Positions 1-64,000 of a stretch of DNA of 64,000 bases are shown here, piece after piece. Position 1 is the stretch's first letter. Every line of letters starts with the position of its first letter. The stretch is taken from the NCBI RefSeq assembly GCF_900100295.1, contig NZ_FNEV01000004.1, positions 1 through 64,000 of the forward strand, written 5' to 3'. This DNA comes from Salimicrobium halophilum. Its GTDB lineage: Bacteria; Bacillota; Bacilli; Bacillales; Halobacillaceae. Made by a program: the position numbers and the translations under genes. The notes under the pieces are model-generated. The model ran no database searches. It was not told the DNA's origin and saw only the letters and a list, made by a program, of their open reading frames with translations.

Positions 1-286
1 CTAACGAAGGATTATTTAAGCGGAAGGCAATCGCAGTCTCCTGGTGAGAAGCGCCTGTTTGTTTCTTAAAGTTTAATACATCCAGCTTGAATTGGACAGA
101 GTATACTTGTCTGGAATGTCTCTTTTTTAGCCCTTCTTCTCCAAAAGCTTTATACGCTCGGACCCAATTTTTTATTGGGGTTTCACTAGGGATAGAGTAT
201 CTTTCAGCTAGTAAAATGTACCCTAGAGGACCTTGGAGATATTCCCTTACCACCTTCAATTTAAATTCCTCACTATACTTTGACAT
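1..286 (-). CDS. IS3-family transposase OrfA (helix-turn-helix subunit), partial
   Basis: Ninety-five codons are visible from an ATG at 286 to the window edge without a stop. The protein begins MSKYSEEFKLKVVREYL and continues with IPSETPIKNWVRAYKAFGEE, the helix-turn-helix pattern of IS150/IS3 OrfA, which recognises the element ends and is normally made into OrfAB by ribosomal frameshifting. The visible residues cover a first HTH (about 1-50) and the beginning of a second helical repeat (QFKLDVLNFKKQTGASHQET). The only ribosome-site-like sequence, GGGGTG six bases before the ATG, lies inside the 3' arm of the hairpin at 293-332, so translation may depend on where transcription starts. OrfB and the frameshift site are not in the window. 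Confidence 0.75.
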   Translation of the reverse strand, partial: MSKYSEEFKLKVVREYLQGPLGYILLAERYSIPSETPIKNWVRAYKAFGEEGLKKRHSRQVYSVQFKLDVLNFKKQTGASHQETAIAFRLNNPSL

Positions 287-292
287 AAAAAA

Positions 293-332
293 CACCCCGG
301 AAATTAGATTTTTTACTCTAACTTCCGGGGTG
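293..332. promoter_or_regulatory. Hairpin at the IS left end overlapping the transposase ribosome site
   Basis: Two 16-base arms (293-308 and 317-332) are complementary with a single T:C difference and enclose an 8-base loop. On the minus strand the distal arm ends in GGGGTG, six bases before the transposase ATG. A transcript entering from outside would fold and hide this site. A similar protection against incoming transcription is known for IS10 and IS50; its use here is inference. Confidence 0.6.
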
Positions 333-450
333 CAATACCCTCCCCGGCTGGCTTTTCTTCGTGTCAGGCGAAGGTCCCTCCCCGCTTTCCTTTTGCACTC
401 ATTTTTGACATGATAGAAATAGACCTATACATAGAAAGGAAGGGATTTCC

Positions 451-1347
451 TTGATGATAAAAGAACTCGAAGTCAAAGACCTCCGACCCGTAGCGGAATG
501 GCTGCACCAGATGAATGAAGAGGATAAGCATTTCGTCGCCTGGCTCGCCTCCGATCCAAAAGAGATCTTCGAACAGATATGGGGCCTCACCCAGCTTAAT
601 GACCCGTTCGCATTTGTAGCCTGGGACGGTGACGAAATCATCGGATTCCTCGGCATCCTTCCCTTCTTTGAACAAAGGGTATGCCGTCTTCTCGGACCGA
701 TCGCCACCAGACAGGAAAGCTTCATTATCGAGAAACTTTGGCAAAAGGCTTCGCTGACATTGGAGATGTACTTCAATGCCGCGAAAATGGCCTGTTTCGA
801 TGTCAATGCGGAGCTGCTGGCTTTTGCGGAACATCATGAATTCGAGCTCTATAATATTGAAAAGACACTGCTTCTTACAGAAAAAGCATTCACCCCATCC
901 TTTTCTTCGAGCAGTTCCATTGCACCTGTCGATGAAGAACATTACAAAGAGCTCGATGCGCTTCACCCGGACGGGGCTTATTACGAAACGAAACAGATGC
1001 TCGATCTCTCTTATCAGCAAGGGAACCGGCTATTCGGATATTTCGAAGAAGGAGAGCTTTCCGGATACGTGTACCTGGAAACGATACTGCCGGAAGAAGA
1101 AGGGGAAATATGCTTCGTGAACGTGACCCAGGGTGAACAGGGAGAAGGGATCGGCACTGCTCTTCTTGAATATGCGCTTGCTATCGGTTTTGAAGAAATG
1201 AACTTCTCCTATATCACCATATCCGTAAGGGAAACGAACAGAGCCGCCGAGAGCCTGTACAGGCGAATCGGATTCGAAGAATGGCATACGATTTATGCCT
1301 ACAATAAAACCATTGAGAAACAGCCACCTCCCACACTCATTCATTAA
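451..1347 (+). CDS. GNAT-family N-acetyltransferase with degenerate N-terminal half
   Basis: This 298-residue protein is about twice the length of a single GNAT domain. The C-terminal half (about 160-290) has the acetyl-CoA pattern, with motif A as QGEGIGTALLEYAL and motif B as NRAAESLYRRIGFEEW. The N-terminal half (about 1-140) has a similar outline, including FVAWDGDEIIGFLGIL, but lacks a clear Q/RxxGxG/A loop. A two-domain GNAT with one inactive half is therefore likely. The start may be TTG 451 or ATG 454; GAAAGGAAGGG at 434-444 fits either. It ends 13 bases before the fructosamine kinase start and probably shares its transcript. The acyl acceptor cannot be read from the sequence. Confidence 0.8.
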   Translation: MMIKELEVKDLRPVAEWLHQMNEEDKHFVAWLASDPKEIFEQIWGLTQLNDPFAFVAWDGDEIIGFLGILPFFEQRVCRLLGPIATRQESFIIEKLWQKASLTLEMYFNAAKMACFDVNAELLAFAEHHEFELYNIEKTLLLTEKAFTPSFSSSSSIAPVDEEHYKELDALHPDGAYYETKQMLDLSYQQGNRLFGYFEEGELSGYVYLETILPEEEGEICFVNVTQGEQGEGIGTALLEYALAIGFEEMNFSYITISVRETNRAAESLYRRIGFEEWHTIYAYNKTIEKQPPPTLIH

Positions 1348-1360
1348 AGGAGATGATCCC

Positions 1361-2239
1361 TTGCCGACATTGGAAAAAATCCTTCAACACATCGGAGATC
1401 CCTCCCAGATTCTGCACAAAAGATCTGTCAGTGGAGGAGATATCAATGATGCGTTTCACGTAGAAACGGAACAGGAGAACTATTTTATCAAGCGAAACAG
1501 CAACGTACCTTCGCATTTTTTCCAGGCAGAAGCCCGAGGCCTTCAACTGATCAGAGACACAGAAACGGTCCACGTCCCCGAGGTCTATTATTACGACACG
1601 GAAAGCGGAACGGGAGATGCTTATCTCGTCCTTGAACATATCAAAAAAGAAGCCCCTACCCCGAGATCAGAACAGCGACTCGGCGAGGGACTTGCACGTA
1701 TGCATCAGGCTACAGGTCAGGGGTACGGATTCGACCAGCCTACATTCGTCGGCGAACTCGACCAGAAAAACAGCATGGTTTCTTCATGGGTGGAATACTA
1801 CCGCGATCAACGACTTCTTCCACAATTTCAGTTGGCGGAAGAGAAAGGCAGACTTCCCGCTAATAGAAAACAAGGCCTCCGCCAGCTGATGGATAACCTT
1901 GATGCCTTTCTCCCGAACGACCCGGGAAGCTCTCTTTTACACGGGGATCTGTGGGGAGGGAACTGGGTTTCGGGCCCGGGAGAGACTCCCTATCTGATCG
2001 ATCCATCTGTTCTGTATGGAGACCGCCTTATGGATATCGCCTTCACCGAATTGTTCGGCGGCTATTCCCGCACGTTTTATGAGAGCTATCAGCGGAAAGC
2101 TCCTCTGCCTGATTATTACGAAGAAGTCAAACCGCTGTATCAGCTCTTCTACCTCCTCGTTCATCTCAACTTGTTCGGGGAAGCTTACGGAAGTTCTGTT
2201 GACCGTATAGTGCGCCATTACACAGACGTAAAAGGATGA
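1361..2239 (+). CDS. Fructosamine kinase family protein
   Basis: The product (292 residues) belongs to the fructosamine/ketosamine-3-kinase family, whose members phosphorylate sugars attached to amines by glycation so that the adduct can break down. The aminoglycoside-kinase-like fold is shown by VLEHI (hinge), by HGDLWGGNW near residues 194-202 (catalytic Asp) and by IDPSVLYGDRLMDIAF (metal-binding Asp and the family's YGDRE-like motif). TTG 1361 is chosen because AAAGGAGATG lies about eight bases upstream; an ATG further upstream in the same frame would overlap the acetyltransferase and has no ribosome site. The last 22 bases overlap the oppositely transcribed ybgA-like gene. Confidence 0.88.
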   Translation: MPTLEKILQHIGDPSQILHKRSVSGGDINDAFHVETEQENYFIKRNSNVPSHFFQAEARGLQLIRDTETVHVPEVYYYDTESGTGDAYLVLEHIKKEAPTPRSEQRLGEGLARMHQATGQGYGFDQPTFVGELDQKNSMVSSWVEYYRDQRLLPQFQLAEEKGRLPANRKQGLRQLMDNLDAFLPNDPGSSLLHGDLWGGNWVSGPGETPYLIDPSVLYGDRLMDIAFTELFGGYSRTFYESYQRKAPLPDYYEEVKPLYQLFYLLVHLNLFGEAYGSSVDRIVRHYTDVKG

Positions 2240-2841
2240 GGATGGAGATAGGCTTGAGTTGCAATGTAATGATCCCCGTATTTATGTGCCCATTCCCTCA
2301 AAAGCTTTCTGACTTTCTGAAGGGATAGATCACCAGCTACGTACTGCTCTAATTTATATTGGAGCAGTTCTTTTTCTTCCTGCGTCAATTTCCTCTTCAC
2401 ATGTCCCGCGATGTGCTGACAGGCATTGACATGCCGCTCCCTCGTGGGTACGTGATCCATCGCTTTCTCCAGTAACTGACTGTATTCTTCGGCAAGTTCA
2501 TAAAACGGCACTTCTTCGCCCCGCGCCAGGAGTCTGCCTGATTGTTTCTGGATGTTCGGGGAATAGGCCATGAGTAAATATTTATGGTAAGACTGGAAAT
2601 CGAACAGTTCCCTTTTTGAACCGCCATAAAGTGTCTGCCGCATCCGGTGCAGCGTGAACACCTTCGTCCAGAAATGGTCCCACTCTTCTTCTCCAGCCTT
2701 CTCGAGAAGCGACCTCGTGACCGTCCCTTCCACGCGACCTCCTTCCGTAAGTTCGACTTCTTCTTTCAAGCGCTCGATCCATTCATCCTGTTCTTTTATA
2801 TCTTCGCTGATCGCGATTTTCGGCTTTTGTTCAAAATTCAA
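2218..2841 (-). CDS. ybgA: YbgA family protein (DUF1722)
   Basis: The protein is about 207 residues and matches the DUF1722/YbgA family, often found alone or fused to DUF523. Recognisable features are WTKVFTLHRMRQTL, FDFQSYHKYLLMAYSP and the C-terminal REWAHKYGDHYIATQAYL-like end. No enzymatic function is established. A TTG at 2841 is preferred because AGGAGGGG lies just upstream; the ATG at 2862 would place that ribosome site inside the gene and has none of its own. The gene converges on the fructosamine kinase gene with a 22-base overlap of the two 3' ends. Confidence 0.8.
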   Translation of the reverse strand: MNFEQKPKIAISEDIKEQDEWIERLKEEVELTEGGRVEGTVTRSLLEKAGEEEWDHFWTKVFTLHRMRQTLYGGSKRELFDFQSYHKYLLMAYSPNIQKQSGRLLARGEEVPFYELAEEYSQLLEKAMDHVPTRERHVNACQHIAGHVKRKLTQEEKELLQYKLEQYVAGDLSLQKVRKLLREWAHKYGDHYIATQAYLHPHPFTSV

Positions 2842-3004
2842 GATACCCCTCCTCCGCTTCATAAAAATTCTGTCTATTCAGAAGGATTCCCTGTTCCCCG
2901 TGCCGAATAACATAAAGGGGGAAATTAATCCTTGGCAAAGAATCAATGATGTATTAAAATCTATTCTGTTGCATAATTATACTCATCTTTTAGGAGCGAT
3001 CAAC

Positions 3005-4354
3005 ATGAACAATCAAAAATATCCAACATCCGCACATTTACGGTTCATTATACCTTCTCTTATCGGTATTTTATTATTCATGATTCCTATTCCTTCCGGA
3101 GAATCGATGACGATCCTTGTCGCTATATTCGCCGGATGGCTCGAATCAGCACTCAAAGACTACTTGTCTCTGATCATGACCTTCATCATCACTCTGACGG
3201 CTGTACTTACACTATGGGTGAAGGCGGGAGGCAGAAACGTCGTGAAATCATCTCCGTTTTTCACTTCCCTTTTGGATGTCACTCCTTTCTGGACCATAGT
3301 CCGGGTACTGGGGATGATTTTTGCTCTCATGGTGTACTTCCAGGTAGGACCGGAAGCTATCATTTCAGATGTCACGGGAGGCCTTCTGCTGGACTCGCTT
3401 CTCCATGTGCTGTTCACTGTCTTCCTGTTCGCCGGGCTATTCTTACCACTTCTATTGAACTATGGTCTTTTAGAGCTGTTCGGGATACTATTAACGAAAA
3501 TCATGCGTCCGTTATTCACCCTTCCCGGACGCTCGTCCATCGACTCTCTCGCTTCATGGCTTGGAGACGGAACCATCGGTGTACTCCTGACCAGTAAGCA
3601 ATACGAAGAAGGATATTATACGAAACGTGAAGCCGCCGTCATCGGGACGACGTTCTCTGTCGTGTCCATTACGTTCACTATCGTCGTAATCGAAGAACTC
3701 GGCCTCGGCAGCATGTTCGTACCTTTATATGGGACAATCGTTTTGACTGGTGTGATCACTGCGCTGATCATGCCGCGTATTCCGCCGCTTTCTAAAAAGC
3801 CGGATACCTTCGTCACGGAAGAACCACGTGTACGTGGTGACCAGACACCAAAGGAACACAACGCCTTCACTTATGGCTATCAACAGGCCGTCAAACAGGG
3901 GAGTCAGTCTCCGGGGCTTGCAGGATTCTTCAAAAACGGGGCACAGAACATCCTCGATATGTGGATGGGGGTAGCTCCTATCGTTATGGCTCTCGGTACC
4001 ATTGCGCTTGTACTCGCTGAATTCACGCCATTGTTCACATGGCTCGGGGTACCTTTCATCCCGATTCTTGAACTTCTGCAGATTCCATCAGCTCAGGCAG
4101 CTTCCGAGACGATCCTTATCGGTTTTGCGGATATGTTCCTGCCGGCGATTATCGGGGCTTCCATCGAAAGTGAAATGACCCGTTTCGTCATCGCAGCTCT
4201 ATCTGTTACTCAATTGATCTATATGTCCGAAGTCGGGGGACTGCTCCTCGGCTCGAAAGTACCGGTCGGTATGAAAGATCTGTTCATCATCTTCTTAGAA
4301 CGTACCATCATCAGCTTACCGATTATTGCATTCATTGCTCATTTGCTTTTCTAA
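3005..4354 (+). CDS. YjiH family membrane protein with nucleoside-recognition (Gate) domains
   Basis: This 449-residue polytopic membrane protein belongs to the YjiH family, which carries the Gate fold found in nucleoside transporters and spore-maturation proteins. There are roughly ten hydrophobic segments. The two Gate repeats are seen around FGILLTKIMRPLFTLPG with SWLGDGTIGVLLTSKQYEEG, and in the second half around ETILIGFADMFLPAIIGAS. ATG 3005 is preceded by TAGGAGCGATCAAC. The open frame extends further upstream but crosses the divergent ybgA-like gene and is not used. The substrate is unknown. It ends 25 bases before the LysM hydrolase gene. Confidence 0.82.
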   Translation: MNNQKYPTSAHLRFIIPSLIGILLFMIPIPSGESMTILVAIFAGWLESALKDYLSLIMTFIITLTAVLTLWVKAGGRNVVKSSPFFTSLLDVTPFWTIVRVLGMIFALMVYFQVGPEAIISDVTGGLLLDSLLHVLFTVFLFAGLFLPLLLNYGLLELFGILLTKIMRPLFTLPGRSSIDSLASWLGDGTIGVLLTSKQYEEGYYTKREAAVIGTTFSVVSITFTIVVIEELGLGSMFVPLYGTIVLTGVITALIMPRIPPLSKKPDTFVTEEPRVRGDQTPKEHNAFTYGYQQAVKQGSQSPGLAGFFKNGAQNILDMWMGVAPIVMALGTIALVLAEFTPLFTWLGVPFIPILELLQIPSAQAASETILIGFADMFLPAIIGASIESEMTRFVIAALSVTQLIYMSEVGGLLLGSKVPVGMKDLFIIFLERTIISLPIIAFIAHLLF

Positions 4355-4379
4355 ACTCTTCACAGGAAGGAAGAAGTGC

Positions 4380-5540
4380 ATGAAAAAGAAAATGGTTTCT
4401 GCATTTGTCATGATGGGAATTACCGGATTCGGTGCCACAACCGTGGAGGCGGATACCGTCGAAGTCGAACAGGGAGATTCTCTTTGGAAAATCGCCTCTA
4501 CGAACGGGATATCCGTCGACCAGCTGATGGCCTGGAACGACCTCGCAGCAACGACGATCCATCCGGGTCAAAAACTCAGGGTGAAAGAGGAGACAGGGGT
4601 AACCGCATCCCCTTCTCCGTCCTCTCCTTCGGTCTATGAAGTAGAGGCGGGAGACTATTTATCCAAAATCGCAGGCACTTATGACACCACAGTCCGACAG
4701 TTGAAGAAATGGAACAACCTCACCTCAGACACGATTTACGTGGGACAGAAACTGAAGCTTTCCGGTTCAGGAACCGTACAGAAGGAAGAGAAACCTGTGG
4801 CGTCTCCAACCCCGGGCCCTTCTCATACATACATTGTACGAAGAGGAGACAGTCTTTCGAAAATTGCACAAACCCTTGGCATGAGAGTGAAAGACCTGAA
4901 GAAATGGAACGACCTGGAGACAGATACGATCCATGTCGGCCAAGCCCTTCAGGTAACCAAAGGTACTTCCGCTCCGAAACCTTCTCATGAAGAAGAGAAA
5001 GTCAGCGTCACTTCCTATGAGGTGCAACCGGGAGAAAGCTTATGGACGATCAGTCAGAAGTTCAAAGTTCCGGTCCCTGCCCTCCGGGAACTGAACAACC
5101 TGAAAGACACGACGATCCGTGTCGGCCAGAGACTGTTGCTGGAGAAAACAAAAGAGAATCACCAGGAAGCGACGTCCTCGTTCCCGGCCTCAGACATCAT
5201 CAGCACGGCAAAGGTACATATGGGAGTTCCTTACGTATGGGGAGGCAACACTCCTGAGGAGGGCTTCGACTGCAGCGGGTTCCTTAAGTATGCCTTCGGG
5301 AAAAACGGAGTCTCCATCCCGAGAACGGTAGCCTCCATCCACCAACAGGGAACCCCCGTCTCTTCTCCATCTATCGGAGATCTTGTATTCTTTGAAACGT
5401 ATAAAAAAGGCCCCTCCCACGCGGGAATCTACCTGGGAGACGACATGTTCATCCATGCCGGGTCCTCTTCGGGTGTAACCGTAAGCTCCATGGACATGAA
5501 CTATTGGAAAACACGCTACCTCGGCGCTCGTAGTTATTGA
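4380..5540 (+). CDS. Secreted peptidoglycan D,L-endopeptidase, four LysM plus NlpC/P60
   Basis: The 386-residue precursor starts with a signal peptide (MKKKMVSAFVMMG..., likely cut after TVEA near residue 24). Four LysM repeats follow (about 26-68, 84-127, 146-189 and 207-250), each with the GDSLxKIA...WNxL...GQxL pattern, joined by Ser/Pro/Thr linkers. The C-terminal NlpC/P60 domain (about 268-386) contains GFDCSGFLKYAF with the catalytic Cys and PSHAGIYLGDDMFIHAG with the His. This matches Bacillus LytE/LytF-type enzymes that cut between D-Glu and meso-diaminopimelate in stem peptides at the cell surface. ATG 4380 has CAGGAAGGAAG upstream. The stop codon is followed within three bases by a palindromic-repeat half. 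Confidence 0.92.
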   Translation: MKKKMVSAFVMMGITGFGATTVEADTVEVEQGDSLWKIASTNGISVDQLMAWNDLAATTIHPGQKLRVKEETGVTASPSPSSPSVYEVEAGDYLSKIAGTYDTTVRQLKKWNNLTSDTIYVGQKLKLSGSGTVQKEEKPVASPTPGPSHTYIVRRGDSLSKIAQTLGMRVKDLKKWNDLETDTIHVGQALQVTKGTSAPKPSHEEEKVSVTSYEVQPGESLWTISQKFKVPVPALRELNNLKDTTIRVGQRLLLEKTKENHQEATSSFPASDIISTAKVHMGVPYVWGGNTPEEGFDCSGFLKYAFGKNGVSIPRTVASIHQQGTPVSSPSIGDLVFFETYKKGPSHAGIYLGDDMFIHAGSSSGVTVSSMDMNYWKTRYLGARSY

Positions 5541-5542
5541 AT

Positions 5543-5590
5543 GGAAAAGCGTAAGCACCCCGCTTAGAAACCTCAGCCATAAGTAGACAT
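5543..5590. repeat. Dispersed palindromic repeat, left half only
   Basis: This segment reads GGAAAAGCG...CCCCGCTTAGAAACCTC, AGCCATAAGTAGAC, the left arm of the palindromic family seen at 8.9, 9.7, 24.6, 30.5, 32.6, 54.3 and 59.6 kb. The right arm is missing; an ordinary terminator follows. It begins three bases after the hydrolase stop codon. Confidence 0.75.
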
Positions 5591-5602
5591 GAAAGCAGAA
5601 GA

Positions 5603-5657
5603 AATGCTACGTTCCTGACATTGAAATGTCTGGAAACGTAGCATATTTTTTTGTTTC
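5603..5657 (+). terminator. Rho-independent terminator after the LysM hydrolase gene
   Basis: ATGCTACGTT pairs with AACGTAGCAT around an inner GACATT/AATGTC stem, followed by a run of seven T. Confidence 0.8.
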
Positions 5658-5762
5658 AGATGATTCTGCATAACATCTTCGGAAAAATTGTCGAATATCC
5701 ATTTTTATGGTCCACTTTTTTATAAATCTCCCAGAAAACTGTCGTAAAAACTTACTTCAATT

Positions 5763-5812
5763 AAAAAAGAAGAAGTCTCCTCTCCCCCGAAAAGAGAGAA
5801 GGACTCCTTCTT
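5763..5812 (-). terminator. Terminator of the acyltransferase gene
   Basis: On the minus strand, AAAGAAGGAGTCCTTCTCTC and its imperfect complement form a hairpin ending in a run of six T, just after the TAG stop. Confidence 0.75.
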
Positions 5813-5813
5813 T

Positions 5814-6800
5814 CTATGCTTTCACTTTTGTTCTGAACCGTGGCAATTTCGCTTCGATGAGAGGCCGGGCAAGAGTCATCGTTGACTTCGACGACAGCAC
5901 ATACACGATACCTATAGACACGACGAAAACTCCTACAATATCCAACCAATGGGTATACGTGAATAAGTCGATTTTGCGGAAGAACTGGATAAAGAAGCCA
6001 TGCAACAAATACACGTAAAGCGTCCGTCGGCCGAGCTTCGTAAATGAAAATTCTTTGCTCGGCACCCATGATAACACTGCAACCGTCATCACTGAGGCGA
6101 GCACGTAAACACCGAGACGGAACCATCCCCCTGCTCCCGGAATACCGAGTGTTGCGTAGGATTTCGAACCGAGCAACCATCCCGAACTGAACTCAGGGAA
6201 CAGAACGATGCACGTTGCTACCACACCCATAACTCCCAGAGAAGCAATCCTTACAGAGGTCCCCTGCCATTTCTTCACTTGTTCTTTCGTCAGCCAGTAC
6301 CCGGCAAGAAAGAACGGGAAAAATACAAACGTCCGGGACAGACTGTACGTATGACCAATTTCACTGAAGTAGCCGACAATCAGACCCAGCTCCAGAGAAA
6401 TGAGAATGCCCAGAAGTGGCGGAAGCTTCTTGAAACCGATGAGAAGCATATGCCAGCAGAACAGGCTGATCAAAAACCACAGCGCCCAATGTGGATGAAA
6501 GAAACCATTGTACCAGCTGTCATCCCCAAGCGCGTAATAGTAGCCGCTGTAGACGGCCTGGAATAGAAAATAAGGCAACAGCAGTTTTTTCGCGAGTTGC
6601 AATACGTAATCTTTATCCTTCGCACCCTTAGCGAAAAAACCGGCCAGTAAGATGAACGCAGGCATGTGGAACGTATAAATGAATGTATAAAGGCTGTACA
6701 TGAACTCGGAGTCCTTTGTCATCGGCTGCATCGCGTGACCGAAAACAACAAGTATTATCAAAAACAATTTCGCATTATCAAAGAAAGCATCGCGCTTCAT
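5814..6800 (-). CDS. Acyltransferase-3 family integral membrane protein
   Basis: The product (328 residues) has about ten membrane segments and the acyltransferase-3 layout, with DNAKLFLIILVVFGHAMQP at the N terminus containing the conserved His and HMPAFILLAGFFA in the second helix. This subgroup, annotated as fucose-4-O-acetylase-like, moves acyl groups onto extracytoplasmic sugars; the acceptor here is unknown. ATG 6800 is preferred over an in-frame GTG at 6815, because AGGGG sits seven bases before the ATG and would overlap the GTG-initiated codons. The gene stands alone, with its own terminator, convergent with the LysM hydrolase gene. Confidence 0.82.
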   Translation of the reverse strand: MKRDAFFDNAKLFLIILVVFGHAMQPMTKDSEFMYSLYTFIYTFHMPAFILLAGFFAKGAKDKDYVLQLAKKLLLPYFLFQAVYSGYYYALGDDSWYNGFFHPHWALWFLISLFCWHMLLIGFKKLPPLLGILISLELGLIVGYFSEIGHTYSLSRTFVFFPFFLAGYWLTKEQVKKWQGTSVRIASLGVMGVVATCIVLFPEFSSGWLLGSKSYATLGIPGAGGWFRLGVYVLASVMTVAVLSWVPSKEFSFTKLGRRTLYVYLLHGFFIQFFRKIDLFTYTHWLDIVGVFVVSIGIVYVLSSKSTMTLARPLIEAKLPRFRTKVKA

Positions 6801-6970
6801 TCGCTTTCCCCTCACCTTCTTCTAATCTTTCTTCAAACATTCTACTACGTGTTCTACCCTCTTTTGTTGTTATTCAAAATAATGTTAATCGAATTTAATC
6901 ATCTTGTAATAAGAAACCAGAACGTCCCATTTAAGCTTACACCGGATTCATTCATCTCTAATCTATCCAC

Positions 6971-7005
6971 TAAAAAAACCTGCAGGATCCATTTTTCCTG
7001 CAGGT
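6971..7005 (-). terminator. Terminator of the ypjP-aminopeptidase transcript
   Basis: ACCTGCAGG and CCTGCAGGT form a perfect nine-base stem with a nine-base loop; the minus strand then has seven T. Confidence 0.88.
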
Positions 7006-7018
7006 CAATCATTCTATC

Positions 7019-8263
7019 TTATTTTTTAAAATCTCCGGCCCATGTCCCGTTTCTGAAAACAGGTTCATAGGTACCGTCTTCATGTTCACCATCGATATCA
7101 AGCTCAGCAGATCCGATCATGAAATCTTCATGGACCAGACTGTCATTCACACCGTGCTCATCACGTTGTTCTTCACTCATGGAAGTGCCGTCTTTCACGT
7201 TGGTCGGATAAGCTTTCCCGAGTGCAATGTGACAGGAAGCATTCTCATCAAAGAGGGTGTTGTAGAAAACGTGCCCGGACTGTGAAATCGGGGATTCCAC
7301 CGGCACTAGAGCTACCTCTCCGAGACGTTTGGCTCCTTCATCCGTTTCGAGGAGATATTTCAGAGATTCTTCTCCGGATTCCGCTTGATAATCGACTACT
7401 TTTCCATCTTCAAACGTAAGGGAGAAGTCCTCAATCAGATTGCCATCGTAGTTGAGTGGCATCGTACTTCGAACCGTACCGTTCACTCCGTACTTATGCG
7501 GCATGGTGAATACTTCCTCGGTCGGCATATTCGGGTTGAACGTTACTCCATCTGTCGACTCAGCAGCACCGCCGGCCCAGACATGATCGTTCACGAGTTC
7601 AATCGTCAGATCTGTGCCCGGCGCTTTGTAATGGAGCTTCTTGAACTGCTTCTTATTAAGACGTTCCCGAGCCTGACGGAGTTGTTCGTTATGCTCGTCC
7701 CAAGCCTTAAGTGGATCTTTTCTGTCGATACGGGTAATATGGAAAATCTGTTCCCACAGCTTATCCTGTGCGAGAGGAACCGGATCGTTCGGGAAGAGTT
7801 TCTTCGCCCAATCCGGATGAGGGAAAGCTACGATCGTCCACGTAATTTTATCTTCCATAATGTAATCCCGGTAAGTCGTGAGAGCTTCTGCGCTTGCTTT
7901 ATTCGCTTTCGCTACACGCTCAGAGTCGATGTCTTTCAAAAGATCCGGGTCCGGACCATAGACATTTACGACCGAATATCCGTCTTTCGCCATCTCTTCA
8001 AGTCCCTGTGCGCGCCAACGAGGGAAATTCGAAATCACTTCTTCGCTCGCATTTTTCATTTTCATATAGGTGAGAACGTTATCTCCCCACTGGACATAAA
8101 CGTCCTTCGCACCGCGACCGTATGCTTTCGCCGTCAATATATGAACAAAGTCGGAAGCTTCAATCGGTGCATTGATGATGACCCCCTGACCTTCCTGTAT
8201 GTTGATCCCTTTTTGCAGCGCCACGTCTGCATATTGCTCCAGCTGTTCCTGAAATGTGTTCAT
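7019..8263 (-). CDS. ampS: M29-family metallo-aminopeptidase, paralogue 1
   Basis: The 414-residue protein is a member of peptidase family M29 (AmpS, aminopeptidase T), cytoplasmic broad-specificity aminopeptidases using two metal ions. Typical blocks are NMPTEEVFTMPHKYGVNG and GEVALVPVESPISQSG, followed by FYNTLFDENASCHIALGKAY (conserved Glu and His ligands) and a C-terminal SLVHEDFMIGSAELDIDG. ATG 8263 has TAGGAGGTAGAAG upstream. The gene starts ten bases after ypjP, so both are likely co-transcribed. A second, clearly related copy is at 33236-34486. Some relatives are annotated as peptidases of uncertain physiological substrate. Confidence 0.92.
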   Translation of the reverse strand: MNTFQEQLEQYADVALQKGINIQEGQGVIINAPIEASDFVHILTAKAYGRGAKDVYVQWGDNVLTYMKMKNASEEVISNFPRWRAQGLEEMAKDGYSVVNVYGPDPDLLKDIDSERVAKANKASAEALTTYRDYIMEDKITWTIVAFPHPDWAKKLFPNDPVPLAQDKLWEQIFHITRIDRKDPLKAWDEHNEQLRQARERLNKKQFKKLHYKAPGTDLTIELVNDHVWAGGAAESTDGVTFNPNMPTEEVFTMPHKYGVNGTVRSTMPLNYDGNLIEDFSLTFEDGKVVDYQAESGEESLKYLLETDEGAKRLGEVALVPVESPISQSGHVFYNTLFDENASCHIALGKAYPTNVKDGTSMSEEQRDEHGVNDSLVHEDFMIGSAELDIDGEHEDGTYEPVFRNGTWAGDFKK

Positions 8264-8273
8264 CTTCTACCTC

Positions 8274-8825
8274 CTAAGACATCCACTTTGGTGGTGTGTT
8301 TTTGTCCCAATAAATTTCCCCTAATGGGTGATGGGTCTCATACCCATCTTCTTTCACGTGATAGTGGAAGTTAAACCAGTATCCTTCCCCTGGTCGCAAA
8401 TCCCTGCGGACGTGAAATCTCGCCAGCTCTTCTCCTGTTTGCCCATGAATCAGATTGAAAATACGTTCCCCGTAGCCGGCAGAAGGATCTTCCGTTATCT
8501 CGTACATCGGGACATTTCCGTCATCCACGAAGGACTCGATGACCGTTTCGATCTGCGGGAAGATCTCTTCGATGACTTCATCTTCCACTTTCGCTCCGAT
8601 CCGAGGGCCCAGTTTCGCTATCGTCTGCTCCTTCGCCCGTTCTGTCAGATCTTCAACCGTTACCGGGGCAAGGAAGGCTTCCGTTTCTTCCGTCTCTGTT
8701 TCCACCGGACCCGATACCTGTTCTTTCTCCGAAGCTTCCGGGTTGATCTGTGCCGGAGGAATGTAGAGACCAAGGGTCATGATCGCTACGAGCGTAACAA
8801 ATAGCTTTCTCATCCATAGTTTCAT
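8274..8825 (-). CDS. ypjP: YpjP family protein, membrane-anchored or secreted
   Basis: This 183-residue protein has an N-terminal signal or anchor (KLWMRKLFVTLVAIMTLGLY, about residues 2-21). It matches the YpjP family of Bacillaceae, with IFNLIHGQTGEELARFHVRR and the C-terminal YHVKEDG...HHPLGEIYWDKNTPPKW signature. The function is unknown. ATG 8825 is favoured because AAAGGAAG is correctly spaced and it puts Lys/Arg right before the hydrophobic stretch; a longer reading from 8858 would lose the signal-peptide layout. It precedes the aminopeptidase gene by ten bases. Confidence 0.82.
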   Translation of the reverse strand: MKLWMRKLFVTLVAIMTLGLYIPPAQINPEASEKEQVSGPVETETEETEAFLAPVTVEDLTERAKEQTIAKLGPRIGAKVEDEVIEEIFPQIETVIESFVDDGNVPMYEITEDPSAGYGERIFNLIHGQTGEELARFHVRRDLRPGEGYWFNFHYHVKEDGYETHHPLGEIYWDKNTPPKWMS

Positions 8826-8880
8826 AAAATCGCTTCCTTTTTTATTATTCTTTCTCAAAGTTTCTCTGTTTTTTGTTCGT

Positions 8881-9033
8881 TTTTAAGCGGGGTGCTTCAC
8901 ATTTCTATACTGTCTAGCTTCAGTACCCAGAAACTCGAGCCATAAGTAGACAGGATCAAAAAAAGGAAAAGCGCTTTTGTCTGACCTGTCTACTTATGGC
9001 TGAAGTTTCTAAGCAGGGTACTTCAGCTTTTCC
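8881..9033. repeat. Dispersed palindromic repeat (full copy plus a right-end remnant)
   Basis: The core dyad pairs CATAAGTAGACAGG with CCTGTCTACTTATG, and the outer stem pairs AGTACCC with GGGTACT. Conserved flanks are TGTCTAGCTT at the left and TTTCTAAGC...CTTTTCC at the right. The first 30 bases (AAGCGGGGTGCTTC) look like the right end of another, deleted copy. It lies about 55 bases upstream of ypjP, in the 8826-9191 gap. Confidence 0.8.
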
Positions 9034-9145
9034 ATTTATGTAATCCCTTTCACAAGTAATTACACTAAACTGTTACCTTTTCTATCTTATCAGAAATTCA
9101 TGATAGAATCATCTGACAACTTTCCTGCATCTTTTCTCCCCTTAT

Positions 9146-9178
9146 CAAAAAAAGCCTCGCGCTTTTAGCACAGAGGCA
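9146..9178 (-). terminator. Terminator of the small gene at 9192-9461
   Basis: GCCTC and GAGGC flank a short imperfect inner stem; the minus strand continues with seven T. Confidence 0.75.
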
Positions 9179-9191
9179 TTCTTGACACCGG

Positions 9192-9461
9192 TCAATCCGT
9201 AAGAACGAATGTTTCGATTTTGATGGTGACATCCACCTTCTTCATTCGTCCCTGAACGACATAGTCATTCGTTTCGTGACGGAAGAATTGCCGGGCTCCA
9301 TTGTAAGTAGTGAACCATTTGTTTCCGATGATAGAGAATTCACGTTTTTCTCTATCTATTATTTCAATCGGATGATATGTTTTTCCGAGCATTCCGTCTT
9401 CTCTCTCTAAAATGCCGACACGATGCCTCTCATCCATCCACAATTGAGTCATGATCTTCAT
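9192..9461 (-). CDS. Small protein of unknown function (89 residues)
   Basis: I do not recognise a family. The product, MKIMTQLWMDERHRVGILER..., is mixed alpha/beta, slightly basic and soluble with no signal peptide. ATG 9461 is preferred over the in-frame GTG at 9470, because AAGGGG is eight bases before the ATG. It has its own terminator, which supports it being a real gene. Palindromic repeats flank it on both sides (8881-9033 and 9695-9960), so its neighbourhood gives no functional hint. Confidence 0.6.
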   Translation of the reverse strand: MKIMTQLWMDERHRVGILEREDGMLGKTYHPIEIIDREKREFSIIGNKWFTTYNGARQFFRHETNDYVVQGRMKKVDVTIKIETFVLTD

Positions 9462-9694
9462 CGGAACCACCCCTTCTGGACCAGACTATTCAGAGAAATT
9501 GTATGACAATTTGTGAATTGAAATAATTATCGCAAGGTTTCGACAAAATTTCAACACTTTACCCGTAAAAAGCACGAAAGTATTTTTAGTTATGAGAAAA
9601 CGGGGTGTTCTTCAGGTATTTTAAGATATTGGATCCCTTTATCCTTGCTTGCGCGACACTCACGGAAGAATTTTCTGCTCGATTGTACCGCAAG

Positions 9695-9840
9695 CTGAGG
9701 TTTCCGCTTTTCTTGTCCAGCTCCAGGCACCAGAAATTCGTGGCATAAGTAGACCGGATCAGAAAAAGAAAGAACACTTTTGTCTGACCGGTCTACTTAT
9801 GCCAGTATTTCTAAACGGCGCCTGCCGCTTTTCTTTACTT
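9695..9840. repeat. Dispersed palindromic repeat, full copy
   Basis: The core dyad pairs GGCATAAGTAGACCGG with CCGGTCTACTTATGCC. The apex loop holds GAACACTTTTGTCTGAC and the flanks are TTGTCCAGCTCC and CCGCTTTTCTTT. The outer stem AGGCACC/GGCGCCT has one mismatch. About 145 of the 500 gene-free bases at 9462-9960 are this copy; the part before it (9462-9694) shows no feature I can name. Confidence 0.82.
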
Positions 9841-9960
9841 GTCTAGCTAAGACACCTTGCCCTTAGCGACATAAGCAAAAACCATCCATAAAGAAGAAGA
9901 GCGCTTCTTTAGGCTGATTTTTGCTTATGCGAAAAGGGCTGAGCAAGGTGTCTTAGCTTT
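9841..9960. repeat. Dispersed palindromic repeat, divergent copy abutting nagR
   Basis: This copy follows the previous one directly and ends at the nagR stop codon. Its outer arms AAGACACCTTGC and GCAAGGTGTCTT pair perfectly over 12 bases, and ACATAAGCAAAAA faces TTTTTGCTTATG. The stem sequence differs completely from the neighbouring copy while the dyad is kept. It lacks a T-run, yet may act as the 3' end structure of the nag transcript. Confidence 0.78.
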
Positions 9961-10686
9961 TCAATTACGATACATGTCACTGATGAATTTATACCGGTCG
10001 CTGCGGTAGGTGGAGATGTTCCGTTCAAATGGTACGCCTGTGGTCAGGTAGCCGATTCGCTCGATCTGAAGAATGGCCGCTCCTTCTTCGATCGCCAAAG
10101 GTTCTGCTTCTTCTTTTTCGGCGATTCCCGCTTCTATCGTCTGACGGGCGCGGTGGATGGAGACATCCGTTTTCGTTTCGATGTATTCATAAAAAGACAT
10201 TTCTTCAAATATTTTTTCCGTAAGCTCCGGAAACAGACGAACCGGGATGAACGTTTCTTCGACAGCCATCGGTTCCCCGTCCGCATAGCGAATCCGTTTC
10301 AGGTAATACACGTCTTCCGCTTCTAACCCGAGCAGCTCCCCCGTCGTTTCATCTGGCTTTCTTTTTTCAAACAAAAGAAGTTCGTTGTGGGGAGAAAGGC
10401 CGCGACGTTTCATATCTTCACTGAAGCTCGTAACCCCTTCGAGAGGCTGTTCGAATTTCTTTTCGGCCACAAATGTACCGCGCCCCTTCTCCCTGTAAAG
10501 GAGACGGTTCCTCACCATGTTGGAGATCGCCTGCCGCACAGTCATCCGGCTCACTTCATACTGTTCGGACAGTTCCCGTTCAGAGGGGATCGGCTTCCCT
10601 GCTTCGAAGAGACCTTCGTCGATCCTTTTCTTTATATCTTCTTCGATCTGATAATACATCGGAAGCGGAGATTCTTTATCCACCAC
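9961..10686 (-). CDS. nagR: GntR/HutC-family regulator of N-acetylglucosamine use, NagR
   Basis: The 241-residue protein has a winged helix-turn-helix (about 1-70, PIPSERELSEQYEVSRMTVR) and a UTRA ligand-binding domain (about 90-240, RIRYADGEPMAVEETFIP), the layout of NagR/DasR. These repress nag genes and leave DNA on binding glucosamine-6-P or GlcNAc-6-P. A GTG at 10686 is chosen because it gives the family's usual beginning (VDKESPLPMYYQ) and has AAAGGATG upstream; the ATG at 10698 has no spaced ribosome site. It overlaps the nagB end by 11 bases and is the last gene of nagE-nagA-nagB-nagR. The likely operator is 14034-14067. Confidence 0.9.
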   Translation of the reverse strand: MVDKESPLPMYYQIEEDIKKRIDEGLFEAGKPIPSERELSEQYEVSRMTVRQAISNMVRNRLLYREKGRGTFVAEKKFEQPLEGVTSFSEDMKRRGLSPHNELLLFEKRKPDETTGELLGLEAEDVYYLKRIRYADGEPMAVEETFIPVRLFPELTEKIFEEMSFYEYIETKTDVSIHRARQTIEAGIAEKEEAEPLAIEEGAAILQIERIGYLTTGVPFERNISTYRSDRYKFISDMYRN

Positions 10687-11413
10687 TTTCGTCCACATCC
10701 TTTCGATAAGCGTCTTCATCCACAATCAGTGTAACATCCGCATGTCGATAAAGGACGGAAGCCGGGAACCCTTCATCCACTTCCCCGGTCAACAGTCGCT
10801 CAATAGCGGCTTCTTTTGCAGATCCGGAGACAAGCAGGAGAATCTTTTTACTTTTTAAAATAGAGGAGATCCCCATCGTAATCGCCTGCTTCGGTACTTC
10901 TTCCAACGACGAGAAGAATCTGGCGTTGGCCTGCCGTGTCGTGTCTGTCAGTTCTGCTATATGAGTAGTGCTGCCGAAAGAGGCCCCAGGCTCATTGAAC
11001 CCGATATGTCCGTTCTCTCCGATACCGAGGAGTTGAACGTCCGGCGGGCCCTCGGTTTCTATCAGTTTCTCATATGCTGCGCATTCCGCCTCCAGATCTT
11101 CCGCTTGGCCATTCGGAAGGTAGGTGGCGTGAAACGGAATATGCGAGAAAAGATGCTTTTCCATAAACGTATGGTAGCTCTGTTCATGATTTCTCGGAAG
11201 ATTGACGTATTCATCAAGGTTGAATGTGGTCACTTGTGAATAATCCACCCCGCGCTCCCTGTAGCCTTTCACCAGATGATGATAGGTTCCGCGAGGTGTG
11301 CCGCCCGTGGCGAGCCCCAGTTTCGATGCAGGGTTATTCTTCACTTCATCTTCCAAGAAATAAGCAGCTTCCTGACTCATTTCTTCATAATCTTTCACGA
11401 CTTTCACCTTCAT
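10676..11413 (-). CDS. nagB: Glucosamine-6-phosphate deaminase
   Basis: The enzyme converts glucosamine-6-phosphate to fructose-6-phosphate and ammonium in the cytoplasm, the last step of GlcNAc breakdown. The 245-residue length is standard. Diagnostic blocks are LGLATGGTPRGTYHHL, TFNLDEYVNL (catalytic Asp) and LGIGENGHIGFNEPG with the active-site His. It overlaps nagA by four bases (ATGA), which indicates translational coupling, and overlaps nagR at the other end. Confidence 0.96.
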   Translation of the reverse strand: MKVKVVKDYEEMSQEAAYFLEDEVKNNPASKLGLATGGTPRGTYHHLVKGYRERGVDYSQVTTFNLDEYVNLPRNHEQSYHTFMEKHLFSHIPFHATYLPNGQAEDLEAECAAYEKLIETEGPPDVQLLGIGENGHIGFNEPGASFGSTTHIAELTDTTRQANARFFSSLEEVPKQAITMGISSILKSKKILLLVSGSAKEAAIERLLTGEVDEGFPASVLYRHADVTLIVDEDAYRKDVDESGG

Positions 11414-12573
11414 GACTCTCCCTCTCTTTCGTAAACCAGGCTGCCTCTTGCCCAGGTTGCCTGAATGTTGAAATCACTGTCGATGAGTACGAAGTCTGCA
11501 TCTTTCCCTGCAGCAATTTCGCCTTTCCGGTCATCCACGCCGAGTTCCCGGGCAGCGTTCAGTGAAGTGATGGATAGAAGCTCCTGATCAGAAAGATGCA
11601 AGTGATCCTTCATACGACCAGCCGCTTCCTTGAACTTCAGAATACTTCCTGCAAGTGTTCCATCTTCCAAAACGGCCTGTTTCCCCTTCACCGTTACGTC
11701 CTGCCCTCCGAGGTCGTACGTGCCTTCCTTCAAACACTTGGCACGCATCGCATCGGTGATCAGCAATAGGCGTTCATGGGTGATTTGATGATAAGCGATC
11801 TGTACGGCTTCTTTCGTCGAGTGGATGTGATCGACAATCAGCTCCACCATGAGACGTGGATCGGTGAATGCTGCTCCGACGACTCCGGGGTCCCTGTGAT
11901 GAAGACCGCTCATCTGGTTATAAAGATGAGTGACATGCCCGACACCTCTATCCACAGCCTGTTTCGCCTGGTCGAACGTAGCGGAAGTGTGCCCTATGGA
12001 AGCGATGATCCCGTCTTGTCGCAGGTGGGAGATCAGCTTGTCCGCTCCTTCTTTTTCGGGGGCCAGCGTGACCATTTTTATCTTATCGTTACTCGACTCT
12101 CTCCAAGCTTCAAAAGTGGAAACCGCAGGAGATAAAATATGCTCTACAGGCTGTGCTCCGGATTTCTCTTCTGCAATGAACGGACCTTCGAGATGTACGC
12201 CGAGCATCTCCGCTCCTGTTACGGATTCAGCATCAAAGGCACCTGCATTCGTCAAAGCTCGCTCAATCGCTTCTTTGCTTTGTGTCATCGTCGTCGCAAG
12301 AAAAGAGGTCGTCCCTTCTTCCGGGAGTACTTCAGCGATTCCACGCAACGCTTCCGGGGTAGCATCCATTACATCATGACCATTCGCCCCATGGACGTGT
12401 ACATCTATGAATCCCGGAAAAAGGGTAAGTCCCTGGCCGTCGAGAAGCGTCGTTCCTTTATCCAAATTTTGTTCAGCCACTTCCGTGATCGTCGTCCCTT
12501 CGAAAAGGACGCATCCGTTTTCTATCGTTCGATCAGCTTGGACAATCCGTACATTCTGATACTCTATGCTCAT
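11410..12573 (-). CDS. nagA: N-acetylglucosamine-6-phosphate deacetylase
   Basis: The 387-residue amidohydrolase removes the acetyl group from GlcNAc-6-P, giving glucosamine-6-P for NagB. The metal-site motif FPGFIDVHVHGANGHD appears near residue 55, HLEGPFI near 130, and GHTSATFDQA near 195; catalytic Asp lies in LLITDAMRA. ATG 12573 follows AAGGAGGAG. It is the second gene of the operon, 12 bases after nagE. Confidence 0.95.
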   Translation of the reverse strand: MSIEYQNVRIVQADRTIENGCVLFEGTTITEVAEQNLDKGTTLLDGQGLTLFPGFIDVHVHGANGHDVMDATPEALRGIAEVLPEEGTTSFLATTMTQSKEAIERALTNAGAFDAESVTGAEMLGVHLEGPFIAEEKSGAQPVEHILSPAVSTFEAWRESSNDKIKMVTLAPEKEGADKLISHLRQDGIIASIGHTSATFDQAKQAVDRGVGHVTHLYNQMSGLHHRDPGVVGAAFTDPRLMVELIVDHIHSTKEAVQIAYHQITHERLLLITDAMRAKCLKEGTYDLGGQDVTVKGKQAVLEDGTLAGSILKFKEAAGRMKDHLHLSDQELLSITSLNAARELGVDDRKGEIAAGKDADFVLIDSDFNIQATWARGSLVYEREGES

Positions 12574-12585
12574 CTGAACTCCTCC

Positions 12586-13971
12586 TTACTTGTCCTTCAT
12601 CTGCCTTCTCATCGCTTCAGCAACAAACTCGACGCTTGTACCGACGACTACGTGTAAGTTTTTCGATCCGATTTGAATTACTCCTCTGGAACCCTGGCGC
12701 TTCAATGTCTGCTCGTCTACTTTCTCTCTGTCTTCCAATGTCAGTCTCAGTCTCGTTGTGCAATAATCCAGGGAATTGATGTTGTCTTCGCCTCCAAGGG
12801 CTTCAATGAACACACTCGCTTTTTCATCATAATCGGAAGAAACAGGATCCTGTTCTCCTTCTTCCTCTTCTTCGTCTTCACGTCCAGGAGTTTTCAGATC
12901 CAGTTTCGTAATCAACGTATAGAACACGATGAAGTAGATCGCTCCCATGAACAGACCAAGCACGAGTAGAATCAGCGGGTTCTCCGCTATGTTGAAGTTG
13001 AGCAGGTAATCGATCAATCCTGCCGAAAAACCGAATCCGTGACGAACATCCAGCATATAGGCCACTACCATCGAAACACCGGTCAAAGCAGCGTGTACGA
13101 CATACAGTAGCGGGGCAAGGAACATGAACGAGAACTCGATCGGTTCCGTGACACCTGTAAGAAAAGAAGTAAGAGCAATACTACCGAGCATACCGCCGAC
13201 TGCCGCTTTCTTTTCTTTCTTAGCAGCCGCATACATTGCAAGACACGCTGCCGGAAGACCAAACATCATCACCGGGAAGAATCCGGCAAGGAAATACCCG
13301 GCTTCCGGGTCCCCCTGTAGAAAACGATTGATTTCGCCGTTCACTACATTTCCTGCTTCTGTCGTGAAGGTACCGAAGTCGAACCAGATCAGGGCATTGA
13401 TGACATGGTGAAGACCTACAGGTATAAGAAGACGGTTCAAGAACCCGTAAATCCCTACACCAAGTTCACCAGAAGATAGGATCCATTCTGCCGTAGCATC
13501 GAGTGCATACTGAGGATAAACCCATAGATAACCCATTACAAAAGAAATCAGAACCATGACTGCTGAAGTGATAATCGGCACGAACCTTTTCCCACCGAAG
13601 AACGATAAATATTCCGGTAACTTGATGTCGTGGAAGCGATTATAAAGCATACCGGCTGTTATACCTGCGATAATTCCAGCAAATACTCCCATACCAATAT
13701 CTTCATTAATAGCTTTGACACCAGCCTCTAATACGAGTACACCTATAGCCCCCGATAAGGCGGCGCCACCTCCTCCATCTTTGGCGAATCCCATGGCGAT
13801 CCCTATACCGAATATCAGAGGCAAGTTATCGAGGATACTTCCTCCTGCTGCCTGGATAAATGGAATATCGAGCATATCTTCCATCCCAAGACGCAGTAAC
13901 AGAGCCGCTGCAGGCAAAGTGGCAATCGGGAACATCAGTGACTTTCCGATACGTTGCAGAAATGCTAACAC
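12586..13971 (-). CDS. nagE: PTS N-acetylglucosamine permease, EIICB
   Basis: The 461-residue membrane protein takes up GlcNAc and phosphorylates it. The IIC part (about 1-350) contains PIATLPAAALLLRLG and the substrate-site region around GVTEPIEFSFMFLAP. The IIB part (about 385-461) carries the phosphorylated Cys in SLDYCTTRLRLTLEDR. No EIIA domain is fused, so phosphate must come from a separate EIIA; a stand-alone EIIA-Glc gene lies at 50825-51319. The start is GTG 13971, with GGAG eight bases upstream. A cre-like site (13992-14006) and NagR-like operators lie in front. Confidence 0.93.
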   Translation of the reverse strand: MLAFLQRIGKSLMFPIATLPAAALLLRLGMEDMLDIPFIQAAGGSILDNLPLIFGIGIAMGFAKDGGGGAALSGAIGVLVLEAGVKAINEDIGMGVFAGIIAGITAGMLYNRFHDIKLPEYLSFFGGKRFVPIITSAVMVLISFVMGYLWVYPQYALDATAEWILSSGELGVGIYGFLNRLLIPVGLHHVINALIWFDFGTFTTEAGNVVNGEINRFLQGDPEAGYFLAGFFPVMMFGLPAACLAMYAAAKKEKKAAVGGMLGSIALTSFLTGVTEPIEFSFMFLAPLLYVVHAALTGVSMVVAYMLDVRHGFGFSAGLIDYLLNFNIAENPLILLVLGLFMGAIYFIVFYTLITKLDLKTPGREDEEEEEGEQDPVSSDYDEKASVFIEALGGEDNINSLDYCTTRLRLTLEDREKVDEQTLKRQGSRGVIQIGSKNLHVVVGTSVEFVAEAMRRQMKDK

Positions 13972-13991
13972 TATAAAAACTCCTCTCTTTA

Positions 13992-14006
13992 TTGAAAACG
14001 CTTTAC
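13992..14006. promoter_or_regulatory. CcpA cre-like site before nagE
   Basis: TTGAAAACGCTTTAC matches the consensus WTGNAANCGNWNNCW except at the position normally C near its end. It lies about 20 bases before the nagE start, where CcpA would repress during growth on better sugars. Confidence 0.45.
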
Positions 14007-14033
14007 ATAAAGTTTATCATCTAGTTATATAGT

Positions 14034-14067
14034 TGTCTATACCAATTTTCACTTACTGGTATAGACA
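14034..14067. promoter_or_regulatory. Paired NagR (dre-type) operator half-sites
   Basis: TGTCTATACCA (14034-14044) and TGGTATAGACA (14057-14067) are perfect 11-base inverted copies separated by 12 bases. Each resembles the dre sequence (TGGTCTAGACCA-like) bound by NagR/DasR regulators. Their position 63 bases before nagE and the presence of nagR as the last gene suggest autoregulated repression. Confidence 0.7.
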
Positions 14068-14071
14068 TTCA

Positions 14072-14110
14072 GCAAAAGAAAGACTGAAACCTCTCTCGGC
14101 TTCAGTCTTT
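14072..14110 (-). terminator. Terminator of the rib-phr transcript
   Basis: AAAGACTGAA (14079-14088) pairs with TTCAGTCTTT (14101-14110), followed on the minus strand by CTTTCTTTTG. It overlaps the last codons and stop of the photolyase gene. Confidence 0.75.
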
Positions 14111-15520
14111 CCGCTGCTTATACACTTCAATCGCGCGTTCGCGCATTTTCTTATGATCCACCATCGGTTCTGGATAATCTTCCCCGATCTTGCAGCCGGC
14201 TTTCTTCTGCTCTTCTTCACTCATTTTATGAGGCTGGTGGATATATTTCTTCGGTACATCCTCAAGTTCAGGAATCCACGTCCGGATGTATTCTCCGTGC
14301 GGGTCGAAACGCTCGGACTGGCGCACAGGGTTGAAGACACGGAAATACGGCACAGCATCCGTACCAGTGGAAGATGCCCACTGCCATCCACCGATATTCG
14401 ACGCCGCTTCGTAATCAGCAAGTTTCTGATGGAAATAACGCTCTCCTTTTCTCCAGTCGACGAGCAGATCCTTCGTCAAAAATGAAGCGACTGCCATACG
14501 TGCCCGGTTATGCATCCAGCCGGTCTTATTCAGCTGGCGTATCGCTGCATCGATGAACGGGAACCCCGTCTCCGCCTCTTTCCATCGCTCGAAAATTTCT
14601 TCATCCTCATTCCAGGGAATGCCGCGGAATTTCTCTGTAATCTCTTTATCTCCCGCATCCGGATGGTTGTAATACACCATATGATAAAAGTCGCGGAAGG
14701 CAAGTTCACGGATGAAACTCTCGACACCGTCCTGACGCTTCCGCCCATCCGTCTCCTGCATTACACGGTGATAGATGGTACGTGGGGAAATTGCGCCGGT
14801 CCTCAAGTAACGACTCATCAGGCTTGTCCCGTCTTTGGAAGGAAAATCACGATCTTCCTCATAATAATAGACCGGTTCATCCAAAAAGAAGGTTAATCGT
14901 TCGTCTGCCGCCTGTTCTCCGACGTGCTTCCAGTCAAGAAGAGGTTGCTCGGTAAGCTCTTCGTACTTTTTCTTACCTTCCGAGAATGAATCGGTCCTGT
15001 CCACGAGATGCTTTTTAAGCTTTGATTCATCGACCTTTCGTACGGAAGGTTTGTCGAGCTTCTGCCATTGTTTGAAATACGGAGAGAATACCTGATACAG
15101 CCCGCCATCCTTCTTCGTCACTTCCCCGGCCCCGTGCAAAGGATGGTCGATATATGTATGAACCGGTACCTCCTCGTCTTCAAATACCGGCTTCATCCGC
15201 CCGTCCCGTTCTTTGCCGAAACCGGTCTCTGCTTCATTGAAATAGATCCCTTTCACATCATCCACAGACTCGAACATGGAACGGAATGCTTCTTCTTCCG
15301 GTCCGTAAATGAAGTGAAGGGGCCCATTGGCTTCATGGAAAGCTTTCACCGTCTGGAAAAAATAATCGTGCTGAAGGTCGAAATTCTGAATCAGATCCGG
15401 GTGGATATGAAAAAGGAGAAGCAAATCATCCCCTTCTTCCAAGTCCTTCACCGCTTCCGTGAGCGCGATATTATCATGGATTCTGAGATCATTCCTGATC
15501 CACACAATCGAGGTCGCCAT
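14102..15520 (-). CDS. phrB: Deoxyribodipyrimidine photolyase (class I CPD photolyase)
   Basis: The 472-residue flavoprotein repairs cyclobutane pyrimidine dimers using light. The N-terminal antenna domain begins IVWIRNDLRIHDNIAL, and the FAD domain contains FIRELAFRDFYHMV, FPFIDAAIRQLNKTGWMHNR and GGWQWASSTGTDAVPYFR, the class I signature. FAD is the catalytic cofactor; the antenna pigment varies between family members and cannot be told here. The gene starts only four bases after the ribH stop (AGGTG ribosome site), so it is very likely transcribed with the riboflavin operon and under its FMN riboswitch. Confidence 0.94.
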   Translation of the reverse strand: MATSIVWIRNDLRIHDNIALTEAVKDLEEGDDLLLLFHIHPDLIQNFDLQHDYFFQTVKAFHEANGPLHFIYGPEEEAFRSMFESVDDVKGIYFNEAETGFGKERDGRMKPVFEDEEVPVHTYIDHPLHGAGEVTKKDGGLYQVFSPYFKQWQKLDKPSVRKVDESKLKKHLVDRTDSFSEGKKKYEELTEQPLLDWKHVGEQAADERLTFFLDEPVYYYEEDRDFPSKDGTSLMSRYLRTGAISPRTIYHRVMQETDGRKRQDGVESFIRELAFRDFYHMVYYNHPDAGDKEITEKFRGIPWNEDEEIFERWKEAETGFPFIDAAIRQLNKTGWMHNRARMAVASFLTKDLLVDWRKGERYFHQKLADYEAASNIGGWQWASSTGTDAVPYFRVFNPVRQSERFDPHGEYIRTWIPELEDVPKKYIHQPHKMSEEEQKKAGCKIGEDYPEPMVDHKKMRERAIEVYKQRKD

Positions 15521-15524
15521 AGCG

Positions 15525-15989
15525 TTACACCTGCTTCATCAGGTTAGCCATCTCGACAGCTGCAACCGCAGCTTCTGCACCTTTGTTCCCTGCTTTCGTA
15601 CCGGCACGCTCAATCGCCTGTTCGATGGTATCCGTCGTGATTACGCCGAAGATGACCGGAAGGCTGTTCTTCACAGAAGCCTGGGATACACCCTTGGCCG
15701 CTTCCCCGCAAACGTAATCGAAGTGAGGCGTGGAGCCGCGGATAACCGCTCCGAGCGTTACGACTGCATCGTATTTTCCGGAAGCAGCCATACGATCAGC
15801 TGCAAGCGGGATTTCGAACGCTCCCGGTACCCACGCCGCATCGATATTATCTTCATCAACGCCGTGCTGCTTCAAAGCTCCTACTGCCCCTTCATACAAT
15901 CTTTCTGTAATGAATTCGTTGAAACGTCCCGTGACGATTCCAACTTTCAAGTCTGTTCCTACCAAGTTTCCTTCAAGTCTGTTTACCAT
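15525..15989 (-). CDS. ribH: 6,7-Dimethyl-8-ribityllumazine synthase
   Basis: This 154-residue enzyme condenses 5-amino-6-ribitylaminouracil with 3,4-dihydroxy-2-butanone 4-phosphate, the penultimate riboflavin step, and usually forms 60-subunit capsids. Typical blocks are [26 protein letters not shown] and [21 protein letters not shown] with the catalytic His. ATG 15989 has AAAGGAGAA upstream; the open frame continues back into ribBA but that part is not conserved. It lies 13 bases after ribBA. Confidence 0.96.
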
Positions 15990-16002
15990 AGAAAATTCTC
16001 CT

Positions 16003-17196
16003 TTATAGATGAAATAAGTGTCCCATTTTCGATCGTTTCGTCTCCATGTACCTTGCATTTTCTTCCCGGGATGGCAGTTCAATCGGTACACGATCGACTA
16101 CTTCAAGACCGTATCCGCCGAGTCCGGAAATTTTCTTCGGATTGTTCGTGAGTAACTTCAGCCTGGTGATGCCAAGGTCCTTCAGAATTTGTGCGCCGAC
16201 CCCGTAATCACGGAGGTCCGGGGCGAACCCGAGCTTTTCGTTGGCTTCTACCGTATCATATCCTTCTTCCTGGAGTTTGTAAGCATATAATTTATTCATA
16301 AGGCCGATACCGCGACCTTCCTGACGCATATAGAGAAGGACGCCGCTGCCGTTTTCTTCGATCTGCCTTAGCGCATTGTGCAGCTGCGGTCCGCAGTCAC
16401 AGCGGTACGAGCCGAACACATCTCCCGTCAGGCATTCGGAATGCACGCGCACGAGCGTCGGTTCATCAGGGTTGATGTCCCCTTTCACGAGAGCTATATG
16501 ATCTTTATAGTCGATATCGTTCGTAAATCCGATGGCGCGGAAATTTCCGTACTCTGTCGGCATCAACGTTTCCACTTCACGCCTTACGTGCTCTTCGTGG
16601 TTGTAGCGGTACTGAATCAGATCTGCGATCGTAATCATCGGAATGTCGAACTCATCCGCCATCTTTCTGAGGTCCGGCACGCGTGCCATCGTCCCGTCGT
16701 CTTTTATGATTTCACAGATGACTCCGGCAGGCTTCGCTCCAGCAAGTTCCGCAAGATCGATTGATGCTTCCGTATGACCGGCGCGGCGCAGAACGCCGCC
16801 TTTTTTACCGACTAATGGGAAGATATGCCCCGGACGGTTGAAGTCGGACTCTTCCGCTTCATCATTCAGCATCTCCCGAATGGTGAGAGCGCGTTCGTCT
16901 GCAGAAATGCCTGTCGTCGTGTCTTTATGATCGATACTTACCGTGAAGGCCGTTTTGTTGGGGTCCGTGTTCTCCCCTACCATTGGCATCAGTTCAAGTC
17001 TCTCGGAGATCTCTTCTGTCACCGGTGCACAGACGAGCCCACGACCGTGTGTGATCATGAAGTTAATCATTTCTGTCGTTGCGTATTCCGCAATTCCTAC
17101 GAGGTCTCCTTCATTCTCGCGGTCTTCGTCATCACAGACGATGACCATCTTTCCCTGTTTCAATCGTTCAATGGCGTATTCTATCGAATCAAACAT
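16003..17196 (-). CDS. ribBA: Bifunctional DHBP synthase / GTP cyclohydrolase II
   Basis: The 397-residue protein makes both riboflavin precursors. The N-terminal RibB domain (about 1-200) has [15 protein letters not shown] and [11 protein letters not shown] and forms dihydroxybutanone phosphate from ribulose-5-P. The C-terminal RibA domain (about 205-397) has the zinc-binding [15 protein letters not shown] and [11 protein letters not shown] and opens GTP. All key residues of both halves are present, so both activities are expected. It is the third gene of ribD-ribE-ribBA-ribH, 20 bases after ribE. Confidence 0.96.
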
Positions 17197-17216
17197 GATA
17201 TCCCCCTCTTTTCAGT

Positions 17217-17858
17217 TCAGACGTAGCCGTTCTCTTTGAGAAAAGCTTCACTTACTCCTTCAGCGCTTCCCTGACGTTCTATAAAATGCGCAATGTATTT
17301 ACCGATCATATCGCATTCGATATTCACTTCATCGCCCTGTTCTTTGTTGCCGAGAACCGTATGCTCCATCGTATGCGGAATAAGCGAGATGAGCACCGTA
17401 TCCCCTTTCACTCCGAAAACTGTGAGACTCGTGCCATCAACGGCAATCGATCCTTTATGGATGAAATACCGTGATAAATCTTGCGGCAACTCAATTTCAT
17501 AGTAGACCGCATTCGCTTCCGGTGTTTTGCTGACAATCTTCCCGACTCCGTCGATATGACCGGATACGATATGACCTCCGAAGCGGCCACCCGCAGCCAG
17601 AGCCCTCTCCAGGTTCACTCTGCTTCCGGCCTTCAGATCCTTGAAGTTCGTCGCGCGGAACGTTTCCGGCATGACTTCAAAGGAAGCCGTCGTATCCGTG
17701 AACGTCGTCACTGTCAGACACACACCATTGATGGAGATGCTGTCCCCTTCCTTCACATCCTCTAAAATCACTGAGGCTTCTATCGTTACATCCATCGTTT
17801 CTTCCTTTTGCTCCATAGAAGCGATGGATCCTATTTCTTCGATAATTCCGGTAAACAT
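17217..17858 (-). CDS. ribE: Riboflavin synthase, alpha chain
   Basis: The enzyme dismutates two dimethylribityllumazine molecules to riboflavin. The 213 residues hold two lumazine-binding repeats (about 1-95 and 96-195), beginning MFTGIIEEIGSI and, in the second, FGGHIVSGHIDGVGK. The frame is open further upstream, but MFTGIIEE is the universal family start. The ATG lies one base before the ribD stop, so ribE translation is coupled to ribD. Confidence 0.95.
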   Translation of the reverse strand: MFTGIIEEIGSIASMEQKEETMDVTIEASVILEDVKEGDSISINGVCLTVTTFTDTTASFEVMPETFRATNFKDLKAGSRVNLERALAAGGRFGGHIVSGHIDGVGKIVSKTPEANAVYYEIELPQDLSRYFIHKGSIAVDGTSLTVFGVKGDTVLISLIPHTMEHTVLGNKEQGDEVNIECDMIGKYIAHFIERQGSAEGVSEAFLKENGYV

Positions 17859-17859
17859 G

Positions 17860-18954
17860 TTACTCGCCTTCTTTCCTTGATACGATTTTGATATCATTCC
17901 CTACCTGCGTATGCTCGACGATGGAAAAGCTCATCGCATCATGCAGGTGCTCGATTCCTGTTCCGGCTACCGGGGTAAGAGCTTTTCGTCCTCCGATCAG
18001 CTTAGGAGCGATATACGTAATCACTTCATCGACGTTCCTCGAGCGAACGAAACTGTCGGCCACCGTTCCGCCGCCTTCGACGAGAAGAGAAGCGATTTTA
18101 CGTTCTCCGAGTTCTTTGAGAAGCGTATCGATATCCACGGTTTCTTGTTGCTGCCGCAGAATCTCGACGTGGCTTTTAGACCGGAAGACCTCTATCTGTT
18201 CATCCGTTACGGTATTTCCGACGACAATCCATACAGGAGCGGTCGTATCCTTCAGCAATTTCGCATCTTTCGGCATGCGTAAATGATTATCAAGCACGAC
18301 CCGTACCGGATGGTTCCCGCCTTCCTCAAGACGTGCCGTAAGCATCGGATCATCTGTCAACACCGTATTGATGCCAACGAGGATGGCGCCTGAGCGGTGA
18401 CGGTACCAGTGTCCGTCCTTTCTCGCTTCCTCTCCGGTGATCCATTGACTCTCTCCGGTCGAAGTAGCAATCTTCCCATCGAGACTCATCGCCGATTTCA
18501 GTCGTACGTATGGTTTCTGTTTTGAAATGTAATGGAAAAACGAGTGATTGATGGCGTCCGCTTCTTCCCGGCACACATCCGTAATCACTTCGACGCCGCC
18601 TCGCTTCATTTTCTCTGTACCCTGCCCGGCTACTTTCGGGTTCGGGTCAAAAGAAGCGACGATCGCCCGCTTGATACCCGCTTCAACAATTGCGTCGGCA
18701 CAGGGAGGTGTTCTTCCGTGGTGGCTGCAGGGTTCAAGGGTTACGTAGATTTCCGCGCCCTTCGCATGTTCCCCTGCCATCCGGAGCGCGTGGACTTCCG
18801 CATGCGGTTCGCCTGCACGTACGTGAATACCGGTTCCTACAATCTGGTTATCTTTCACTACGACAGCGGCTACGGCCGGATTGGGTTCGGTCTGTCCCTT
18901 CGTTTTCCGTGCCATTTCCACTGCGAGGTTCATATAGTATTGTTCTCTGTTCAT
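17860..18954 (-). CDS. ribD: Bifunctional riboflavin deaminase/reductase RibD
   Basis: The 364-residue protein performs the second and third steps of riboflavin synthesis. The N-terminal deaminase domain (about 1-145) has the zinc site PHAEVHAL and EPCSHHGRTPPCADAI. The C-terminal reductase domain (about 146-364) has RLKSAMSLDGKIA and LLVEGGGTVADSF. ATG 18954 is chosen for GGAGGAAGAAGCT upstream and the family start MNREQYYMNLAVEMA; a longer frame reaches 19005. It is first in the operon, 337 bases downstream of the FMN riboswitch terminator, and the leader is filled with repeat arms. Confidence 0.95.
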   Translation of the reverse strand: MNREQYYMNLAVEMARKTKGQTEPNPAVAAVVVKDNQIVGTGIHVRAGEPHAEVHALRMAGEHAKGAEIYVTLEPCSHHGRTPPCADAIVEAGIKRAIVASFDPNPKVAGQGTEKMKRGGVEVITDVCREEADAINHSFFHYISKQKPYVRLKSAMSLDGKIATSTGESQWITGEEARKDGHWYRHRSGAILVGINTVLTDDPMLTARLEEGGNHPVRVVLDNHLRMPKDAKLLKDTTAPVWIVVGNTVTDEQIEVFRSKSHVEILRQQQETVDIDTLLKELGERKIASLLVEGGGTVADSFVRSRNVDEVITYIAPKLIGGRKALTPVAGTGIEHLHDAMSFSIVEHTQVGNDIKIVSRKEGE

Positions 18955-19020
18955 AGCTTCTTCCTCCGTGTTCCGTTGTGCATCCATTCTTTTATAGGAG
19001 TTCATTTATTTCATCAGCGG

Positions 19021-19276
19021 AGAGCTACCGCTCGATTCTTTAATCCAGTTTTACCACCCAGAAGCCCGTAATCTAAGCAGCCATCCAGGTAAGACTGGCA
19101 TAATCCAGCTATAGCTCCCAGATACTCGTGTCATAAGTTGGAGCAGTAGTCAGGCTAAGCTCAATCCAGTTCTGCCATCCAGAAGCCCGTAATATAAGCA
19201 GCCACCCCCGTTTCGGGAAAGACCGCCCGAAGCCAGGCGCGTCTGCTTATATTAGAGCTTCTAAACGGGATGGCAC
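19021..19276. repeat. Cluster of palindromic-repeat arms in the rib operon leader
   Basis: Three left arms start with AATCCAG at 19042, 19102 and 19163. The first and third share CCAGAAGCCCGTAAT; the middle one reads CAGATACTCGTGTCATAAG. Only the third is followed by a loop and a right arm (CTGCTTATATT, GCTTCTAAACGGGATGGCA). It is a full copy with two extra half-arms, lying between the FMN riboswitch terminator and ribD. Confidence 0.75.
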
Positions 19277-19290
19277 CACTTTATAATATA

Positions 19291-19320
19291 AAAACCCCAA
19301 AGGACAGGGTCCTTCGGGGC
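19291..19320 (-). terminator. Terminator of the FMN riboswitch expression platform
   Basis: On the minus strand GCCCCGAAGGAC and GTCCTTTGGGG form an 11-base stem followed by TTTTTATATT. When FMN is bound, transcription of the rib genes should stop here. Confidence 0.85.
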
Positions 19321-19360
19321 ATAGAGGTATCACTAAAAAAAGGTACACGTGTACCAGGAT

Positions 19361-19500
19361 TGTTTCATCTTTCTCCCATCCAGACTTTAACTGTCGGCTT
19401 TGGAATTTCACCAAATCAGGGGGAATACGCTCTTCCCCGTCGCGGGCTCGGGACTACTGTCCATTACCGCCGGCTAGGAATTTCACCTGACCCCGAAAGA
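19361..19500 (-). ncRNA. FMN riboswitch (RFN element)
   Basis: The minus strand holds the conserved RFN blocks in order: GGGGTCAGGTGAAATTCC, GCCCGCGA, the second GGTGAAATTCC with AAAGCCGACAGT, and GTCTGGATGGGAGAAAGA. This six-stem aptamer senses flavin mononucleotide and controls riboflavin genes in Bacillaceae. A terminator follows 40 bases later. The regulated operon is ribD-ribE-ribBA-ribH and, by gene spacing, the photolyase gene. Confidence 0.96.
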
Positions 19501-19579
19501 TACACTATTCGATTACTTTTCACTATATAGGAAAGGAGATAAAACTGCAATCCTTTTGCTTTAATTCATAACCACCCAA

Positions 19580-19700
19580 GAAAACGGTTGCAACTACCCT
19601 TTAATTTTTGTATGATAAGCATAGCTTGCGAAAACGATTGCATAAAAATTTGTATATACTGGATAACTTTGTTTTTAATAGGTGAAGCAAACGATTGCAT
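19580..19700 (+). promoter_or_regulatory. Three LacI/CcpA-type operators before the alpha-glucosidase gene
   Basis: GAAAACGGTTGCAAC (19580-19594), GCGAAAACGATTGCAT (19628-19643) and GCAAACGATTGCAT (19687-19700) share the pattern GMAAACGRTTGCA. They fit a CcpA cre with one mismatch and also the GCAAACG-type operators of MalR regulators. The third lies just before the ribosome site. A similar site is at 63575-63590. Confidence 0.6.
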
Positions 19701-19723
19701 CATCTGAAGGAGGAAATGGACGA

Positions 19724-21385
19724 ATGGAACGTACGTGGTGGAAAGAAGCAGTGGGATATCAAGTGTATCCGCGCAGTTTTCAGGATTCCAATGGCGATGG
19801 TATCGGAGATCTGGAAGGCATGATCGGAAGACTCGACTATCTCCAGGATCTGGGCATCGATTTCATCTGGATCTGCCCGATGTATAAATCCCCGCTTGAT
19901 GACAACGGCTACGATATCTCTGATTATAAGGATATCCTGGAAGACTTCGGAACAATGGAAGATTTCGATCGGCTGCTTGATGAGGTGCATAAACGAGACA
20001 TGAAATTGATCATCGATCTTGTGCTGAACCATACGAGTGATGAACATCCGTGGTTCTTGGAATCAAGAGCTTCCAAAGATAATCCGAAACGGGACTGGTA
20101 CATTTGGAGAGACGGAAAAGATGGACAGGAACCGAACAACTGGGAAAGTATTTTCGATGGCTCCGCCTGGAAATATGATGACATTACAGGTCAGTACTAC
20201 CTTCACATTTTCTCAGAGCGCCAACCTGATTTGAACTGGGAGAACGAAGAAGTGCGCCGTGAACTTTATGATACGGTCAACTGGTGGCTGGACAAGGGCA
20301 TCGATGGCTTCCGTATTGATGCGATCAGTCATATCAAAAAACGTCCCGGGCTCCCGGATATGCCCAACCCGGAAAACGAACGGTATGTCTCCAGCTTCGA
20401 CATGCATATGAACCAGGAGGGCATCCATGATTTCCTTCAGGAGTTCAAAGACGAAACCTACGGCAAGTACGACGCCATTTCCGTAGGGGAAGCGAACGGA
20501 GTAAGTGCGGATGAGGCTCACCTGTGGGTCGGCGAAGAAGGAAAAATGGATATGATTTTCCAGTTCGAGCACCTCGATCTCTGGGATCAGGGTGCTGAAC
20601 AGAAGCTCGATGTTCCTGCATTGAAACAGGCACTGACCAAATGGCAGAAAGGCCTTGAAGGCGACGGATGGAACGCTCTTTTCATCGAAAACCATGACAA
20701 AGCAAGATCCGTATCCACGTGGGGCAATGATCATCGATTCTGGAAAGAAAGTGCAACGTCCTTAGCGACGATGTATTTCCTCATGCAGGGAACCCCGTTC
20801 ATCTATCAGGGACAGGAAATCGGCATGACGAACATCGAACTTCCTTCCATCGAAGACTATGATGATGTAGCCGCGAAGAACTTTTACGAGGTGAAGAAAG
20901 AAGAAGGATGGTCGGAGAAGGAGATTCTGGAAAACCTGTGGATGACTTCCCGTGACAACAGCCGTACCCCTATGCAATGGGATGGCAGTGAAGAAGCCGG
21001 TTTCACTTCAGGAGACCCATGGATGAAAATCAATCCGAACCATACGAAAATCAACGTTGCCGATCAGTGGGAAGACGACTCGTCCATACTGAACCATTAC
21101 CGTCAGTTGATCCGACTCAAAAAGAATCACGATATCTTCACTTACGGAACGTACGACCTTCTTGATGAAAAGAATCCTTCCATCTACGCATATACACGCA
21201 CCCTGGGGAACGAAAAAGCTTTGATTGTAACTAATCTTACAGATAAAACAGCAATCCTCCACGTGGAAAGTGAAATGACTACCAGAGACGCTGTTCTCCA
21301 TAACTACCGCGATATTACGGATATTCATACACTACGTCCTTATGAAGCTCGTGTGTATATACGTGAAGGTGACTCTCAATCTTAA
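19724..21385 (+). CDS. malL: GH13 alpha-glucosidase / oligo-1,6-glucosidase
   Basis: The 553-residue cytoplasmic glycoside hydrolase belongs to the GH13 oligo-1,6-glucosidase/alpha-glucosidase group, which cleaves isomaltose, sucrose, maltose and relatives from the non-reducing end. Catalytic signposts are LVLNHTSDEHPWF, GFRIDAISHI (nucleophile Asp), AISVGEANGV (acid/base Glu) and FIENHDKAR. ATG 19724 follows AAGGAGGAAATGGACGA. The gene is single, and no maltose transporter is next to it. The exact linkage preference, and hence malL versus treC-like naming, is not certain. Confidence 0.88.
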   Translation: MERTWWKEAVGYQVYPRSFQDSNGDGIGDLEGMIGRLDYLQDLGIDFIWICPMYKSPLDDNGYDISDYKDILEDFGTMEDFDRLLDEVHKRDMKLIIDLVLNHTSDEHPWFLESRASKDNPKRDWYIWRDGKDGQEPNNWESIFDGSAWKYDDITGQYYLHIFSERQPDLNWENEEVRRELYDTVNWWLDKGIDGFRIDAISHIKKRPGLPDMPNPENERYVSSFDMHMNQEGIHDFLQEFKDETYGKYDAISVGEANGVSADEAHLWVGEEGKMDMIFQFEHLDLWDQGAEQKLDVPALKQALTKWQKGLEGDGWNALFIENHDKARSVSTWGNDHRFWKESATSLATMYFLMQGTPFIYQGQEIGMTNIELPSIEDYDDVAAKNFYEVKKEEGWSEKEILENLWMTSRDNSRTPMQWDGSEEAGFTSGDPWMKINPNHTKINVADQWEDDSSILNHYRQLIRLKKNHDIFTYGTYDLLDEKNPSIYAYTRTLGNEKALIVTNLTDKTAILHVESEMTTRDAVLHNYRDITDIHTLRPYEARVYIREGDSQS

Positions 21386-21757
21386 AACCTTAAGCCAGAT
21401 GAAAGGAATTCTTCGGATATGAGATGGTTTTTATTCGATATGCTCATTAAACTACTTCATAAAAAACGATATCCAACGCTTTCTGGTTCCCATTACTGAA
21501 AATCGTTGAATAATAACTTTTAAGCGCCGATTTTCCTGATATCCGGCTAAAAAATACCGCAAAGACGAAGGAAGTCTTCGCTCAGGGTTCAGCAGGAAGC
21601 CGGGTCGCATCGGTACGTTCGTATGAGCATTAAGGCTGCCGAGTGGTTCCTTCTTTTGTTATCGGACCGTTCGTCACCAAGGATTGCTCGCGAACGATTC
21701 GTTTCTGCTTAAATGAACCACTCAAGTCTACTCTATCCCCGTGAACGGTATACAAAT
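21386..21757. other. Gene-free stretch with nested inverted repeats
   Basis: No gene could be supported in these 370 bases. Inverted pairs include GAGTGGTTC with GAACCACTC, AAGAC with GTCTT, and TCCGGCT with AGCCGG(G). On the minus strand one frame reads without stop for about 46 codons (..EPLGSLNAHTNVPMRPG..) but has no start or ribosome site. A 26-codon frame on the plus strand (ATG at 21420, MRWFLFDMLIKLL) has a modest ribosome site. The stretch may be a structured RNA or a decayed gene. Confidence 0.35.
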
Positions 21758-21806
21758 CAAAAAAGCATCACGCCCGGAAGGAAAACTCTCCTCCGGGCGT
21801 GATGCT
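21758..21806. terminator. Strong bidirectional terminator between alpha-glucosidase and OsmC genes
   Basis: AAGCATCACGCCCGGA pairs perfectly with TCCGGGCGTGATGCTT; A-runs and T-runs flank both sides, so it can serve both converging genes. Confidence 0.88.
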
Positions 21807-21808
21807 TC

Positions 21809-22261
21809 TTATTTTTCAATAGTAAGATCCGGCTCTAACGTAATTGTAACGTTCCCTTGAATAGCGCGGGAAATCATGCAGCTGGATTCCGCTTTCTCAG
21901 CCAGTTCCCCGAGCTTCTCAAGATCTTCGACAGAAGCTGTATTTTCAAGTACGACCCGGGGCCGATGGATGATCTCTTTATAAGTGATGACGCCGTTCGT
22001 CACGTCGACCACCCCTTCAGAATCCATATCCATTTCTTTACCACTAAGACCAGCGCGCTCCATCATCGCTGCGAGCGTAATGATATAACACGTCGCCGCT
22101 GCTCCGAGCAGCATTTCGTCCGGATTCGTTCCGATATCGGGTCCGTCCATTTCTTTAGGGATCGAAATTTCTGTATGCAATTTGTCCGCCTGGATCGTAC
22201 CGACCGAATTACGACCGCCCGGCCAATCCGACTTCAAATGAAAATGATGCTTGGCCATCAT
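21809..22261 (-). CDS. OsmC/Ohr family protein
   Basis: The 150-residue protein belongs to the OsmC superfamily of thiol peroxidases that reduce organic hydroperoxides. The first Cys lies in LLGAAATCYIITLAAMMERAG and the second in AEKAESSCMISRAIQGN, so the catalytic pair is present. Two ATG codons in tandem (22261 and 22258) follow AAGGAGGGAG; the second is better spaced. The gene overlaps the SE1561-like gene by four bases and likely shares its transcript. Confidence 0.87.
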   Translation of the reverse strand: MMAKHHFHLKSDWPGGRNSVGTIQADKLHTEISIPKEMDGPDIGTNPDEMLLGAAATCYIITLAAMMERAGLSGKEMDMDSEGVVDVTNGVITYKEIIHRPRVVLENTASVEDLEKLGELAEKAESSCMISRAIQGNVTITLEPDLTIEK

Positions 22262-22449
22262 TCTCCCTCCTTTCTATCCTGTCGGAATCTCTCTACTTTC
22301 TGATTCAGACTTTGAATCATGTCTTCTACGCGTTTCAACTCTTCGTCGTCTACCGGGGACTCTACGGATTGTACAACGTCGTTCAGCATAGAGACACGAT
22401 TTTTGATATAAGAGAATTGATCTTCTTTTCCCTGAAGTGCCTTGCCCAT
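22258..22449 (-). CDS. SE1561 family small protein
   Basis: This 63-residue acidic, probably helical protein begins MGKALQGKEDQFSYIKNRVSML, which fits the SE1561 family of Firmicutes. Heptad-like hydrophobic spacing in the second half suggests a short coiled coil. No function is known. It overlaps the OsmC gene (ATGA) and follows the TerC gene by 16 bases. Confidence 0.7.
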   Translation of the reverse strand: MGKALQGKEDQFSYIKNRVSMLNDVVQSVESPVDDEELKRVEDMIQSLNQKVERFRQDRKEGE

Positions 22450-22465
22450 CGTATTACCACTCCTT

Positions 22466-23245
22466 TTAAGCAGCTGGCTTCTCTTTCTTTCCTGATAAAA
22501 ACCAGCCGGCTACCGCAATACCGACAAGTACGGTATAGAATGTGATCTTCCAGGCGGTCGAATGGGCGAAATGCTCATCCAACACCTGAATATTCGGGTG
22601 AGCCAGCGTCGATACCACCAATTTTACACCAACCCAGCCGACAATCACAAAAGCTGCGATTTCAAGACCGGGACGCTCATGAAGAATTTTCACGAATACA
22701 TTGGCAGCAAAACGCATAATGATAATACCGATCATCCCCCCGGTAAGAATGACAGCGAACTGACCCCCATCCAGACTTCCCACTTCAGGAAGATTCGTCT
22801 CCGGCAGCGTAACGGCTAACGCTACCGCTGCTAAGATGGAATCGACAGCAAAAGCGAGATCTGCGAATTCCACCTTTACGACTGTAGGCCAGAAGCCTTT
22901 TCCGCGGGAGGTCTCATCATAATCGGGTTCTTCCTCTTCTGTCTCGCCCGTTCCACGCGCCTTCCAATTGTCATAAAGGTTTTTCCCGGCAATGAATAAG
23001 AGATAGGCAGCACCCAGAGCCTGCACTTGCCACACATCGACGAGAAAAGAAATGACGAAGAGCGAGGCGAACCGCAGGGTAAACGCCCCTACAAGGCCAT
23101 AGAAAAGTGCTTTTTTCCGTTTTTCAGGCGGAAGGTGTTTCACCATAATGGCAAGGACAAGAGCATTATCGGCCGCCAGAATCCCTTCCAGTCCTACGAG
23201 TACAATCAGTACCCAGCCGTATTCTATCAATAATTGTGCATCCAT
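22466..23245 (-). CDS. TerC family integral membrane protein, likely Mn2+ exporter
   Basis: The 259-residue protein has about seven membrane helices and the TerC signature (LVGLEGILAADNALVLAIMV and VKVEFADLAFAVDSILAAVAL) with paired acidic residues in the membrane. TerC proteins such as Bacillus YkoY and MeeF/MeeY take part in manganese export or metalation of exported enzymes. The gene sits directly behind a yybP-ykoY riboswitch, which strongly supports manganese as the signal. It heads a small cluster with the SE1561 and OsmC genes. Confidence 0.9.
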   Translation of the reverse strand: MDAQLLIEYGWVLIVLVGLEGILAADNALVLAIMVKHLPPEKRKKALFYGLVGAFTLRFASLFVISFLVDVWQVQALGAAYLLFIAGKNLYDNWKARGTGETEEEEPDYDETSRGKGFWPTVVKVEFADLAFAVDSILAAVALAVTLPETNLPEVGSLDGGQFAVILTGGMIGIIIMRFAANVFVKILHERPGLEIAAFVIVGWVGVKLVVSTLAHPNIQVLDEHFAHSTAWKITFYTVLVGIAVAGWFLSGKKEKPAA

Positions 23246-23292
23246 AATTCTGATCTCCTTTTTCTGTCGTTTCCTGCAAGTACAGAGACCAT

Positions 23293-23329
23293 AAAAAAGA
23301 GACCTCTGCCCCTACAGGCAAAGGTCTCG
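23293..23329 (-). terminator. Terminator within the Mn2+ riboswitch expression platform
   Basis: GAGACCTTTGCC and GGCAGAGGTCTC form a 12-base stem followed by TTTTTT on the minus strand. The 5' arm is part of the aptamer, so ligand binding and termination exclude each other. Confidence 0.85.
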
Positions 23330-23408
23330 CAAACAACGGTCGTTGCCAATAAAGCCGGAGATCCCTCTCGTAATGACGACTTTATTGAACAGCTACTCCC
23401 CTTCTTCT
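23305..23408 (-). ncRNA. yybP-ykoY manganese riboswitch
   Basis: The minus strand contains the family's two hallmarks, AAGGGGAGTAGC near the 5' side and GCGAGACCTTTGCC at the 3' side, with intervening stems. The aptamer senses Mn2+ and switches on transcription by preventing the overlapping terminator. Its target is the TerC gene at 22466-23245. Confidence 0.92.
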
Positions 23409-23560
23409 TCCATCTTAGCACCTTTCACTATAAAGTCAATATGACAAAAGCTTCCTCTTTTCTCCTTCTTTCCGGAAAAGTTCTCAGCAACAAAACGTTT
23501 CTTTCTTTCGGGATTTCCATTAAAATGTACACATAGATGTTTAAAAAGGCGGGATAACAT

Positions 23561-24643
23561 ATGCTTCAAAAGAAATGGTTTCAACTGATTGTGGCTGCCA
23601 TTGCCATCTGTCTGTTGATTTTTTTATTACATGAGATCCAATTTTTCTTCCAACCGATTCTGACGTACATAAGTGCGATTGCCATACCACTCATCGGTGG
23701 CGGAGTCCTTTATTACATTTCACGACCACTGGTGGAATGGCTCGTCCATAACAAAGTCCCGAAAGTGCCGGCGATTCTCGTGGTATTCGTGGCGTTCATT
23801 GCGGCCGGATACTTCATCGTTCAATTCATTGCTCCTATTGCCCAACAACAGTATACGAGGTTGATGGATAACATCCCTGAAATGGTACGGATGGTGGAAG
23901 AATGGGTAACGTATTGGCAACAGAATCAGGACATCATGCCGGATAACGTGACCAGTGCTATCCAGAACTTCACTGATAATCTGCAATCCTATCTCCAGAA
24001 CGCTTCAGCTGCTGTAATCAGTGTGCTTACGAACATTCTCAGCTTCCTGTTCTCTGTAGTGCTGGTACCATTCTTTCTTTTCTTCATGTTAAAAGACGGA
24101 GAAAGGCTCCTTCCGTTTCTCACCGGGTATATGAGCGAAAAAAGCCCGAAATTTGCGAAGAGCTTCGAACGCTGGGCCCGTTCCGTGGACCACACACTTT
24201 ATACATTCATCCTTGGACAGCTCACCGTTAGTGTAGCCGTCGGTGTGCTCCTTCTTATCGGGTACATGGCCATCGGTCTCCACTATTCTCTGACCCTCGC
24301 CCTGTTCGCGATGCTGATGAATGTGATTCCATTCATAGGTCCGTTCCTTGCAGTGATCCCGGCACTTCTCGTAGCTTTGTTCCAGGATCCGATCATGGTC
24401 GTCTGGGTAGCCATCATCACACTGATCGCTCAACAGATCGAAGGGAATCTCATCTCCCCGAACATTATGGGGAAAGCCCTGCACATCCACCCGCTGACCA
24501 TCATCACCGTAGTATTGGCAGCCGGAAGCCTAGCAGGATTCCTAGGCCTATTATTCGCCATCCCGACCTATGCCGTCATCAAAGCCACCATCAAACACTT
24601 TTATGAAGAATGGAAAAATGGAAAAGCGGAGAAGAGCGTTTAG
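23561..24643 (+). CDS. AI-2E family transporter
   Basis: The 360-residue protein has about eight membrane segments and matches the AI-2E/PerM family, with LMNVIPFIGPFLAVIPALLV and QQIEGNLISPNIMGKALHIHP in the last third. Members export autoinducer-like molecules or act as Na+/H+ exchangers; which applies is unclear. The last eight codons (GKAEKSV and the stop) are made of palindromic-repeat sequence that starts at 24620. The family's normal end is around IKHFYEEW, so the repeat has added a short tail or replaced the original one. Confidence 0.85.
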   Translation: MLQKKWFQLIVAAIAICLLIFLLHEIQFFFQPILTYISAIAIPLIGGGVLYYISRPLVEWLVHNKVPKVPAILVVFVAFIAAGYFIVQFIAPIAQQQYTRLMDNIPEMVRMVEEWVTYWQQNQDIMPDNVTSAIQNFTDNLQSYLQNASAAVISVLTNILSFLFSVVLVPFFLFFMLKDGERLLPFLTGYMSEKSPKFAKSFERWARSVDHTLYTFILGQLTVSVAVGVLLLIGYMAIGLHYSLTLALFAMLMNVIPFIGPFLAVIPALLVALFQDPIMVVWVAIITLIAQQIEGNLISPNIMGKALHIHPLTIITVVLAAGSLAGFLGLLFAIPTYAVIKATIKHFYEEWKNGKAEKSV

Positions 24644-24741
24644 AAGCTCTGGATATAAGCAGACAGTCCTGGCTTCGAGCGTTCTTTCTCGAAACAGGAG
24701 TGGCTGCTTATATTTCGGGCTTCTGTTCTTCGCAGCTAGAC
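24620..24741. repeat. Dispersed palindromic repeat, overlapping the end of a gene
   Basis: Left arm: GGAAAAGCGGAGAAGAGCG, AGAAGCTCTGGATATAAGCAG. Right arm: CTGCTTATATTTCGGGCTT, CTGTTCTTCGCAGCTAGACA. The loop is of the TGGCTTCGAGCG/CGAAACAGGA type. The first 24 bases are coding sequence of the AI-2E permease gene. Confidence 0.82.
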
Positions 24742-24743
24742 AT

Positions 24744-24867
24744 GGAAAAGCGGAATCATCCGTTTAGAAATACTGGCATAAGTAGACCGGTCAGACAAAA
24801 GTGCTCTTTCTTTTTTCTGATCTGGTCTACTTATGACACGAATTTCTGGATGATGCAGCTAGAAAAC
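24744..24867. repeat. Dispersed palindromic repeat, second copy in tandem
   Basis: The outer stem pairs ATCATCC with GGATGAT, and GGCATAAGTAGACC faces GGTCTACTTATGAC. The loop is of the GTGCTCTTTCTTTTTTCTG type, unlike its neighbour at 24620. Confidence 0.82.
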
Positions 24868-24922
24868 AGAAAAGCGGAGACACCCGTTTAGAAGCTCAAA
24901 TATAAGCAGACGTAATCTGAAC
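24868..24922. repeat. Dispersed palindromic repeat, left half only
   Basis: GAAAAGCGGAGACACCCG with AGAAGCTCAAATATAAGCAG is a left arm without partner. It completes the 24644-24985 gap, which holds otherwise only the TRAP terminator. Confidence 0.7.
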
Positions 24923-24941
24923 TCAGAAATAATGTTCCACA

Positions 24942-24976
24942 GAAAAAGTCGCCCTCCATCGAGAGCGACTTTTTTC
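24942..24976 (-). terminator. Terminator of the TRAP transporter transcript
   Basis: On the minus strand AAGTCGCTCTC and GAGGGCGACTT enclose GATG and are followed by five T. Confidence 0.85.
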
Positions 24977-24985
24977 CTTACTTCC

Positions 24986-26143
24986 TTATTCTTCAGAACC
25001 GGAATCCTCTTCGGAATCAGATCCTTCCTCAGAAGAACCTTCCTCCCCGGAGCTTTCACCGGTTTCTGCACCTGTGATATCAGTGATTTCCTGTTCCAGC
25101 TTGTCGAGGATTTCCCCGTCTACTGTAGAAACTTCACTTCTATAGAAATCACGGACATCCATGGCTGCACTTCTGAACGCTTCGCGCTGCTCATCCGTCA
25201 GCTCAATGATTTCTGTAGGGTTCTCTTCATCTTCTTTGATGGTCTGTAACCATTCTTCGTTCTGAGCCTTCTGTTCTTCGAATACCCATTCCTGCATTTC
25301 TTCTACTGTTTCATCAATCGTGCTCTGCATTTCTTCATCCAGGCCGTTGTACCAATCAGAGTTCACGGTAGTCATCGCTACGTAGTTGTTGTGGTTCGAA
25401 ATCGTCATGTACTCCTGAACTTCGTAGAAAGATGCGTCCCCGATAAAGAAGATCGGGTTTTCCTGACCTTCTACGGTACCACGGTCAAGCGCCGTGTATA
25501 GTTCACCCCAGCTCATAGACTGCGGATCTGCTCCATAAGCTCTGTAGGATTCAAGAATCAGAGGAGATGTCTGTGTACGCATTTTGAATCCTTCGAAATC
25601 AGACGGGGACTCAATCGCTGTACCGGAAGACGTCCACTGCATCGCACCTTCTGTCCAGTAAGCAAGTGGCGTGATACCATGCTCTTCATATTTCTCACGA
25701 AGATCTGTATTCAGGGCTTCACTGTTATTCAGTACTTCCTGAGTCTGCTCTACACTATCCGGGAAAAGGAAATGAAGCGCGAATAGCTGTCCTTCTTTAA
25801 CCATGTTACCTGTGAAACCAGGGGACATGACTGCCATTTCTACAGCACCTGTTTCAAGCTGCTCTACCTGATCCGTTTCGTTCCCAAGCCCACCGAACTC
25901 ATACGGCTCGATTGTAACTTGTCCATCTGTCTTTTCATTGATTCGATCAGCAAATTCCTGTGCATATTCATACTGTACCTGGCCGTCGACTTCTTCCGTT
26001 ACCATTCTCCAAGTCTGGGACTCTCCGGAATCGCCTCCGTCAGCGGAGTCTCCTCCGTCCCCACCGTTGCCGCCACATGCAGCAAGGAATCCTGAAAGTG
26101 ACAATGCCATGACACCAGTTAATAAACTCTTTTTGTTAAAAAT
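24986..26143 (-). CDS. dctP: TRAP transporter substrate-binding lipoprotein DctP, apparent AUU start
   Basis: The 385-residue lipoprotein catches a dicarboxylate-like organic acid outside the membrane for the DctQM permease. The DctP fold shows in TWRMVTEEVDGQVQYEYAQE and FKMRTQTSPLILESYRAYG plus RGTVEGQENP. The nearest ATG (26110) would leave a truncated, uncharged signal peptide and has no ribosome site. Reading back in frame gives IFNKKSLLTGVMALSLSGFLAAC, a proper lipoprotein signal with the LAAC box, starting at ATT 26143 exactly seven bases after GGGAGGT. An AUU start is therefore inferred. The C terminus is an unusual Ser/Glu/Asp/Gly tail (about the last 35 residues). Confidence 0.87.
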   Translation of the reverse strand: MFNKKSLLTGVMALSLSGFLAACGGNGGDGGDSADGGDSGESQTWRMVTEEVDGQVQYEYAQEFADRINEKTDGQVTIEPYEFGGLGNETDQVEQLETGAVEMAVMSPGFTGNMVKEGQLFALHFLFPDSVEQTQEVLNNSEALNTDLREKYEEHGITPLAYWTEGAMQWTSSGTAIESPSDFEGFKMRTQTSPLILESYRAYGADPQSMSWGELYTALDRGTVEGQENPIFFIGDASFYEVQEYMTISNHNNYVAMTTVNSDWYNGLDEEMQSTIDETVEEMQEWVFEEQKAQNEEWLQTIKEDEENPTEIIELTDEQREAFRSAAMDVRDFYRSEVSTVDGEILDKLEQEITDITGAETGESSGEEGSSEEGSDSEEDSGSEE

Positions 26144-26184
26144 GGTGAAAACCTCCCTAATTTTTTATAGATATACCTCACATG

Positions 26185-27450
26185 CTATAGGAGCATGAGT
26201 GATAACTCTTCAAAGTAAATCAGTAAAACAGCGATCGCTACCATCATAACGATATATGGCGGCGTGCCTTTAATAACCTCCAGATACGGTTTGTTGAAGA
26301 CCGCACTGGCGGTGAATATGTCCACCCCGAATGGCGGAGTCGCAGAACCGAGAGCCGCCTGGAATGTGATGATGACCCCCAGATGAATAGGGTCGACACC
26401 GGCACTCATTGCTGCCGGATAGAAAATCGGTGTCAACACGAGTATTACTACAATCGGGTCGACGAACATACACCCGACGAAGAAGAATACGGATACCATG
26501 ACAAGAACGAAAATAGCGGATGGGTCAGGACCGAGAACAGCCTCTGTAATCATTTGCGGAATTCTTGCAAACGAGATGACCCACGTAAACGCCTGTCCTC
26601 CGGCTACGAGAACGAATACAGCCGATGTCACGATACCGGTAGACCTCGCAATACTCGGTAACTGTTTAATATGAATGGATCTGTAAATAAGTACTTCTAA
26701 AATGAACGCATATAGAACAGATACTCCTGCTGCTTCTGTCGGACTGAAGAGACCTGTATAGATCCCTCCGATAACAATAACCGGAAAACCGATCGGTAGA
26801 AGAGCTTTCCTCGTCATCTGCCAACGTTCTTTCCACGTCGCTTTATTCGCAAGTGGTATGTCTTTTACAATGGCGTAACCTACGCTATAGATAGTGAATG
26901 CCAGGAATACGATGATACCTGGAATGATTCCTGCAATAAATAAATCTCCTACTGATGTACCGGACACAAGCCCGTACATGATCATTCCGATACTCGGAGG
27001 TACCAGAAGCGCAACATCACTCGAGTTGATTATGAGTGCCATTGCAGTAGGGTCTTTATAACCGATTTTCAAAAGTCTTTCTCGCATCGGTGTACCAATG
27101 GCTACTACTGTCGCCTGTGTAGATCCTGAAATAGCACCGAAAAGTGTACAGGCTGCTGCTGTCGTAACAGCGTAACCTCCCCGGATATGTCCAATGAAGG
27201 AACCGATGAAATCGAGGAGTCGGTTGGATGTTTTCCCGGTCGTCATGATGTCCGCCGCGAAAATGAACAACGGAACCGCCAGCAGAACGTAGGCTTCGAT
27301 CCCCGTAGAGAACTGCTGCATCATTATCGTCGGGTCCATGTTAGGAAAATAGATGAAAAGAACAATTAGCGGTGCAACCATCAAAGGAACTAACATAGGG
27401 AAGTTCAGCAATAACAGGATGACCATAATTGTTAACATTGTCGCCAGCAT
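26185..27450 (-). CDS. dctM: TRAP transporter large permease DctM
   Basis: This 421-residue membrane protein with about twelve helices forms the transport channel of the tripartite system, driven by a sodium or proton gradient. Typical family blocks include LFGAISGSTQATVVAIGTPM and LIINSSDVALLVPPSIGMI. ATG 27450 follows AAAGGATAACAAT. It lies between dctQ (30 bases) and dctP (41 bases) in the usual order. The substrate is not determinable from sequence. Confidence 0.94.
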   Translation of the reverse strand: MLATMLTIMVILLLLNFPMLVPLMVAPLIVLFIYFPNMDPTIMMQQFSTGIEAYVLLAVPLFIFAADIMTTGKTSNRLLDFIGSFIGHIRGGYAVTTAAACTLFGAISGSTQATVVAIGTPMRERLLKIGYKDPTAMALIINSSDVALLVPPSIGMIMYGLVSGTSVGDLFIAGIIPGIIVFLAFTIYSVGYAIVKDIPLANKATWKERWQMTRKALLPIGFPVIVIGGIYTGLFSPTEAAGVSVLYAFILEVLIYRSIHIKQLPSIARSTGIVTSAVFVLVAGGQAFTWVISFARIPQMITEAVLGPDPSAIFVLVMVSVFFFVGCMFVDPIVVILVLTPIFYPAAMSAGVDPIHLGVIITFQAALGSATPPFGVDIFTASAVFNKPYLEVIKGTPPYIVMMVAIAVLLIYFEELSLMLL

Positions 27451-27480
27451 ATTGTTATCCTTTCTTCTTTGGAATAGTTA

Positions 27481-28038
27481 CTACAGATGCCCTGTCTCTT
27501 CAATTTCCTGATTTTCCATATCGTTATAGTCTTTTGCATCTGTTCCTAGGTAAACGTTATCCCTGTCTCTGATATTGATCCACATATTACGGATAAACTG
27601 AATGCCTCCGAGGAAGAAGCCTATCGGAATGAACATATAGAGGATATATGTCGGCATCTGCAAAGCTGGTGTTACGCGTCCTGACGCTTTGATGTCAAGT
27701 ACGTACAGCGTGGAGTAATATGCGAACGCAAACAAAATGATAGCGGTTAAAAGTGGGATGAAGATGGATAGTACTTTCCTTACTTTGAATGGGGCCATGT
27801 CATAAAAGGCGGACATACTGATATGCCTTCCCTTTCGAGCTGCATAGCTGATACCCATGAATGTAGCGATAGTGACGGATATCTGGCTGACCTCATCTGC
27901 AAAAGGTAATGTATAACCGAGCAATGTCCGGGTGATCGGTTTACTGATTACCATAAGTGCAATCAGGATGATCGCGTAGCTCAGGATGAATTCTTCCAGT
28001 TTCAATATTCCTTTGTCTAAAGCTCGAAACAATTTCAA
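27481..28038 (-). CDS. dctQ: TRAP transporter small permease DctQ
   Basis: The 185-residue protein has four membrane segments and matches DctQ, the small subunit that joins DctP docking with the DctM channel. Recognisable is TLPFADEVSQISVTIATFMGISYAARKGRHI. The start is a TTG at 28038, with GAGGGGG at a wide 11-base spacing; no better in-frame start exists. It is the first gene of the dctQ-dctM-dctP operon. Confidence 0.88.
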   Translation of the reverse strand: MKLFRALDKGILKLEEFILSYAIILIALMVISKPITRTLLGYTLPFADEVSQISVTIATFMGISYAARKGRHISMSAFYDMAPFKVRKVLSIFIPLLTAIILFAFAYYSTLYVLDIKASGRVTPALQMPTYILYMFIPIGFFLGGIQFIRNMWINIRDRDNVYLGTDAKDYNDMENQEIEETGHL

Positions 28039-28358
28039 GTTATGCTATACCCCCTCATTTTGTACGCAGGCCAATCGGACATCATCCATTGTACACAAGA
28101 CGATAGATTGCCTCAAACCTGCTTAGTCAGCAAATACCCCCCTCTCCGTGGCTCAGGCAAGTATTTTCTTTATTATATAGAAAATAACACAAATATAATA
28201 GTGGGAGTGAAGGGTTTTCTTTGATTTTTTTCATTATTCGGACTTTTTGGTAGTGAAAAAATAAACAGGACCCATGCAAAAAGTCCTTCTTTTGCATCCT
28301 TTTATGTCCTTCTTTATAATTAAGTATAACACAAATGGACACAAGGAGGTAATCACGT
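28039..28358. other. Divergent intergenic stretch with a small hairpin
   Basis: These 320 bases separate the TRAP operon from the SE1832-like gene. ATGCAAAA (28274-28281) and TTTTGCAT (28292-28299) form a hairpin without a clear T-run. AT-rich stretches with TATAAT-like hexamers (28312-28330) could be the promoter of the downstream small gene. I see no other gene. Confidence 0.4.
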
Positions 28359-28535
28359 ATGTCTAAACAGGAACTGGAAGCCCAGATCAATGAACTGAAA
28401 TCCGATTATGTAAGAATCCAGGGAGACCTCGATAAACTGGAAGCGAACGGCGGTAACGTCGAACGCGCAGAAGCCCAGCTTTCCCGTATCGAAACGGAAC
28501 TGGCTCAACTGAAACAGGAATTACGAACGAAATAA
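28359..28535 (+). CDS. SE1832 family small coiled-coil protein
   Basis: The 58-residue protein (MSKQELEAQINELKSDYVRI...) is almost entirely helical with heptad repeats of Leu/Ile/Val, and matches the SE1832 family of Firmicutes. The ATG follows a perfect AAGGAGGT at eight bases, and a terminator begins at its stop codon, so it is a real single-gene unit. No function is known. Confidence 0.85.
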   Translation: MSKQELEAQINELKSDYVRIQGDLDKLEANGGNVERAEAQLSRIETELAQLKQELRTK

Positions 28536-28570
28536 GCAACAGGGAGGTTCTCCCTACTGCTTATTTTTTC
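28533..28570 (+). terminator. Terminator of the SE1832-like gene
   Basis: AAGCA..AGGGAG pairs with CTCCCT..TGCTT and is followed by ATTTTTTC. The 3' part overlaps the last codons of the opposing antiporter gene. Confidence 0.8.
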
Positions 28571-30404
28571 GTTTCGTTTCAAGTTTTTCCTGGATCTTCT
28601 CGAACTCTTTGCTCGGCGGTGTCAGGGATACGACGATATCCCCACTCTCAGGGGCGAGCTCAGAGTGTTCCGTAAAGAAGTAGATCATCCCTGTCGCTTT
28701 CTTCTTCACGAACAGTCTGATCGCCTGATCATCAAGGTTATCGATGTAGTTCTGGTACGTATACTTCTGGGTAATGGTCGTCTTTCTCAATACGTAGCCG
28801 TTCTCCACCATCTCATTCAGCGGCTCCCACGTGATATCCTTCCGGAAAAGAATACGACCGCCGATCGTGTGATCCAGCCCTTCCAGATTGTCCCCCCGCT
28901 CATCGCTCAGGTTCAACTGAAAAGCATTGTTACGGCCGAATTCAGGCACGAATGTCGTACATACGAGAGCGTTGTAGGAATCGAGCTCCGTCGCAGCTAC
29001 CAGGTATTCATACGGCGTCATATCAAGCGAATACTCCGTCTGTTCACTTAGCACTTCCCCGTGAAAAGTCTTCAGACCTTCGGAACGGGCTTTCGTCAGC
29101 TTTCTCCATGAAGAATCGACGATAATCACAGGAACATCCAGACTCTTAAGCGTAGAGGCAAGTTTCGTCGTAAACAGATTCCCTCCTACGATAAGCACTC
29201 CCGGTGGCCCTTCCTGGGAGAGGTTGAGTTTCTTGGATAACCACCCCATGGAAAAACCGTGAGCGACAACGGTCGTGAATACGAGGGCAAAGGTCAGCGA
29301 TACGAGAATATTCGCATCTTCAAACCCTTCCTCTGAGAGGACTGCAGCGAAATAACTGGCGACTGTCAGTGCCACGATTCCTCGTGGAGCGATCCACCCT
29401 ACCAGCAATTTTTCAGACTTCCTGAGATCTGTCCCGATCGTCGAAAGGAAAATCGACAGAGGACGGACGACAAATAGCATAATCAGCACGAAAGCGATGA
29501 TCCCAGGCTGGAAAATCTCGATTAACGTTTCCCGTGTCAAAGAAGCCGTCAGCATAACGAATATCGCTGAAATCAGCAGAAGGGACATGTTCTCCTTGAA
29601 GTGTCTCATATCATCAATGGAAGAAATCCGCATATTCGCAAGCGTCATCCCCATGGCCGTAACGGACAAAAGGCCGGTCTCGTGCGTCACTTCATCCGCC
29701 GCCGTAAAGCAGACGATGACAGCGGCAAAAACGAACGGCGACTTCAGGAATTCAGGCACATATCCATTTTCGAACATATAACCGACGCCTTTTCCTAACC
29801 CATAGCCGATCACCACCGCAAACAAAGCGGCAAGGAAAAACGTAATCAAAGCGGACGGATCTACCGGGTCTCCCATCAGAAACACGATGATTTCAAACGT
29901 GAAGACGGCCAGCAGAGCCCCCAACGGATCCACGATGATTCCTTCCCATTTCAGAATTTTCGCCGGTCTCGGCTTAAGTTTGGCTTGTCGAAGCAAAGGC
30001 AGAATGACCGTCGGCCCCGTCACGATGAAAAGACCACCGATAACGAATGCTACCGCCACACTCAGCCCGGCTATGTAATGGGCTGCAAGGGACCCGAGGA
30101 TCCACGCTATGAAAGCGCCGAGCGTAACAATCCGGAATACCGGTTTCCCCAGCCCTTTCACTTCTTTGAAATCCAGATTCAGACTCCCTTCAAACAGAAT
30201 GACGGCTACGGCTAGACTGATCGTAGGAGAGTATAAATCCCCGAAACTTTCTTCCGGATTCATGAGACCGAAAAGCGGACCGGCCATCAGACCGACGATG
30301 GACATGACTACGATGGCAGGCAGACGAAAGCGCCACGCAATCCACTGCGACCCTACCCCGAGCAGCCCTATTATCGTAACTTGCAACAGCAAAGAATCAA
30401 TCAT
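28554..30404 (-). CDS. Monovalent cation/proton antiporter (CPA1/NhaP type) with cytoplasmic tail
   Basis: The 616-residue protein has about twelve membrane segments (1-400) of the Na+(K+)/H+ exchanger family, with the conserved acidic site in GIIVDPLGALLAVFTFE and the PTVILPLLRQ helix. The cytoplasmic tail (about 400-616) includes a Rossmann-like TrkA-N segment (GVLIVGGNLFTTKLASTLKS) that may sense a nucleotide. Such exchangers pump Na+ or K+ out against protons, important for salt and alkali tolerance. ATG 30404 follows GAGGGGATTAGTTAT. It is a single gene. Confidence 0.9.
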   Translation of the reverse strand: MIDSLLLQVTIIGLLGVGSQWIAWRFRLPAIVVMSIVGLMAGPLFGLMNPEESFGDLYSPTISLAVAVILFEGSLNLDFKEVKGLGKPVFRIVTLGAFIAWILGSLAAHYIAGLSVAVAFVIGGLFIVTGPTVILPLLRQAKLKPRPAKILKWEGIIVDPLGALLAVFTFEIIVFLMGDPVDPSALITFFLAALFAVVIGYGLGKGVGYMFENGYVPEFLKSPFVFAAVIVCFTAADEVTHETGLLSVTAMGMTLANMRISSIDDMRHFKENMSLLLISAIFVMLTASLTRETLIEIFQPGIIAFVLIMLFVVRPLSIFLSTIGTDLRKSEKLLVGWIAPRGIVALTVASYFAAVLSEEGFEDANILVSLTFALVFTTVVAHGFSMGWLSKKLNLSQEGPPGVLIVGGNLFTTKLASTLKSLDVPVIIVDSSWRKLTKARSEGLKTFHGEVLSEQTEYSLDMTPYEYLVAATELDSYNALVCTTFVPEFGRNNAFQLNLSDERGDNLEGLDHTIGGRILFRKDITWEPLNEMVENGYVLRKTTITQKYTYQNYIDNLDDQAIRLFVKKKATGMIYFFTEHSELAPESGDIVVSLTPPSKEFEKIQEKLETKRKNKQ

Positions 30405-30494
30405 ATAACTAATCCCCTCATCTATAAGAGCGTAATATTCTCCATAATCATAGCCTTATTCTATCTGTTAGCAGGGCAAGTGTAAACTAATATA

Positions 30495-30615
30495 GAAAAG
30501 TGGCAGCCTCCCGCTTAGAAGCTTTATCATAAGTGGGCAGACTTGGCTTCGGGCGCTCTTTCCCGAAACACGGCTGACCACTTATGATACCAGCTTCTGG
30601 AGGCTGGAACTAGAC
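30495..30615. repeat. Dispersed palindromic repeat, copy 1 of a cluster
   Basis: The outer stem pairs CAGCCTCC with GGAGGCTG; ATCATAAGTGG faces CCACTTATGAT. The loop reads CTTCGGGCGCTCTTTCCCG. It begins 90 bases upstream of the antiporter start. Confidence 0.82.
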
Positions 30616-30621
30616 AATATA

Positions 30622-30742
30622 GAAAAGTGGAGAAGAACGTTCAGAAGCTCAAATATAAGCGGACGAGCCTGGCTTTGGAATGTTCTTCTCCAAAACAGGA
30701 TTGGCCGCTTATATTTCGGGCTTCTGTTCTTCGCAACTAGAC
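30622..30742. repeat. Dispersed palindromic repeat, copy 2 of a cluster
   Basis: The outer arms GAGAAGAACG and CTGTTCTTCGC pair, and ATATAAGCGG faces CCGCTTATAT. Its arm type matches the copy at 24620. A seven-base ACAATATAG joint separates it from both neighbours. Confidence 0.82.
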
Positions 30743-30748
30743 AATATA

Positions 30749-30877
30749 GAAATGCGGACTCACCCCGCTTAGAAACCTCGAGTCTAAGTAGACCTGTCAG
30801 ATGGAACTCATAAGTGGGCAGACTTGCCTTCGGGTGCTCTTTCTCGAAACACGATGATCACTTATTCGACGATTTCT
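30749..30877. repeat. Dispersed palindromic repeat, chimeric copy 3
   Basis: The left part (CCCCGCTTAGAAACCTCGAG, CTAAGTAGACCTGTCAGA) is of the GTAGAC type. It then jumps to the other type (CTCATAAGTGGGCAGACTT, TTCGGGTGCTC) and ends early in GATCACTTATTCGACG. It looks like a recombination joint between two copies. Confidence 0.7.
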
Positions 30878-30911
30878 TCCTATCTTTCTTTAAAAATCGG
30901 TAATAACTCTG

Positions 30912-31013
30912 GTTATGCGGCACTTTGTAATGGAAAAAGAACAAAAACCATTTCATTCGAAAAAATATGCGACACTTTTCTTATTCTCTGTAATGAAATT
31001 CATCGCATTAACC
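30912..31013. repeat. Second repeat family: element with TATGCG-type terminal inverted repeats
   Basis: The segment begins GGTTATGCGGCAC and ends TCATCGCATTAACC, so the ends are inverted copies with one indel. It contains an inner ATATGCGACACTTTTCTTA. Related elements are at 46615-46713 and 59462-59538. It lies upstream of the brnQ promoter. Confidence 0.55.
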
Positions 31014-31084
31014 TTTATGAAGTACGTTTCGCTGGCGCTTCTCAGCGGTCATTCCCCCGTTTTAAAAATTATGATAAAAATAAA

Positions 31085-31147
31085 TTGACATAGTTTTTCG
31101 ACATTGATAATATTTACGTCGGCTTTTGAATTTATTTTCGAAAAATT
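31085..31147 (+). promoter_or_regulatory. brnQ promoter with candidate CodY site
   Basis: TTGACA (31085-31090) and TAATAT (31108-31113) are 17 bases apart, a near-consensus sigma-A promoter. TATTTTCGAAAAATT (31133-31147) matches the CodY motif AATTTTCWGAAAATT at 12 of 15 positions and would lie just after the start of transcription. A second possible promoter (TTGACA 31164) follows. CodY control of branched-chain amino acid uptake is known in Bacillus. Confidence 0.6.
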
Positions 31148-31221
31148 ATCATTATTCCTTTTATTGACAGACTATTCTGCAATTAAAATATCACATTTCC
31201 AACATTGGAGGATTGGCAGCT

Positions 31222-32544
31222 ATGAAGAATTCAAACATCATTGCAGTAGGTTTTATGCTTTTTGCTATGTTTTTTGGTGCGGGTAACCTCATTTACCCTG
31301 CAGCTCTCGGGATGGAAGCCGGAACGAATTATCTTCCTTCCATTCTAGGGTTCATCCTTACAGGAGTCGGGCTTCCGATCGTGGCAGTCACCGCTGTTTC
31401 CTTGTCCAAAGGAGGAGCCATGGAGCTCGCAGGTAGAGTGCATCCCACTTTTGCTCTTGGTTTCATTTCCCTGATCTACTTGGCGATCGGTCCCTTTTTC
31501 GGTATACCGAGAGCGGCCAACGTCTCTTACGAGATGGGAGTAGCTCCCTGGAGCGGAGGAGTGAATCAGGGCGCGCTGCTGATTTTCTCTATCGTGTTCT
31601 TTCTGATCGTATTTCTTGTGAGTTGGAATCCTTCCAAGCTCGTGGATGTGGTAGGTCAGTGGCTCACGCCGATTCTTTTCTTATCCATTCTTTCCCTTGT
31701 GATCGGAAGCTTCTTTCTACCGACATCCAATATAGGAGCACCGGGAGAAAAGTATAGTAACGCTCCATTTTTCAGCGGATTCATTGAAGGATACCTGACC
31801 ATGGACGCGATCGCCGGGCTCGCTTTTGGAATCATCGTCATCACCTCCCTGAAAGATAAGGGGACCACCGGTCAAAAGGAAGTGACGAAACAGACGATCA
31901 AAGCGGGCTCCATCACAGCTCTCGGGTTGGGGCTTGTGTATGGAGCTATAGGATGGATCGGTGTCAAAATGGCGCCCATCGGTGAGTACGATAGTGGAAG
32001 CATGTTACTTTCGAGTGCTGCAGAGACGATGTTCGGCTCTGCCGGCACTATGATTCTAGGCATCGTTGTGACGCTCGCCTGCTTCACGACTTGCGTGGGA
32101 CTTACTGTCGCATGTGGTCAGTACTTCTCGAAGCGTGTGCCTGGACTTACGTACCTCCGGGTCATCACAGGAATAACTATTCTGAGTTTCGGCGTGACCA
32201 ATCTCGGACTGAATCAGATCATCACTTATTCCGTGCCGGTGCTTACCTTCCTATATCCGATCGCTATCGTCCTGGTCATACTTGCGTTTCTTGGAAAACT
32301 GTTTCACCACTCCCCTTATGTATACAGAGGGGCCATCGCTTTCACAGCTATCGTCAGTCTCTATGACGGACTTCAGGCGTTGAACATCAACATAGCGCCT
32401 CTGACCTCCCTGGTCGAAGCTATGCCATTCGTATCCCTTGGGCTTGCCTGGGTCGTTCCGGCCATTACCGGTGGTGTCCTCGGTGGAATTATCGAATATA
32501 TGAAGCAGACTTCTTCCTATGAGTTATCAAAAGAAAAAGGATGA
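31222..32544 (+). CDS. brnQ: Branched-chain amino acid transporter, LIVCS family
   Basis: The 440-residue protein has about twelve membrane helices and imports leucine, isoleucine and valine with Na+ or H+. The start MKNSNIIAVGFMLFAMFFGA, GNLIYPAALGMEAG and FLVSWNPSKLVDVVGQWLTP are typical of BrnQ. ATG 31222 is ten bases after TGGAGG; a TTG three codons earlier is too close to this site. It is a single gene with its own promoter and terminator. Confidence 0.94.
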   Translation: MKNSNIIAVGFMLFAMFFGAGNLIYPAALGMEAGTNYLPSILGFILTGVGLPIVAVTAVSLSKGGAMELAGRVHPTFALGFISLIYLAIGPFFGIPRAANVSYEMGVAPWSGGVNQGALLIFSIVFFLIVFLVSWNPSKLVDVVGQWLTPILFLSILSLVIGSFFLPTSNIGAPGEKYSNAPFFSGFIEGYLTMDAIAGLAFGIIVITSLKDKGTTGQKEVTKQTIKAGSITALGLGLVYGAIGWIGVKMAPIGEYDSGSMLLSSAAETMFGSAGTMILGIVVTLACFTTCVGLTVACGQYFSKRVPGLTYLRVITGITILSFGVTNLGLNQIITYSVPVLTFLYPIAIVLVILAFLGKLFHHSPYVYRGAIAFTAIVSLYDGLQALNINIAPLTSLVEAMPFVSLGLAWVVPAITGGVLGGIIEYMKQTSSYELSKEKG

Positions 32545-32571
32545 GAGCTCCGATGCTCTCATCCTTTTTTG
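32536..32571 (+). terminator. brnQ terminator
   Basis: AAAAGGATGAGAGC and GCTCTCATCCTTTT enclose TCCGAT; six T follow. Confidence 0.85.
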
Positions 32572-32598
32572 TTTTCACACGTAGAGGTTCTGCTTCTT

Positions 32599-33001
32599 TT
32601 GTCTAATTGTAGCATCCAGAAGCCCTAGCCATAACCAGGGTGTCTCCGCTTTTCGTGTCTAGCTGCGACATCCAGAAACCGGAGCCATAAGCGGAGTGTC
32701 TCCACTTTTCGTGTCTAGCTGCGACATCCAGAAACCGGAGCCATAAGCGGAGTGTCTCCACTTTTCGTGTCTAGCTGCGACATCCAGAAACCGGAGCCAT
32801 AAGCGGAGTGTCTCCACTTTTCGTGTCTAGCTGCGACATCCAGAAACCGGAGCCATAAGCGGAGTGTCTCCACTTTTCGTGTCTAGCTGCGACATCCAGA
32901 AACCGGAGCCATAAGCAGAACCGATCAGAAAAAGGGTAGACCGCCTTTGTCTGACGGTTCTGCTTATGACTAAGGTTTCTAAGCGGGATGTCTTCGCCTT
33001 T
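32599..33001. repeat. Amplified palindromic repeat: 56-bp tandem half-arms ending in a full copy
   Basis: A 56-base unit beginning GTGTCTAGCTGCGACATCC starts at 32655, 32711, 32767 and 32823 without any base difference; a diverged unit precedes them at 32599. The fifth unit (32879) runs on into a loop and right arm, forming the full palindrome: CATAAGCAGAACCG faces CGGTTCTGCTTATG and GACATCC faces GGATGTC. The array ends three bases before the stop codon of the zinc-ribbon gene. There are no unique spacers. Confidence 0.9.
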
Positions 33002-33004
33002 CAC

Positions 33005-33178
33005 TTATTCAACATCATCATAATCAGTTTCCTGAGCTTTATGACGTTGCTGGCAGTCTTTGCAGAGTTTGACTTCTTCCTCTTCTTTCGTCTTCAGCAG
33101 TGTGCCGCAGTGGTTACATTTCCCGAATTCGTTCGGGTTTGGCTGGAAGCCTGCTAGTTCGTGTTCCGGACCTGGCAT
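33005..33178 (-). CDS. Small zinc-ribbon protein (57 residues)
   Basis: The protein (MPGPEHELAGFQPNPNEFGK...) contains KCNHCGTLL and KLCKDCQQRH, two CxxC knuckles 16 residues apart that should bind one zinc ion. No family assignment is certain. ATG 33178 has AGAGGAG eight bases upstream; a longer frame reaching 33211 has none. The C-terminal end is acidic. It sits 57 bases downstream of the M29 aminopeptidase paralogue on the same strand, and the tandem repeat array follows its stop. The 57 bases upstream hold no obvious terminator, so co-transcription is possible. Confidence 0.7.
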   Translation of the reverse strand: MPGPEHELAGFQPNPNEFGKCNHCGTLLKTKEEEEVKLCKDCQQRHKAQETDYDDVE

Positions 33179-33235
33179 ACTATTCACTCCTCTTCTATTC
33201 GAGTCTGCCAATAATATACCCTTTCCTTCAGTCGC

Positions 33236-34486
33236 TTAACCTTGATTGAAATCCAGCGCCCAGCTTCCGTTTCTCATCACCGGTTCTTCTGTGCCGTCTT
33301 CATGCACACCATCGATATCCAATTCCCCGGAGCCCATCATGAAATCGACGTGAACGAGGCTGTGGTTCACACCATTTTCATCCAACTGTGCTTCGTCCAT
33401 CTCCGATCCGCCTTGAACGTTGTTCGGATATGCTTTTCCGAGAGCCAGGTGACAGGAAGCATTCTCGTCGTACAAAGTGTTGTAGAAAATGAGTCCTGAC
33501 TGGGAAATCGGTGATTCATGCGGAACGAGCGCTAACTCTCCAAGATGGGACGCTCCATCGTCTGTATCAAGAAGTTGCTCGAGCGTCTCCTCTCCCTGTT
33601 CTGCAGAGAAATCCACCACTTCTCCGTCTTTGAACGTCAGCGTGAAGTTATCGATGACATTCCCGCCGTAGTTGAGCGGTTTTGTACTGGAAACAATGCC
33701 GTCGACCCCGTACTTGTGAGGTGCCGTGAATACTTCTTCTGTCGGCATGTTCGGATTGAACGGTACCCCGTTTTCTGTCTCACTGGCTCCGCCTTTCCAA
33801 ATGTGACCTTTCGGAAGTTGCACTGTCAGATTGGTACCCGGCCCCTGATAGACAAGCTCTTTGTATTGCTTTCGGTTCAGGAACTGACGAGCATTCTCCA
33901 GTGTTTCATTGTGCTCTTCCCACGCTTTGTTCGGGTCGTCTTTATCCACACGTACGATAGAAAAGATCTGCTCCCATAATTTTTCTTTCGCCGTTTCTCC
34001 GTCTTCCCCAGGGAAAATCTTCTTCGCCCATGCCGTGATCGGAATACTGACGATCGACCACTGGATCCGGTCATTCATCGTATAATTACGGAACTCCGCC
34101 ATCGCTTCGCTGCGGGCTTTCTGAGCTGCAGCAATCTTCTTCGCATCGATGCTCTGAAGCAGGTCAGGGTCTGTCGCACGGATTGAAAGAAGAGCCATGC
34201 CTTCTTCTCCGAAAGACCTGAACATATCCTGCTGCCATTGTGGCACTTCTTTCAATGTTTCCGTGTCCGCATGCTCATAGCGAAGACGGGTCACTTCATC
34301 GTCCGACCAGTTGATATGTACATCTTTCGCACCCAGTTCGAATGCTTTCTTCGCTACGATACGAGTGAAGTCCGCTCCTTCTATCGTGGAATTAATGACA
34401 AGTTTTTGATCCTTTTGTATATTGACTCCCGTTCTGAGAGCCAGATCAGCGTACTTTTCCAGCATTTGTTGCTGCATCTGATTCAT
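33236..34486 (-). CDS. M29-family metallo-aminopeptidase, paralogue 2
   Basis: At 416 residues, this is a full-length paralogue of the protein at 7019-8263. It shares NMPTEEVFTAPHKYGVDG, LGELALVPHESPISQSG, FYNTLYDENASCHLALGKAY and HVDFMMGSGELDIDG, so all metal-ligand blocks are kept. The N terminus differs slightly (MNQMQQQMLEKYADLALR). Start candidates are ATG 34486 and ATG 34477, the latter better spaced from AAAGGTGAT. The two copies probably differ in substrate or expression; nothing in the neighbourhood says which. Confidence 0.9.
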   Translation of the reverse strand: MNQMQQQMLEKYADLALRTGVNIQKDQKLVINSTIEGADFTRIVAKKAFELGAKDVHINWSDDEVTRLRYEHADTETLKEVPQWQQDMFRSFGEEGMALLSIRATDPDLLQSIDAKKIAAAQKARSEAMAEFRNYTMNDRIQWSIVSIPITAWAKKIFPGEDGETAKEKLWEQIFSIVRVDKDDPNKAWEEHNETLENARQFLNRKQYKELVYQGPGTNLTVQLPKGHIWKGGASETENGVPFNPNMPTEEVFTAPHKYGVDGIVSSTKPLNYGGNVIDNFTLTFKDGEVVDFSAEQGEETLEQLLDTDDGASHLGELALVPHESPISQSGLIFYNTLYDENASCHLALGKAYPNNVQGGSEMDEAQLDENGVNHSLVHVDFMMGSGELDIDGVHEDGTEEPVMRNGSWALDFNQG

Positions 34487-34540
34487 CACCTTTCCGTTTA
34501 GTATCCGCTTTCCATTATTTCATAATTGTATAAGCAATAC

Positions 34541-34571
34541 AAAAGAGAGGCCCCTGTTTCAGGACCTCTCC
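34541..34571 (-). terminator. Terminator of the ABC-F gene
   Basis: GGAGAGGTCCTG and CAGGGGCCTCTC enclose AAA on the minus strand, followed by TTTTG. The stem has one or two mismatches. Confidence 0.65.
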
Positions 34572-36442
34572 ATTTCTTCCACTAATTCAGACAATTCTTC
34601 CCACCGTTCCATTTTCCGTTCAAGCTCTTCTTCCTTTTCCTGCTGTTCTTTGTATAAGGCTTCCGCTTTGTCGAAATTACTGCCGGTGTCATTTATTTCT
34701 TTTTCAATTTCTTCGATACGGGTTTCTATGGCCATGATGTCATCTTCGATCGTCTTCCATTCCTGCTGATCCTGATAGGAAAGCTTCTTCTTCTTTTTCG
34801 GGCGCTGCTGCTTCTCGCCGGAAGTGGTCGCTACCTTTTTCTTTTCTTCTTTCTTCTCTTCCAGGTAGTCGCTATACGCACCCTGGAATTTCTGGACATT
34901 GCCGGTACTCTCTAAAGCAATCAATCTGTCTGCAATCCTGTCGAGGAAATAGCGGTCGTGGGAGACAGTGATGACCACGCCCGGAAAATGATCGATATAG
35001 TCTTCAAGAACACTCAACGTTTCCGTATCGAGGTCGTTGGTCGGTTCATCGAGGAACAGAACGTTCGGCTCTTCCATCAGAACTTTCAGCAGATACAACC
35101 TGCGCCGTTCTCCGCCCGAAAGACGACGGATATACGTCCACTGGTGTGACCTTTGGAAAAGAAAACGTTCCAGCATCTGCTCAGCCGTCACTTCCTGACC
35201 ATCCTTCGTCGAGATGACTTCCGCTGTTTCTTTGATATAGCCGATCACCGTCTGATCGCCATCGAGTTCTTCATGGTCCTGCTTATAGTACCCGATTTTC
35301 ACGGTCGATCCGATCGTTACGCTACCTTCTGTCGGTTCTCTTCTTTGTGCCATAATATTGAGGAGAGTCGTCTTCCCGGTTCCGTTCGGTCCGATGATAC
35401 CGATCCGTTCTCCAGGAACGATAAGATCATTGATATGACGGAAAAGGAAGCGGCCTTCGAATTCCTGACCAACCTCCTCAAGCTCCATTACCTGTTTGCC
35501 GAGGCGCGTGGAAGCGGTGGCGATGTCCGCTTCTTCCTTCGTCGTTTCGAAGGTCTGTTCTTTCATAGCCTCTACGCGTTGCTTTCTCGCTTTCTGCTTC
35601 GTCCCGCGGGCCTTCACACCGCGCTTCAGCCATTCAAGTTCCTGCTTCAGAACGTTCTGATGCTTCTGTTCTCTCCGCTTCTCAAGCTCCTCGCGTTCCG
35701 CTTTTTTCTGAAGGAAGACTTCATAATTCCCTTCATACTGATAAAGCTCTCCTCTCTCCAACTCGAAAATCTTATTCGTGACGCGGTTGAGGAAGTAACG
35801 GTCGTGCGTTACGAGCATGAGCGCCCCTTTGTACTGCCCGAGATATTCCTCGAGCCACTCGATCGTTTCATTGTCGAGGTGGTTGGTTGGCTCATCCAGC
35901 AGCAACAGATCCGCCGGCTGCAGCAGTGCTTTCGCTATGGCCACACGCTTTTTCTGACCGCCCGAGAGTTCACTCGCTTTCTTGTCATAGGCTTCGATGC
36001 CGAGACGCGTAAGCACCTTTTTCGCTTCCGTACTCGCTTCCCACGCCCCGGCTTCTTCCATCTGTTCCTGAGCCTTCATCAGTTCTTCCTGCACGTCTTC
36101 GTCCTCTGGAGATACAGTCGTCTGCTGAAGCGCCTTCTCGTACCTGCGCAACACCTTCATCACCGCTGAATCTCCGTAATAGATCTGTTCGAAGACCGTT
36201 TTATCCTCTTCCAGTTCAGGTTCCTGAGGTAAATACTCCACGTGAAAATCCTTGGCATGATGAAGGTCGCCCTCATCTTTCGACTCTATACCCGCAAGAA
36301 TTTTCAGAAGCGAGGATTTTCCGGTACCATTAACGCCGATCAGCCCGATCCGTTCCCCTTCTTCCACTGTGAAAGAAAGCTGATCGAATAACGTTTTATC
36401 GCCATACCCTTTGGCAAGATTCTCTGCAATAACTATACTCAT
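34559..36442 (-). CDS. yfmR: ABC-F family translation factor, YfmR/Uup type
   Basis: The 627-residue cytoplasmic protein has two ATPase domains and no membrane part, the mark of ABC-F factors that bind the ribosomal E site. Walker A motifs are GVNGTGKSS and GPNGTGKTT, the signatures LSGGQKKR and LSGGERRR, and Walker B LLLDEPTNHLD and LFLDEPTNDLD. The linker between domains is rich in Lys/Arg (about 240-310). The C-terminal domain (about 530-627) is a Lys-rich stretch followed by a coiled coil, as in Uup and YfmR. YfmR relieves ribosome stalling at proline-rich sequences in B. subtilis. ATG 36442 follows AAAAGGATGG. Confidence 0.9.
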   Translation of the reverse strand: MSIVIAENLAKGYGDKTLFDQLSFTVEEGERIGLIGVNGTGKSSLLKILAGIESKDEGDLHHAKDFHVEYLPQEPELEEDKTVFEQIYYGDSAVMKVLRRYEKALQQTTVSPEDEDVQEELMKAQEQMEEAGAWEASTEAKKVLTRLGIEAYDKKASELSGGQKKRVAIAKALLQPADLLLLDEPTNHLDNETIEWLEEYLGQYKGALMLVTHDRYFLNRVTNKIFELERGELYQYEGNYEVFLQKKAEREELEKRREQKHQNVLKQELEWLKRGVKARGTKQKARKQRVEAMKEQTFETTKEEADIATASTRLGKQVMELEEVGQEFEGRFLFRHINDLIVPGERIGIIGPNGTGKTTLLNIMAQRREPTEGSVTIGSTVKIGYYKQDHEELDGDQTVIGYIKETAEVISTKDGQEVTAEQMLERFLFQRSHQWTYIRRLSGGERRRLYLLKVLMEEPNVLFLDEPTNDLDTETLSVLEDYIDHFPGVVITVSHDRYFLDRIADRLIALESTGNVQKFQGAYSDYLEEKKEEKKKVATTSGEKQQRPKKKKKLSYQDQQEWKTIEDDIMAIETRIEEIEKEINDTGSNFDKAEALYKEQQEKEEELERKMERWEELSELVEEMERS

Positions 36443-36539
36443 ATGATCCATCCTTTTCGTACAGACATCTATCTGTATTTTAGCATACTTCAGATATGCT
36501 TACCCGAAACCCGCTGTCGCCCTATGATTACGTCGTGAG

Positions 36540-36641
36540 GTCCGCAGAAACCTTCTTAAGGTCCGCAAACGTGTGTCGATTCAAGTCGAACGTCCGCAAA
36601 AAAGCACCACAGGTCCGCAAAAACCAGGTCAAAGTCCGCAA
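36540..36641. repeat. Five GTCCGCA motifs with 21-base spacing
   Basis: GTCCGCA occurs at 36540, 36561, 36592, 36613 and 36634, mostly as GGTCCGCAAA. Four of the steps are 21 (three) or 31 (one) bases. The spacing equals two or three helical turns, so all motifs face the same side of the DNA. The stretch lies between the ABC-F start and the terminator of the symporter gene. Confidence 0.6.
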
Positions 36642-36674
36642 CCACCTATCCACCTACCCATCTATCCATCCCAT

Positions 36675-36702
36675 AAGAAAAAGCCGCCAGAAGAGGCGGC
36701 TC
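36675..36702 (-). terminator. Terminator of the AGCS symporter gene
   Basis: AGCCGCC and GGCGGCT enclose TCTTCT; the minus strand then reads TTTTTC. Confidence 0.85.
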
Positions 36703-36707
36703 TATCT

Positions 36708-38141
36708 TCACTTATCTTTCTCACTTTTGATCGAATCGGTGCGCTTCCAGTATTCCATACCTTTCACACCGGGCAGATGATCCTGATAGAAGACCGGGTC
36801 TTTCCCTTGCCTGCGCTGATTCAAATAATCTTTCAGCGCCGCGTAAGCGATCTTAGACAACAGGAAGATAGCGTACAAGTTTATCAGTGCCATAATCCCC
36901 ATCGTCATGTCCGCAAGCGACCACACAAGACCGAATTCGGCAACGGCTCCGAACATCACCATGAGCAGGACACTCGTACGATAAATGATTTTCAGTCTCC
37001 CGCTCGTGCGGATGAATTCAAGGTTCGTTTCCCCATAATAGTAGTTACCGATGATGGAGCTGAAAGCGAAAAGGAAGATGGCGACCGCAATAAAGATGGA
37101 AGCCCACTGTCCTATCTCATTCTCAAAAGCCATCTGGGTAATCTGAATCCCCTCTGCGCCTCCCGGATTCTTATATTCTCCGGAAAAGAGGATAATAGTT
37201 GCCGTAGCACTACAGATGATCAGCGTATCGATAAACACGCCAAGCGTCTGGATAAGCCCCTGTTTCACCGGGTGCGTCACTTCCGATGTAGCAGCTGCGT
37301 TCGGCGCACTACCCATACCGGCTTCGTTCGAGAACAGACCACGCTGCACACCGATCATGATCATTCCGCCGATAGTACCGCCTGCAAATTCACGAAAACC
37401 GAAAGCACTGGAAAAAATAAGACCGATCATATCCGGAACCTGCCCCAGGTTAAGAAACAGGACGTACAGAGCCAGAGCTACATAGAAAAACGCCATAATC
37501 GGAATGATAAATTGCGTCACCTGAGCAATTCTTCTCAGACCTCCGAAGATGATGGACGCTACGATAGCCGTCAAAATAAGCCCGAGCACCCAGCCATCGA
37601 GAGAAAACGAGCGTTCAAATGCTGAAGAAATCGTATTCGACTGGACAGAACTGAAAACAAGGCCGTATGTAAATGTGATCGTAATCGCAAACACGATTCC
37701 GAGCGTACGGTTGTTCAGACCTTTTTCCATATAATAGGCAGGACCCCCGCGATACTGATTGTACTCGGGTGTCTTGAATATTTGAGCCAACGTACTTTCG
37801 ATAAAACTCGATGCTCCGCCGAGAACGGCGACAAGCCACATCCAGAACACGGCCCCCGGCCCGCCGGTGGAAACGGCTGCTGCCACACCTGCAAGGTTCC
37901 CTGTACCCACACGGGACGCTGTACTGATGGCAAATGCCTGGAACGCCGAGGTCCCTTTTTTCCCTTCTGCAGTGATCGATCGCTTATCGAACAACACCCG
38001 AAGCATTTCGGGAATCAGCGTGAACTGAGCGAATTTCAGTTTGATGGAAAACCATAGTCCCAGTCCAAGTAATACGATAATCAGTATGTATCCCCATAAG
38101 GCGTCATTGAGAAACCCGAGAACAGATTCAAATAAACCCAT
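36708..38141 (-). CDS. Alanine/glycine:cation symporter (AGCS family)
   Basis: The 477-residue membrane protein imports alanine or glycine with Na+ or H+. Typical blocks are KGTSAFQAFAISTASRVGTG, NLAGVAAAVSTGGPGAVFWM and RGLFSNEAGMGSAPNAAA. ATG 38141 has AAGGGAGGATATAGT directly upstream and gives the usual N terminus MGLFESVLGFLND; a longer frame to 38195 is not conserved. The C-terminal 40 residues are charged and cytoplasmic. It is a single gene. Confidence 0.92.
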   Translation of the reverse strand: MGLFESVLGFLNDALWGYILIIVLLGLGLWFSIKLKFAQFTLIPEMLRVLFDKRSITAEGKKGTSAFQAFAISTASRVGTGNLAGVAAAVSTGGPGAVFWMWLVAVLGGASSFIESTLAQIFKTPEYNQYRGGPAYYMEKGLNNRTLGIVFAITITFTYGLVFSSVQSNTISSAFERSFSLDGWVLGLILTAIVASIIFGGLRRIAQVTQFIIPIMAFFYVALALYVLFLNLGQVPDMIGLIFSSAFGFREFAGGTIGGMIMIGVQRGLFSNEAGMGSAPNAAATSEVTHPVKQGLIQTLGVFIDTLIICSATATIILFSGEYKNPGGAEGIQITQMAFENEIGQWASIFIAVAIFLFAFSSIIGNYYYGETNLEFIRTSGRLKIIYRTSVLLMVMFGAVAEFGLVWSLADMTMGIMALINLYAIFLLSKIAYAALKDYLNQRRQGKDPVFYQDHLPGVKGMEYWKRTDSIKSEKDK

Positions 38142-38233
38142 ACTATATCCTCCCTTTATTTTACAAACAGTTACAATTTTCTTTCCCTTTTCCACTTTAT
38201 CAATAACCTAAAAAAAATCAAATGTATTTTTCG

Positions 38234-38261
38234 TTGACTTTTTCTTCTAAGTAAGTACAAT
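38234..38261 (+). promoter_or_regulatory. Promoter of the small binding-protein-like gene
   Basis: TTGACT (38234-38239) and TACAAT (38256-38261) are 16 bases apart. The -10 region overlaps the palindrome AATGAGTCATT, a possible operator of unknown factor. Confidence 0.5.
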
Positions 38262-38300
38262 GAGTCATTAATATAGAAACAGAAAAGGGAGACCACGTAA

Positions 38301-38639
38301 ATGAAACATTACCTTACGATATTCATCATCGCTTGCGCTCTCACTGCCGCTTTGTTCATCACTTCTGATTACAGTGGCAAAAACCAGGCTTTCCATAGAG
38401 ATAAAGTAGATACATTAGAAGAAATAGAGAACCAGGAACCGGCGACCGTCAAGCAGGCGACACTTGAAGAAACCGATGACGGCTTCTTCGTCCGGCTCGG
38501 GCGCGAAAGCCAAAGCTCCGAATCCGACATGCTTTTACCGATGGATGCCGGACTGCTGGATCAATCGGAAGGTGAAGATTTCATCCAGTCCATTGAGGAA
38601 CAAGTGGAAGAAGCACGGGCAACAGATTTTTTTTCGTAG
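38301..38639 (+). CDS. Small membrane-anchored protein carrying a fragment of the iron-binding protein
   Basis: The 112-residue protein has an N-terminal hydrophobic segment (YLTIFIIACALTAALFI, about 4-20) without a lipobox, so it is probably anchored or secreted. Residues 65-105 (RLGRESQSSESDMLLPMDAG...) align without gaps to residues 93-133 of the adjacent iron-binding lipoprotein (RLDREGQASEADLLMTADAG...), with 20 of 41 identical by my count. The remainder shows no similarity that I can see. The gene has its own promoter, ribosome site (AAAAGGGAG) and terminator, and no frameshift, so it looks functional rather than a broken copy. Its role is unknown. Confidence 0.75.
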   Translation: MKHYLTIFIIACALTAALFITSDYSGKNQAFHRDKVDTLEEIENQEPATVKQATLEETDDGFFVRLGRESQSSESDMLLPMDAGLLDQSEGEDFIQSIEEQVEEARATDFFS

Positions 38640-38650
38640 GAGAATCACCT

Positions 38651-38703
38651 TAAGCGCAGGGAATGGGAGCAGTTGCCCCCTTTTCTGCGTTTTTTTATTT
38701 TTT
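38651..38703 (+). terminator. Terminator after the small binding-protein-like gene
   Basis: CGCAG..GGGAG faces GCCCCC..CTGCG, an imperfect stem followed by a long T-run (TTTTTTTATTTTTTT). Confidence 0.75.
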
Positions 38704-38715
38704 TCTGAAAAGATA

Positions 38716-38775
38716 TTGACTCACGGGGGAAATCGTGTAGAATAGATTTTGTCATTGAGAATGATTTTCATTACT
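38716..38775 (+). promoter_or_regulatory. Iron transporter promoter with Fur box
   Basis: TTGACT (38716-38721) and TAGAAT (38738-38743) are 16 bases apart. GAGAATGATTTTCATTACT (38757-38775) matches the 19-base Fur box at 14 positions by my count, with the central AATGAT..TCATTA intact. Iron-loaded Fur bound here would block the operon. Confidence 0.82.
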
Positions 38776-38800
38776 AATACATAGAAAGGTGGAACCAACC

Positions 38801-39904
38801 ATGAAAAAATTCATCACCCTAACATTATTTCTAGGATTCTTCCTTCTGCTCGCTGCCTGCGGAAATAGTGCAGATGAAGGATCAGAACAAGAAAATGAGG
38901 ACACCTCCTCCTCAGAAAACGAAGAGACTTCTGCTTCCGAAGAAGAAAGCGGAGGGGAAATAAACCTGTACACAGGTCGTCACTATGAAACGGACCAGGA
39001 ACTGTATGATCAATTCACCGAAGAAACAGGAATCGAAGTGAACGTCATCCAAGGGAAAGATGATGAACTTATTGCCCGTCTCGATCGTGAAGGACAAGCT
39101 TCTGAAGCGGACCTTCTTATGACAGCGGATGCCGGACGTCTGGATCGTGCCAAATCCCAGGACCTTCTTCAGCCTATTGAAAGTGAAACGGTAGAAGCGA
39201 ATGTTCCGGAGAAATTCATCGATTCAGATAAGAATTGGGCAGGACTTACGAAACGTGCCCGTATCATCGCGTATCACAAAGAACGGGTGGATCCATCTTC
39301 CATCCAGACGTATTCAGATCTTACGAATGAAGAATTTCAGGACAAAGTACTGATCCGTTCTTCTTCCAACATCTATAACCAGTCTCTGCTTGCTTCCATG
39401 ATCGCTCTTGAAGGCGAAGAGAAAGCGAAAGAATGGGCTCAAGGTATTGTCGATAACATGGCTAGAGAACCGCAGGGCGGGGACCGTGACCAGGCGAAAG
39501 CCATTGCTGCCGGTGAAGGCGATGTAGCCGTCATGAACACGTACTATCTCGGCAAAATGCTCCACTCTGAAGACCAGGAAGAAGTCGACGTTGCCAACCA
39601 GCTCGGAATCATCTTCCCGAACCAGGACTCTTCTGGCGCTCACGTGAACATCAGTGGCATCGGCCTTACTGATAGCAGCAAAAACACGGAGAACGCTGTG
39701 AAGTTCATCGAATTCCTTACAACCGAGGAAGCACAGTCCCAGTTCGCAGAAGCCAACTACGAATACCCGGTCAATCCTGATGTCGAAGCAGCAGAAACGC
39801 TTCAGGAATGGGGAGAGTTCAAAGAACAGGATCTTCCTCTCGAGCAACTCGGGGAAAATAATCAGCGCGCCATCGAAATTATGAATGAAGTCGGCTGGAA
39901 GTAA
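38801..39904 (+). CDS. fbpA: Fe3+ ABC transporter substrate-binding lipoprotein
   Basis: The 367-residue precursor has the lipobox LLLAACG (Cys 20) and then a Ser/Glu linker (about 21-52). The binding domain starts INLYTGRHYETDQELYDQF, typical of FutA/FbpA/IdiA-type ferric-iron proteins, with tyrosine ligands likely in YNQSLLASMI and MNTYYLGKML. ATG 38801 follows AAAGGTGGA. It is the first gene of fbpA-fbpB-fbpC. A hairpin 7 bases after the stop probably trims transcription, giving more binding protein than permease. Confidence 0.92.
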   Translation: MKKFITLTLFLGFFLLLAACGNSADEGSEQENEDTSSSENEETSASEEESGGEINLYTGRHYETDQELYDQFTEETGIEVNVIQGKDDELIARLDREGQASEADLLMTADAGRLDRAKSQDLLQPIESETVEANVPEKFIDSDKNWAGLTKRARIIAYHKERVDPSSIQTYSDLTNEEFQDKVLIRSSSNIYNQSLLASMIALEGEEKAKEWAQGIVDNMAREPQGGDRDQAKAIAAGEGDVAVMNTYYLGKMLHSEDQEEVDVANQLGIIFPNQDSSGAHVNISGIGLTDSSKNTENAVKFIEFLTTEEAQSQFAEANYEYPVNPDVEAAETLQEWGEFKEQDLPLEQLGENNQRAIEIMNEVGWK

Positions 39905-39910
39905 TACTTG

Positions 39911-39944
39911 AAATGTCGTATCCTTGACGGGGTACGACATTTTC
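39911..39944 (+). terminator. Attenuator hairpin between binding protein and permease genes
   Basis: AAATGTCGTATCC and GGGTACGACATTT form a stem with one bulge, followed by TCTG rather than a T-run. It would stop or process only part of the transcripts. Confidence 0.6.
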
Positions 39945-39970
39945 TGATCTATGGAAAGCGTGGGGTATTG

Positions 39971-41611
39971 TTGAATGTATCGCTATTTTCATCCAAGTAT
40001 ATAAATATATGGAGCATTCTCACTGTAGGTATCGTCCTTACGGTGATCGCTCCTAATTTCGTTATTTTACTTCAATTTTTCACGGAACCCGCCGATCAGT
40101 GGGATCACGTTCGGCAATACCTGTTGCCCGACCTTCTGAAAAACACCGGGCTGTTGCTGTTCTTCACGGGGCTTACTACTATCTTCATAGGAACGAGCCT
40201 TGCCTGGCTGGTGACGGCCTATGATTTTCCGGGGACCCGGTTCTTCAAGTGGGGGCTGATTCTTCCCCTTGCGATTCCTCCTTACATCGGAGGCTATACG
40301 TATCACGGCATGCTCAACTACACGGGTGTCATTCAGACGACGTTACGGGATACCTTCGAGCTGGATCTCGACCAGAAGTATTTCGACATCCTGAACCTCC
40401 CGGGGGCTGTATTCATATTCACGCTGTTCCTGTACCCGTACATTTACACGATGACGCAGACATACCTGGAGACACAATCGGCTTCACTGATTGAGAATGC
40501 CCGTCTGCTAGGGAAAAACGGGACAAAGATTTACTTCAGCGTCGTCCTCCCTATCTCACGAGCCGTCATCATCGGCGGTACAAGTCTCGTGCTTCTGGAG
40601 GTCCTGAATGACTACGGCGTCGTCCAATACTTCGGTGTCCCTACATTCACGACGGCCATTTTCCAGACGTGGTTCGGGATGAATGACCTGGCATCCGCTA
40701 TTAAACTTTCAGCTACGGTCATGTTCATCATCGCTGTACTGCTCATAGGGGAAAGAATCCTCCGCGGCAGGAAGCAATACAGTTATACGACTTCCCGCGT
40801 ACATCCGCTTCAGAAGAAAAAACTGACCGGACGGAAGAAATGGAGCGCCTTCTTTTACTGTCTCGCTATCTTCTCGATCGGCTTCGTGATTCCCGGGCTT
40901 CAACTCGTCTCGTGGATGATGTTGACGTATGAAAAGGTAGTGACAGCCGAATTCTGGACGCTGCTCACCAATTCTCTCATCGCTGCCATTTCCGGTGCGG
41001 CGATGATCATGATCGGGGCCCTGGTCATTGCAAACTTTACAAGGCTCAATAAGTCGCTTCCGGCCAAAGCACTTTCCAAAATGACGATTTTAGGCTATTC
41101 TATACCCGGAGCCGTTATCGCCGTCGGTATCAGTACCGTGTTCATCTATATAGATAATGTACTTGCCGCTTTATATGAACAATTCGACATGGACGGGACA
41201 CTATTCCTGAGCACAAGCCTGCTGATTCTCATCATAGCCTACGCGATCCGATTCCTGGCGATCGGATTCAATGCCATCGATGCCGAGTTCGATAAGGCGG
41301 GAACGAGTTTCCATGAAGCCTCGCGCCTGCTCGGAAAAGGTTCCATTTCGACATTTTTCAAAGTGGATCTTCCGATGGTCAAAGGAGCGGTGATCAGCGG
41401 GTTCATTCTTTCCTTCATCGAAATCCTGAAGGAACTTCCGCTGACGCTCATCCTGCGACCTTTCAATTTTGACACTCTGTCCACCAAGGCTTATCAGTAT
41501 GCGAGCGATGAGCAGATCCAGGAAGCAGCCCTTCCTTCGCTGTTGATCATCACGCTGAGTGCTCTGGCCATTTACTTTTTTTACTATGTTCTGAAAAAGG
41601 AGAGAAGCTGA
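39971..41611 (+). CDS. fbpB: Fe3+ ABC transporter permease (fused two-domain)
   Basis: The protein (about 546 residues) has about twelve membrane helices in two homologous halves, as in FbpB/SfuB iron permeases. Each half has an EAA loop that contacts the ATPase (SASLIENARLLGKNGTKIYF and AGTSFHEASRLLGKGSISTFF). The start is uncertain: TTG 39971 (or TTG 39968) follows GGAAAGCGTGGGG, while an ATG at 39908 would overlap the attenuator hairpin and has no ribosome site. The gene is one base from fbpC and coupled to it. Confidence 0.9.
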   Translation: MNVSLFSSKYINIWSILTVGIVLTVIAPNFVILLQFFTEPADQWDHVRQYLLPDLLKNTGLLLFFTGLTTIFIGTSLAWLVTAYDFPGTRFFKWGLILPLAIPPYIGGYTYHGMLNYTGVIQTTLRDTFELDLDQKYFDILNLPGAVFIFTLFLYPYIYTMTQTYLETQSASLIENARLLGKNGTKIYFSVVLPISRAVIIGGTSLVLLEVLNDYGVVQYFGVPTFTTAIFQTWFGMNDLASAIKLSATVMFIIAVLLIGERILRGRKQYSYTTSRVHPLQKKKLTGRKKWSAFFYCLAIFSIGFVIPGLQLVSWMMLTYEKVVTAEFWTLLTNSLIAAISGAAMIMIGALVIANFTRLNKSLPAKALSKMTILGYSIPGAVIAVGISTVFIYIDNVLAALYEQFDMDGTLFLSTSLLILIIAYAIRFLAIGFNAIDAEFDKAGTSFHEASRLLGKGSISTFFKVDLPMVKGAVISGFILSFIEILKELPLTLILRPFNFDTLSTKAYQYASDEQIQEAALPSLLIITLSALAIYFFYYVLKKERS

Positions 41612-41612
41612 T

Positions 41613-42326
41613 ATGTTCGTTTCCGTCGAAAACCTTTGTTTCCGTTACCGTAGTCAAGAAGTCATCCATCAGTTGTGCCTGGAGATCCAAAAAGGGGAAA
41701 TCCTGTCCATTCTCGGTTCGAGCGGAAGCGGCAAGAGTACGGTCCTTCGTCTATTGAGTGGGCTTGAGACACCGAATGAAGGTTCTATCACTGTAGCCGG
41801 GCAGACGGTCGCCGACGATCGACACTTCCTGCCACCGGAAAAAAGAAGCATCGGAATGGTGTTCCAGGATTATGCTCTCTTTCCTCATATGACGATCCGT
41901 AAAAATATAGAATTCGGTCTCGGGACATGGCCGAAGAAAGAACGCAAGCCCCGTGCAGAAGAGATGCTTCGCCTCGTCCGGATGGAAGCATATAAAAACA
42001 GGTACCCTCACGAATTGAGCGGCGGCCAGCAGCAACGGATCGCACTGGCGAGAGCCCTGGCTCCTAAGCCTGCCCTTCTGTTGCTGGATGAACCGTTCTC
42101 GAGTCTCGATGCGGACCTTCAGATCAACATCAGAAATGAACTTCATGACATCATCAAACAGACGGAGACGACGACCGTTTTCGTCACGCACGACCGGGAA
42201 GATGCCAAAGCGATCGCAGACCGGATCGTGACGATGCGCGATGGAGCCGCCCACGACTGGGATTCCATCTGTATGACGACGGAGCGTCCCGTGGAGCAGA
42301 AAGAAAAAGCCCTCCAGTCCTTGTGA
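41613..42326 (+). CDS. fbpC: Fe3+ ABC transporter ATP-binding protein
   Basis: The 237-residue ATPase drives iron import. It carries Walker A (GSSGSGKST), the Q-loop region (MVFQDYALFPHM), signature (LSGGQQQRIALARAL) and Walker B (LLLDEPFSSLD). It is shorter than FbpC of Neisseria (about 350) because it lacks the C-terminal regulatory domain. ATG 41613 follows AAAAAGGAGAG inside the end of fbpB. It is the last gene of the operon. Confidence 0.93.
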   Translation: MFVSVENLCFRYRSQEVIHQLCLEIQKGEILSILGSSGSGKSTVLRLLSGLETPNEGSITVAGQTVADDRHFLPPEKRSIGMVFQDYALFPHMTIRKNIEFGLGTWPKKERKPRAEEMLRLVRMEAYKNRYPHELSGGQQQRIALARALAPKPALLLLDEPFSSLDADLQINIRNELHDIIKQTETTTVFVTHDREDAKAIADRIVTMRDGAAHDWDSICMTTERPVEQKEKALQSL

Positions 42327-42344
42327 TGGATGAATAAAGCAAAC

Positions 42345-42422
42345 AAAAGAAAACACGTCGTTTTCCGCAGGCACGGCTTAAGATCGTGCTGTTCCTGCTG
42401 GAGTCGACGTGTTTTCTTTAAT
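42345..42422 (+). terminator. Long hairpin terminator after the iron operon
   Basis: AAAGAAAACACGTCG and CGACGTGTTTTCTTT pair over 15 bases. Within the loop a second stem (GCAGG.CACG with CGTG..CCTGC) forms. The length of about 78 bases is above that of an ordinary terminator. Confidence 0.7.
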
Positions 42423-42499
42423 AGGTCCTATTCCATTCGAACGTTCAGAATTGCATCATTACAGCTGGTTTTGTTCCAGGTTCATTTCTACCACTCTTT

Positions 42500-43009
42500 T
42501 TACCAAGGGAGTCCTGTTCCATACATTTCTGCGAGTTCCTTCGATTCCTTGCGCCTCTCTTTCCGCTGTTCATGGCGGATCGCCGCACCTTCATGCAGTC
42601 TCTTCTCCTGAGCCGATTCCGGGTAAACGGAAGGAATGGGAGCAGGACGATTTTCTTCATCAACTGCAACCATAGAGAGAAACGCTGTCGTACATACCTT
42701 TCGTTCTCCGCTCAGAAGATCTTCGGTGATGGCCTTCACGAACACTTCCATCGATGTATTGTGCGTCCATGTCACGAATGCTTCGAGACAAATCGCGTGG
42801 CCTTCGAAGACCGGATGAAGAAAGTCCACCGAGTCGATCGAAGCCGTCACTACCGGCTTCCGGCAGTGTCTGACCGCTGCAATCGCAGCAATATCATCAA
42901 TATAAGCCATCAGTTTTCCGCCGAACAGCGTACCGTGACTATTCGTATCGGGAGGTAAGACGTGAGAATTCTTTACGGTGAAGGAATCCATGCATCGTTT
43001 TGCTTCCAT
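42500..43009 (-). CDS. Acyl-CoA thioesterase, hotdog fold (YkhA type)
   Basis: The 169-residue cytoplasmic enzyme hydrolyses acyl-CoA thioesters. The family core is DTNSHGTLFGGKLMAYIDDI, containing the conserved Asn/His/Gly and active-site Asp, with FLHPVFEGHAICLEAFVTW and MEVFVKA in the sheet. The C-terminal 30 residues are highly charged. ATG 43009 follows AAGAAGGCGAC. It is convergent with the iron operon. Chain-length preference cannot be told. Confidence 0.88.
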   Translation of the reverse strand: MEAKRCMDSFTVKNSHVLPPDTNSHGTLFGGKLMAYIDDIAAIAAVRHCRKPVVTASIDSVDFLHPVFEGHAICLEAFVTWTHNTSMEVFVKAITEDLLSGERKVCTTAFLSMVAVDEENRPAPIPSVYPESAQEKRLHEGAAIRHEQRKERRKESKELAEMYGTGLPW

Positions 43010-43068
43010 GTCGCCTTCTTCCTTTCTATTTGAAACTTCTTCTCTATTATATCACTTTTTCTTCCCAT

Positions 43069-44391
43069 TCACTCGTCGGCAGGAATTGTGATTTCAAAGA
43101 CAGCGCCGCTTCCTTCCTGATTATAAGCGGATATGCTTCCTCCACTCTTTTCAACGATAGCCCGGGAAATAGCAAGACCAAGCCCTGTCTCTCCGTTTTT
43201 CCCTTTTTGGAAGCGCTCGAACAGATGAGGCATAACGTCTTCATCGATCCCATCCCCGTCATCAGCAATACGAATGAGAAATTCCCCGTTCTTCACTACG
43301 GTTATACTCAGATTCGAAGAGGCGTGCCGTAATCCATTACGACCTATGTTCATCAGCGCTTGAAGAAAACGCTCCGGATCGGCCTGGATGTAACCATCGT
43401 TTTTCACATCCACGTTCACCTCGATCCCTTCTTCTTCAGCAAGAGGTAAAAGCCTGTCAGCCGCACGACCGGTCCATTCACTCACTTTCAGACGCTCCGG
43501 ATGATAGATATCTTCGTTGCTGTCCAGCTTGGCAAGCAGGATCATTTCATTGACGATTTTTTTTAGACGATCGATTTCTTCGACCATCACCGTCAGTCCA
43601 CGATCTCTCTTCTCCCCTTCGAACACCCCGTCTTTGATCCCTTCTGCGTACCCCTGGATGGACATAAGAGGTGTCTTCAGTTCATGCGAGGCATTCTGGA
43701 AAAACTGCTGCTGGGAGCGGATGTACCGTTCGAGCTCCCCGGCCATCTGTCTTACGCTCTGCTCCACTTCCTTGATCTCACCCGTAGCACGGACCGGCTG
43801 CACATCACGGAATTGACGCTTCTCGATTTTTTCCACTTCTTTCTTCAGCCGCTCAAGCGGTGTCACCAGTTTTCTTGTGAAAAGATAGCTGATGGCGGCT
43901 GCAAGGAGAAGCCCCAGGATGAAAATAAGCACCATCCGCCAGACAAAGTTCATCTGCACCCCGGCGAGATCCCCGAGTGGCGTCGCCATGACAAGCACCT
44001 GATCTCCTCTCAATTCCTGATCGGTGATTACGTACTGACCATAACCGCTATCCCAAATGTCACTCCCGGCAAGTTCTTCTTCATAACGCTTCACCCAATC
44101 TACAGCTGCTCCCCGGGGCAACGTATAAAACAACAATTCTTCACTGGACTTGTCGAAAAGGAGAAGAGGATAGTTCTGGTCCTGGATGAGGTTTGAGACT
44201 TCCGGCGATTGAAGAAGCCTGTCCGGATCATTCAGTATATCCACGAGCAACTCGGCACGCATCTCAAGCTGGCGTTTTTCATCCATAACAAACAGATCCA
44301 TGATCAACGAGTACAAAACGATTGCCGTCACGGTCATGACTACCAGAATCAGACCTGTAAATGCTGCGTTCAGCTGATGCAGCAGTTTCAT
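43069..44391 (-). CDS. cssS: Sensor histidine kinase, CssS-like
   Basis: The 440-residue kinase has two membrane helices (about 8-30 and 150-172) enclosing an outer sensing domain, a HAMP segment and HisKA (SHELKTPLMSIQGYAEGIKD). The ATPase part has N (NIGRNGLRHASSN) and G boxes (IADDGDGIDEDV, GETGLGLAISRAI). It overlaps the regulator gene by four bases. The pair is divergent from an htrA-type protease gene, the arrangement of B. subtilis cssRS-htrB, which senses misfolded secreted protein. The Css assignment rests on this context. Confidence 0.82.
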   Translation of the reverse strand: MKLLHQLNAAFTGLILVVMTVTAIVLYSLIMDLFVMDEKRQLEMRAELLVDILNDPDRLLQSPEVSNLIQDQNYPLLLFDKSSEELLFYTLPRGAAVDWVKRYEEELAGSDIWDSGYGQYVITDQELRGDQVLVMATPLGDLAGVQMNFVWRMVLIFILGLLLAAAISYLFTRKLVTPLERLKKEVEKIEKRQFRDVQPVRATGEIKEVEQSVRQMAGELERYIRSQQQFFQNASHELKTPLMSIQGYAEGIKDGVFEGEKRDRGLTVMVEEIDRLKKIVNEMILLAKLDSNEDIYHPERLKVSEWTGRAADRLLPLAEEEGIEVNVDVKNDGYIQADPERFLQALMNIGRNGLRHASSNLSITVVKNGEFLIRIADDGDGIDEDVMPHLFERFQKGKNGETGLGLAISRAIVEKSGGSISAYNQEGSGAVFEITIPADE

Positions 44392-45077
44392 GCGTCGCCG
44401 GCCCGAAGTCGGTAGCCGTACCCCCAGACCGTTTCAAGATCGAGATCCGGGAATTTTTTACGGAGACGCTTCATCAAATCATCCACAGCCCGGTCACTTC
44501 CGAAGTAATCATCTCCCCATACGGAGGTCAGAAGCACTTCCCGGGAGAAGGCGCGGTTCTCATGCTCCGCCAATACCCTCAGCATCTCGAATTCCTTCTG
44601 CGTCGTCTCCACTTCTTCTCCTTCATAGAAGGCAAGGCGCTCGGTCACGTTCAATTCAAGGGCGCCCGAAGTGACGATCTCATCTTCGTCCCCCGTCTCC
44701 GGTTTCATCTGCTTCCAACGTTTCACATGCCGCTTCACGCGCGCGACCAGCTCTCGAGGACTAAACGGTTTCGTCAGATAATCATCTCCTCCAAGTTCAA
44801 GGCCGAGTATTTTATCCACTTCTTCATCCTTCGCGGAAATGATGATGATCGGAACTTCCGAATGCTCCCGGATTTTTTTACAGAATTCATAGCCGTCCAT
44901 CCCCGGCAGCATGATATCAAGGACCCATAAATCCGGTTTCGAGGATTCATGGAAGATGTCCCAGGCCGCTTCCGCATTATCGACAGCCTGCACCTCATAT
45001 CCTTCTTTCTCCAAGTAACTTTCTACAATATCACGGATGTTCGCATCATCTTCTACCAACCCGATATAAGCATCCAT
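44388..45077 (-). CDS. cssR: OmpR-family response regulator, CssR-like
   Basis: The 229-residue regulator has a receiver domain (1-120) with acidic pocket VEDD, phospho-acceptor in LWVLDIMLPGMDG and Lys in YLTKPFSPRELVARV. The winged helix (about 135-229) is of OmpR type (FEMLRVLAEHENRAFSREVL, RAVDDLMKRLRKKF). ATG 45077 has AGGAGGTACTTTG upstream; the frame is open to 45185 but that part lies in the shared promoter region. Its likely targets are its own operon and htrA. Confidence 0.84.
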   Translation of the reverse strand: MDAYIGLVEDDANIRDIVESYLEKEGYEVQAVDNAEAAWDIFHESSKPDLWVLDIMLPGMDGYEFCKKIREHSEVPIIIISAKDEEVDKILGLELGGDDYLTKPFSPRELVARVKRHVKRWKQMKPETGDEDEIVTSGALELNVTERLAFYEGEEVETTQKEFEMLRVLAEHENRAFSREVLLTSVWGDDYFGSDRAVDDLMKRLRKKFPDLDLETVWGYGYRLRAGDA

Positions 45078-45213
45078 CAAAGTACCTCCTGTATTTACAC
45101 ATTTTTGCCGTAAATGGTCCAAACGTTTCCCATACGTATTTTTTATAATAAGCATTGTAAGGTTATCAGACCGATGTACACACATTGTAACAGAAAGGAG
45201 TCACGATCGAACG
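45078..45213. promoter_or_regulatory. Divergent cssR/htrA control region with CATTGTAA repeats
   Basis: CATTGTAA occurs at 45153-45160 and 45183-45190, 30 bases apart, in direct orientation. TATAAT (45144-45149) is a candidate -10. The direct repeats, three helical turns apart, are candidates for the binding site of an OmpR-type regulator; I do not know the CssR consensus well enough to call it. Confidence 0.45.
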
Positions 45214-46362
45214 ATGAAACTCTTTAAACGAAACGTCAATGATACAGGAAACAGCAAACGAAACGGGTTCGCATTCAGCGTATTCGGAGCAATCGTAGCC
45301 GTCTTTATCGTTACTGCCATATTTCAATCCCAGGGAATCAAAATCAATATAGAAACGAATCCTGAAACAGCTCAGGCAAACCCTCTGACCGTCGAAAACA
45401 CAGAAAAGAATACGACGGACGCTATACAGGCAGCCCAGGAAACAGTCGTCGGTGTCAGTTCCATCAAGGAAACGCCGCGTGGTAGTCAAAATGCCGGTAC
45501 AGGATCCGGGGTCATCTACAAGAAAGACGGAAATCAGGCATATGTCGTGACGAACCATCACGTCATAGAAAATGCTTCCGAGCTCGAAGTCACCATGAGT
45601 GACGGAACGAAAGTAGATGCAGAATTGCAGGGAAGTGACCCTCTTACGGATCTGGCCGTTTTACAAATAGATGCAGAAAACGTCGGGAAAGTTGCCGATT
45701 TTGCGAACAGTGACAATGTAGAGGTTGGCCAGACTGCTATTGCAATCGGTAACCCACTCGGCATGGATTTTGCAGGATCTGTAACGAAGGGTATCGTCAG
45801 CGGATTGGATCGTAACGTTCCTGTCGATCTCAACGGAGACAGCAAGCCTGACTGGCAGACGACAGTCATGCAGACCGATGCAGCCATCAACCCTGGAAAC
45901 AGCGGGGGAGCGCTCATCAACAAGAACGGTAAAATCATCGGTATCAACTCGATGAAAATCGCAAAAGCGGAAGTAGAAGGCATCGGATTCGCCATTCCGG
46001 CAGAAACCGTGACATCCATCACCGCAGAACTTGAGTCCAAAGGAGAAGTCGAACGTCCTTATATCGGCGTATCCCTTTATGACTTATCTCAACTACCGGC
46101 ACGCGCTGTTCAGGAATTGAATATCCCTGAAAACGTAGAAGGCGGCGTCATTGTCGGAGAAACAGCCCAGAACACTCCTGCCGCTGAAGCAGGACTGAAG
46201 CAGAATGATGTGATTACAAAAATTGACGGAGAACAAATCAACTCGACCCTTGATTTGAGACAGTATCTCTATGAAGACGCAAAAGCCGGGGACGAAGCTA
46301 CACTGACCGTCTTCAGAAATGGCGAGCAGCAGGAAGTTACCCTGACACTTTCAGAACAATAA
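45214..46362 (+). CDS. htrB: Membrane-anchored HtrA/DegP-like serine protease
   Basis: The 382-residue protein has a cytoplasmic start, one membrane anchor (about 20-42), a trypsin-like domain and one C-terminal PDZ domain (about 275-375). The catalytic triad is seen in VVTNHHVIEN (His), LTDLAVLQID (Asp) and NPGNSGGALI (Ser). It degrades or refolds misfolded proteins at the outer face. ATG 45214 follows AAAGGAGTC. Its divergent neighbours are cssRS. Choice between htrA and htrB naming is by context only. Confidence 0.9.
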   Translation: MKLFKRNVNDTGNSKRNGFAFSVFGAIVAVFIVTAIFQSQGIKINIETNPETAQANPLTVENTEKNTTDAIQAAQETVVGVSSIKETPRGSQNAGTGSGVIYKKDGNQAYVVTNHHVIENASELEVTMSDGTKVDAELQGSDPLTDLAVLQIDAENVGKVADFANSDNVEVGQTAIAIGNPLGMDFAGSVTKGIVSGLDRNVPVDLNGDSKPDWQTTVMQTDAAINPGNSGGALINKNGKIIGINSMKIAKAEVEGIGFAIPAETVTSITAELESKGEVERPYIGVSLYDLSQLPARAVQELNIPENVEGGVIVGETAQNTPAAEAGLKQNDVITKIDGEQINSTLDLRQYLYEDAKAGDEATLTVFRNGEQQEVTLTLSEQ

Positions 46363-46364
46363 AG

Positions 46365-46552
46365 AAATGCGGAGACACCCCGCGTGGAGGCGGAATTCCC
46401 TCCACGAACACCGGTCCTTAAAAGGCCGGTGCCGCGGCTCCTCTGCCGCTCCCTATTCCCCAATAGGAAAAGAGACGACGGAAAGATAAAAGAATTTCCT
46501 GAAAGACCCGCAGCACTCACTGCGGCAGATCCAAACCTTTAACCTCTCTTTG
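46365..46552 (+). ncRNA. Run of adjacent hairpins downstream of htrB, candidate small RNA
   Basis: The segment starts with a remnant of the palindromic repeat (GAAATGCGGAGACACCCCGC, 46366-46385). Then come CGTGGAGG/CCTCCACG, CACCGG/CCGGTG, CCTATT/AATAGG and CCGCAG/CTGCGG hairpins, ending in a Rho-independent terminator at 46554. It contains no convincing gene. It may be a structured 3' region of the htrB transcript or an independent RNA; no separate promoter is evident. Confidence 0.4.
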
Positions 46553-46553
46553 C

Positions 46554-46592
46554 AAGCGGAGCACCTTGATGGGTGTTCCGCTTGTTTTTTTA
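46554..46592 (+). terminator. Terminator after the htrB 3' hairpin region
   Basis: AAGCGGAGCACC and GGGTGTTCCGCTT form a 12-base stem with one or two mismatches, followed by GTTTTTTT. Confidence 0.85.
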
Positions 46593-46614
46593 TAGAGAAA
46601 TCAGGGAAAACGAA

Positions 46615-46713
46615 GGTATGCGACATTATTGAATGGATGAAGGAAGAAACTGTACCATAAAATAAGCTATGCCTTATTCTTCTGTGGGAAATAGCACGAA
46701 TTCGTCGCATACC
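46615..46713. repeat. Second repeat family: 99-bp element with perfect terminal inverted repeats
   Basis: GGTATGCGAC (46615-46624) and GTCGCATACC (46704-46713) are perfect inverted copies. The inside carries TTATTCTTCTGTG...GAATTCGTCGCAT, similar to the element at 30912. It has no coding capacity. No target-site duplication is obvious. The remainder of the gap up to 46817 holds a hairpin (ACATTTTCACA with GTGAAAAAAATGT). Confidence 0.6.
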
Positions 46714-46817
46714 AAATCTTATAAGACATTTTCACACGAAAGCGGTGAAAAAAATGTCCTATACCTCATGAAAGTCTTTGCACTACTACTCACTTACTGA
46801 TAGAAAGGAGCTTTCCC

Positions 46818-47051
46818 ATGCATCAAAGAAACATGATTCTTGCTTACGTTCTATGGTTCTTCCTTGGCCAATTGGGTATCCATAGATTCTACACCGGAAG
46901 GACCGGATCCGGAATTGCACAGCTGGTCCTCGGCGTATTCGGATGGGCGACATCCGGCATCCTGATCGGATGGTTCCCGCTGGCCCTCTTATGGATCTGG
47001 CTCTTCATCGACATCTTCCTCATCCCTGGCATGTGCAAAAATCCAAAATAA
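46818..47051 (+). CDS. TM2 domain membrane protein
   Basis: This 77-residue protein has two membrane helices joined by a short turn. The TM2 signature is seen in AYVLWFFLGQLGIHRFYTGR and in LWIWLFIDIFLIPGM. ATG 46818 follows AGAAAGGAGC. TM2 proteins are widespread and of unclear function in bacteria. It is a single gene ending in a bidirectional terminator shared with the cardiolipin synthase gene. Confidence 0.88.
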   Translation: MHQRNMILAYVLWFFLGQLGIHRFYTGRTGSGIAQLVLGVFGWATSGILIGWFPLALLWIWLFIDIFLIPGMCKNPK

Positions 47052-47054
47052 ACG

Positions 47055-47100
47055 TAAAAACGTGTCCTCTCCACTTTCACAGGGAGAAGACACGTTTTTT
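47055..47100. terminator. Bidirectional terminator between TM2 and cls genes
   Basis: AAAAACGTGTC and GACACGTTTTTT pair around an inner TCTCC/GGGAGA stem. A-run and T-run flank both sides. Confidence 0.85.
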
Positions 47101-47104
47101 GTGT

Positions 47105-48556
47105 TCAAAGAATAGGGGACAAAAGCCTCGCCACCGCCTCTTTGAATCGGATCCACAGCGAACGATCCTGATACATTTTGTACGTGAGCTCTGTAGACAG
47201 GACGCTATCCTCGAGGAACCGCTCGGTCAAGGTCTCTCCTAATCCAGGGTCATACAGGAAGGCATTCACTTCAAAATTGAGACGGAAACTTCGCACATCG
47301 ATATTCGCCGTCCCGACGGAAGAGATCAGACCGTCTGCGACAATCGTTTTGGCATGAAGAAAACCGTTCTGATAGATGTACACCTTCGCACCCGCGAAAA
47401 GCAGATCCCCGACATTCGAATAAGTCGCCCAGTACACGAAAGGATGATCCGGTTTATTCGGTATCATCACGCGCACATCCACTCCGGACAGAGCAGCGAT
47501 CCGTACAGCGTCGAGCAGACTGTCATCCGGGATGAAATAAGGGGTCTGGATATAAACATAGTCCTTGGCTGAAAGGATCGTTTTTATATATCCGTGCTTA
47601 ATCTGTTCCCACTCGGAATCCGGACCGCTTGAAACAATCTGCACGCCGGAGTCCCCGGGTTCTTCATCACCGAAGGGTGGATAAAGGCTTTCATCATACA
47701 AAATATCCCGCTTCGATGCTTGATTCCAGTCCAGGATGAATCTCGTCTGCATGTTGTGGACGGCACTGCCGACGACGCGCAAATGAGTGTCGCGCCAATA
47801 CCCGAACCTCGCGCTTTTTCCTAAATATTCATCGCCTATGTTAAACCCGCCGATATAGCCGACTTTCCCGTCGATGATGGCAAGCTTCCGGTGGTTCCGG
47901 TAATTGATTTTCATGTTGAGCTTCGGAATCAGTGGAGGGAAGAAGGACTCCACTTTCACTCCCGCCCGTTTCATCTCTTTGATATACGAACGGCTCAACA
48001 CCCTCGATCCCATATCATCATACAGGAACTTCACCGTTACGCCTTCTTTCGCTTTCCTTTTCAAAACCTCAGCCAGTCGATTGCCCAACTGATCATGACG
48101 CACTATGTAATAAAGAAGATGGATATGATTTTCCGCATTTTCGATATCCTGGATCAATGCGTGGAATTTCTTCTCCCCATCCGTAAAGAGTTCCAATTGA
48201 TTATCCTGGGTAAGCACCGCATCATTATTCTTCAAATGCATGTAAATCAAATCTTCATAGGGCTCGAGCTGCTTATACTTCAGTTCAAGTTCCCCGTTTT
48301 CAATGGATCTCAGTTGATCCTGCACAGCTGCAAGAAGCCCGAGGCGTGCCTTTTTGTCCCAGGTGAATATTTCTTTATTGCTTAACCGACGCCCGAAAAC
48401 GAGATACAAAATAAAGCCCGCTACCGGTACGAATAGCAGGACCATCAGCCAGGCCCACGTTGCGCTGGCATCTCTTCTTTCCAGGAAAATGATCGTGAAT
48501 CCAAGCAGAACGTTCAATATGATGATGATCGTTACAAAATAAGGAATGAATTCCAC
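47105..48556 (-). CDS. cls: Cardiolipin synthase
   Basis: The 483-residue membrane enzyme joins two phosphatidylglycerol molecules into cardiolipin. Two N-terminal membrane helices (about 5-55) are followed by two phospholipase-D motifs, NHRKLAIIDGKVGYIGGFNI and FLHAKTIVADGLISSVGTAN. A GTG at 48556 is favoured because GAGGAAG is eight bases upstream; the GTG at 48565 would sit on that site. Cardiolipin is associated with salt adaptation in halotolerant Bacillaceae. Confidence 0.93.
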   Translation of the reverse strand: MEFIPYFVTIIIILNVLLGFTIIFLERRDASATWAWLMVLLFVPVAGFILYLVFGRRLSNKEIFTWDKKARLGLLAAVQDQLRSIENGELELKYKQLEPYEDLIYMHLKNNDAVLTQDNQLELFTDGEKKFHALIQDIENAENHIHLLYYIVRHDQLGNRLAEVLKRKAKEGVTVKFLYDDMGSRVLSRSYIKEMKRAGVKVESFFPPLIPKLNMKINYRNHRKLAIIDGKVGYIGGFNIGDEYLGKSARFGYWRDTHLRVVGSAVHNMQTRFILDWNQASKRDILYDESLYPPFGDEEPGDSGVQIVSSGPDSEWEQIKHGYIKTILSAKDYVYIQTPYFIPDDSLLDAVRIAALSGVDVRVMIPNKPDHPFVYWATYSNVGDLLFAGAKVYIYQNGFLHAKTIVADGLISSVGTANIDVRSFRLNFEVNAFLYDPGLGETLTERFLEDSVLSTELTYKMYQDRSLWIRFKEAVARLLSPIL

Positions 48557-48609
48557 GTCCGCCACTTCCTCTTTTTATGAGTCTTTCTTACCTACTATAG
48601 CACACGGAT

Positions 48610-48650
48610 TTTTAAAAAGACAAAGAAGCAGAGCCGCTCCTCTGCTTCTA
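48610..48650 (-). terminator. niaR terminator
   Basis: AGAAGCAGAG and CTCTGCTTCT form a ten-base stem; the minus strand continues with TTGTCTTTTT. Confidence 0.8.
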
Positions 48651-49184
48651 CTTCATGAGAATGCCTTTCTCTTCCAATTCGCGGACAGCTTCGTGCAGGG
48701 CGTCCTCGCGGTCTGCAGCGATCTCATGGGTGTGCACCCCATCTGTCAATTCCAGAAGATAAGAGGCGTTCGAAGCATTCACCTGTTCCATGAAACGTTC
48801 CACGTCACGACGATTCCCCAAATGAAGCTCAGCTTTCAGATCGCCGTAGACCGGGTGTTCAATGACGACGTTCTGGACATATACCCCGTGGTCGACGAGA
48901 ATCTCAAGTTCATCCTTCGTTTCCAGGCGATTATGGCAGCACACAATCGTCTTTCTGTAAGGAAAACCTTTCTTTTCTTCTCTCATATACAGGTATCCCT
49001 GGCTGGTGGCGATAATCGGCTCTCCGCCCGCCTTCAAAAGTGAAACATCCGCTACAATCACCTGTCTCGTCACGCTCATTTCTTCTGCCAGGGATTTTCC
49101 CGTAATAGGAGCAGAGGAATCTTTCAATTTTCGTAAAATTTCTCCCCGACGCTCCGAGGACTTGAGCTTCTTTTCCTGGGTCAT
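48648..49184 (-). CDS. niaR: Transcription repressor NiaR (YrxA), niacin-responsive
   Basis: The 178-residue protein has an N-terminal HTH (about 10-65, ITGKSLAEEMSVTRQVIVAD) and a C-terminal 3H domain (about 75-175) with the three named histidines in VIEHPVYGDLKAELHLGNRR and TDGVHTHEIA. In Bacillus it represses NAD synthesis and niacin uptake genes when niacin is present. No nad gene is nearby, so it acts at a distance. ATG 49184 follows AGAGGTG. Confidence 0.9.
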   Translation of the reverse strand: MTQEKKLKSSERRGEILRKLKDSSAPITGKSLAEEMSVTRQVIVADVSLLKAGGEPIIATSQGYLYMREEKKGFPYRKTIVCCHNRLETKDELEILVDHGVYVQNVVIEHPVYGDLKAELHLGNRRDVERFMEQVNASNASYLLELTDGVHTHEIAADREDALHEAVRELEEKGILMK

Positions 49185-49281
49185 CTATCGGCACCTCTTT
49201 TTCTTATCATTTGTTCCTATTTTACCATATTTTACGCATAGAACGGTTGCAAATTAACAAGGAAGACGGCCCAAGCGTACA

Positions 49282-50730
49282 TTACAACTTCGAATCTATC
49301 TCTATCGGAGCAAGCTCCCATTTCTTCACATGAAACGTTGACGTACCAAGGGATGTGAAGGCCAGGTCAGTGAGTGCCGCATCTGCAAAAATCCTTGATG
49401 TAAATACCTCTTCCCCTTCGTTCACAAACACTTCAAAGGAGGAGTAATCGAAGAACATACGCAGGGACTTAAGCGGCTTATCGAGCTGGACATGCCGGAA
49501 CTGTGTCTTCTCCGCATCTTCCGGATGAGGACGCGACAACGTTAACAGGTTCCTCGATTTCTTATAGGAGAGAGAAGCTTCATGATAAAGCTCGATTGCC
49601 CACATATCACCGATTTCTTCAAAGTCGATAGCCACTTCCATCACACGACCACCTACATCCTCCACTTCCCGCTGATCGTTTTCGATTGTCTCGGTCCGCT
49701 CCACAGGAATTTCGGAGGTTCTCCACGCCTTCGTTTCCATTATAGGCGTCTGAACGATCCTCTCCCCATTCCACGTCAATTCTCTCGGAATCGTCCAGCT
49801 GTGGATCCATTGATTGGCAACGGTAGGATGTGCCTCTTCGTATTGGTCCGGTACTCCCATCCAGCCGATCATGATGCGACGCCCATCCGCCTCGAACGTC
49901 TGCGGTGCATAAAATTCGAAGCCGTGGTCGAGTTCATGGAAATCTCCTCGCTCCCATCGATCCCCTTTCGTTCTTCCGATAACGTACCCCGACTGATAGA
50001 CGTTATGAAAATGGATGTCGTCCGGTTCTATCCCCTGCGGGCTGAAAAGCAGAATGTCCAGACCATCCAGCCTGAAGAAGTCCGGGCATTCCCACATATA
50101 TCCTTCCTCATCCCCCGCTTCCGCCAGACGCTTCATGTACGTCCATTGCTGAAGATCTTCTGAAGTATAAAGAAGAACAGCTCCGCGCCTATCTTCCGTC
50201 TGCGCACCGACGACCATGTACCATGTATCGCCCTCTTTCCAGACTTTCGGATCACGGAAATGGGGAGTGATCCCTTCAGGTTTCTCGATCAGCACCCCCT
50301 GCTTCCGGAAAGAGTTCCCATCTTCTGAAACGGCAGCTGTCTGATATTCTTCAAGGATGTCTCCGTTTTCTTCTGTGTTACCGGTATAAAAGAGATATAG
50401 CTTTCCATCCTCTTCAACAGCACTTCCTGAGAAACAGCCGTCTTTGTCGTACCACTCTGTCGGGACAAGAGCCGGTTCTTCGAGCGTATAGTTGACGAAA
50501 TCTTTCGTATGGTAGTGGCCCCATACCTTTGTTCCATGCCCAGGCTGAAACGGACTCCATTGGAAGAATAGATGATAATCCTCTCCCCATTTGATCAGAC
50601 CGTTCGGATCGTTGATCAGGCCGACAGGTGCCATCAGATGATAGGCCTGACGGTGGGGGTCATTCTCCACGGTTTCCTTTTGCTTATGTACTTCATCTCT
50701 GATCGCTTTCCTAAGTTCCTGTTCCTCCAT
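49282..50730 (-). CDS. sacA: Sucrose-6-phosphate hydrolase (GH32)
   Basis: The 482-residue enzyme splits sucrose-6-phosphate into glucose-6-phosphate and fructose. GH32 catalytic blocks are present: GLINDPNGLI (nucleophile Asp), HFRDPKVWKE and MWECPDFFRL (acid/base Glu). The C-terminal beta-sandwich follows (about 345-482). ATG 50730 has AAAAGGAGTGG upstream. No sucrose PTS gene or sacT-type regulator is nearby; a half operator (AACGGTTGCAAAT at 49243) lies beyond its 3' end. Its substrate may be non-phosphorylated sucrose if uptake is not by PTS. Confidence 0.9.
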   Translation of the reverse strand: MEEQELRKAIRDEVHKQKETVENDPHRQAYHLMAPVGLINDPNGLIKWGEDYHLFFQWSPFQPGHGTKVWGHYHTKDFVNYTLEEPALVPTEWYDKDGCFSGSAVEEDGKLYLFYTGNTEENGDILEEYQTAAVSEDGNSFRKQGVLIEKPEGITPHFRDPKVWKEGDTWYMVVGAQTEDRRGAVLLYTSEDLQQWTYMKRLAEAGDEEGYMWECPDFFRLDGLDILLFSPQGIEPDDIHFHNVYQSGYVIGRTKGDRWERGDFHELDHGFEFYAPQTFEADGRRIMIGWMGVPDQYEEAHPTVANQWIHSWTIPRELTWNGERIVQTPIMETKAWRTSEIPVERTETIENDQREVEDVGGRVMEVAIDFEEIGDMWAIELYHEASLSYKKSRNLLTLSRPHPEDAEKTQFRHVQLDKPLKSLRMFFDYSSFEVFVNEGEEVFTSRIFADAALTDLAFTSLGTSTFHVKKWELAPIEIDSKL

Positions 50731-50774
50731 AGCTATCCACTCCTTTTCCTGACTTATCCCGTGTCTATCTTTTC

Positions 50775-50808
50775 AAAAAAAGCCCGGAAATCGTTCTCCC
50801 GGGCTTCC
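50775..50808 (-). terminator. Terminator of the EIIA gene
   Basis: AAGCCCGG and TCCGGGCTT enclose GAGAACGATT, followed by five further T on the minus strand. Confidence 0.85.
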
Positions 50809-50824
50809 TGAACATCATTCACTT

Positions 50825-51319
50825 TTATTTGACAGTTACAGATGCGATTGCCGTCTCTCCGGCTGTCGCCTGATCTGTGTAATGCGCTTCAAAGGAATCC
50901 ACGACGTCATCATAGTTCGTAATGATAACAGGTGTGATAACCGCTTTCGCTTTCTCGGCTACGAGATCTTTGTCAAAAGTAACCAAGGTATCTCCCGTTT
51001 TCACTTTGTCACCTTGCTTCACGTGACCTTCGAATCCTTCCCCTTCCATCGCTACTGTTTCGAGACCGATGTGGACAAGAACTTCAAGGCCATTGCTGGT
51101 CTTAATTCCAACAGCATGGTTCGTAGGGAAAATCTGTACGATTTCTCCATCGACCGGGCTTACCACTTTTCCTTCTGCAGGTTCAATCGCCACTCCGTCA
51201 CCCATCATACGTTGACTGAATACAGGGTCCGGTACCTCATCGAGTTCTACAACCTTCCCCGTAAGTGGAGCTGTGATAGATACATTCTTATCTTCTTTAC
51301 CAAACAATTTTTTGAACAT
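50825..51319 (-). CDS. crr: PTS glucose-type EIIA, stand-alone
   Basis: The 164-residue cytoplasmic protein passes phosphate from HPr to sugar-specific EIIB domains. The family signature and phosphorylated His are in EVLVHIGLETVAMEG; the entrance loop IFPTNHAVGIKTSNG holds the second His. ATG 51319 is chosen because AAAGGATGA lies eight bases upstream and the protein then starts MFKKLFGK as in the family. The nagE permease in this window lacks a EIIA domain and is a plausible partner. Confidence 0.93.
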   Translation of the reverse strand: MFKKLFGKEDKNVSITAPLTGKVVELDEVPDPVFSQRMMGDGVAIEPAEGKVVSPVDGEIVQIFPTNHAVGIKTSNGLEVLVHIGLETVAMEGEGFEGHVKQGDKVKTGDTLVTFDKDLVAEKAKAVITPVIITNYDDVVDSFEAHYTDQATAGETAIASVTVK

Positions 51320-51381
51320 ACAGTCGCTCATCCTTTCTTTTCTGTTGTCATCTTTTTTCTATGTTCCCCTATCGAAACGGT

Positions 51382-52575
51382 TTAAACCTTACTATATCTG
51401 TAATCCCTTTTATACTTCCCGCGCTCATAGCGTCCATGGAGCAGCATGTAGATTCCGACAATCAGAAGTATAAATACGGAACTGTTCATATAAAGACTTC
51501 CGAATCCCATGCTCTCCGCAATGATTCCCACAACGAACGAACCAAGACCGATGCCGATATCGAAAATCGTGAAGAAGGTGGCAGTCGCCGCACCTGCCCG
51601 CTTCGGAACTTTTTGAAGAGCGATCGTCTGCATACTCGGCACGATCGTTCCATAGCCAAGACCGATGAGACCACCGGCTGCGAGAAGTACAAATGCCGTC
51701 TCGGCTGTACCGAGAAGAAACATCCCGAGACTGAACAGGACAATCGCCGGAATGACGATGACATTCTCCCCGTAACGGTCGAACCACCTTCCAGTGAAAG
51801 GCCGGGATAATAAAAGGACTACAGCATAAACGACGAAAAAGTAGCTGGCCGCTTCCTCTAATCCTACATTTTTCGCGTGTACCGAAACAAAAGATAACAC
51901 ACTTGAATACGCTAAAGCAATAAATGCTCCGGTGAAAGCGATAGGCAGTACCGCCTTCTCAAGTAGCCCATTCACATTCGGCATGAGACTTCCTTCCTTC
52001 TTTCCATTCAGGGTGTTTGGAATACGGATCACAATCCCTGACAAAAAAGCGAGACCGGCAAAGAACGCACATATGGCGAAGAGCACCTGGTAGGAAAAGG
52101 ACTGGGTAATCGTCAGACCAAGAAACGGACCGGCGACCATAGCCAGGTTCATCGACATGGCGAAGTATCCCATGCCCTCCCCTTTCCTCTCATCCGGGAC
52201 GACATCAGCTGCAAGAGCCCCCATGACAGTCGTTCCCATCCCGAATCCGATACCCTGGAGAAACCGGATAGCGAGCAGCCAGCCGAACGACTCCACAAAG
52301 AAGTAGAGACCGCTGCTTATGAAAAAAATGGCGAGAGCCGTCACCACCATCGGCAAACGCCCGATGGCATCGACCCAATGACCGGACAAAGGCCGGATGA
52401 TAATAGCTGACAACAGGAAGATCGTCACCACAAGCCCTGCATCACTCTCACGGACCTGCAATTCATCAATAGCGAAAAGAGGCATCGTCACAAACAGAAT
52501 ATAGAACACAAGAAATATGAAAAAGTTACTTACGCATACGTTAAGGAAACTTTTCGTCCATAGCGGCTGTTTCAT
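51382..52575 (-). CDS. Major facilitator superfamily efflux transporter
   Basis: The 397-residue protein has twelve membrane helices. MFS loop motifs are seen as RPLSGHWVDAIGRLPMVV (loop 2-3) and RPFTGRWFDRYGENVIV (loop 8-9); GFGMGTTVMGALAADVVPDE is the motif C region of drug:proton antiporters. It resembles B. subtilis YwoG-type pumps of unknown substrate. ATG 52575 follows AAGAAGGAAA. It is a single gene, divergent from the yhfW-like gene. Confidence 0.85.
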   Translation of the reverse strand: MKQPLWTKSFLNVCVSNFFIFLVFYILFVTMPLFAIDELQVRESDAGLVVTIFLLSAIIIRPLSGHWVDAIGRLPMVVTALAIFFISSGLYFFVESFGWLLAIRFLQGIGFGMGTTVMGALAADVVPDERKGEGMGYFAMSMNLAMVAGPFLGLTITQSFSYQVLFAICAFFAGLAFLSGIVIRIPNTLNGKKEGSLMPNVNGLLEKAVLPIAFTGAFIALAYSSVLSFVSVHAKNVGLEEAASYFFVVYAVVLLLSRPFTGRWFDRYGENVIVIPAIVLFSLGMFLLGTAETAFVLLAAGGLIGLGYGTIVPSMQTIALQKVPKRAGAATATFFTIFDIGIGLGSFVVGIIAESMGFGSLYMNSSVFILLIVGIYMLLHGRYERGKYKRDYRYSKV

Positions 52576-52728
52576 TATTTTCCTTCTTTCTTTACTGCTA
52601 TGTAAAATCCGTCAAGCACGGAAAATATTATATCAATCCTTACTGAAACCTGTCTATTTCCCTGCATGTATCTTCCCTGATTAGCCAACCCTAAAAGCGA
52701 GATCAAAGAATGAAAAGGTGAGGATACT

Positions 52729-54216
52729 ATGAAATCATTGTGGCAAAAAATCGACACCCCTGCTTTTCCGGAATTGAAGAAAGACGAGAAAGCGGAAGTC
52801 GTCATTGCAGGCGGTGGGATCACCGGTCTATTGACTGCTTATCATTTGAACAAGCAGGGGAAACAGGTCGTTCTTGTAGAAGCGGACCGGCTGGCTTCAG
52901 GTACTACCGGCCATACGACTGCGAAAATCACCGCCCAGCACGGAGACAGGTACCAGAGTCTTCTCCATCATTCCGGGAATGACGTGGCCAGGCTCTATTA
53001 CGATGCTCAAGTGGACGGGATACGCGAAATCCAGGCCATCATCCATGAAGAACAGATTTCCTGTGAGTGGGAAGTGACGGAGGCACACTTATTTGCGGAA
53101 ACGGAAAAGGGTAAGGAGAAATTGCGCCTGGAGCAGCGAGCGTACAAACAGCTCGATATTCCTTTTTCTTCGGGTGAAAACACGCTGACAATGCCGAATC
53201 AGGCCCAGTTCCACCCTTTGCTCTTCCTTAAAGAGATTGCTTCTCTTCTGACAGAGCGGGGAGTGATCATTTATGAAAATACTCCTGTGACGAAAGTAAA
53301 AGAAGATGAATTGGAAACCGGGGCGGGACATACCATCCGCTTCGATCACTTCGTATCCGCGACCCACTTCCCTATTTTCGATCCATTCCGTCTTCTCGCT
53401 GCACGCACCCGTCCGGAACGATCCTATGTGGTAGCTGTCAAACCGCAGTCCGATTTTCCCGAGGGATACTACCTCTCGCTTGATGACACGGTACGTTCCA
53501 TACGAACCTCCGGCGATCATTTGATTATCGCCGGGGAAAATCATCGTCCGGGCGAAGGAAAAGACCCTTCTTTTCACTATGATGCCCTGATCGCTTACGC
53601 AAAAGAGAACTATGGAGCAGAAGAAGTGACAGCCATGTGGTCCGCTCATGACCATTTGACTTCGGATAACCTGCCGTTCATAGGACAAATGCGCAACAAT
53701 TGTTATGTAGCGACCGGTTTCGGCAAATGGGGGATGACCAACAGTGTGGTCGCCGCCAAAGTGATCACGAATAAAATTCTCGGTGAGAAGGACGAGTATG
53801 CGCACATATTCAGGCCGAGTCGTTTCGCCATCAGCAAAGACTTCTTCAAAAACGCTACCAATGTGGCCACTCATTTCATAGAAGGGAAAGTCGAACTCGT
53901 CGACAAACGTGCGGAACGTCTCGAGAATGACGAAGGATCAGTCGTACAATGGCGCGGACAGCGGATTGGAGCTTATAAAGACGAAGAAGGAAGCCTCCAC
54001 CTCGTCGATACGACTTGCACGCATATGGGTTGTGAAGTGGAATGGAACAGCGCGGAGAAAACATGGGACTGCCCGTGCCACGGCTCCCGCTTCACTATCG
54101 ACGGTGAAATCGTCGAAGGGCCAGCCCAGGAAAATCTCCCTCTCATAGCTGAGGAAGAAATGGCTTTCTTCATCGAACACGAAATCGATAAAAATGAGCA
54201 GCCACCAAAGCAATAA
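52729..54216 (+). CDS. yhfW: FAD-dependent oxidoreductase with C-terminal Rieske domain (YhfW type)
   Basis: The 495-residue protein joins a DAO-type flavoprotein (about 1-400) to a Rieske [2Fe-2S] domain (about 405-490). The FAD-binding motif is VVIAGGGITGLLTAYHL. The cluster ligands are CTHMGC and CPCHGSRF (Cys-His and Cys-His). It matches the YhfW family of Bacillaceae, for which no substrate is established. ATG 52729 follows AAAAGGTGAGG. It is a single gene. Confidence 0.9.
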   Translation: MKSLWQKIDTPAFPELKKDEKAEVVIAGGGITGLLTAYHLNKQGKQVVLVEADRLASGTTGHTTAKITAQHGDRYQSLLHHSGNDVARLYYDAQVDGIREIQAIIHEEQISCEWEVTEAHLFAETEKGKEKLRLEQRAYKQLDIPFSSGENTLTMPNQAQFHPLLFLKEIASLLTERGVIIYENTPVTKVKEDELETGAGHTIRFDHFVSATHFPIFDPFRLLAARTRPERSYVVAVKPQSDFPEGYYLSLDDTVRSIRTSGDHLIIAGENHRPGEGKDPSFHYDALIAYAKENYGAEEVTAMWSAHDHLTSDNLPFIGQMRNNCYVATGFGKWGMTNSVVAAKVITNKILGEKDEYAHIFRPSRFAISKDFFKNATNVATHFIEGKVELVDKRAERLENDEGSVVQWRGQRIGAYKDEEGSLHLVDTTCTHMGCEVEWNSAEKTWDCPCHGSRFTIDGEIVEGPAQENLPLIAEEEMAFFIEHEIDKNEQPPKQ

Positions 54217-54252
54217 TCTTCCATTGACTGAACTGGTCAAGTAAAATATAGA

Positions 54253-54402
54253 GAAAAGCGGAAAAGCCCCGCTTAGAAACCTCAGTGATAAGTAGAACTG
54301 TTAGACAAAAGTGCTCTTTCTTTTTTCTGATCAGGGCTACTTAAGACACGGGCTTCTGGATGTCGTAGCTGGACAAGAAAAGCGGAAGCATCCGCAACAG
54401 GC
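54253..54402. repeat. Dispersed palindromic repeat with mismatched outer stem, plus a start of another
   Basis: Left: GAAAAGCGGAAAAGCCCCG, AGAAACCTCAGTGATAAGTAG. Right: GGCTACTTAAGACACGGGCTT and CTGGATGTCGTAGCTGGACA. The loop AGTGCTCTTTCTTTTTTCTG equals that at 24790. The outer arms do not pair here, unlike in other copies, so the copy seems recombined or decayed. GAAAAGCGGAAGCATCCGC (54377-54395) begins another left arm. Confidence 0.72.
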
Positions 54403-54481
54403 AATCAGACGACTATTAATTCCGAAACGATGTGTATGGGGAGATTCACACACGTACAGATATATAAAGGAAGTGAGAAAA

Positions 54482-55378
54482 GTGGAAGAGGAGAAAAAAG
54501 GGATATTAGTGACCATAAGCGCTTATATGCTGTGGGGCATCCTTCCGATATACTGGAAGACTCTGGACCATATCCCCGCATTTGAAGTTCTCGCCCACCG
54601 CATTGTGTGGGCGCTTGTATTTATGGGAATCATCATCCTGTTACTAAGGAAGCAGAAAGACTTTTTATCGAGCGTCAAAGACTTAGGAAAAGACAAGAAA
54701 GCTCTAATCGGCATCACTCTCGCAGCCTTCGCCATCAGCGCCAACTGGTTCCTGTTCATCTGGGCGGTCAATAGCGGTCACGTCATCCAGGCCAGTCTCG
54801 GGTATTACATCAACCCGCTGATCAGCATTATGCTCGGAATGTTGGTAATGAAAGAGACGTTCACGAAGCCGCAGTGGTTTTCCTTTCTCCTGGCAGGCAT
54901 CGGTGTCGCTTATATGACGATAAACGTAGGGGCTTTCCCCTGGGTCTCCATCGCTTTGGCATCAAGTTTCGCCATCTACGGACTTCTCAAGAAACTTGCA
55001 GCCATCCCGGCTATTTTCGGTCTTACGGTGGAAACGATGATCGTCACGCCGCTTGCTCTTATTTACCTGATCCCTGCCGCCGGACCGCTCGGAGAAGTAA
55101 GCTGGATGTCTATGAACTCTCTACTCGTCTTCAGTACAGGCGCCGTGACGGCGATTCCGCTTTTATTGTTCACAAGCGGAACGAAGCGGATCCCTTTATC
55201 GATGGTGGGATTCCTTCAATACATAGCACCGACCCTTATGCTGCTGATCGGGGTATTTCTTTATCAGGAACCGTTCACCCATGTTCACCTCATCGCCTTT
55301 TCTTTCATTTGGGCCGGACTCTTCCTATATACAAGCGATCGTTTCAAAAGAGTGAGACAGTACCGTAAGGCTTCTTGA
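54482..55378 (+). CDS. rarD: EamA-family transporter RarD
   Basis: The 298-residue protein has ten membrane helices and two EamA repeats. RarD features are YMLWGILPIYWKTLDHIPAF, EVLAHRIVWAL and NWFLFIWAVNSGHVIQASLG. It is an inner-membrane exporter of uncertain substrate. GTG 54482 follows GGAAGTGAG; the open frame runs back into the repeat but that part is not conserved. A TetR-type gene follows after 87 bases, perhaps with its own promoter. Confidence 0.9.
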   Translation: MEEEKKGILVTISAYMLWGILPIYWKTLDHIPAFEVLAHRIVWALVFMGIIILLLRKQKDFLSSVKDLGKDKKALIGITLAAFAISANWFLFIWAVNSGHVIQASLGYYINPLISIMLGMLVMKETFTKPQWFSFLLAGIGVAYMTINVGAFPWVSIALASSFAIYGLLKKLAAIPAIFGLTVETMIVTPLALIYLIPAAGPLGEVSWMSMNSLLVFSTGAVTAIPLLLFTSGTKRIPLSMVGFLQYIAPTLMLLIGVFLYQEPFTHVHLIAFSFIWAGLFLYTSDRFKRVRQYRKAS

Positions 55379-55465
55379 CAGGTAGAAAAAATACGTGCGG
55401 GCAGACCGGTGGCATCCAAACCCGTGTTATAATGAAAGCATCAGCGATCCCAAGGAGATTTTACT

Positions 55466-56323
55466 ATGGACGAAAAATCTATATCTATTATGCAATCAGC
55501 GATCAAGCTATTCGCGAAGAAAGGATTCAGCGCCACGTCGGTGCAGGAAATAGCGAAGAATGCTGGTATCTCCAAAGGTGCCTTCTACCTTCACTTTTCC
55601 TCGAAAGATGAGCTGCTTTTCGCCTTGTTCGACTATTATTACAACCAGATGAAAGCGAAAATCGAGGAATGTGCGGAAGATGAAGAAGATCCGCGCCGTA
55701 TGTTCGTCGACCAGCTCACTGTCATGTTTGAAGAAATCGCCTCCCACCGTGAATTCATTATCATGCAGATCCGTGAGCAGACGATCCCTTTCAACGAAGA
55801 TATCGAGACATTCACGAAACGCATGCGTTATGAATCCTACTACTTTTACCAGAACCACATCCTATCTATCTACGGAGATAAAGCGGAGTCGATCTCTTTC
55901 GAAGTGAGCATCCTGATCGAAGGTATGTACAAAGCATTCCTCGAACTGATTCTCGTAGAAGGGGCTCACGTGGAGTATCGAACGCTTGCAGAAGCGCTTT
56001 TGAAACGAATCGATTACATCGTCGAGGGGTTCATGACCCACGAAGATGCTCCTGTCCTGACGAAGTCATTCATGTCCGGAATTATTCCGGAAGAATTCCT
56101 CACCGACGAGAAGCCATCTCTGCCTGAGCTCATCGAAGAATCGAAGAAAACGGCTTCCGGGGAAGAAGCAGAAACGCTCACCATTTTACAGGAAGAAATG
56201 GAGGCATCCTCACCACGAACGGCTATTATCAAAGGGATGCTCGCCATTCTCAGAGACAATCCGACCTATGAGGAGGTAGTGACCCGTGTCGAAGAAGCTT
56301 ATCTCATTTCTCGTAATGATTAG
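55466..56323 (+). CDS. TetR/AcrR-family transcription regulator, long form
   Basis: The 285-residue regulator has an N-terminal TetR helix-turn-helix (about 1-55; FSATSVQEIAKNAGISKGAF), YLHFSSKDELLFALF being the standard linker. The ligand domain is followed by an acidic C-terminal extension (about 195-285), longer than the usual 190-220 residues. ATG 55466 follows CAAGGAGAT. Its last 38 bases overlap the SLH/transpeptidase gene. Targets are unknown; the neighbours are the first candidates. Confidence 0.88.
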   Translation: MDEKSISIMQSAIKLFAKKGFSATSVQEIAKNAGISKGAFYLHFSSKDELLFALFDYYYNQMKAKIEECAEDEEDPRRMFVDQLTVMFEEIASHREFIIMQIREQTIPFNEDIETFTKRMRYESYYFYQNHILSIYGDKAESISFEVSILIEGMYKAFLELILVEGAHVEYRTLAEALLKRIDYIVEGFMTHEDAPVLTKSFMSGIIPEEFLTDEKPSLPELIEESKKTASGEEAETLTILQEEMEASSPRTAIIKGMLAILRDNPTYEEVVTRVEEAYLISRND

Positions 56324-57458
56324 CGTATGTCTGCTTGCACCTTCAGCTATACAGGCGCAGACGTACACTGACGTATCTCCTTCCTATTGGGGATATGACG
56401 AAATCGAATATATTACAGACAAAGGAGCCATCCACGGATATACAGATGGTACATACAGAGCTGGCAATACCGTAACCCGAGAACAGGCTTTCGTGATTAT
56501 ACAGAGAGCCTTTCAACTGGAAACAGCGAACCGACCAGCTCCTTCCTTCCAGGACATCTCCCCCAATCACTGGACGTATCCTGCTATCGCAGCTATCGTC
56601 GATGAGGGATGGTACCCGGATGGAGCTACTCTCGTACCAAAGGAAGGCTTGACCCGAAAAGAAATGGCTCATATCATTTCGAACGCTTTTGACCTAGAAG
56701 CATCCGGACAGGAACAGCTATTCATCGATGTACCAGGAAATCATCCTTATTTTGAAGGGGTGCAGGCTCTCGCTGCGAACAGAATCAGCCAGGGCTTCGG
56801 TAACGCAGAATTCAAACCTGACAAAACTCTCACGCGAGCGGAATTCGCCGCTTTCGTCGCACGTGCCATGGAGGAGTCCTTCCGTTCAGAAACAATAGCT
56901 GCCCCTCCAAAACAGAAAATCGTCGTGGAAGAGACATCCGGATACGGTGCAACGCTGAAAGTTTACGAAAAAGTGAACGGTACCTATGAACAAGTCTTTG
57001 AAACAATGAATGCCGTGCTCGGAAAAGATGGAGCGGGTCAGACGTGGGAAGGCGATCCGAAAACTCCTGTCGGCACCTACTCCCTCGGAACCGGATTCGG
57101 CTGGGGAGACAAACCCGCCGGTATGACTTATCCATACCGGGGGGTCGATGATAATGATTACTGGATCGATGATTCTTCCTCGGCGAACTATAACCAGTGG
57201 GTAGAATACGGTGGCAATCCCTATGCCCGCTGGAACTCTTTCGAACGCCTCAACATCGACTTATACAAACATGCCGTAGCCATCAACTACAATAAAAATC
57301 CTACGGTTCCGGGGGCCGGGAGTGCTATCTTCCTCCATGTATGGCGAGGGGCTGGGAGCCCGACCCTCGGATGTATCGCCGTCTCAGAACCGAATATAGA
57401 AAAGATCATGAACTGGCTCGATGAAGACAAGCATCCATTCATCGAGATTCACCCCTGA
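56286..57458 (+). CDS. Secreted SLH-domain L,D-transpeptidase
   Basis: The 390-residue precursor has a signal peptide (about 1-24, cut after AIQA), three SLH domains (about 25-68, 87-130, 146-192) that bind pyruvylated secondary wall polymer, and a C-terminal L,D-transpeptidase domain (about 215-388) of COG3786/YkuD type. The catalytic stretch is FLHVWRGAGSPTLGCIAVSE with the Cys. It likely cross-links or edits peptidoglycan while held by the wall polymer. GTG 56286 lies nine bases after AGGAGG and inside the TetR gene, so the two are translationally coupled. It converges with the next gene (10-base overlap). Confidence 0.88.
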   Translation: MSKKLISFLVMISVCLLAPSAIQAQTYTDVSPSYWGYDEIEYITDKGAIHGYTDGTYRAGNTVTREQAFVIIQRAFQLETANRPAPSFQDISPNHWTYPAIAAIVDEGWYPDGATLVPKEGLTRKEMAHIISNAFDLEASGQEQLFIDVPGNHPYFEGVQALAANRISQGFGNAEFKPDKTLTRAEFAAFVARAMEESFRSETIAAPPKQKIVVEETSGYGATLKVYEKVNGTYEQVFETMNAVLGKDGAGQTWEGDPKTPVGTYSLGTGFGWGDKPAGMTYPYRGVDDNDYWIDDSSSANYNQWVEYGGNPYARWNSFERLNIDLYKHAVAINYNKNPTVPGAGSAIFLHVWRGAGSPTLGCIAVSEPNIEKIMNWLDEDKHPFIEIHP

Positions 57459-58597
57459 GGGAACATTTCCGTCAGCACAGGAACTTGGTTTTTGACGAGC
57501 AGCGGGTTGGAAGCCCATTTTCTGAAGGCTTCCAACTCTTCGTCTCTCCAGCCCCTTAACGTCCTGATATAATCAAGCGTCATATCATACGAAGGTTTCA
57601 ACGCTTCGTCCCTTTCTTTATGGAAGCCTTCCATTTCTTCGTCGAAGGATGCTCCTTCCTCTATTCTCTGAATGACTTCAGCCAGAAGGAGAGACTGCCA
57701 GATCGCATCGTTCATACCTAGTCCGGTGCTCGGATCTTTCGAATGAGCCGCATCTCCGATAAGCGCCCAACCGTCACCGTAAGGTTCCCGGAAGAAGTTA
57801 GGAACTCCGGGTGTCCCGACAACTTTTCCGATAAGCGTCGCTCCCTTCAACCTTTCATCCATTCCGTACAGCCGTCTGAAGACTTCTTCAAATTCCTCTT
57901 GTGGGTTCTTCGCGAATTTCTTGAACTCACTCGAATGGATTTCAAGCCCGAGACAGTCCACTCCTTCCTGCATCGGAAAGACGAATCCGATCCGTCCTTC
58001 ATCGAGAAATATCTCTACCGTCGGGTCAGGCAAAGCCGTCATGCCCTCATAATAGCCGTAAAAGACAGGACGTTCTGCCGGTTCATAATCATACATCCTG
58101 GCTCCCGCTTCCCTGGCTACGGTGGAATTCCTGCCATCCGCTCCTACGACGAGCCCCGCCTGGTAATCTGTAAGGTTCCCTTTCTTATCAACCGTCTCTA
58201 CACCGGTCACCGTCTTCCCTTCGTACAAAAGCCTGCGAACCTGGGCCCCTTGCCTGAACGTCACGGTTTCGTAGGAAACGGCCTTTTCCATCAGTAACGA
58301 ATCAAAAACCGCACGTCCTGGAATGACAGTGCTCGTTCCCCGTTCTCCATCGGTGAAATTTCGACCTATGTACGTTCGCATTCTATTGATTTCCCGGAGA
58401 CCGAGCTGCTCGACGCTCTCACGTACCCCGAGTACGTCCAGGTATTGGATATGGGAAAGCTGATGGGTCGATAGGGTATCACTCGGAAAAGAAGCTTTAT
58501 CAAGAACGAGTACGTGTTTCCCCATTTGCCCAAGTCTTATCGCAAGGCTCGCTCCCGCCACTCTCGCTCCTACAATGATTACATCGAATTGTGCCAT
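57449..58597 (-). CDS. FAD-dependent monooxygenase/reductase (PHBH-like)
   Basis: The 382-residue flavoprotein has the dinucleotide-binding start FDVIIVGARVAGASLAIRLG, the LVVGADGRNSTVAREAG motif and ALIGDAAHSKDPSTGLGMND, all typical of the PHBH/geranylgeranyl-reductase superfamily. ATG 58597 follows AGGAGGTAGATATT. Substrates of such enzymes range from aromatic acids to antibiotics and lipids; none can be assigned. It stands alone, 76 bases after the YesL gene on the same strand, separated by that gene's terminator. Confidence 0.85.
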   Translation of the reverse strand: MAQFDVIIVGARVAGASLAIRLGQMGKHVLVLDKASFPSDTLSTHQLSHIQYLDVLGVRESVEQLGLREINRMRTYIGRNFTDGERGTSTVIPGRAVFDSLLMEKAVSYETVTFRQGAQVRRLLYEGKTVTGVETVDKKGNLTDYQAGLVVGADGRNSTVAREAGARMYDYEPAERPVFYGYYEGMTALPDPTVEIFLDEGRIGFVFPMQEGVDCLGLEIHSSEFKKFAKNPQEEFEEVFRRLYGMDERLKGATLIGKVVGTPGVPNFFREPYGDGWALIGDAAHSKDPSTGLGMNDAIWQSLLLAEVIQRIEEGASFDEEMEGFHKERDEALKPSYDMTLDYIRTLRGWRDEELEAFRKWASNPLLVKNQVPVLTEMFPQG

Positions 58598-58643
58598 AAT
58601 ATCTACCTCCTTTCTCAAGAATATAACTTTTTATCGTCCATAA

Positions 58644-58678
58644 CAAAAAATCCAGCCCGATGATCGGACTGGATTATT
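58644..58678 (-). terminator. Terminator of the YesL gene
   Basis: AATCCAGTCCGAT and ATCGGGCTGGATT form a 13-base stem with one G:T pair, followed by TTTTG. Confidence 0.85.
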
Positions 58679-59360
58679 CTTCATCGTCTTTGATAGTGAT
58701 AATGAACCGATAATAAGCAGAGAAGCTGAGAAAAGCGATAATCGATCCAGTAAACACTGGTATGATGACAGGGAACATGTAGACGCTGATCATCAGGACG
58801 AATCCACTTGTAATAGCAATCGCCCCGAAGAGAATAGGGCTGCCAAGCGTAATGAAGAACGACTGCTTCAACAATTTCCTGAGAGGTAACTGTACGTGGA
58901 CAAGAGTTGCAAAGAAATTCACCGTACACACGTACAGAAGAATTCCAGTGACAAGGAACACGCCCATCACTATCGTATTATTCAAAGAGAAATAGTAGAC
59001 ATCGAGAGCTACGATGACCCAAAAGAAGGTAAAAACAAAGCCTCCAAGCATACTTTGAAGGTAGTTTTCTTTGTAATAAGAAAGGTAGGATTTGTTGTTC
59101 ACTACGTAATCTTTCCTTACCCACTCCCGTGCTTTTGCGAAGAGAGCGGTCGTTGCCGGAAAGAAGAGGAACGGGGCGAGTACGACGATAGGAACGAGAA
59201 GCACCAAAGCTTCTCCGGCGTTCGCTGCGTCAAGAAGACTCAACACGAGGAGCACGAGCGGAAGGTTCATAGCGAACCAAGCAAGGTTCGTCAGTGAAAA
59301 TTTGGCTATCCATTCGCTGACGGCGTACATGCCGCCCATAAATCCTGATTGTTTCCCCAT
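58674..59360 (-). CDS. YesL family membrane protein (DUF624)
   Basis: The 228-residue protein has about five membrane helices. The DUF624 family is recognised from WIAKFSLTNLAWFAMNLPLV and FFPATTALFAKAREWVRKD. YesL-like genes often stand next to sugar ABC transporters; here there is none adjacent, although a sugar operon begins 400 bases further on the same strand. Function unknown. Confidence 0.82.
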   Translation of the reverse strand: MGKQSGFMGGMYAVSEWIAKFSLTNLAWFAMNLPLVLLVLSLLDAANAGEALVLLVPIVVLAPFLFFPATTALFAKAREWVRKDYVVNNKSYLSYYKENYLQSMLGGFVFTFFWVIVALDVYYFSLNNTIVMGVFLVTGILLYVCTVNFFATLVHVQLPLRKLLKQSFFITLGSPILFGAIAITSGFVLMISVYMFPVIIPVFTGSIIAFLSFSAYYRFIITIKDDEE

Positions 59361-59461
59361 GTTCGTTCTCTCCTTTTCCAGTTATGTATCTTTCCTATAT
59401 CTCTCCGTGCGCCATGAAGCAGAGTCTATGCTACAGTTTCCGCTTGGGAATCAAAGTAAAA

Positions 59462-59538
59462 CACCGCAAATAAATTATTATTCGACGTTTTCCGATGAAT
59501 GAGAAGAAAAAGTGTGGCTTATCGTTATTTATGCGGTG
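59462..59538. repeat. Second repeat family: 77-bp element with CACCGCA ends
   Basis: CACCGCAAATAAA at the left and TTTATGCGGTG at the right are inverted copies with one or two differences. Read on the minus strand, the inside has CACTTTTTCTTCTCATTCAT, similar to the 30912 element. It lies in the 59361-59742 gap, upstream of the YesL gene. Confidence 0.5.
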
Positions 59539-59577
59539 CTTTTTCAATCACTGAGGACAAAATCACCTCATAAGTTC

Positions 59578-59741
59578 CTCGCGCTGGAGTTTCTAAGCGG
59601 GCTGTCTCCGCTTTTCCTTGTCTAGCTACGAAGGCCAGAAACTCGAGCCATAAGCAACTTGGATCAAAGAAAGGAAAGGGCACCTTTCGTTGACCAAGTT
59701 GCTTATGACTGAGGTTTCTAAGCGGGCCTTCTCCGCTTTTC
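59578..59741. repeat. Dispersed palindromic repeat, full copy abutting the isomerase gene
   Basis: CATAAGCAACTTGG faces CCAAGTTGCTTATG, and GAAGGCC faces GGCCTTC in the outer stem; both differ from all other copies. The first 37 bases (CTGGAGTTTCTAAGCGGGCTG) are the right end of another copy. The right flank CCGCTTTTCC ends directly at the TAA stop of the downstream minus-strand gene. Confidence 0.85.
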
Positions 59742-59742
59742 C

Positions 59743-60711
59743 TTATGCCCACCACATGTCGGCAGGTGGTTGTTCGATCAGCACGTTTCTCAAATTATTC
59801 ACTGCGCGCTGGAAGCCTTCTTCGATCGACATGATCGGGTCTTCGTGTTCAATACTTACGGCGTGATCGTATCCGAATGTGCGCAGGGCACTTATGATGT
59901 TCGACCATTCCTGAACACTGTGGCCATATCCGACAGAACGGAAGCTCCAGCCGCGGGTGCGTACTTCCCCGTACGGCTGCATATCTGTCAGTCCGTACAT
60001 GTTCACGTTTTCCTGATCGATATAGGTATCTTTGGCGTGGAAATGGTGAATGGCATCTTCTCTTCCAAGGATTTTGATGGCTGCTACCGGGTCGATCCCC
60101 TGCCACCACAGGTGACTCGGATCAAGGTTAGCGCCTATCCGGGGAGAAGTCGCTTCACGTAGCTTCAACATCGTATACGGCGTATGCACAAGGAATCCGG
60201 CATGAAGCTCAAGGCCGATGTCCACTCCGTGCTCTTCAGCCAGCGTCGCCTGCTCTTTCCAGTAAGGAACGAGTTTCTCTTCCCACTGCCACTTCAGAAT
60301 CGCCGAATATTCCTCCGGCCATGGTGTTACAGGCCAGTTCGGTGTTTTGTCGGTTTCAGATCCTCCCGGAGTTCCGGAGAACGTGTTCACGACCGGCACC
60401 CCCATCATTCCGGCCAGCTTCACCGTTTTGACGAAAATATCATGAGACTCTTCCGCAAATGCCTCATCCGGAGAGATCGGATTTCCATGACAGCTGAAAG
60501 CACTGATCTCAAGTCCTCTCTTCTCCACCGCTTCCAGGTACGCCCGGCGCTTTTCTTCACTCTCCAGAAGTTCATCTACGTTGCAGTGAGCATTTCCCGG
60601 GTATCCACCCGTTCCGATTTCCACTGCTTTCAACCCTGATTCCTTCGCCTTATCCAACATCTCCTCGAAGGAGAGGTCGGAAAACAATACAGTAAATACA
60701 CCCAGTTTCAT
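59743..60711 (-). CDS. Sugar phosphate isomerase/epimerase, TIM-barrel (IolE-like)
   Basis: The 322-residue protein is an AP-endonuclease-2-type TIM barrel as in xylose isomerase-like enzymes. Metal-site regions are GLELHAGFLVHTP (Glu), GANLDPSHLWWQGID (Asp/His), HHFHAKDTYID and VSIEHEDPIM (Glu). ATG 60711 is seven bases after GGAGG; an ATG two codons earlier is too close. It is the last gene of a LacI-controlled operon with two Gfo/Idh dehydrogenases and ThuA, which suggests oxidation and rearrangement of a sugar or keto-sugar. The exact reaction is unknown. Confidence 0.87.
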   Translation of the reverse strand: MKLGVFTVLFSDLSFEEMLDKAKESGLKAVEIGTGGYPGNAHCNVDELLESEEKRRAYLEAVEKRGLEISAFSCHGNPISPDEAFAEESHDIFVKTVKLAGMMGVPVVNTFSGTPGGSETDKTPNWPVTPWPEEYSAILKWQWEEKLVPYWKEQATLAEEHGVDIGLELHAGFLVHTPYTMLKLREATSPRIGANLDPSHLWWQGIDPVAAIKILGREDAIHHFHAKDTYIDQENVNMYGLTDMQPYGEVRTRGWSFRSVGYGHSVQEWSNIISALRTFGYDHAVSIEHEDPIMSIEEGFQRAVNNLRNVLIEQPPADMWWA

Positions 60712-60722
60712 TTCCATTCCTC

Positions 60723-61769
60723 CTATCCATCAAGTCTGACAGCCCGGCCGCTCTGACTACTCTCATACATCGCATCGATGATCGCCGTCACTCTGAGCGC
60801 TTCTGCCGGATCCACCACCAGTTCTTCTTCACCGAGACAACTACCGATGAAGTTGCTGAGCTGTTTGACGCCGATTTCCACTTCTTCTTCATCCTTCAGT
60901 ACAGGGGAAGCGTCCCAAACAGCCCCGTGCTTCGTCTGGTACAGTTCGAACGGAAATACACTCAGACCGCCATCTACCCCGGACAAAGTTACCGTAGTAT
61001 GATCCTCTTTGATATTGGCCGCCCAGGAACATTCGAACTGCAGCGATAAGCCATTCTCAAATCGTATGTAACTCGTGACGTGATCATCGACTTCGAACGT
61101 TTCATGATCGAATGTGCCCCAGTCGTTCACCTGTCCGGGAATTCTACTCAGATCATTGTACGTCTGTGCGCTCACTTCCACCGGTTTCGGATTTCCAAGG
61201 AGCCATAGAGACAAATCAAGCAGGTGACAGCCGAAATCAATCAGACTCCCGCCTCCCTGAAGCTCTTTATTCGTGAAAACTCCCCACCCCGGTACTTTTC
61301 TGCGACGCATCGCCTGGACTCTCGCAACGAGCGGCTTGCCGACTTCTCCGGCTTCCGTCACCTTCTTGGCCATCCGTCCCTCTTCCATATGGCGGTAGTG
61401 ATAAGCGATTGCCAGGGTCCGTCCGTTTTTCTCAGAAGCTTCCAGCATCGATGACGCTTCCACAGCGTTCATCGCCATCGGCTTCTCACAGAGGACATGA
61501 ACTCCTTTATTCAGTGCATGAACGCTCAAATTTTCATGGAATTTATTCGGTGTGCAAATGATGACAGCATCTACAAGACCAAACAACTCGTCCGGTGATT
61601 CACAGACTTCCGGGATCGCGAATCTTCCCGCTACTTCTTCTGCGCGTTCTTTGTTCACATCCTGCACAGCGACCAACTCTACTTTATCTTCCAGTGATCG
61701 GAGAGCAGGAATATGACGCTGAATAGCAATTCCTCCGGTACCGATCACTCCGATTTTCAACTTACTCAT
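60723..61769 (-). CDS. Gfo/Idh/MocA family oxidoreductase
   Basis: The 348-residue NAD(P)-dependent dehydrogenase begins KIGVIGTGGIAIQRHIPAL (Rossmann motif) and has the family's CEKPMAMN (catalytic Lys) and FGCHLLDLSLWLLG (Asp/His helix). Such enzymes oxidise or reduce sugars and cyclitols. It begins one base after its upstream neighbour ends, so both are in one operon. The substrate is not known. Confidence 0.92.
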   Translation of the reverse strand: MSKLKIGVIGTGGIAIQRHIPALRSLEDKVELVAVQDVNKERAEEVAGRFAIPEVCESPDELFGLVDAVIICTPNKFHENLSVHALNKGVHVLCEKPMAMNAVEASSMLEASEKNGRTLAIAYHYRHMEEGRMAKKVTEAGEVGKPLVARVQAMRRRKVPGWGVFTNKELQGGGSLIDFGCHLLDLSLWLLGNPKPVEVSAQTYNDLSRIPGQVNDWGTFDHETFEVDDHVTSYIRFENGLSLQFECSWAANIKEDHTTVTLSGVDGGLSVFPFELYQTKHGAVWDASPVLKDEEEVEIGVKQLSNFIGSCLGEEELVVDPAEALRVTAIIDAMYESSQSGRAVRLDG

Positions 61770-61770
61770 A

Positions 61771-62802
61771 TTATCCCTTCTTCAACGACTGGATTTCACG
61801 CGTTTCTCCGGATTGAAGAGCTCCCAGAATAATCTCCAGCGATTTCTTCCCTTCATATCCGTCGATCAGCGGTGTCTGATCATTCAGGACGCTTTCTACA
61901 AAATGATCGATGACGCCTGTATTCGTCTGTCCGCCTTCTTCATTGGACTGGATTTTTCCAAGTTTGTAATTCACGACATCTCCATTCGTGAATGTTGCGA
62001 CAAGAGAATAATCAGGATCATCTTCAAGACGGAGCATCCCTTTTTCACCGTAAATGACTGTAGAGTTGTCTTCCGTCGTGTTGTATGCCCAACTGGCTGT
62101 AAGGGTACCGAGAATACCTGACTCCGAGCGAAGCATGCACACAGCATTATCGTCTACGGTAATATTTTCTTTCGCGTTGTTCTCAACGAAACCGGCTACA
62201 TCGGTAAATTCTTCCCCGAGGATATAGCGGATAAGGTCAGCTTTGTGGACGCCGAGGTCTCCCATTGCGCCGATGAACGCCTCGTCTTTTTTGAAGAACC
62301 AGCTATCCGCTCCGTCGGCACTCCAGCCTTCCGGGCCTCCGTGACCGAATGTCGTGCGGAAACTGTATACTTTGCCGATTTCCCCGGATTCAATAATCTC
62401 ACGGGCTTTTACATGGGATTTCACGAAACGCTGATTATGCGCGATCATCAGCTTCTTCCCACTCTTCTCTGCCGCTTCGATCATACGATCCGCTTCTTCG
62501 GAACTCGTAGCCATCGGTTTTTCACATAATACGTGCGCACCTGTTTCAAGTGCTGCGATAGATACAGGAGCATGCAGGTAGTTCGGAAGGCAAACGCTTA
62601 CGACATCGACCTCTTCTTTGTTCAGAAGATCTTCGTAATCCGTATACGTCTTGGCACCGTAAATCTGTCCGGCAATCGCCGCACGTTCTTCGACGATATC
62701 GCAAACGGCCGTGATTTCCGTTTCTTCATTGTTCCGATATTCGATCAGGTGACGGTTCTGGGCAATACTGCCACAACCGATGATTGCTGCTTTCAAAGTC
62801 AT
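61771..62802 (-). CDS. Gfo/Idh/MocA family oxidoreductase, second of the operon
   Basis: At 343 residues, it shares the family plan: AAIIGCGSIAQNRHLIEY, CEKPMATSSEEAD and GDLGVHKADLIRYILG. It is clearly diverged from the neighbouring dehydrogenase, so the two probably act on different intermediates of one pathway. ATG 62802 follows GAAGGGAGAAGAG. It is the second gene after thuA-like, 24 bases apart. Confidence 0.92.
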   Translation of the reverse strand: MTLKAAIIGCGSIAQNRHLIEYRNNEETEITAVCDIVEERAAIAGQIYGAKTYTDYEDLLNKEEVDVVSVCLPNYLHAPVSIAALETGAHVLCEKPMATSSEEADRMIEAAEKSGKKLMIAHNQRFVKSHVKAREIIESGEIGKVYSFRTTFGHGGPEGWSADGADSWFFKKDEAFIGAMGDLGVHKADLIRYILGEEFTDVAGFVENNAKENITVDDNAVCMLRSESGILGTLTASWAYNTTEDNSTVIYGEKGMLRLEDDPDYSLVATFTNGDVVNYKLGKIQSNEEGGQTNTGVIDHFVESVLNDQTPLIDGYEGKKSLEIILGALQSGETREIQSLKKG

Positions 62803-62826
62803 CGTTTCTCTTCTCCCTTCTTTATG

Positions 62827-63546
62827 TCACTTCTCGGAAATGTGCTCAAGTGGTTGGGCATTACCGTACTGATGCTTCGGTCCATTCGTATTCTTCGCCC
62901 ATCTCACACCGTTCTGAATCACTTTCTGCACGTCTTCATGATAGTACGTAGGGTACGTTTCATGACCCGGACGGAAGTAGAAGATCTTTCCGTTTCCGCG
63001 CTTGAAGGTTGCACCGCTGCGGAAGACTTCGCCACCTTCGAACCAGCTTAAGAAAATAAGCTCATCCGGTGCAGGAATATCGAAGTGCTCGCCGTACATT
63101 TCCTCTTTTTCGATGTCGAAATACTGTCCGATTCCCTCTGCAATCGGGTGCGTCGGATCTATGTTCCACATCCGCTCCTTGTCGTCCGCCTCACGCCACT
63201 TAAGGTCACAACCTGTGCCCATCAGTTTCTTGAAGACTTTCGAAAAGTGTGCAGAATGAAGAACTACCAGCCCCATTCCATCAAGGACCTTCTGCTTCAC
63301 TCGTTCAGCGATTTCCTCTTCGACTTCCTCATGAGCTTTGTGTCCCCACCATACGAGAACGTCCGTGTTGTCGAGAACTTCTTCCGTGAGACCGTGCTCT
63401 TCTTCATCAAGTGTAGCGGTAGTTACGTTGTGGCCGTCTTTTTTCAAAAAATCGGCGACCGCTCCGTGAATCCCCTCCGGATAAATATCGGAGACGACCG
63501 GGTTTTCTTTTTCATGACGGAATTCATTCCATACTAGTACATTCAT
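62827..63546 (-). CDS. ThuA domain protein
   Basis: The 239-residue protein has the class-I glutamine-amidotransferase-like fold of ThuA. Typical stretches are [33 protein letters not shown]-like and [12 protein letters not shown], with [18 protein letters not shown] at the end. ThuA takes part in trehalose/keto-sugar use in Rhizobium. Here it is the first gene of an operon with two dehydrogenases and an isomerase. ATG 63546 is preceded by AAAGGGGTAGACGT. Confidence 0.9.
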
Positions 63547-63574
63547 ACGTCTACCCCTTTCTGTGCAACGTTAA

Positions 63575-63590
63575 GCGAAAACGGTTGCAC
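63575..63590 (-). promoter_or_regulatory. LacI-type operator before the ThuA operon
   Basis: GCGAAAACGGTTGCAC lies between the LacI-type regulator gene and thuA-like gene. It matches the three operators before the alpha-glucosidase gene. The local regulator or CcpA may bind it. Confidence 0.6.
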
Positions 63591-63596
63591 CTTTCC

Positions 63597-64000
63597 TCAA
63601 AAAATTTTACTGCGTTCCGTGCAGGATTGTCGTTCTATGATGTTGGTCGGGATGACCAGACTTCTCTTCAACATGTCCGGTTTCTTCAGTTTTTCTACGA
63701 GGGTTTCTGCAGAGTAATAACCGAGCTGATCTGCATTGGTATCGACCGTGGTCAGCGCCGGGCTCGACAACCTGGAAACGATGGTATTGTTAAAACTGAT
63801 GATGCTCATCTCTTCTGGGACATCTACCCCAGCTTCTTTAAGTGAAGTAATGACAGAAAGAGCATGAAAATCATCCATGACGACGAGGGCTGTCGGAGGT
63901 TCCGGAAGTTCCAAAAGCTCCTGCACAATCGATGTACTCTCATAACTCCCGTCGCGCCTGTATTTGACATATTCTTCTCTCGATTCGCACCCGTGAGTGG
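63597..64000 (-). CDS. LacI-family transcription regulator, C-terminal part (cut by window edge)
   Basis: The visible frame runs from the right window edge to a TGA at 63597 without interruption (134 codons). Typical of the LacI ligand domain are LPEPPTALVVMDDFHALSVI and the near-end SIISFNNTIVSRLSSPALTTV with TNADQLGYYSAE. The helix-turn-helix is outside the window. It is directly upstream of the ThuA operon on the same strand, with an operator between them, so it most likely controls that operon and perhaps itself. Confidence 0.9.
   Translation of the reverse strand, partial: THGCESREEYVKYRRDGSYESTSIVQELLELPEPPTALVVMDDFHALSVITSLKEAGVDVPEEMSIISFNNTIVSRLSSPALTTVDTNADQLGYYSAETLVEKLKKPDMLKRSLVIPTNIIERQSCTERSKIF

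Follow-up and report, generated by a model that had tools for sequence, protein, structure and literature searches.

Ferric-iron substrate-binding proteins of the FutA/IdiA type (class IV), e.g., Synechocystis FutA2 and Trichodesmium Tery_3377, are proteins of about 320–370 residues, and the strand-helix-strand-helix of their N-lobe is homologous to residues 50–102 of a 112-residue protein encoded beside such a binding protein in Salimicrobium. In comparison with them, this small protein is without the opening strand and helix, the entire C-domain, any of the Fe ligands and the lipobox. The other relevant class is that of the MicroProteins, which are known mainly from eukaryotic regulators; they consist of a single domain, are related to larger proteins and modulate the complexes of these. 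The Salimicrobium protein resembles them in its small size and its descent from a portion of a larger protein, which in this case is encoded next to it; however, it is bacterial, predicted to be membrane-anchored and derived from a transporter subunit, and its binding to a partner is putative. The FbpA, FbpB and FbpC proteins of Bacillus subtilis are small, basic, cytoplasmic partners of the FsrA small RNA that are unrelated to substrate-binding proteins; only the name and the iron context are common to the two sets, and the naming is a coincidence. A literature search returned nothing on truncated substrate-binding microproteins, nor on iron uptake in Salimicrobium.

The window analysed here is a stretch of 64,000 nucleotides from Salimicrobium halophilum (genome G000), which we compared with S. 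flavidum (G001) and two further Salimicrobium species (G002 and G003). The small gene (38301–38639, + strand, ATG start) lies between alsT (36708–38195, − strand), which codes for an amino-acid carrier of the AgcS family and is the ancestral upstream neighbour, and the fbpABC genes (38801–42326, + strand). The latter comprise fbpA for a FutA-type ferric-binding lipoprotein (38801–39904), fbpB for a fused two-domain permease (39908–41611) and fbpC for the ATPase (41613–42326). The small gene is preceded by a promoter-like site, TTGACT-16-TACAAT (38234–38261, + strand), whose hexamers are similar across all four Salimicrobium genomes, as is the ribosome site (AAGGGAG/AAAGGAG); past its stop codon there is a terminator-like element, a strong hairpin with a U-run behind it (38655–38700, + strand; MFE −28.3 kcal/mol, z −3.4). 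The first-pass annotation had credited the gene with its own promoter, ribosome site and terminator, and these features are in line with it; a scan with a simple terminator pattern did not list the hairpin, and no Rfam match for a structured RNA was found at the locus. A Fur-box-like site, TGAGAATGATTTTCA (38756–38770, + strand), with two mismatches against a Fur consensus, stands 5′ of fbpA, whereas the best site upstream of the small gene (38196–38300) has six. Since its promoter is without a Fur box and fbpA has one, the small gene probably does not respond to iron shortage by way of Fur. As to alsT, its synonymous divergence is mosaic (pS 0.36 for G000–G003 and 0.47 for G000–G002, against about 0.7–0.8 for the neighbouring genes), which suggests transfer between Salimicrobium species.

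The relationship of the small protein to FbpA was established by several comparisons. BLASTP aligned residues 54–111 with FbpA 82–139 (23/58 identical, ungapped, E 2e-12), and a profile-profile comparison aligned residues 50–102 with FbpA 78–130 (E 2.7e-9); FbpA, the product of the adjacent gene, is the only other significant match of the small protein in the genome. In a column-permutation test, the score of residues 54–105 was far above chance (reached in 0 of 20,000 permutations), and the gapless diagonal over residues 28–53 gave no significant signal (P 0.55). We therefore delimit an FbpA-derived slice of about 53 residues (residues 50–102, 38448–38606, + strand; source codons 78–130 of fbpA, 39032–39190), with an N-terminal part that is not detectably FbpA; the same test lends no support to an extension of the homology over FbpA's first strand and helix. 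The 41-column alignment noticed at the outset (65–105 against FbpA 93–133) falls inside the BLASTP alignment in the same register, the slice being somewhat longer towards its N-terminal end, and the accompanying claim that the rest of the protein differs holds for residues 1–49, which have no detectable relation to FbpA. At the DNA level, the ungapped match between slice and fbpA is in register and, with 87/159 positions identical, the best on the + strand of the window; the second-best reaches 71/159. The slice keeps the FbpA motifs RL.RE and D.LL..DAG.LD. Homology to the FutA/FbpA family is thus confined to residues 50–102, and with only 53 of the about 315 residues of mature FbpA present, the small protein does not have the two lobes and hinge of an SBP_bac protein. 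It has no match in Pfam or NCBIfam, and a search of the family genomes for the source of residues 1–52 found nothing convincing.

Preceding the slice are a hydrophobic segment (residues 2–22, 38301–38366, + strand), predicted to form a helix and serve as a signal-anchor, and a linker (residues 23–49, 38367–38447, + strand) with the genus-conserved pattern TSDY...H.D.VDT.EEIE.Q.PAT, for which an FbpA origin is not detectable. The 19-residue Kyte-Doolittle maximum of the N-terminus is 2.1, in agreement with the membrane signal that had been ascribed to the protein; the lipobox of FbpA is LAACG, and the small protein has no conserved lipobox cysteine and hence no lipoprotein signal. The positive N-terminus and the hydrophobic segment suggest a one-pass protein with the N-terminus inside and the acidic C-terminal part outside the cell. 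The FbpA model (pLDDT 79) places the slice in the N-lobe as strand 79–84, helix 87–100, strand 104–108 and helix 111–119, so that the copied region is a part of the N-lobe from which the initial strand and helix are missing. For the small protein itself, prediction gave a model of too low confidence for use (pLDDT 59, pTM 0.28), which does not reproduce the parent fold; it hints at a hairpin in place of an FbpA helix, and glycines 61 and 67, invariant among the small proteins, fall at FbpA helix 87–100.

A profile of the family's FbpA has its best matches among solved structures in the FutA-type ferric-binding proteins 2pt1, 6g7n and 1y4t. In this class, Fe(III) is held by an N-lobe His-Tyr pair and three tyrosines of the C-domain (PMC6254336), which map by alignment to H61, Y62, Y192, Y248 and Y249 of the window's FbpA. 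All five fall outside the slice, and the small protein, judging from its residues, cannot form an iron site of the FutA type. The first-pass annotation had offered sensing of iron at the membrane as a role; since the slice has none of the five ligands and the gene is without a Fur box, iron binding or Fur-controlled sensing is unlikely.

All four Salimicrobium genomes carry the small gene, always between alsT and fbpA or an fbpA remnant. Single-sequence and profile searches of 40 other genomes of the family and 397 sampled genomes of the order recovered no stand-alone small gene; the significant matches outside Salimicrobium are all long frames of FbpA size, and a weak match in Roseburia (L021) was taken as chance and not as an orthologue. 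Outside Salimicrobium, alsT lies upstream of fbpA in 17 of the 23 family relatives that have fbpA, and the small gene is absent from all 17. The alsT–fbpA gap in these relatives is mostly 236–351 bp, and 541–866 bp in three; in Salimicrobium it is 651–672 bp. Among 25 FbpAs of the family, only the two Salimicrobium sequences have Q99 and D115, and the equivalent Q71 and D87 are invariant in all the small proteins. Because these residues are shared and the relatives have the gap without the gene, the duplication most likely dates to the Salimicrobium stem, with the copy placed in a gap that was already there. The shared residues also support the description of the gene as a partial duplicate.

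Codon-position differences between the small genes show purifying selection. For positions 1/2/3 (108 each), they number 23/10/62 between G000 and G001, 38/27/67 between G000 and G002 and 33/26/76 between G001 and G002; pN and pS are 0.149 and 0.80 for the first of these pairs and 0.31 and 0.79 for the second. In neutral simulations with an equal number of differences, the observed third-position changes or conserved residues were never reached (80 residues are identical, and no neutral run kept more than 60), and the frame stayed open in only 2.5–5.5% of runs. This constraint is nevertheless weaker, by the measures used, than that on the neighbours: between G000 and G002, the thioesterase, aminopeptidase, ABC-F protein, AlsT, histidine kinase and response regulator have pN values of 0.04–0.11, and the small protein has 52% amino-acid identity against 85–93% for the six.

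The first-pass annotation had called the gene apparently intact, to be refuted by a lack of conservation in close relatives or a frame broken in most strains. The frame is intact in three of the four species, which together with the purifying selection supports this view; the exception is S. flavidum, which keeps fbpABC and has an in-frame TGA at codon 44 (L002 about 1702). This observation rests on one genome per species, so that an error in sequencing or a defect confined to one strain is possible; two or three bases of the TGA are unlike those in the relatives' codons (AAC, CAT). As changes on the S. flavidum branch downstream of codon 44 number 3/0/12 by codon position, the stop looks recent and constraint appears to have lasted until recently. 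A translation restart past the stop was considered and rejected: with no ATG, GTG or TTG ahead of codon 77, this species probably does not produce the slice.

G002 and G003 have lost fbpABC by a deletion that left an in-frame fusion of fbpA leader and linker sequence with the 3′ half of fbpC (L003, L004 1924–2460). In G003 this fusion is an open frame of 178 aa, whereas in G002 a 5-base indel interrupts it. No FbpB relative or similar permease remains in either genome, and the small gene is intact in both. The fbpC remnant of G003 is still well conserved (pN 0.10, pS 0.72), and the deletion is, on such sequence signs, recent. Over about 1200–2190 of L003, which covers the small gene and fusion, the two genomes differ by two substitutions, and from there up to 2400 by the 5-base indel and one substitution; the alsT beside this block differs by about 10%. 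The block was probably exchanged recently between the two species. Given a recent deletion and a probable exchange, retention of the small gene without fbpABC is weak evidence, and it says little for or against binding to the permease, which the first-pass annotation had put forward as a possible role.

That the resemblance to FbpA arose by chance, or by convergence on an acidic helix-rich sequence, can be taken as already refuted, with a negligible residual probability: Glu and Asp are abundant in the two proteins and the small-protein model fails to reproduce the parent fold, but the BLASTP match is far beyond chance, its target is encoded next door, the DNA match is in register and lineage-specific residues are shared. 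We thus hold with considerable confidence that the small gene is real and originated by duplication of a segment of fbpA. A relic kept by chance, which had been one option from the start, is rejected for the window's species in view of the purifying selection, although the S. flavidum nonsense codon shows that loss is possible. It is unlikely, if not to the same degree, that the gene is a fragment in decay, which once had a use but is on its way to being lost and has no present function in most species. Such decay would fit the S. flavidum stop, the fast evolution relative to the neighbours and the restriction to one genus; however, the codon-position pattern and synonymous excess, found also on the S. 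flavidum branch past the stop, and the intact frame in three species speak against it.

Another possibility, somewhat doubtful when taken by itself and yet nearly as likely as contact with the importer, is that the small protein took up a job unrelated to iron import, e.g., one in the envelope or one involving AlsT, the amino-acid symporter, for which the FbpA slice was only raw material. The intact gene in two species without fbpABC, the missing Fur box, a non-FbpA linker about as conserved as the slice (pN 0.10 against 0.09 for G000–G001) and the presence of alsT as neighbour in all four species are in its favour; against this, the loss of fbpABC is recent and the block near-identical between the two species, so that retention has barely been put to the test, and the FbpA motifs are kept in the slice. 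Because of these motifs, the importer is the first candidate partner.

The reading that we prefer, tentatively as a whole and with importer contact included, is as follows. In the stem lineage of Salimicrobium, a segment of fbpA (about codons 78–130) would have been copied into the pre-existing alsT–fbpA gap, where it became fused to a hydrophobic N-terminus under a promoter of its own. The result would be a new membrane protein that spans the membrane once and has its C-terminal part on the outer side. This outward-facing piece would no longer bind iron and, if it works at all, would do so through contact with another protein at the membrane, the partner most likely being the FbpABC importer or a similar transporter; the protein may thus be a modulator of uptake whose expression is independent of Fur. 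The more specific proposal, of a bacterial microprotein from segmental duplication of a substrate-binding protein, whose tethered, ligand-less half-lobe docks on the ABC importer and tunes uptake, is speculative and rather improbable. In view of the stop codon that it carries in one species, the gene seems useful but dispensable, and the product is most likely a young, dispensable, membrane-tethered microprotein, with a component of the importer as its probable contact. A knockout of the small gene would be simple. The locus presents a datable case in which part of a bacterial gene gave rise to a new gene next to it, with parent, site, lineage and later selection readable from the sequence; if the product does act on the importer, it would exemplify the origin of a microprotein from a transport-binding protein.
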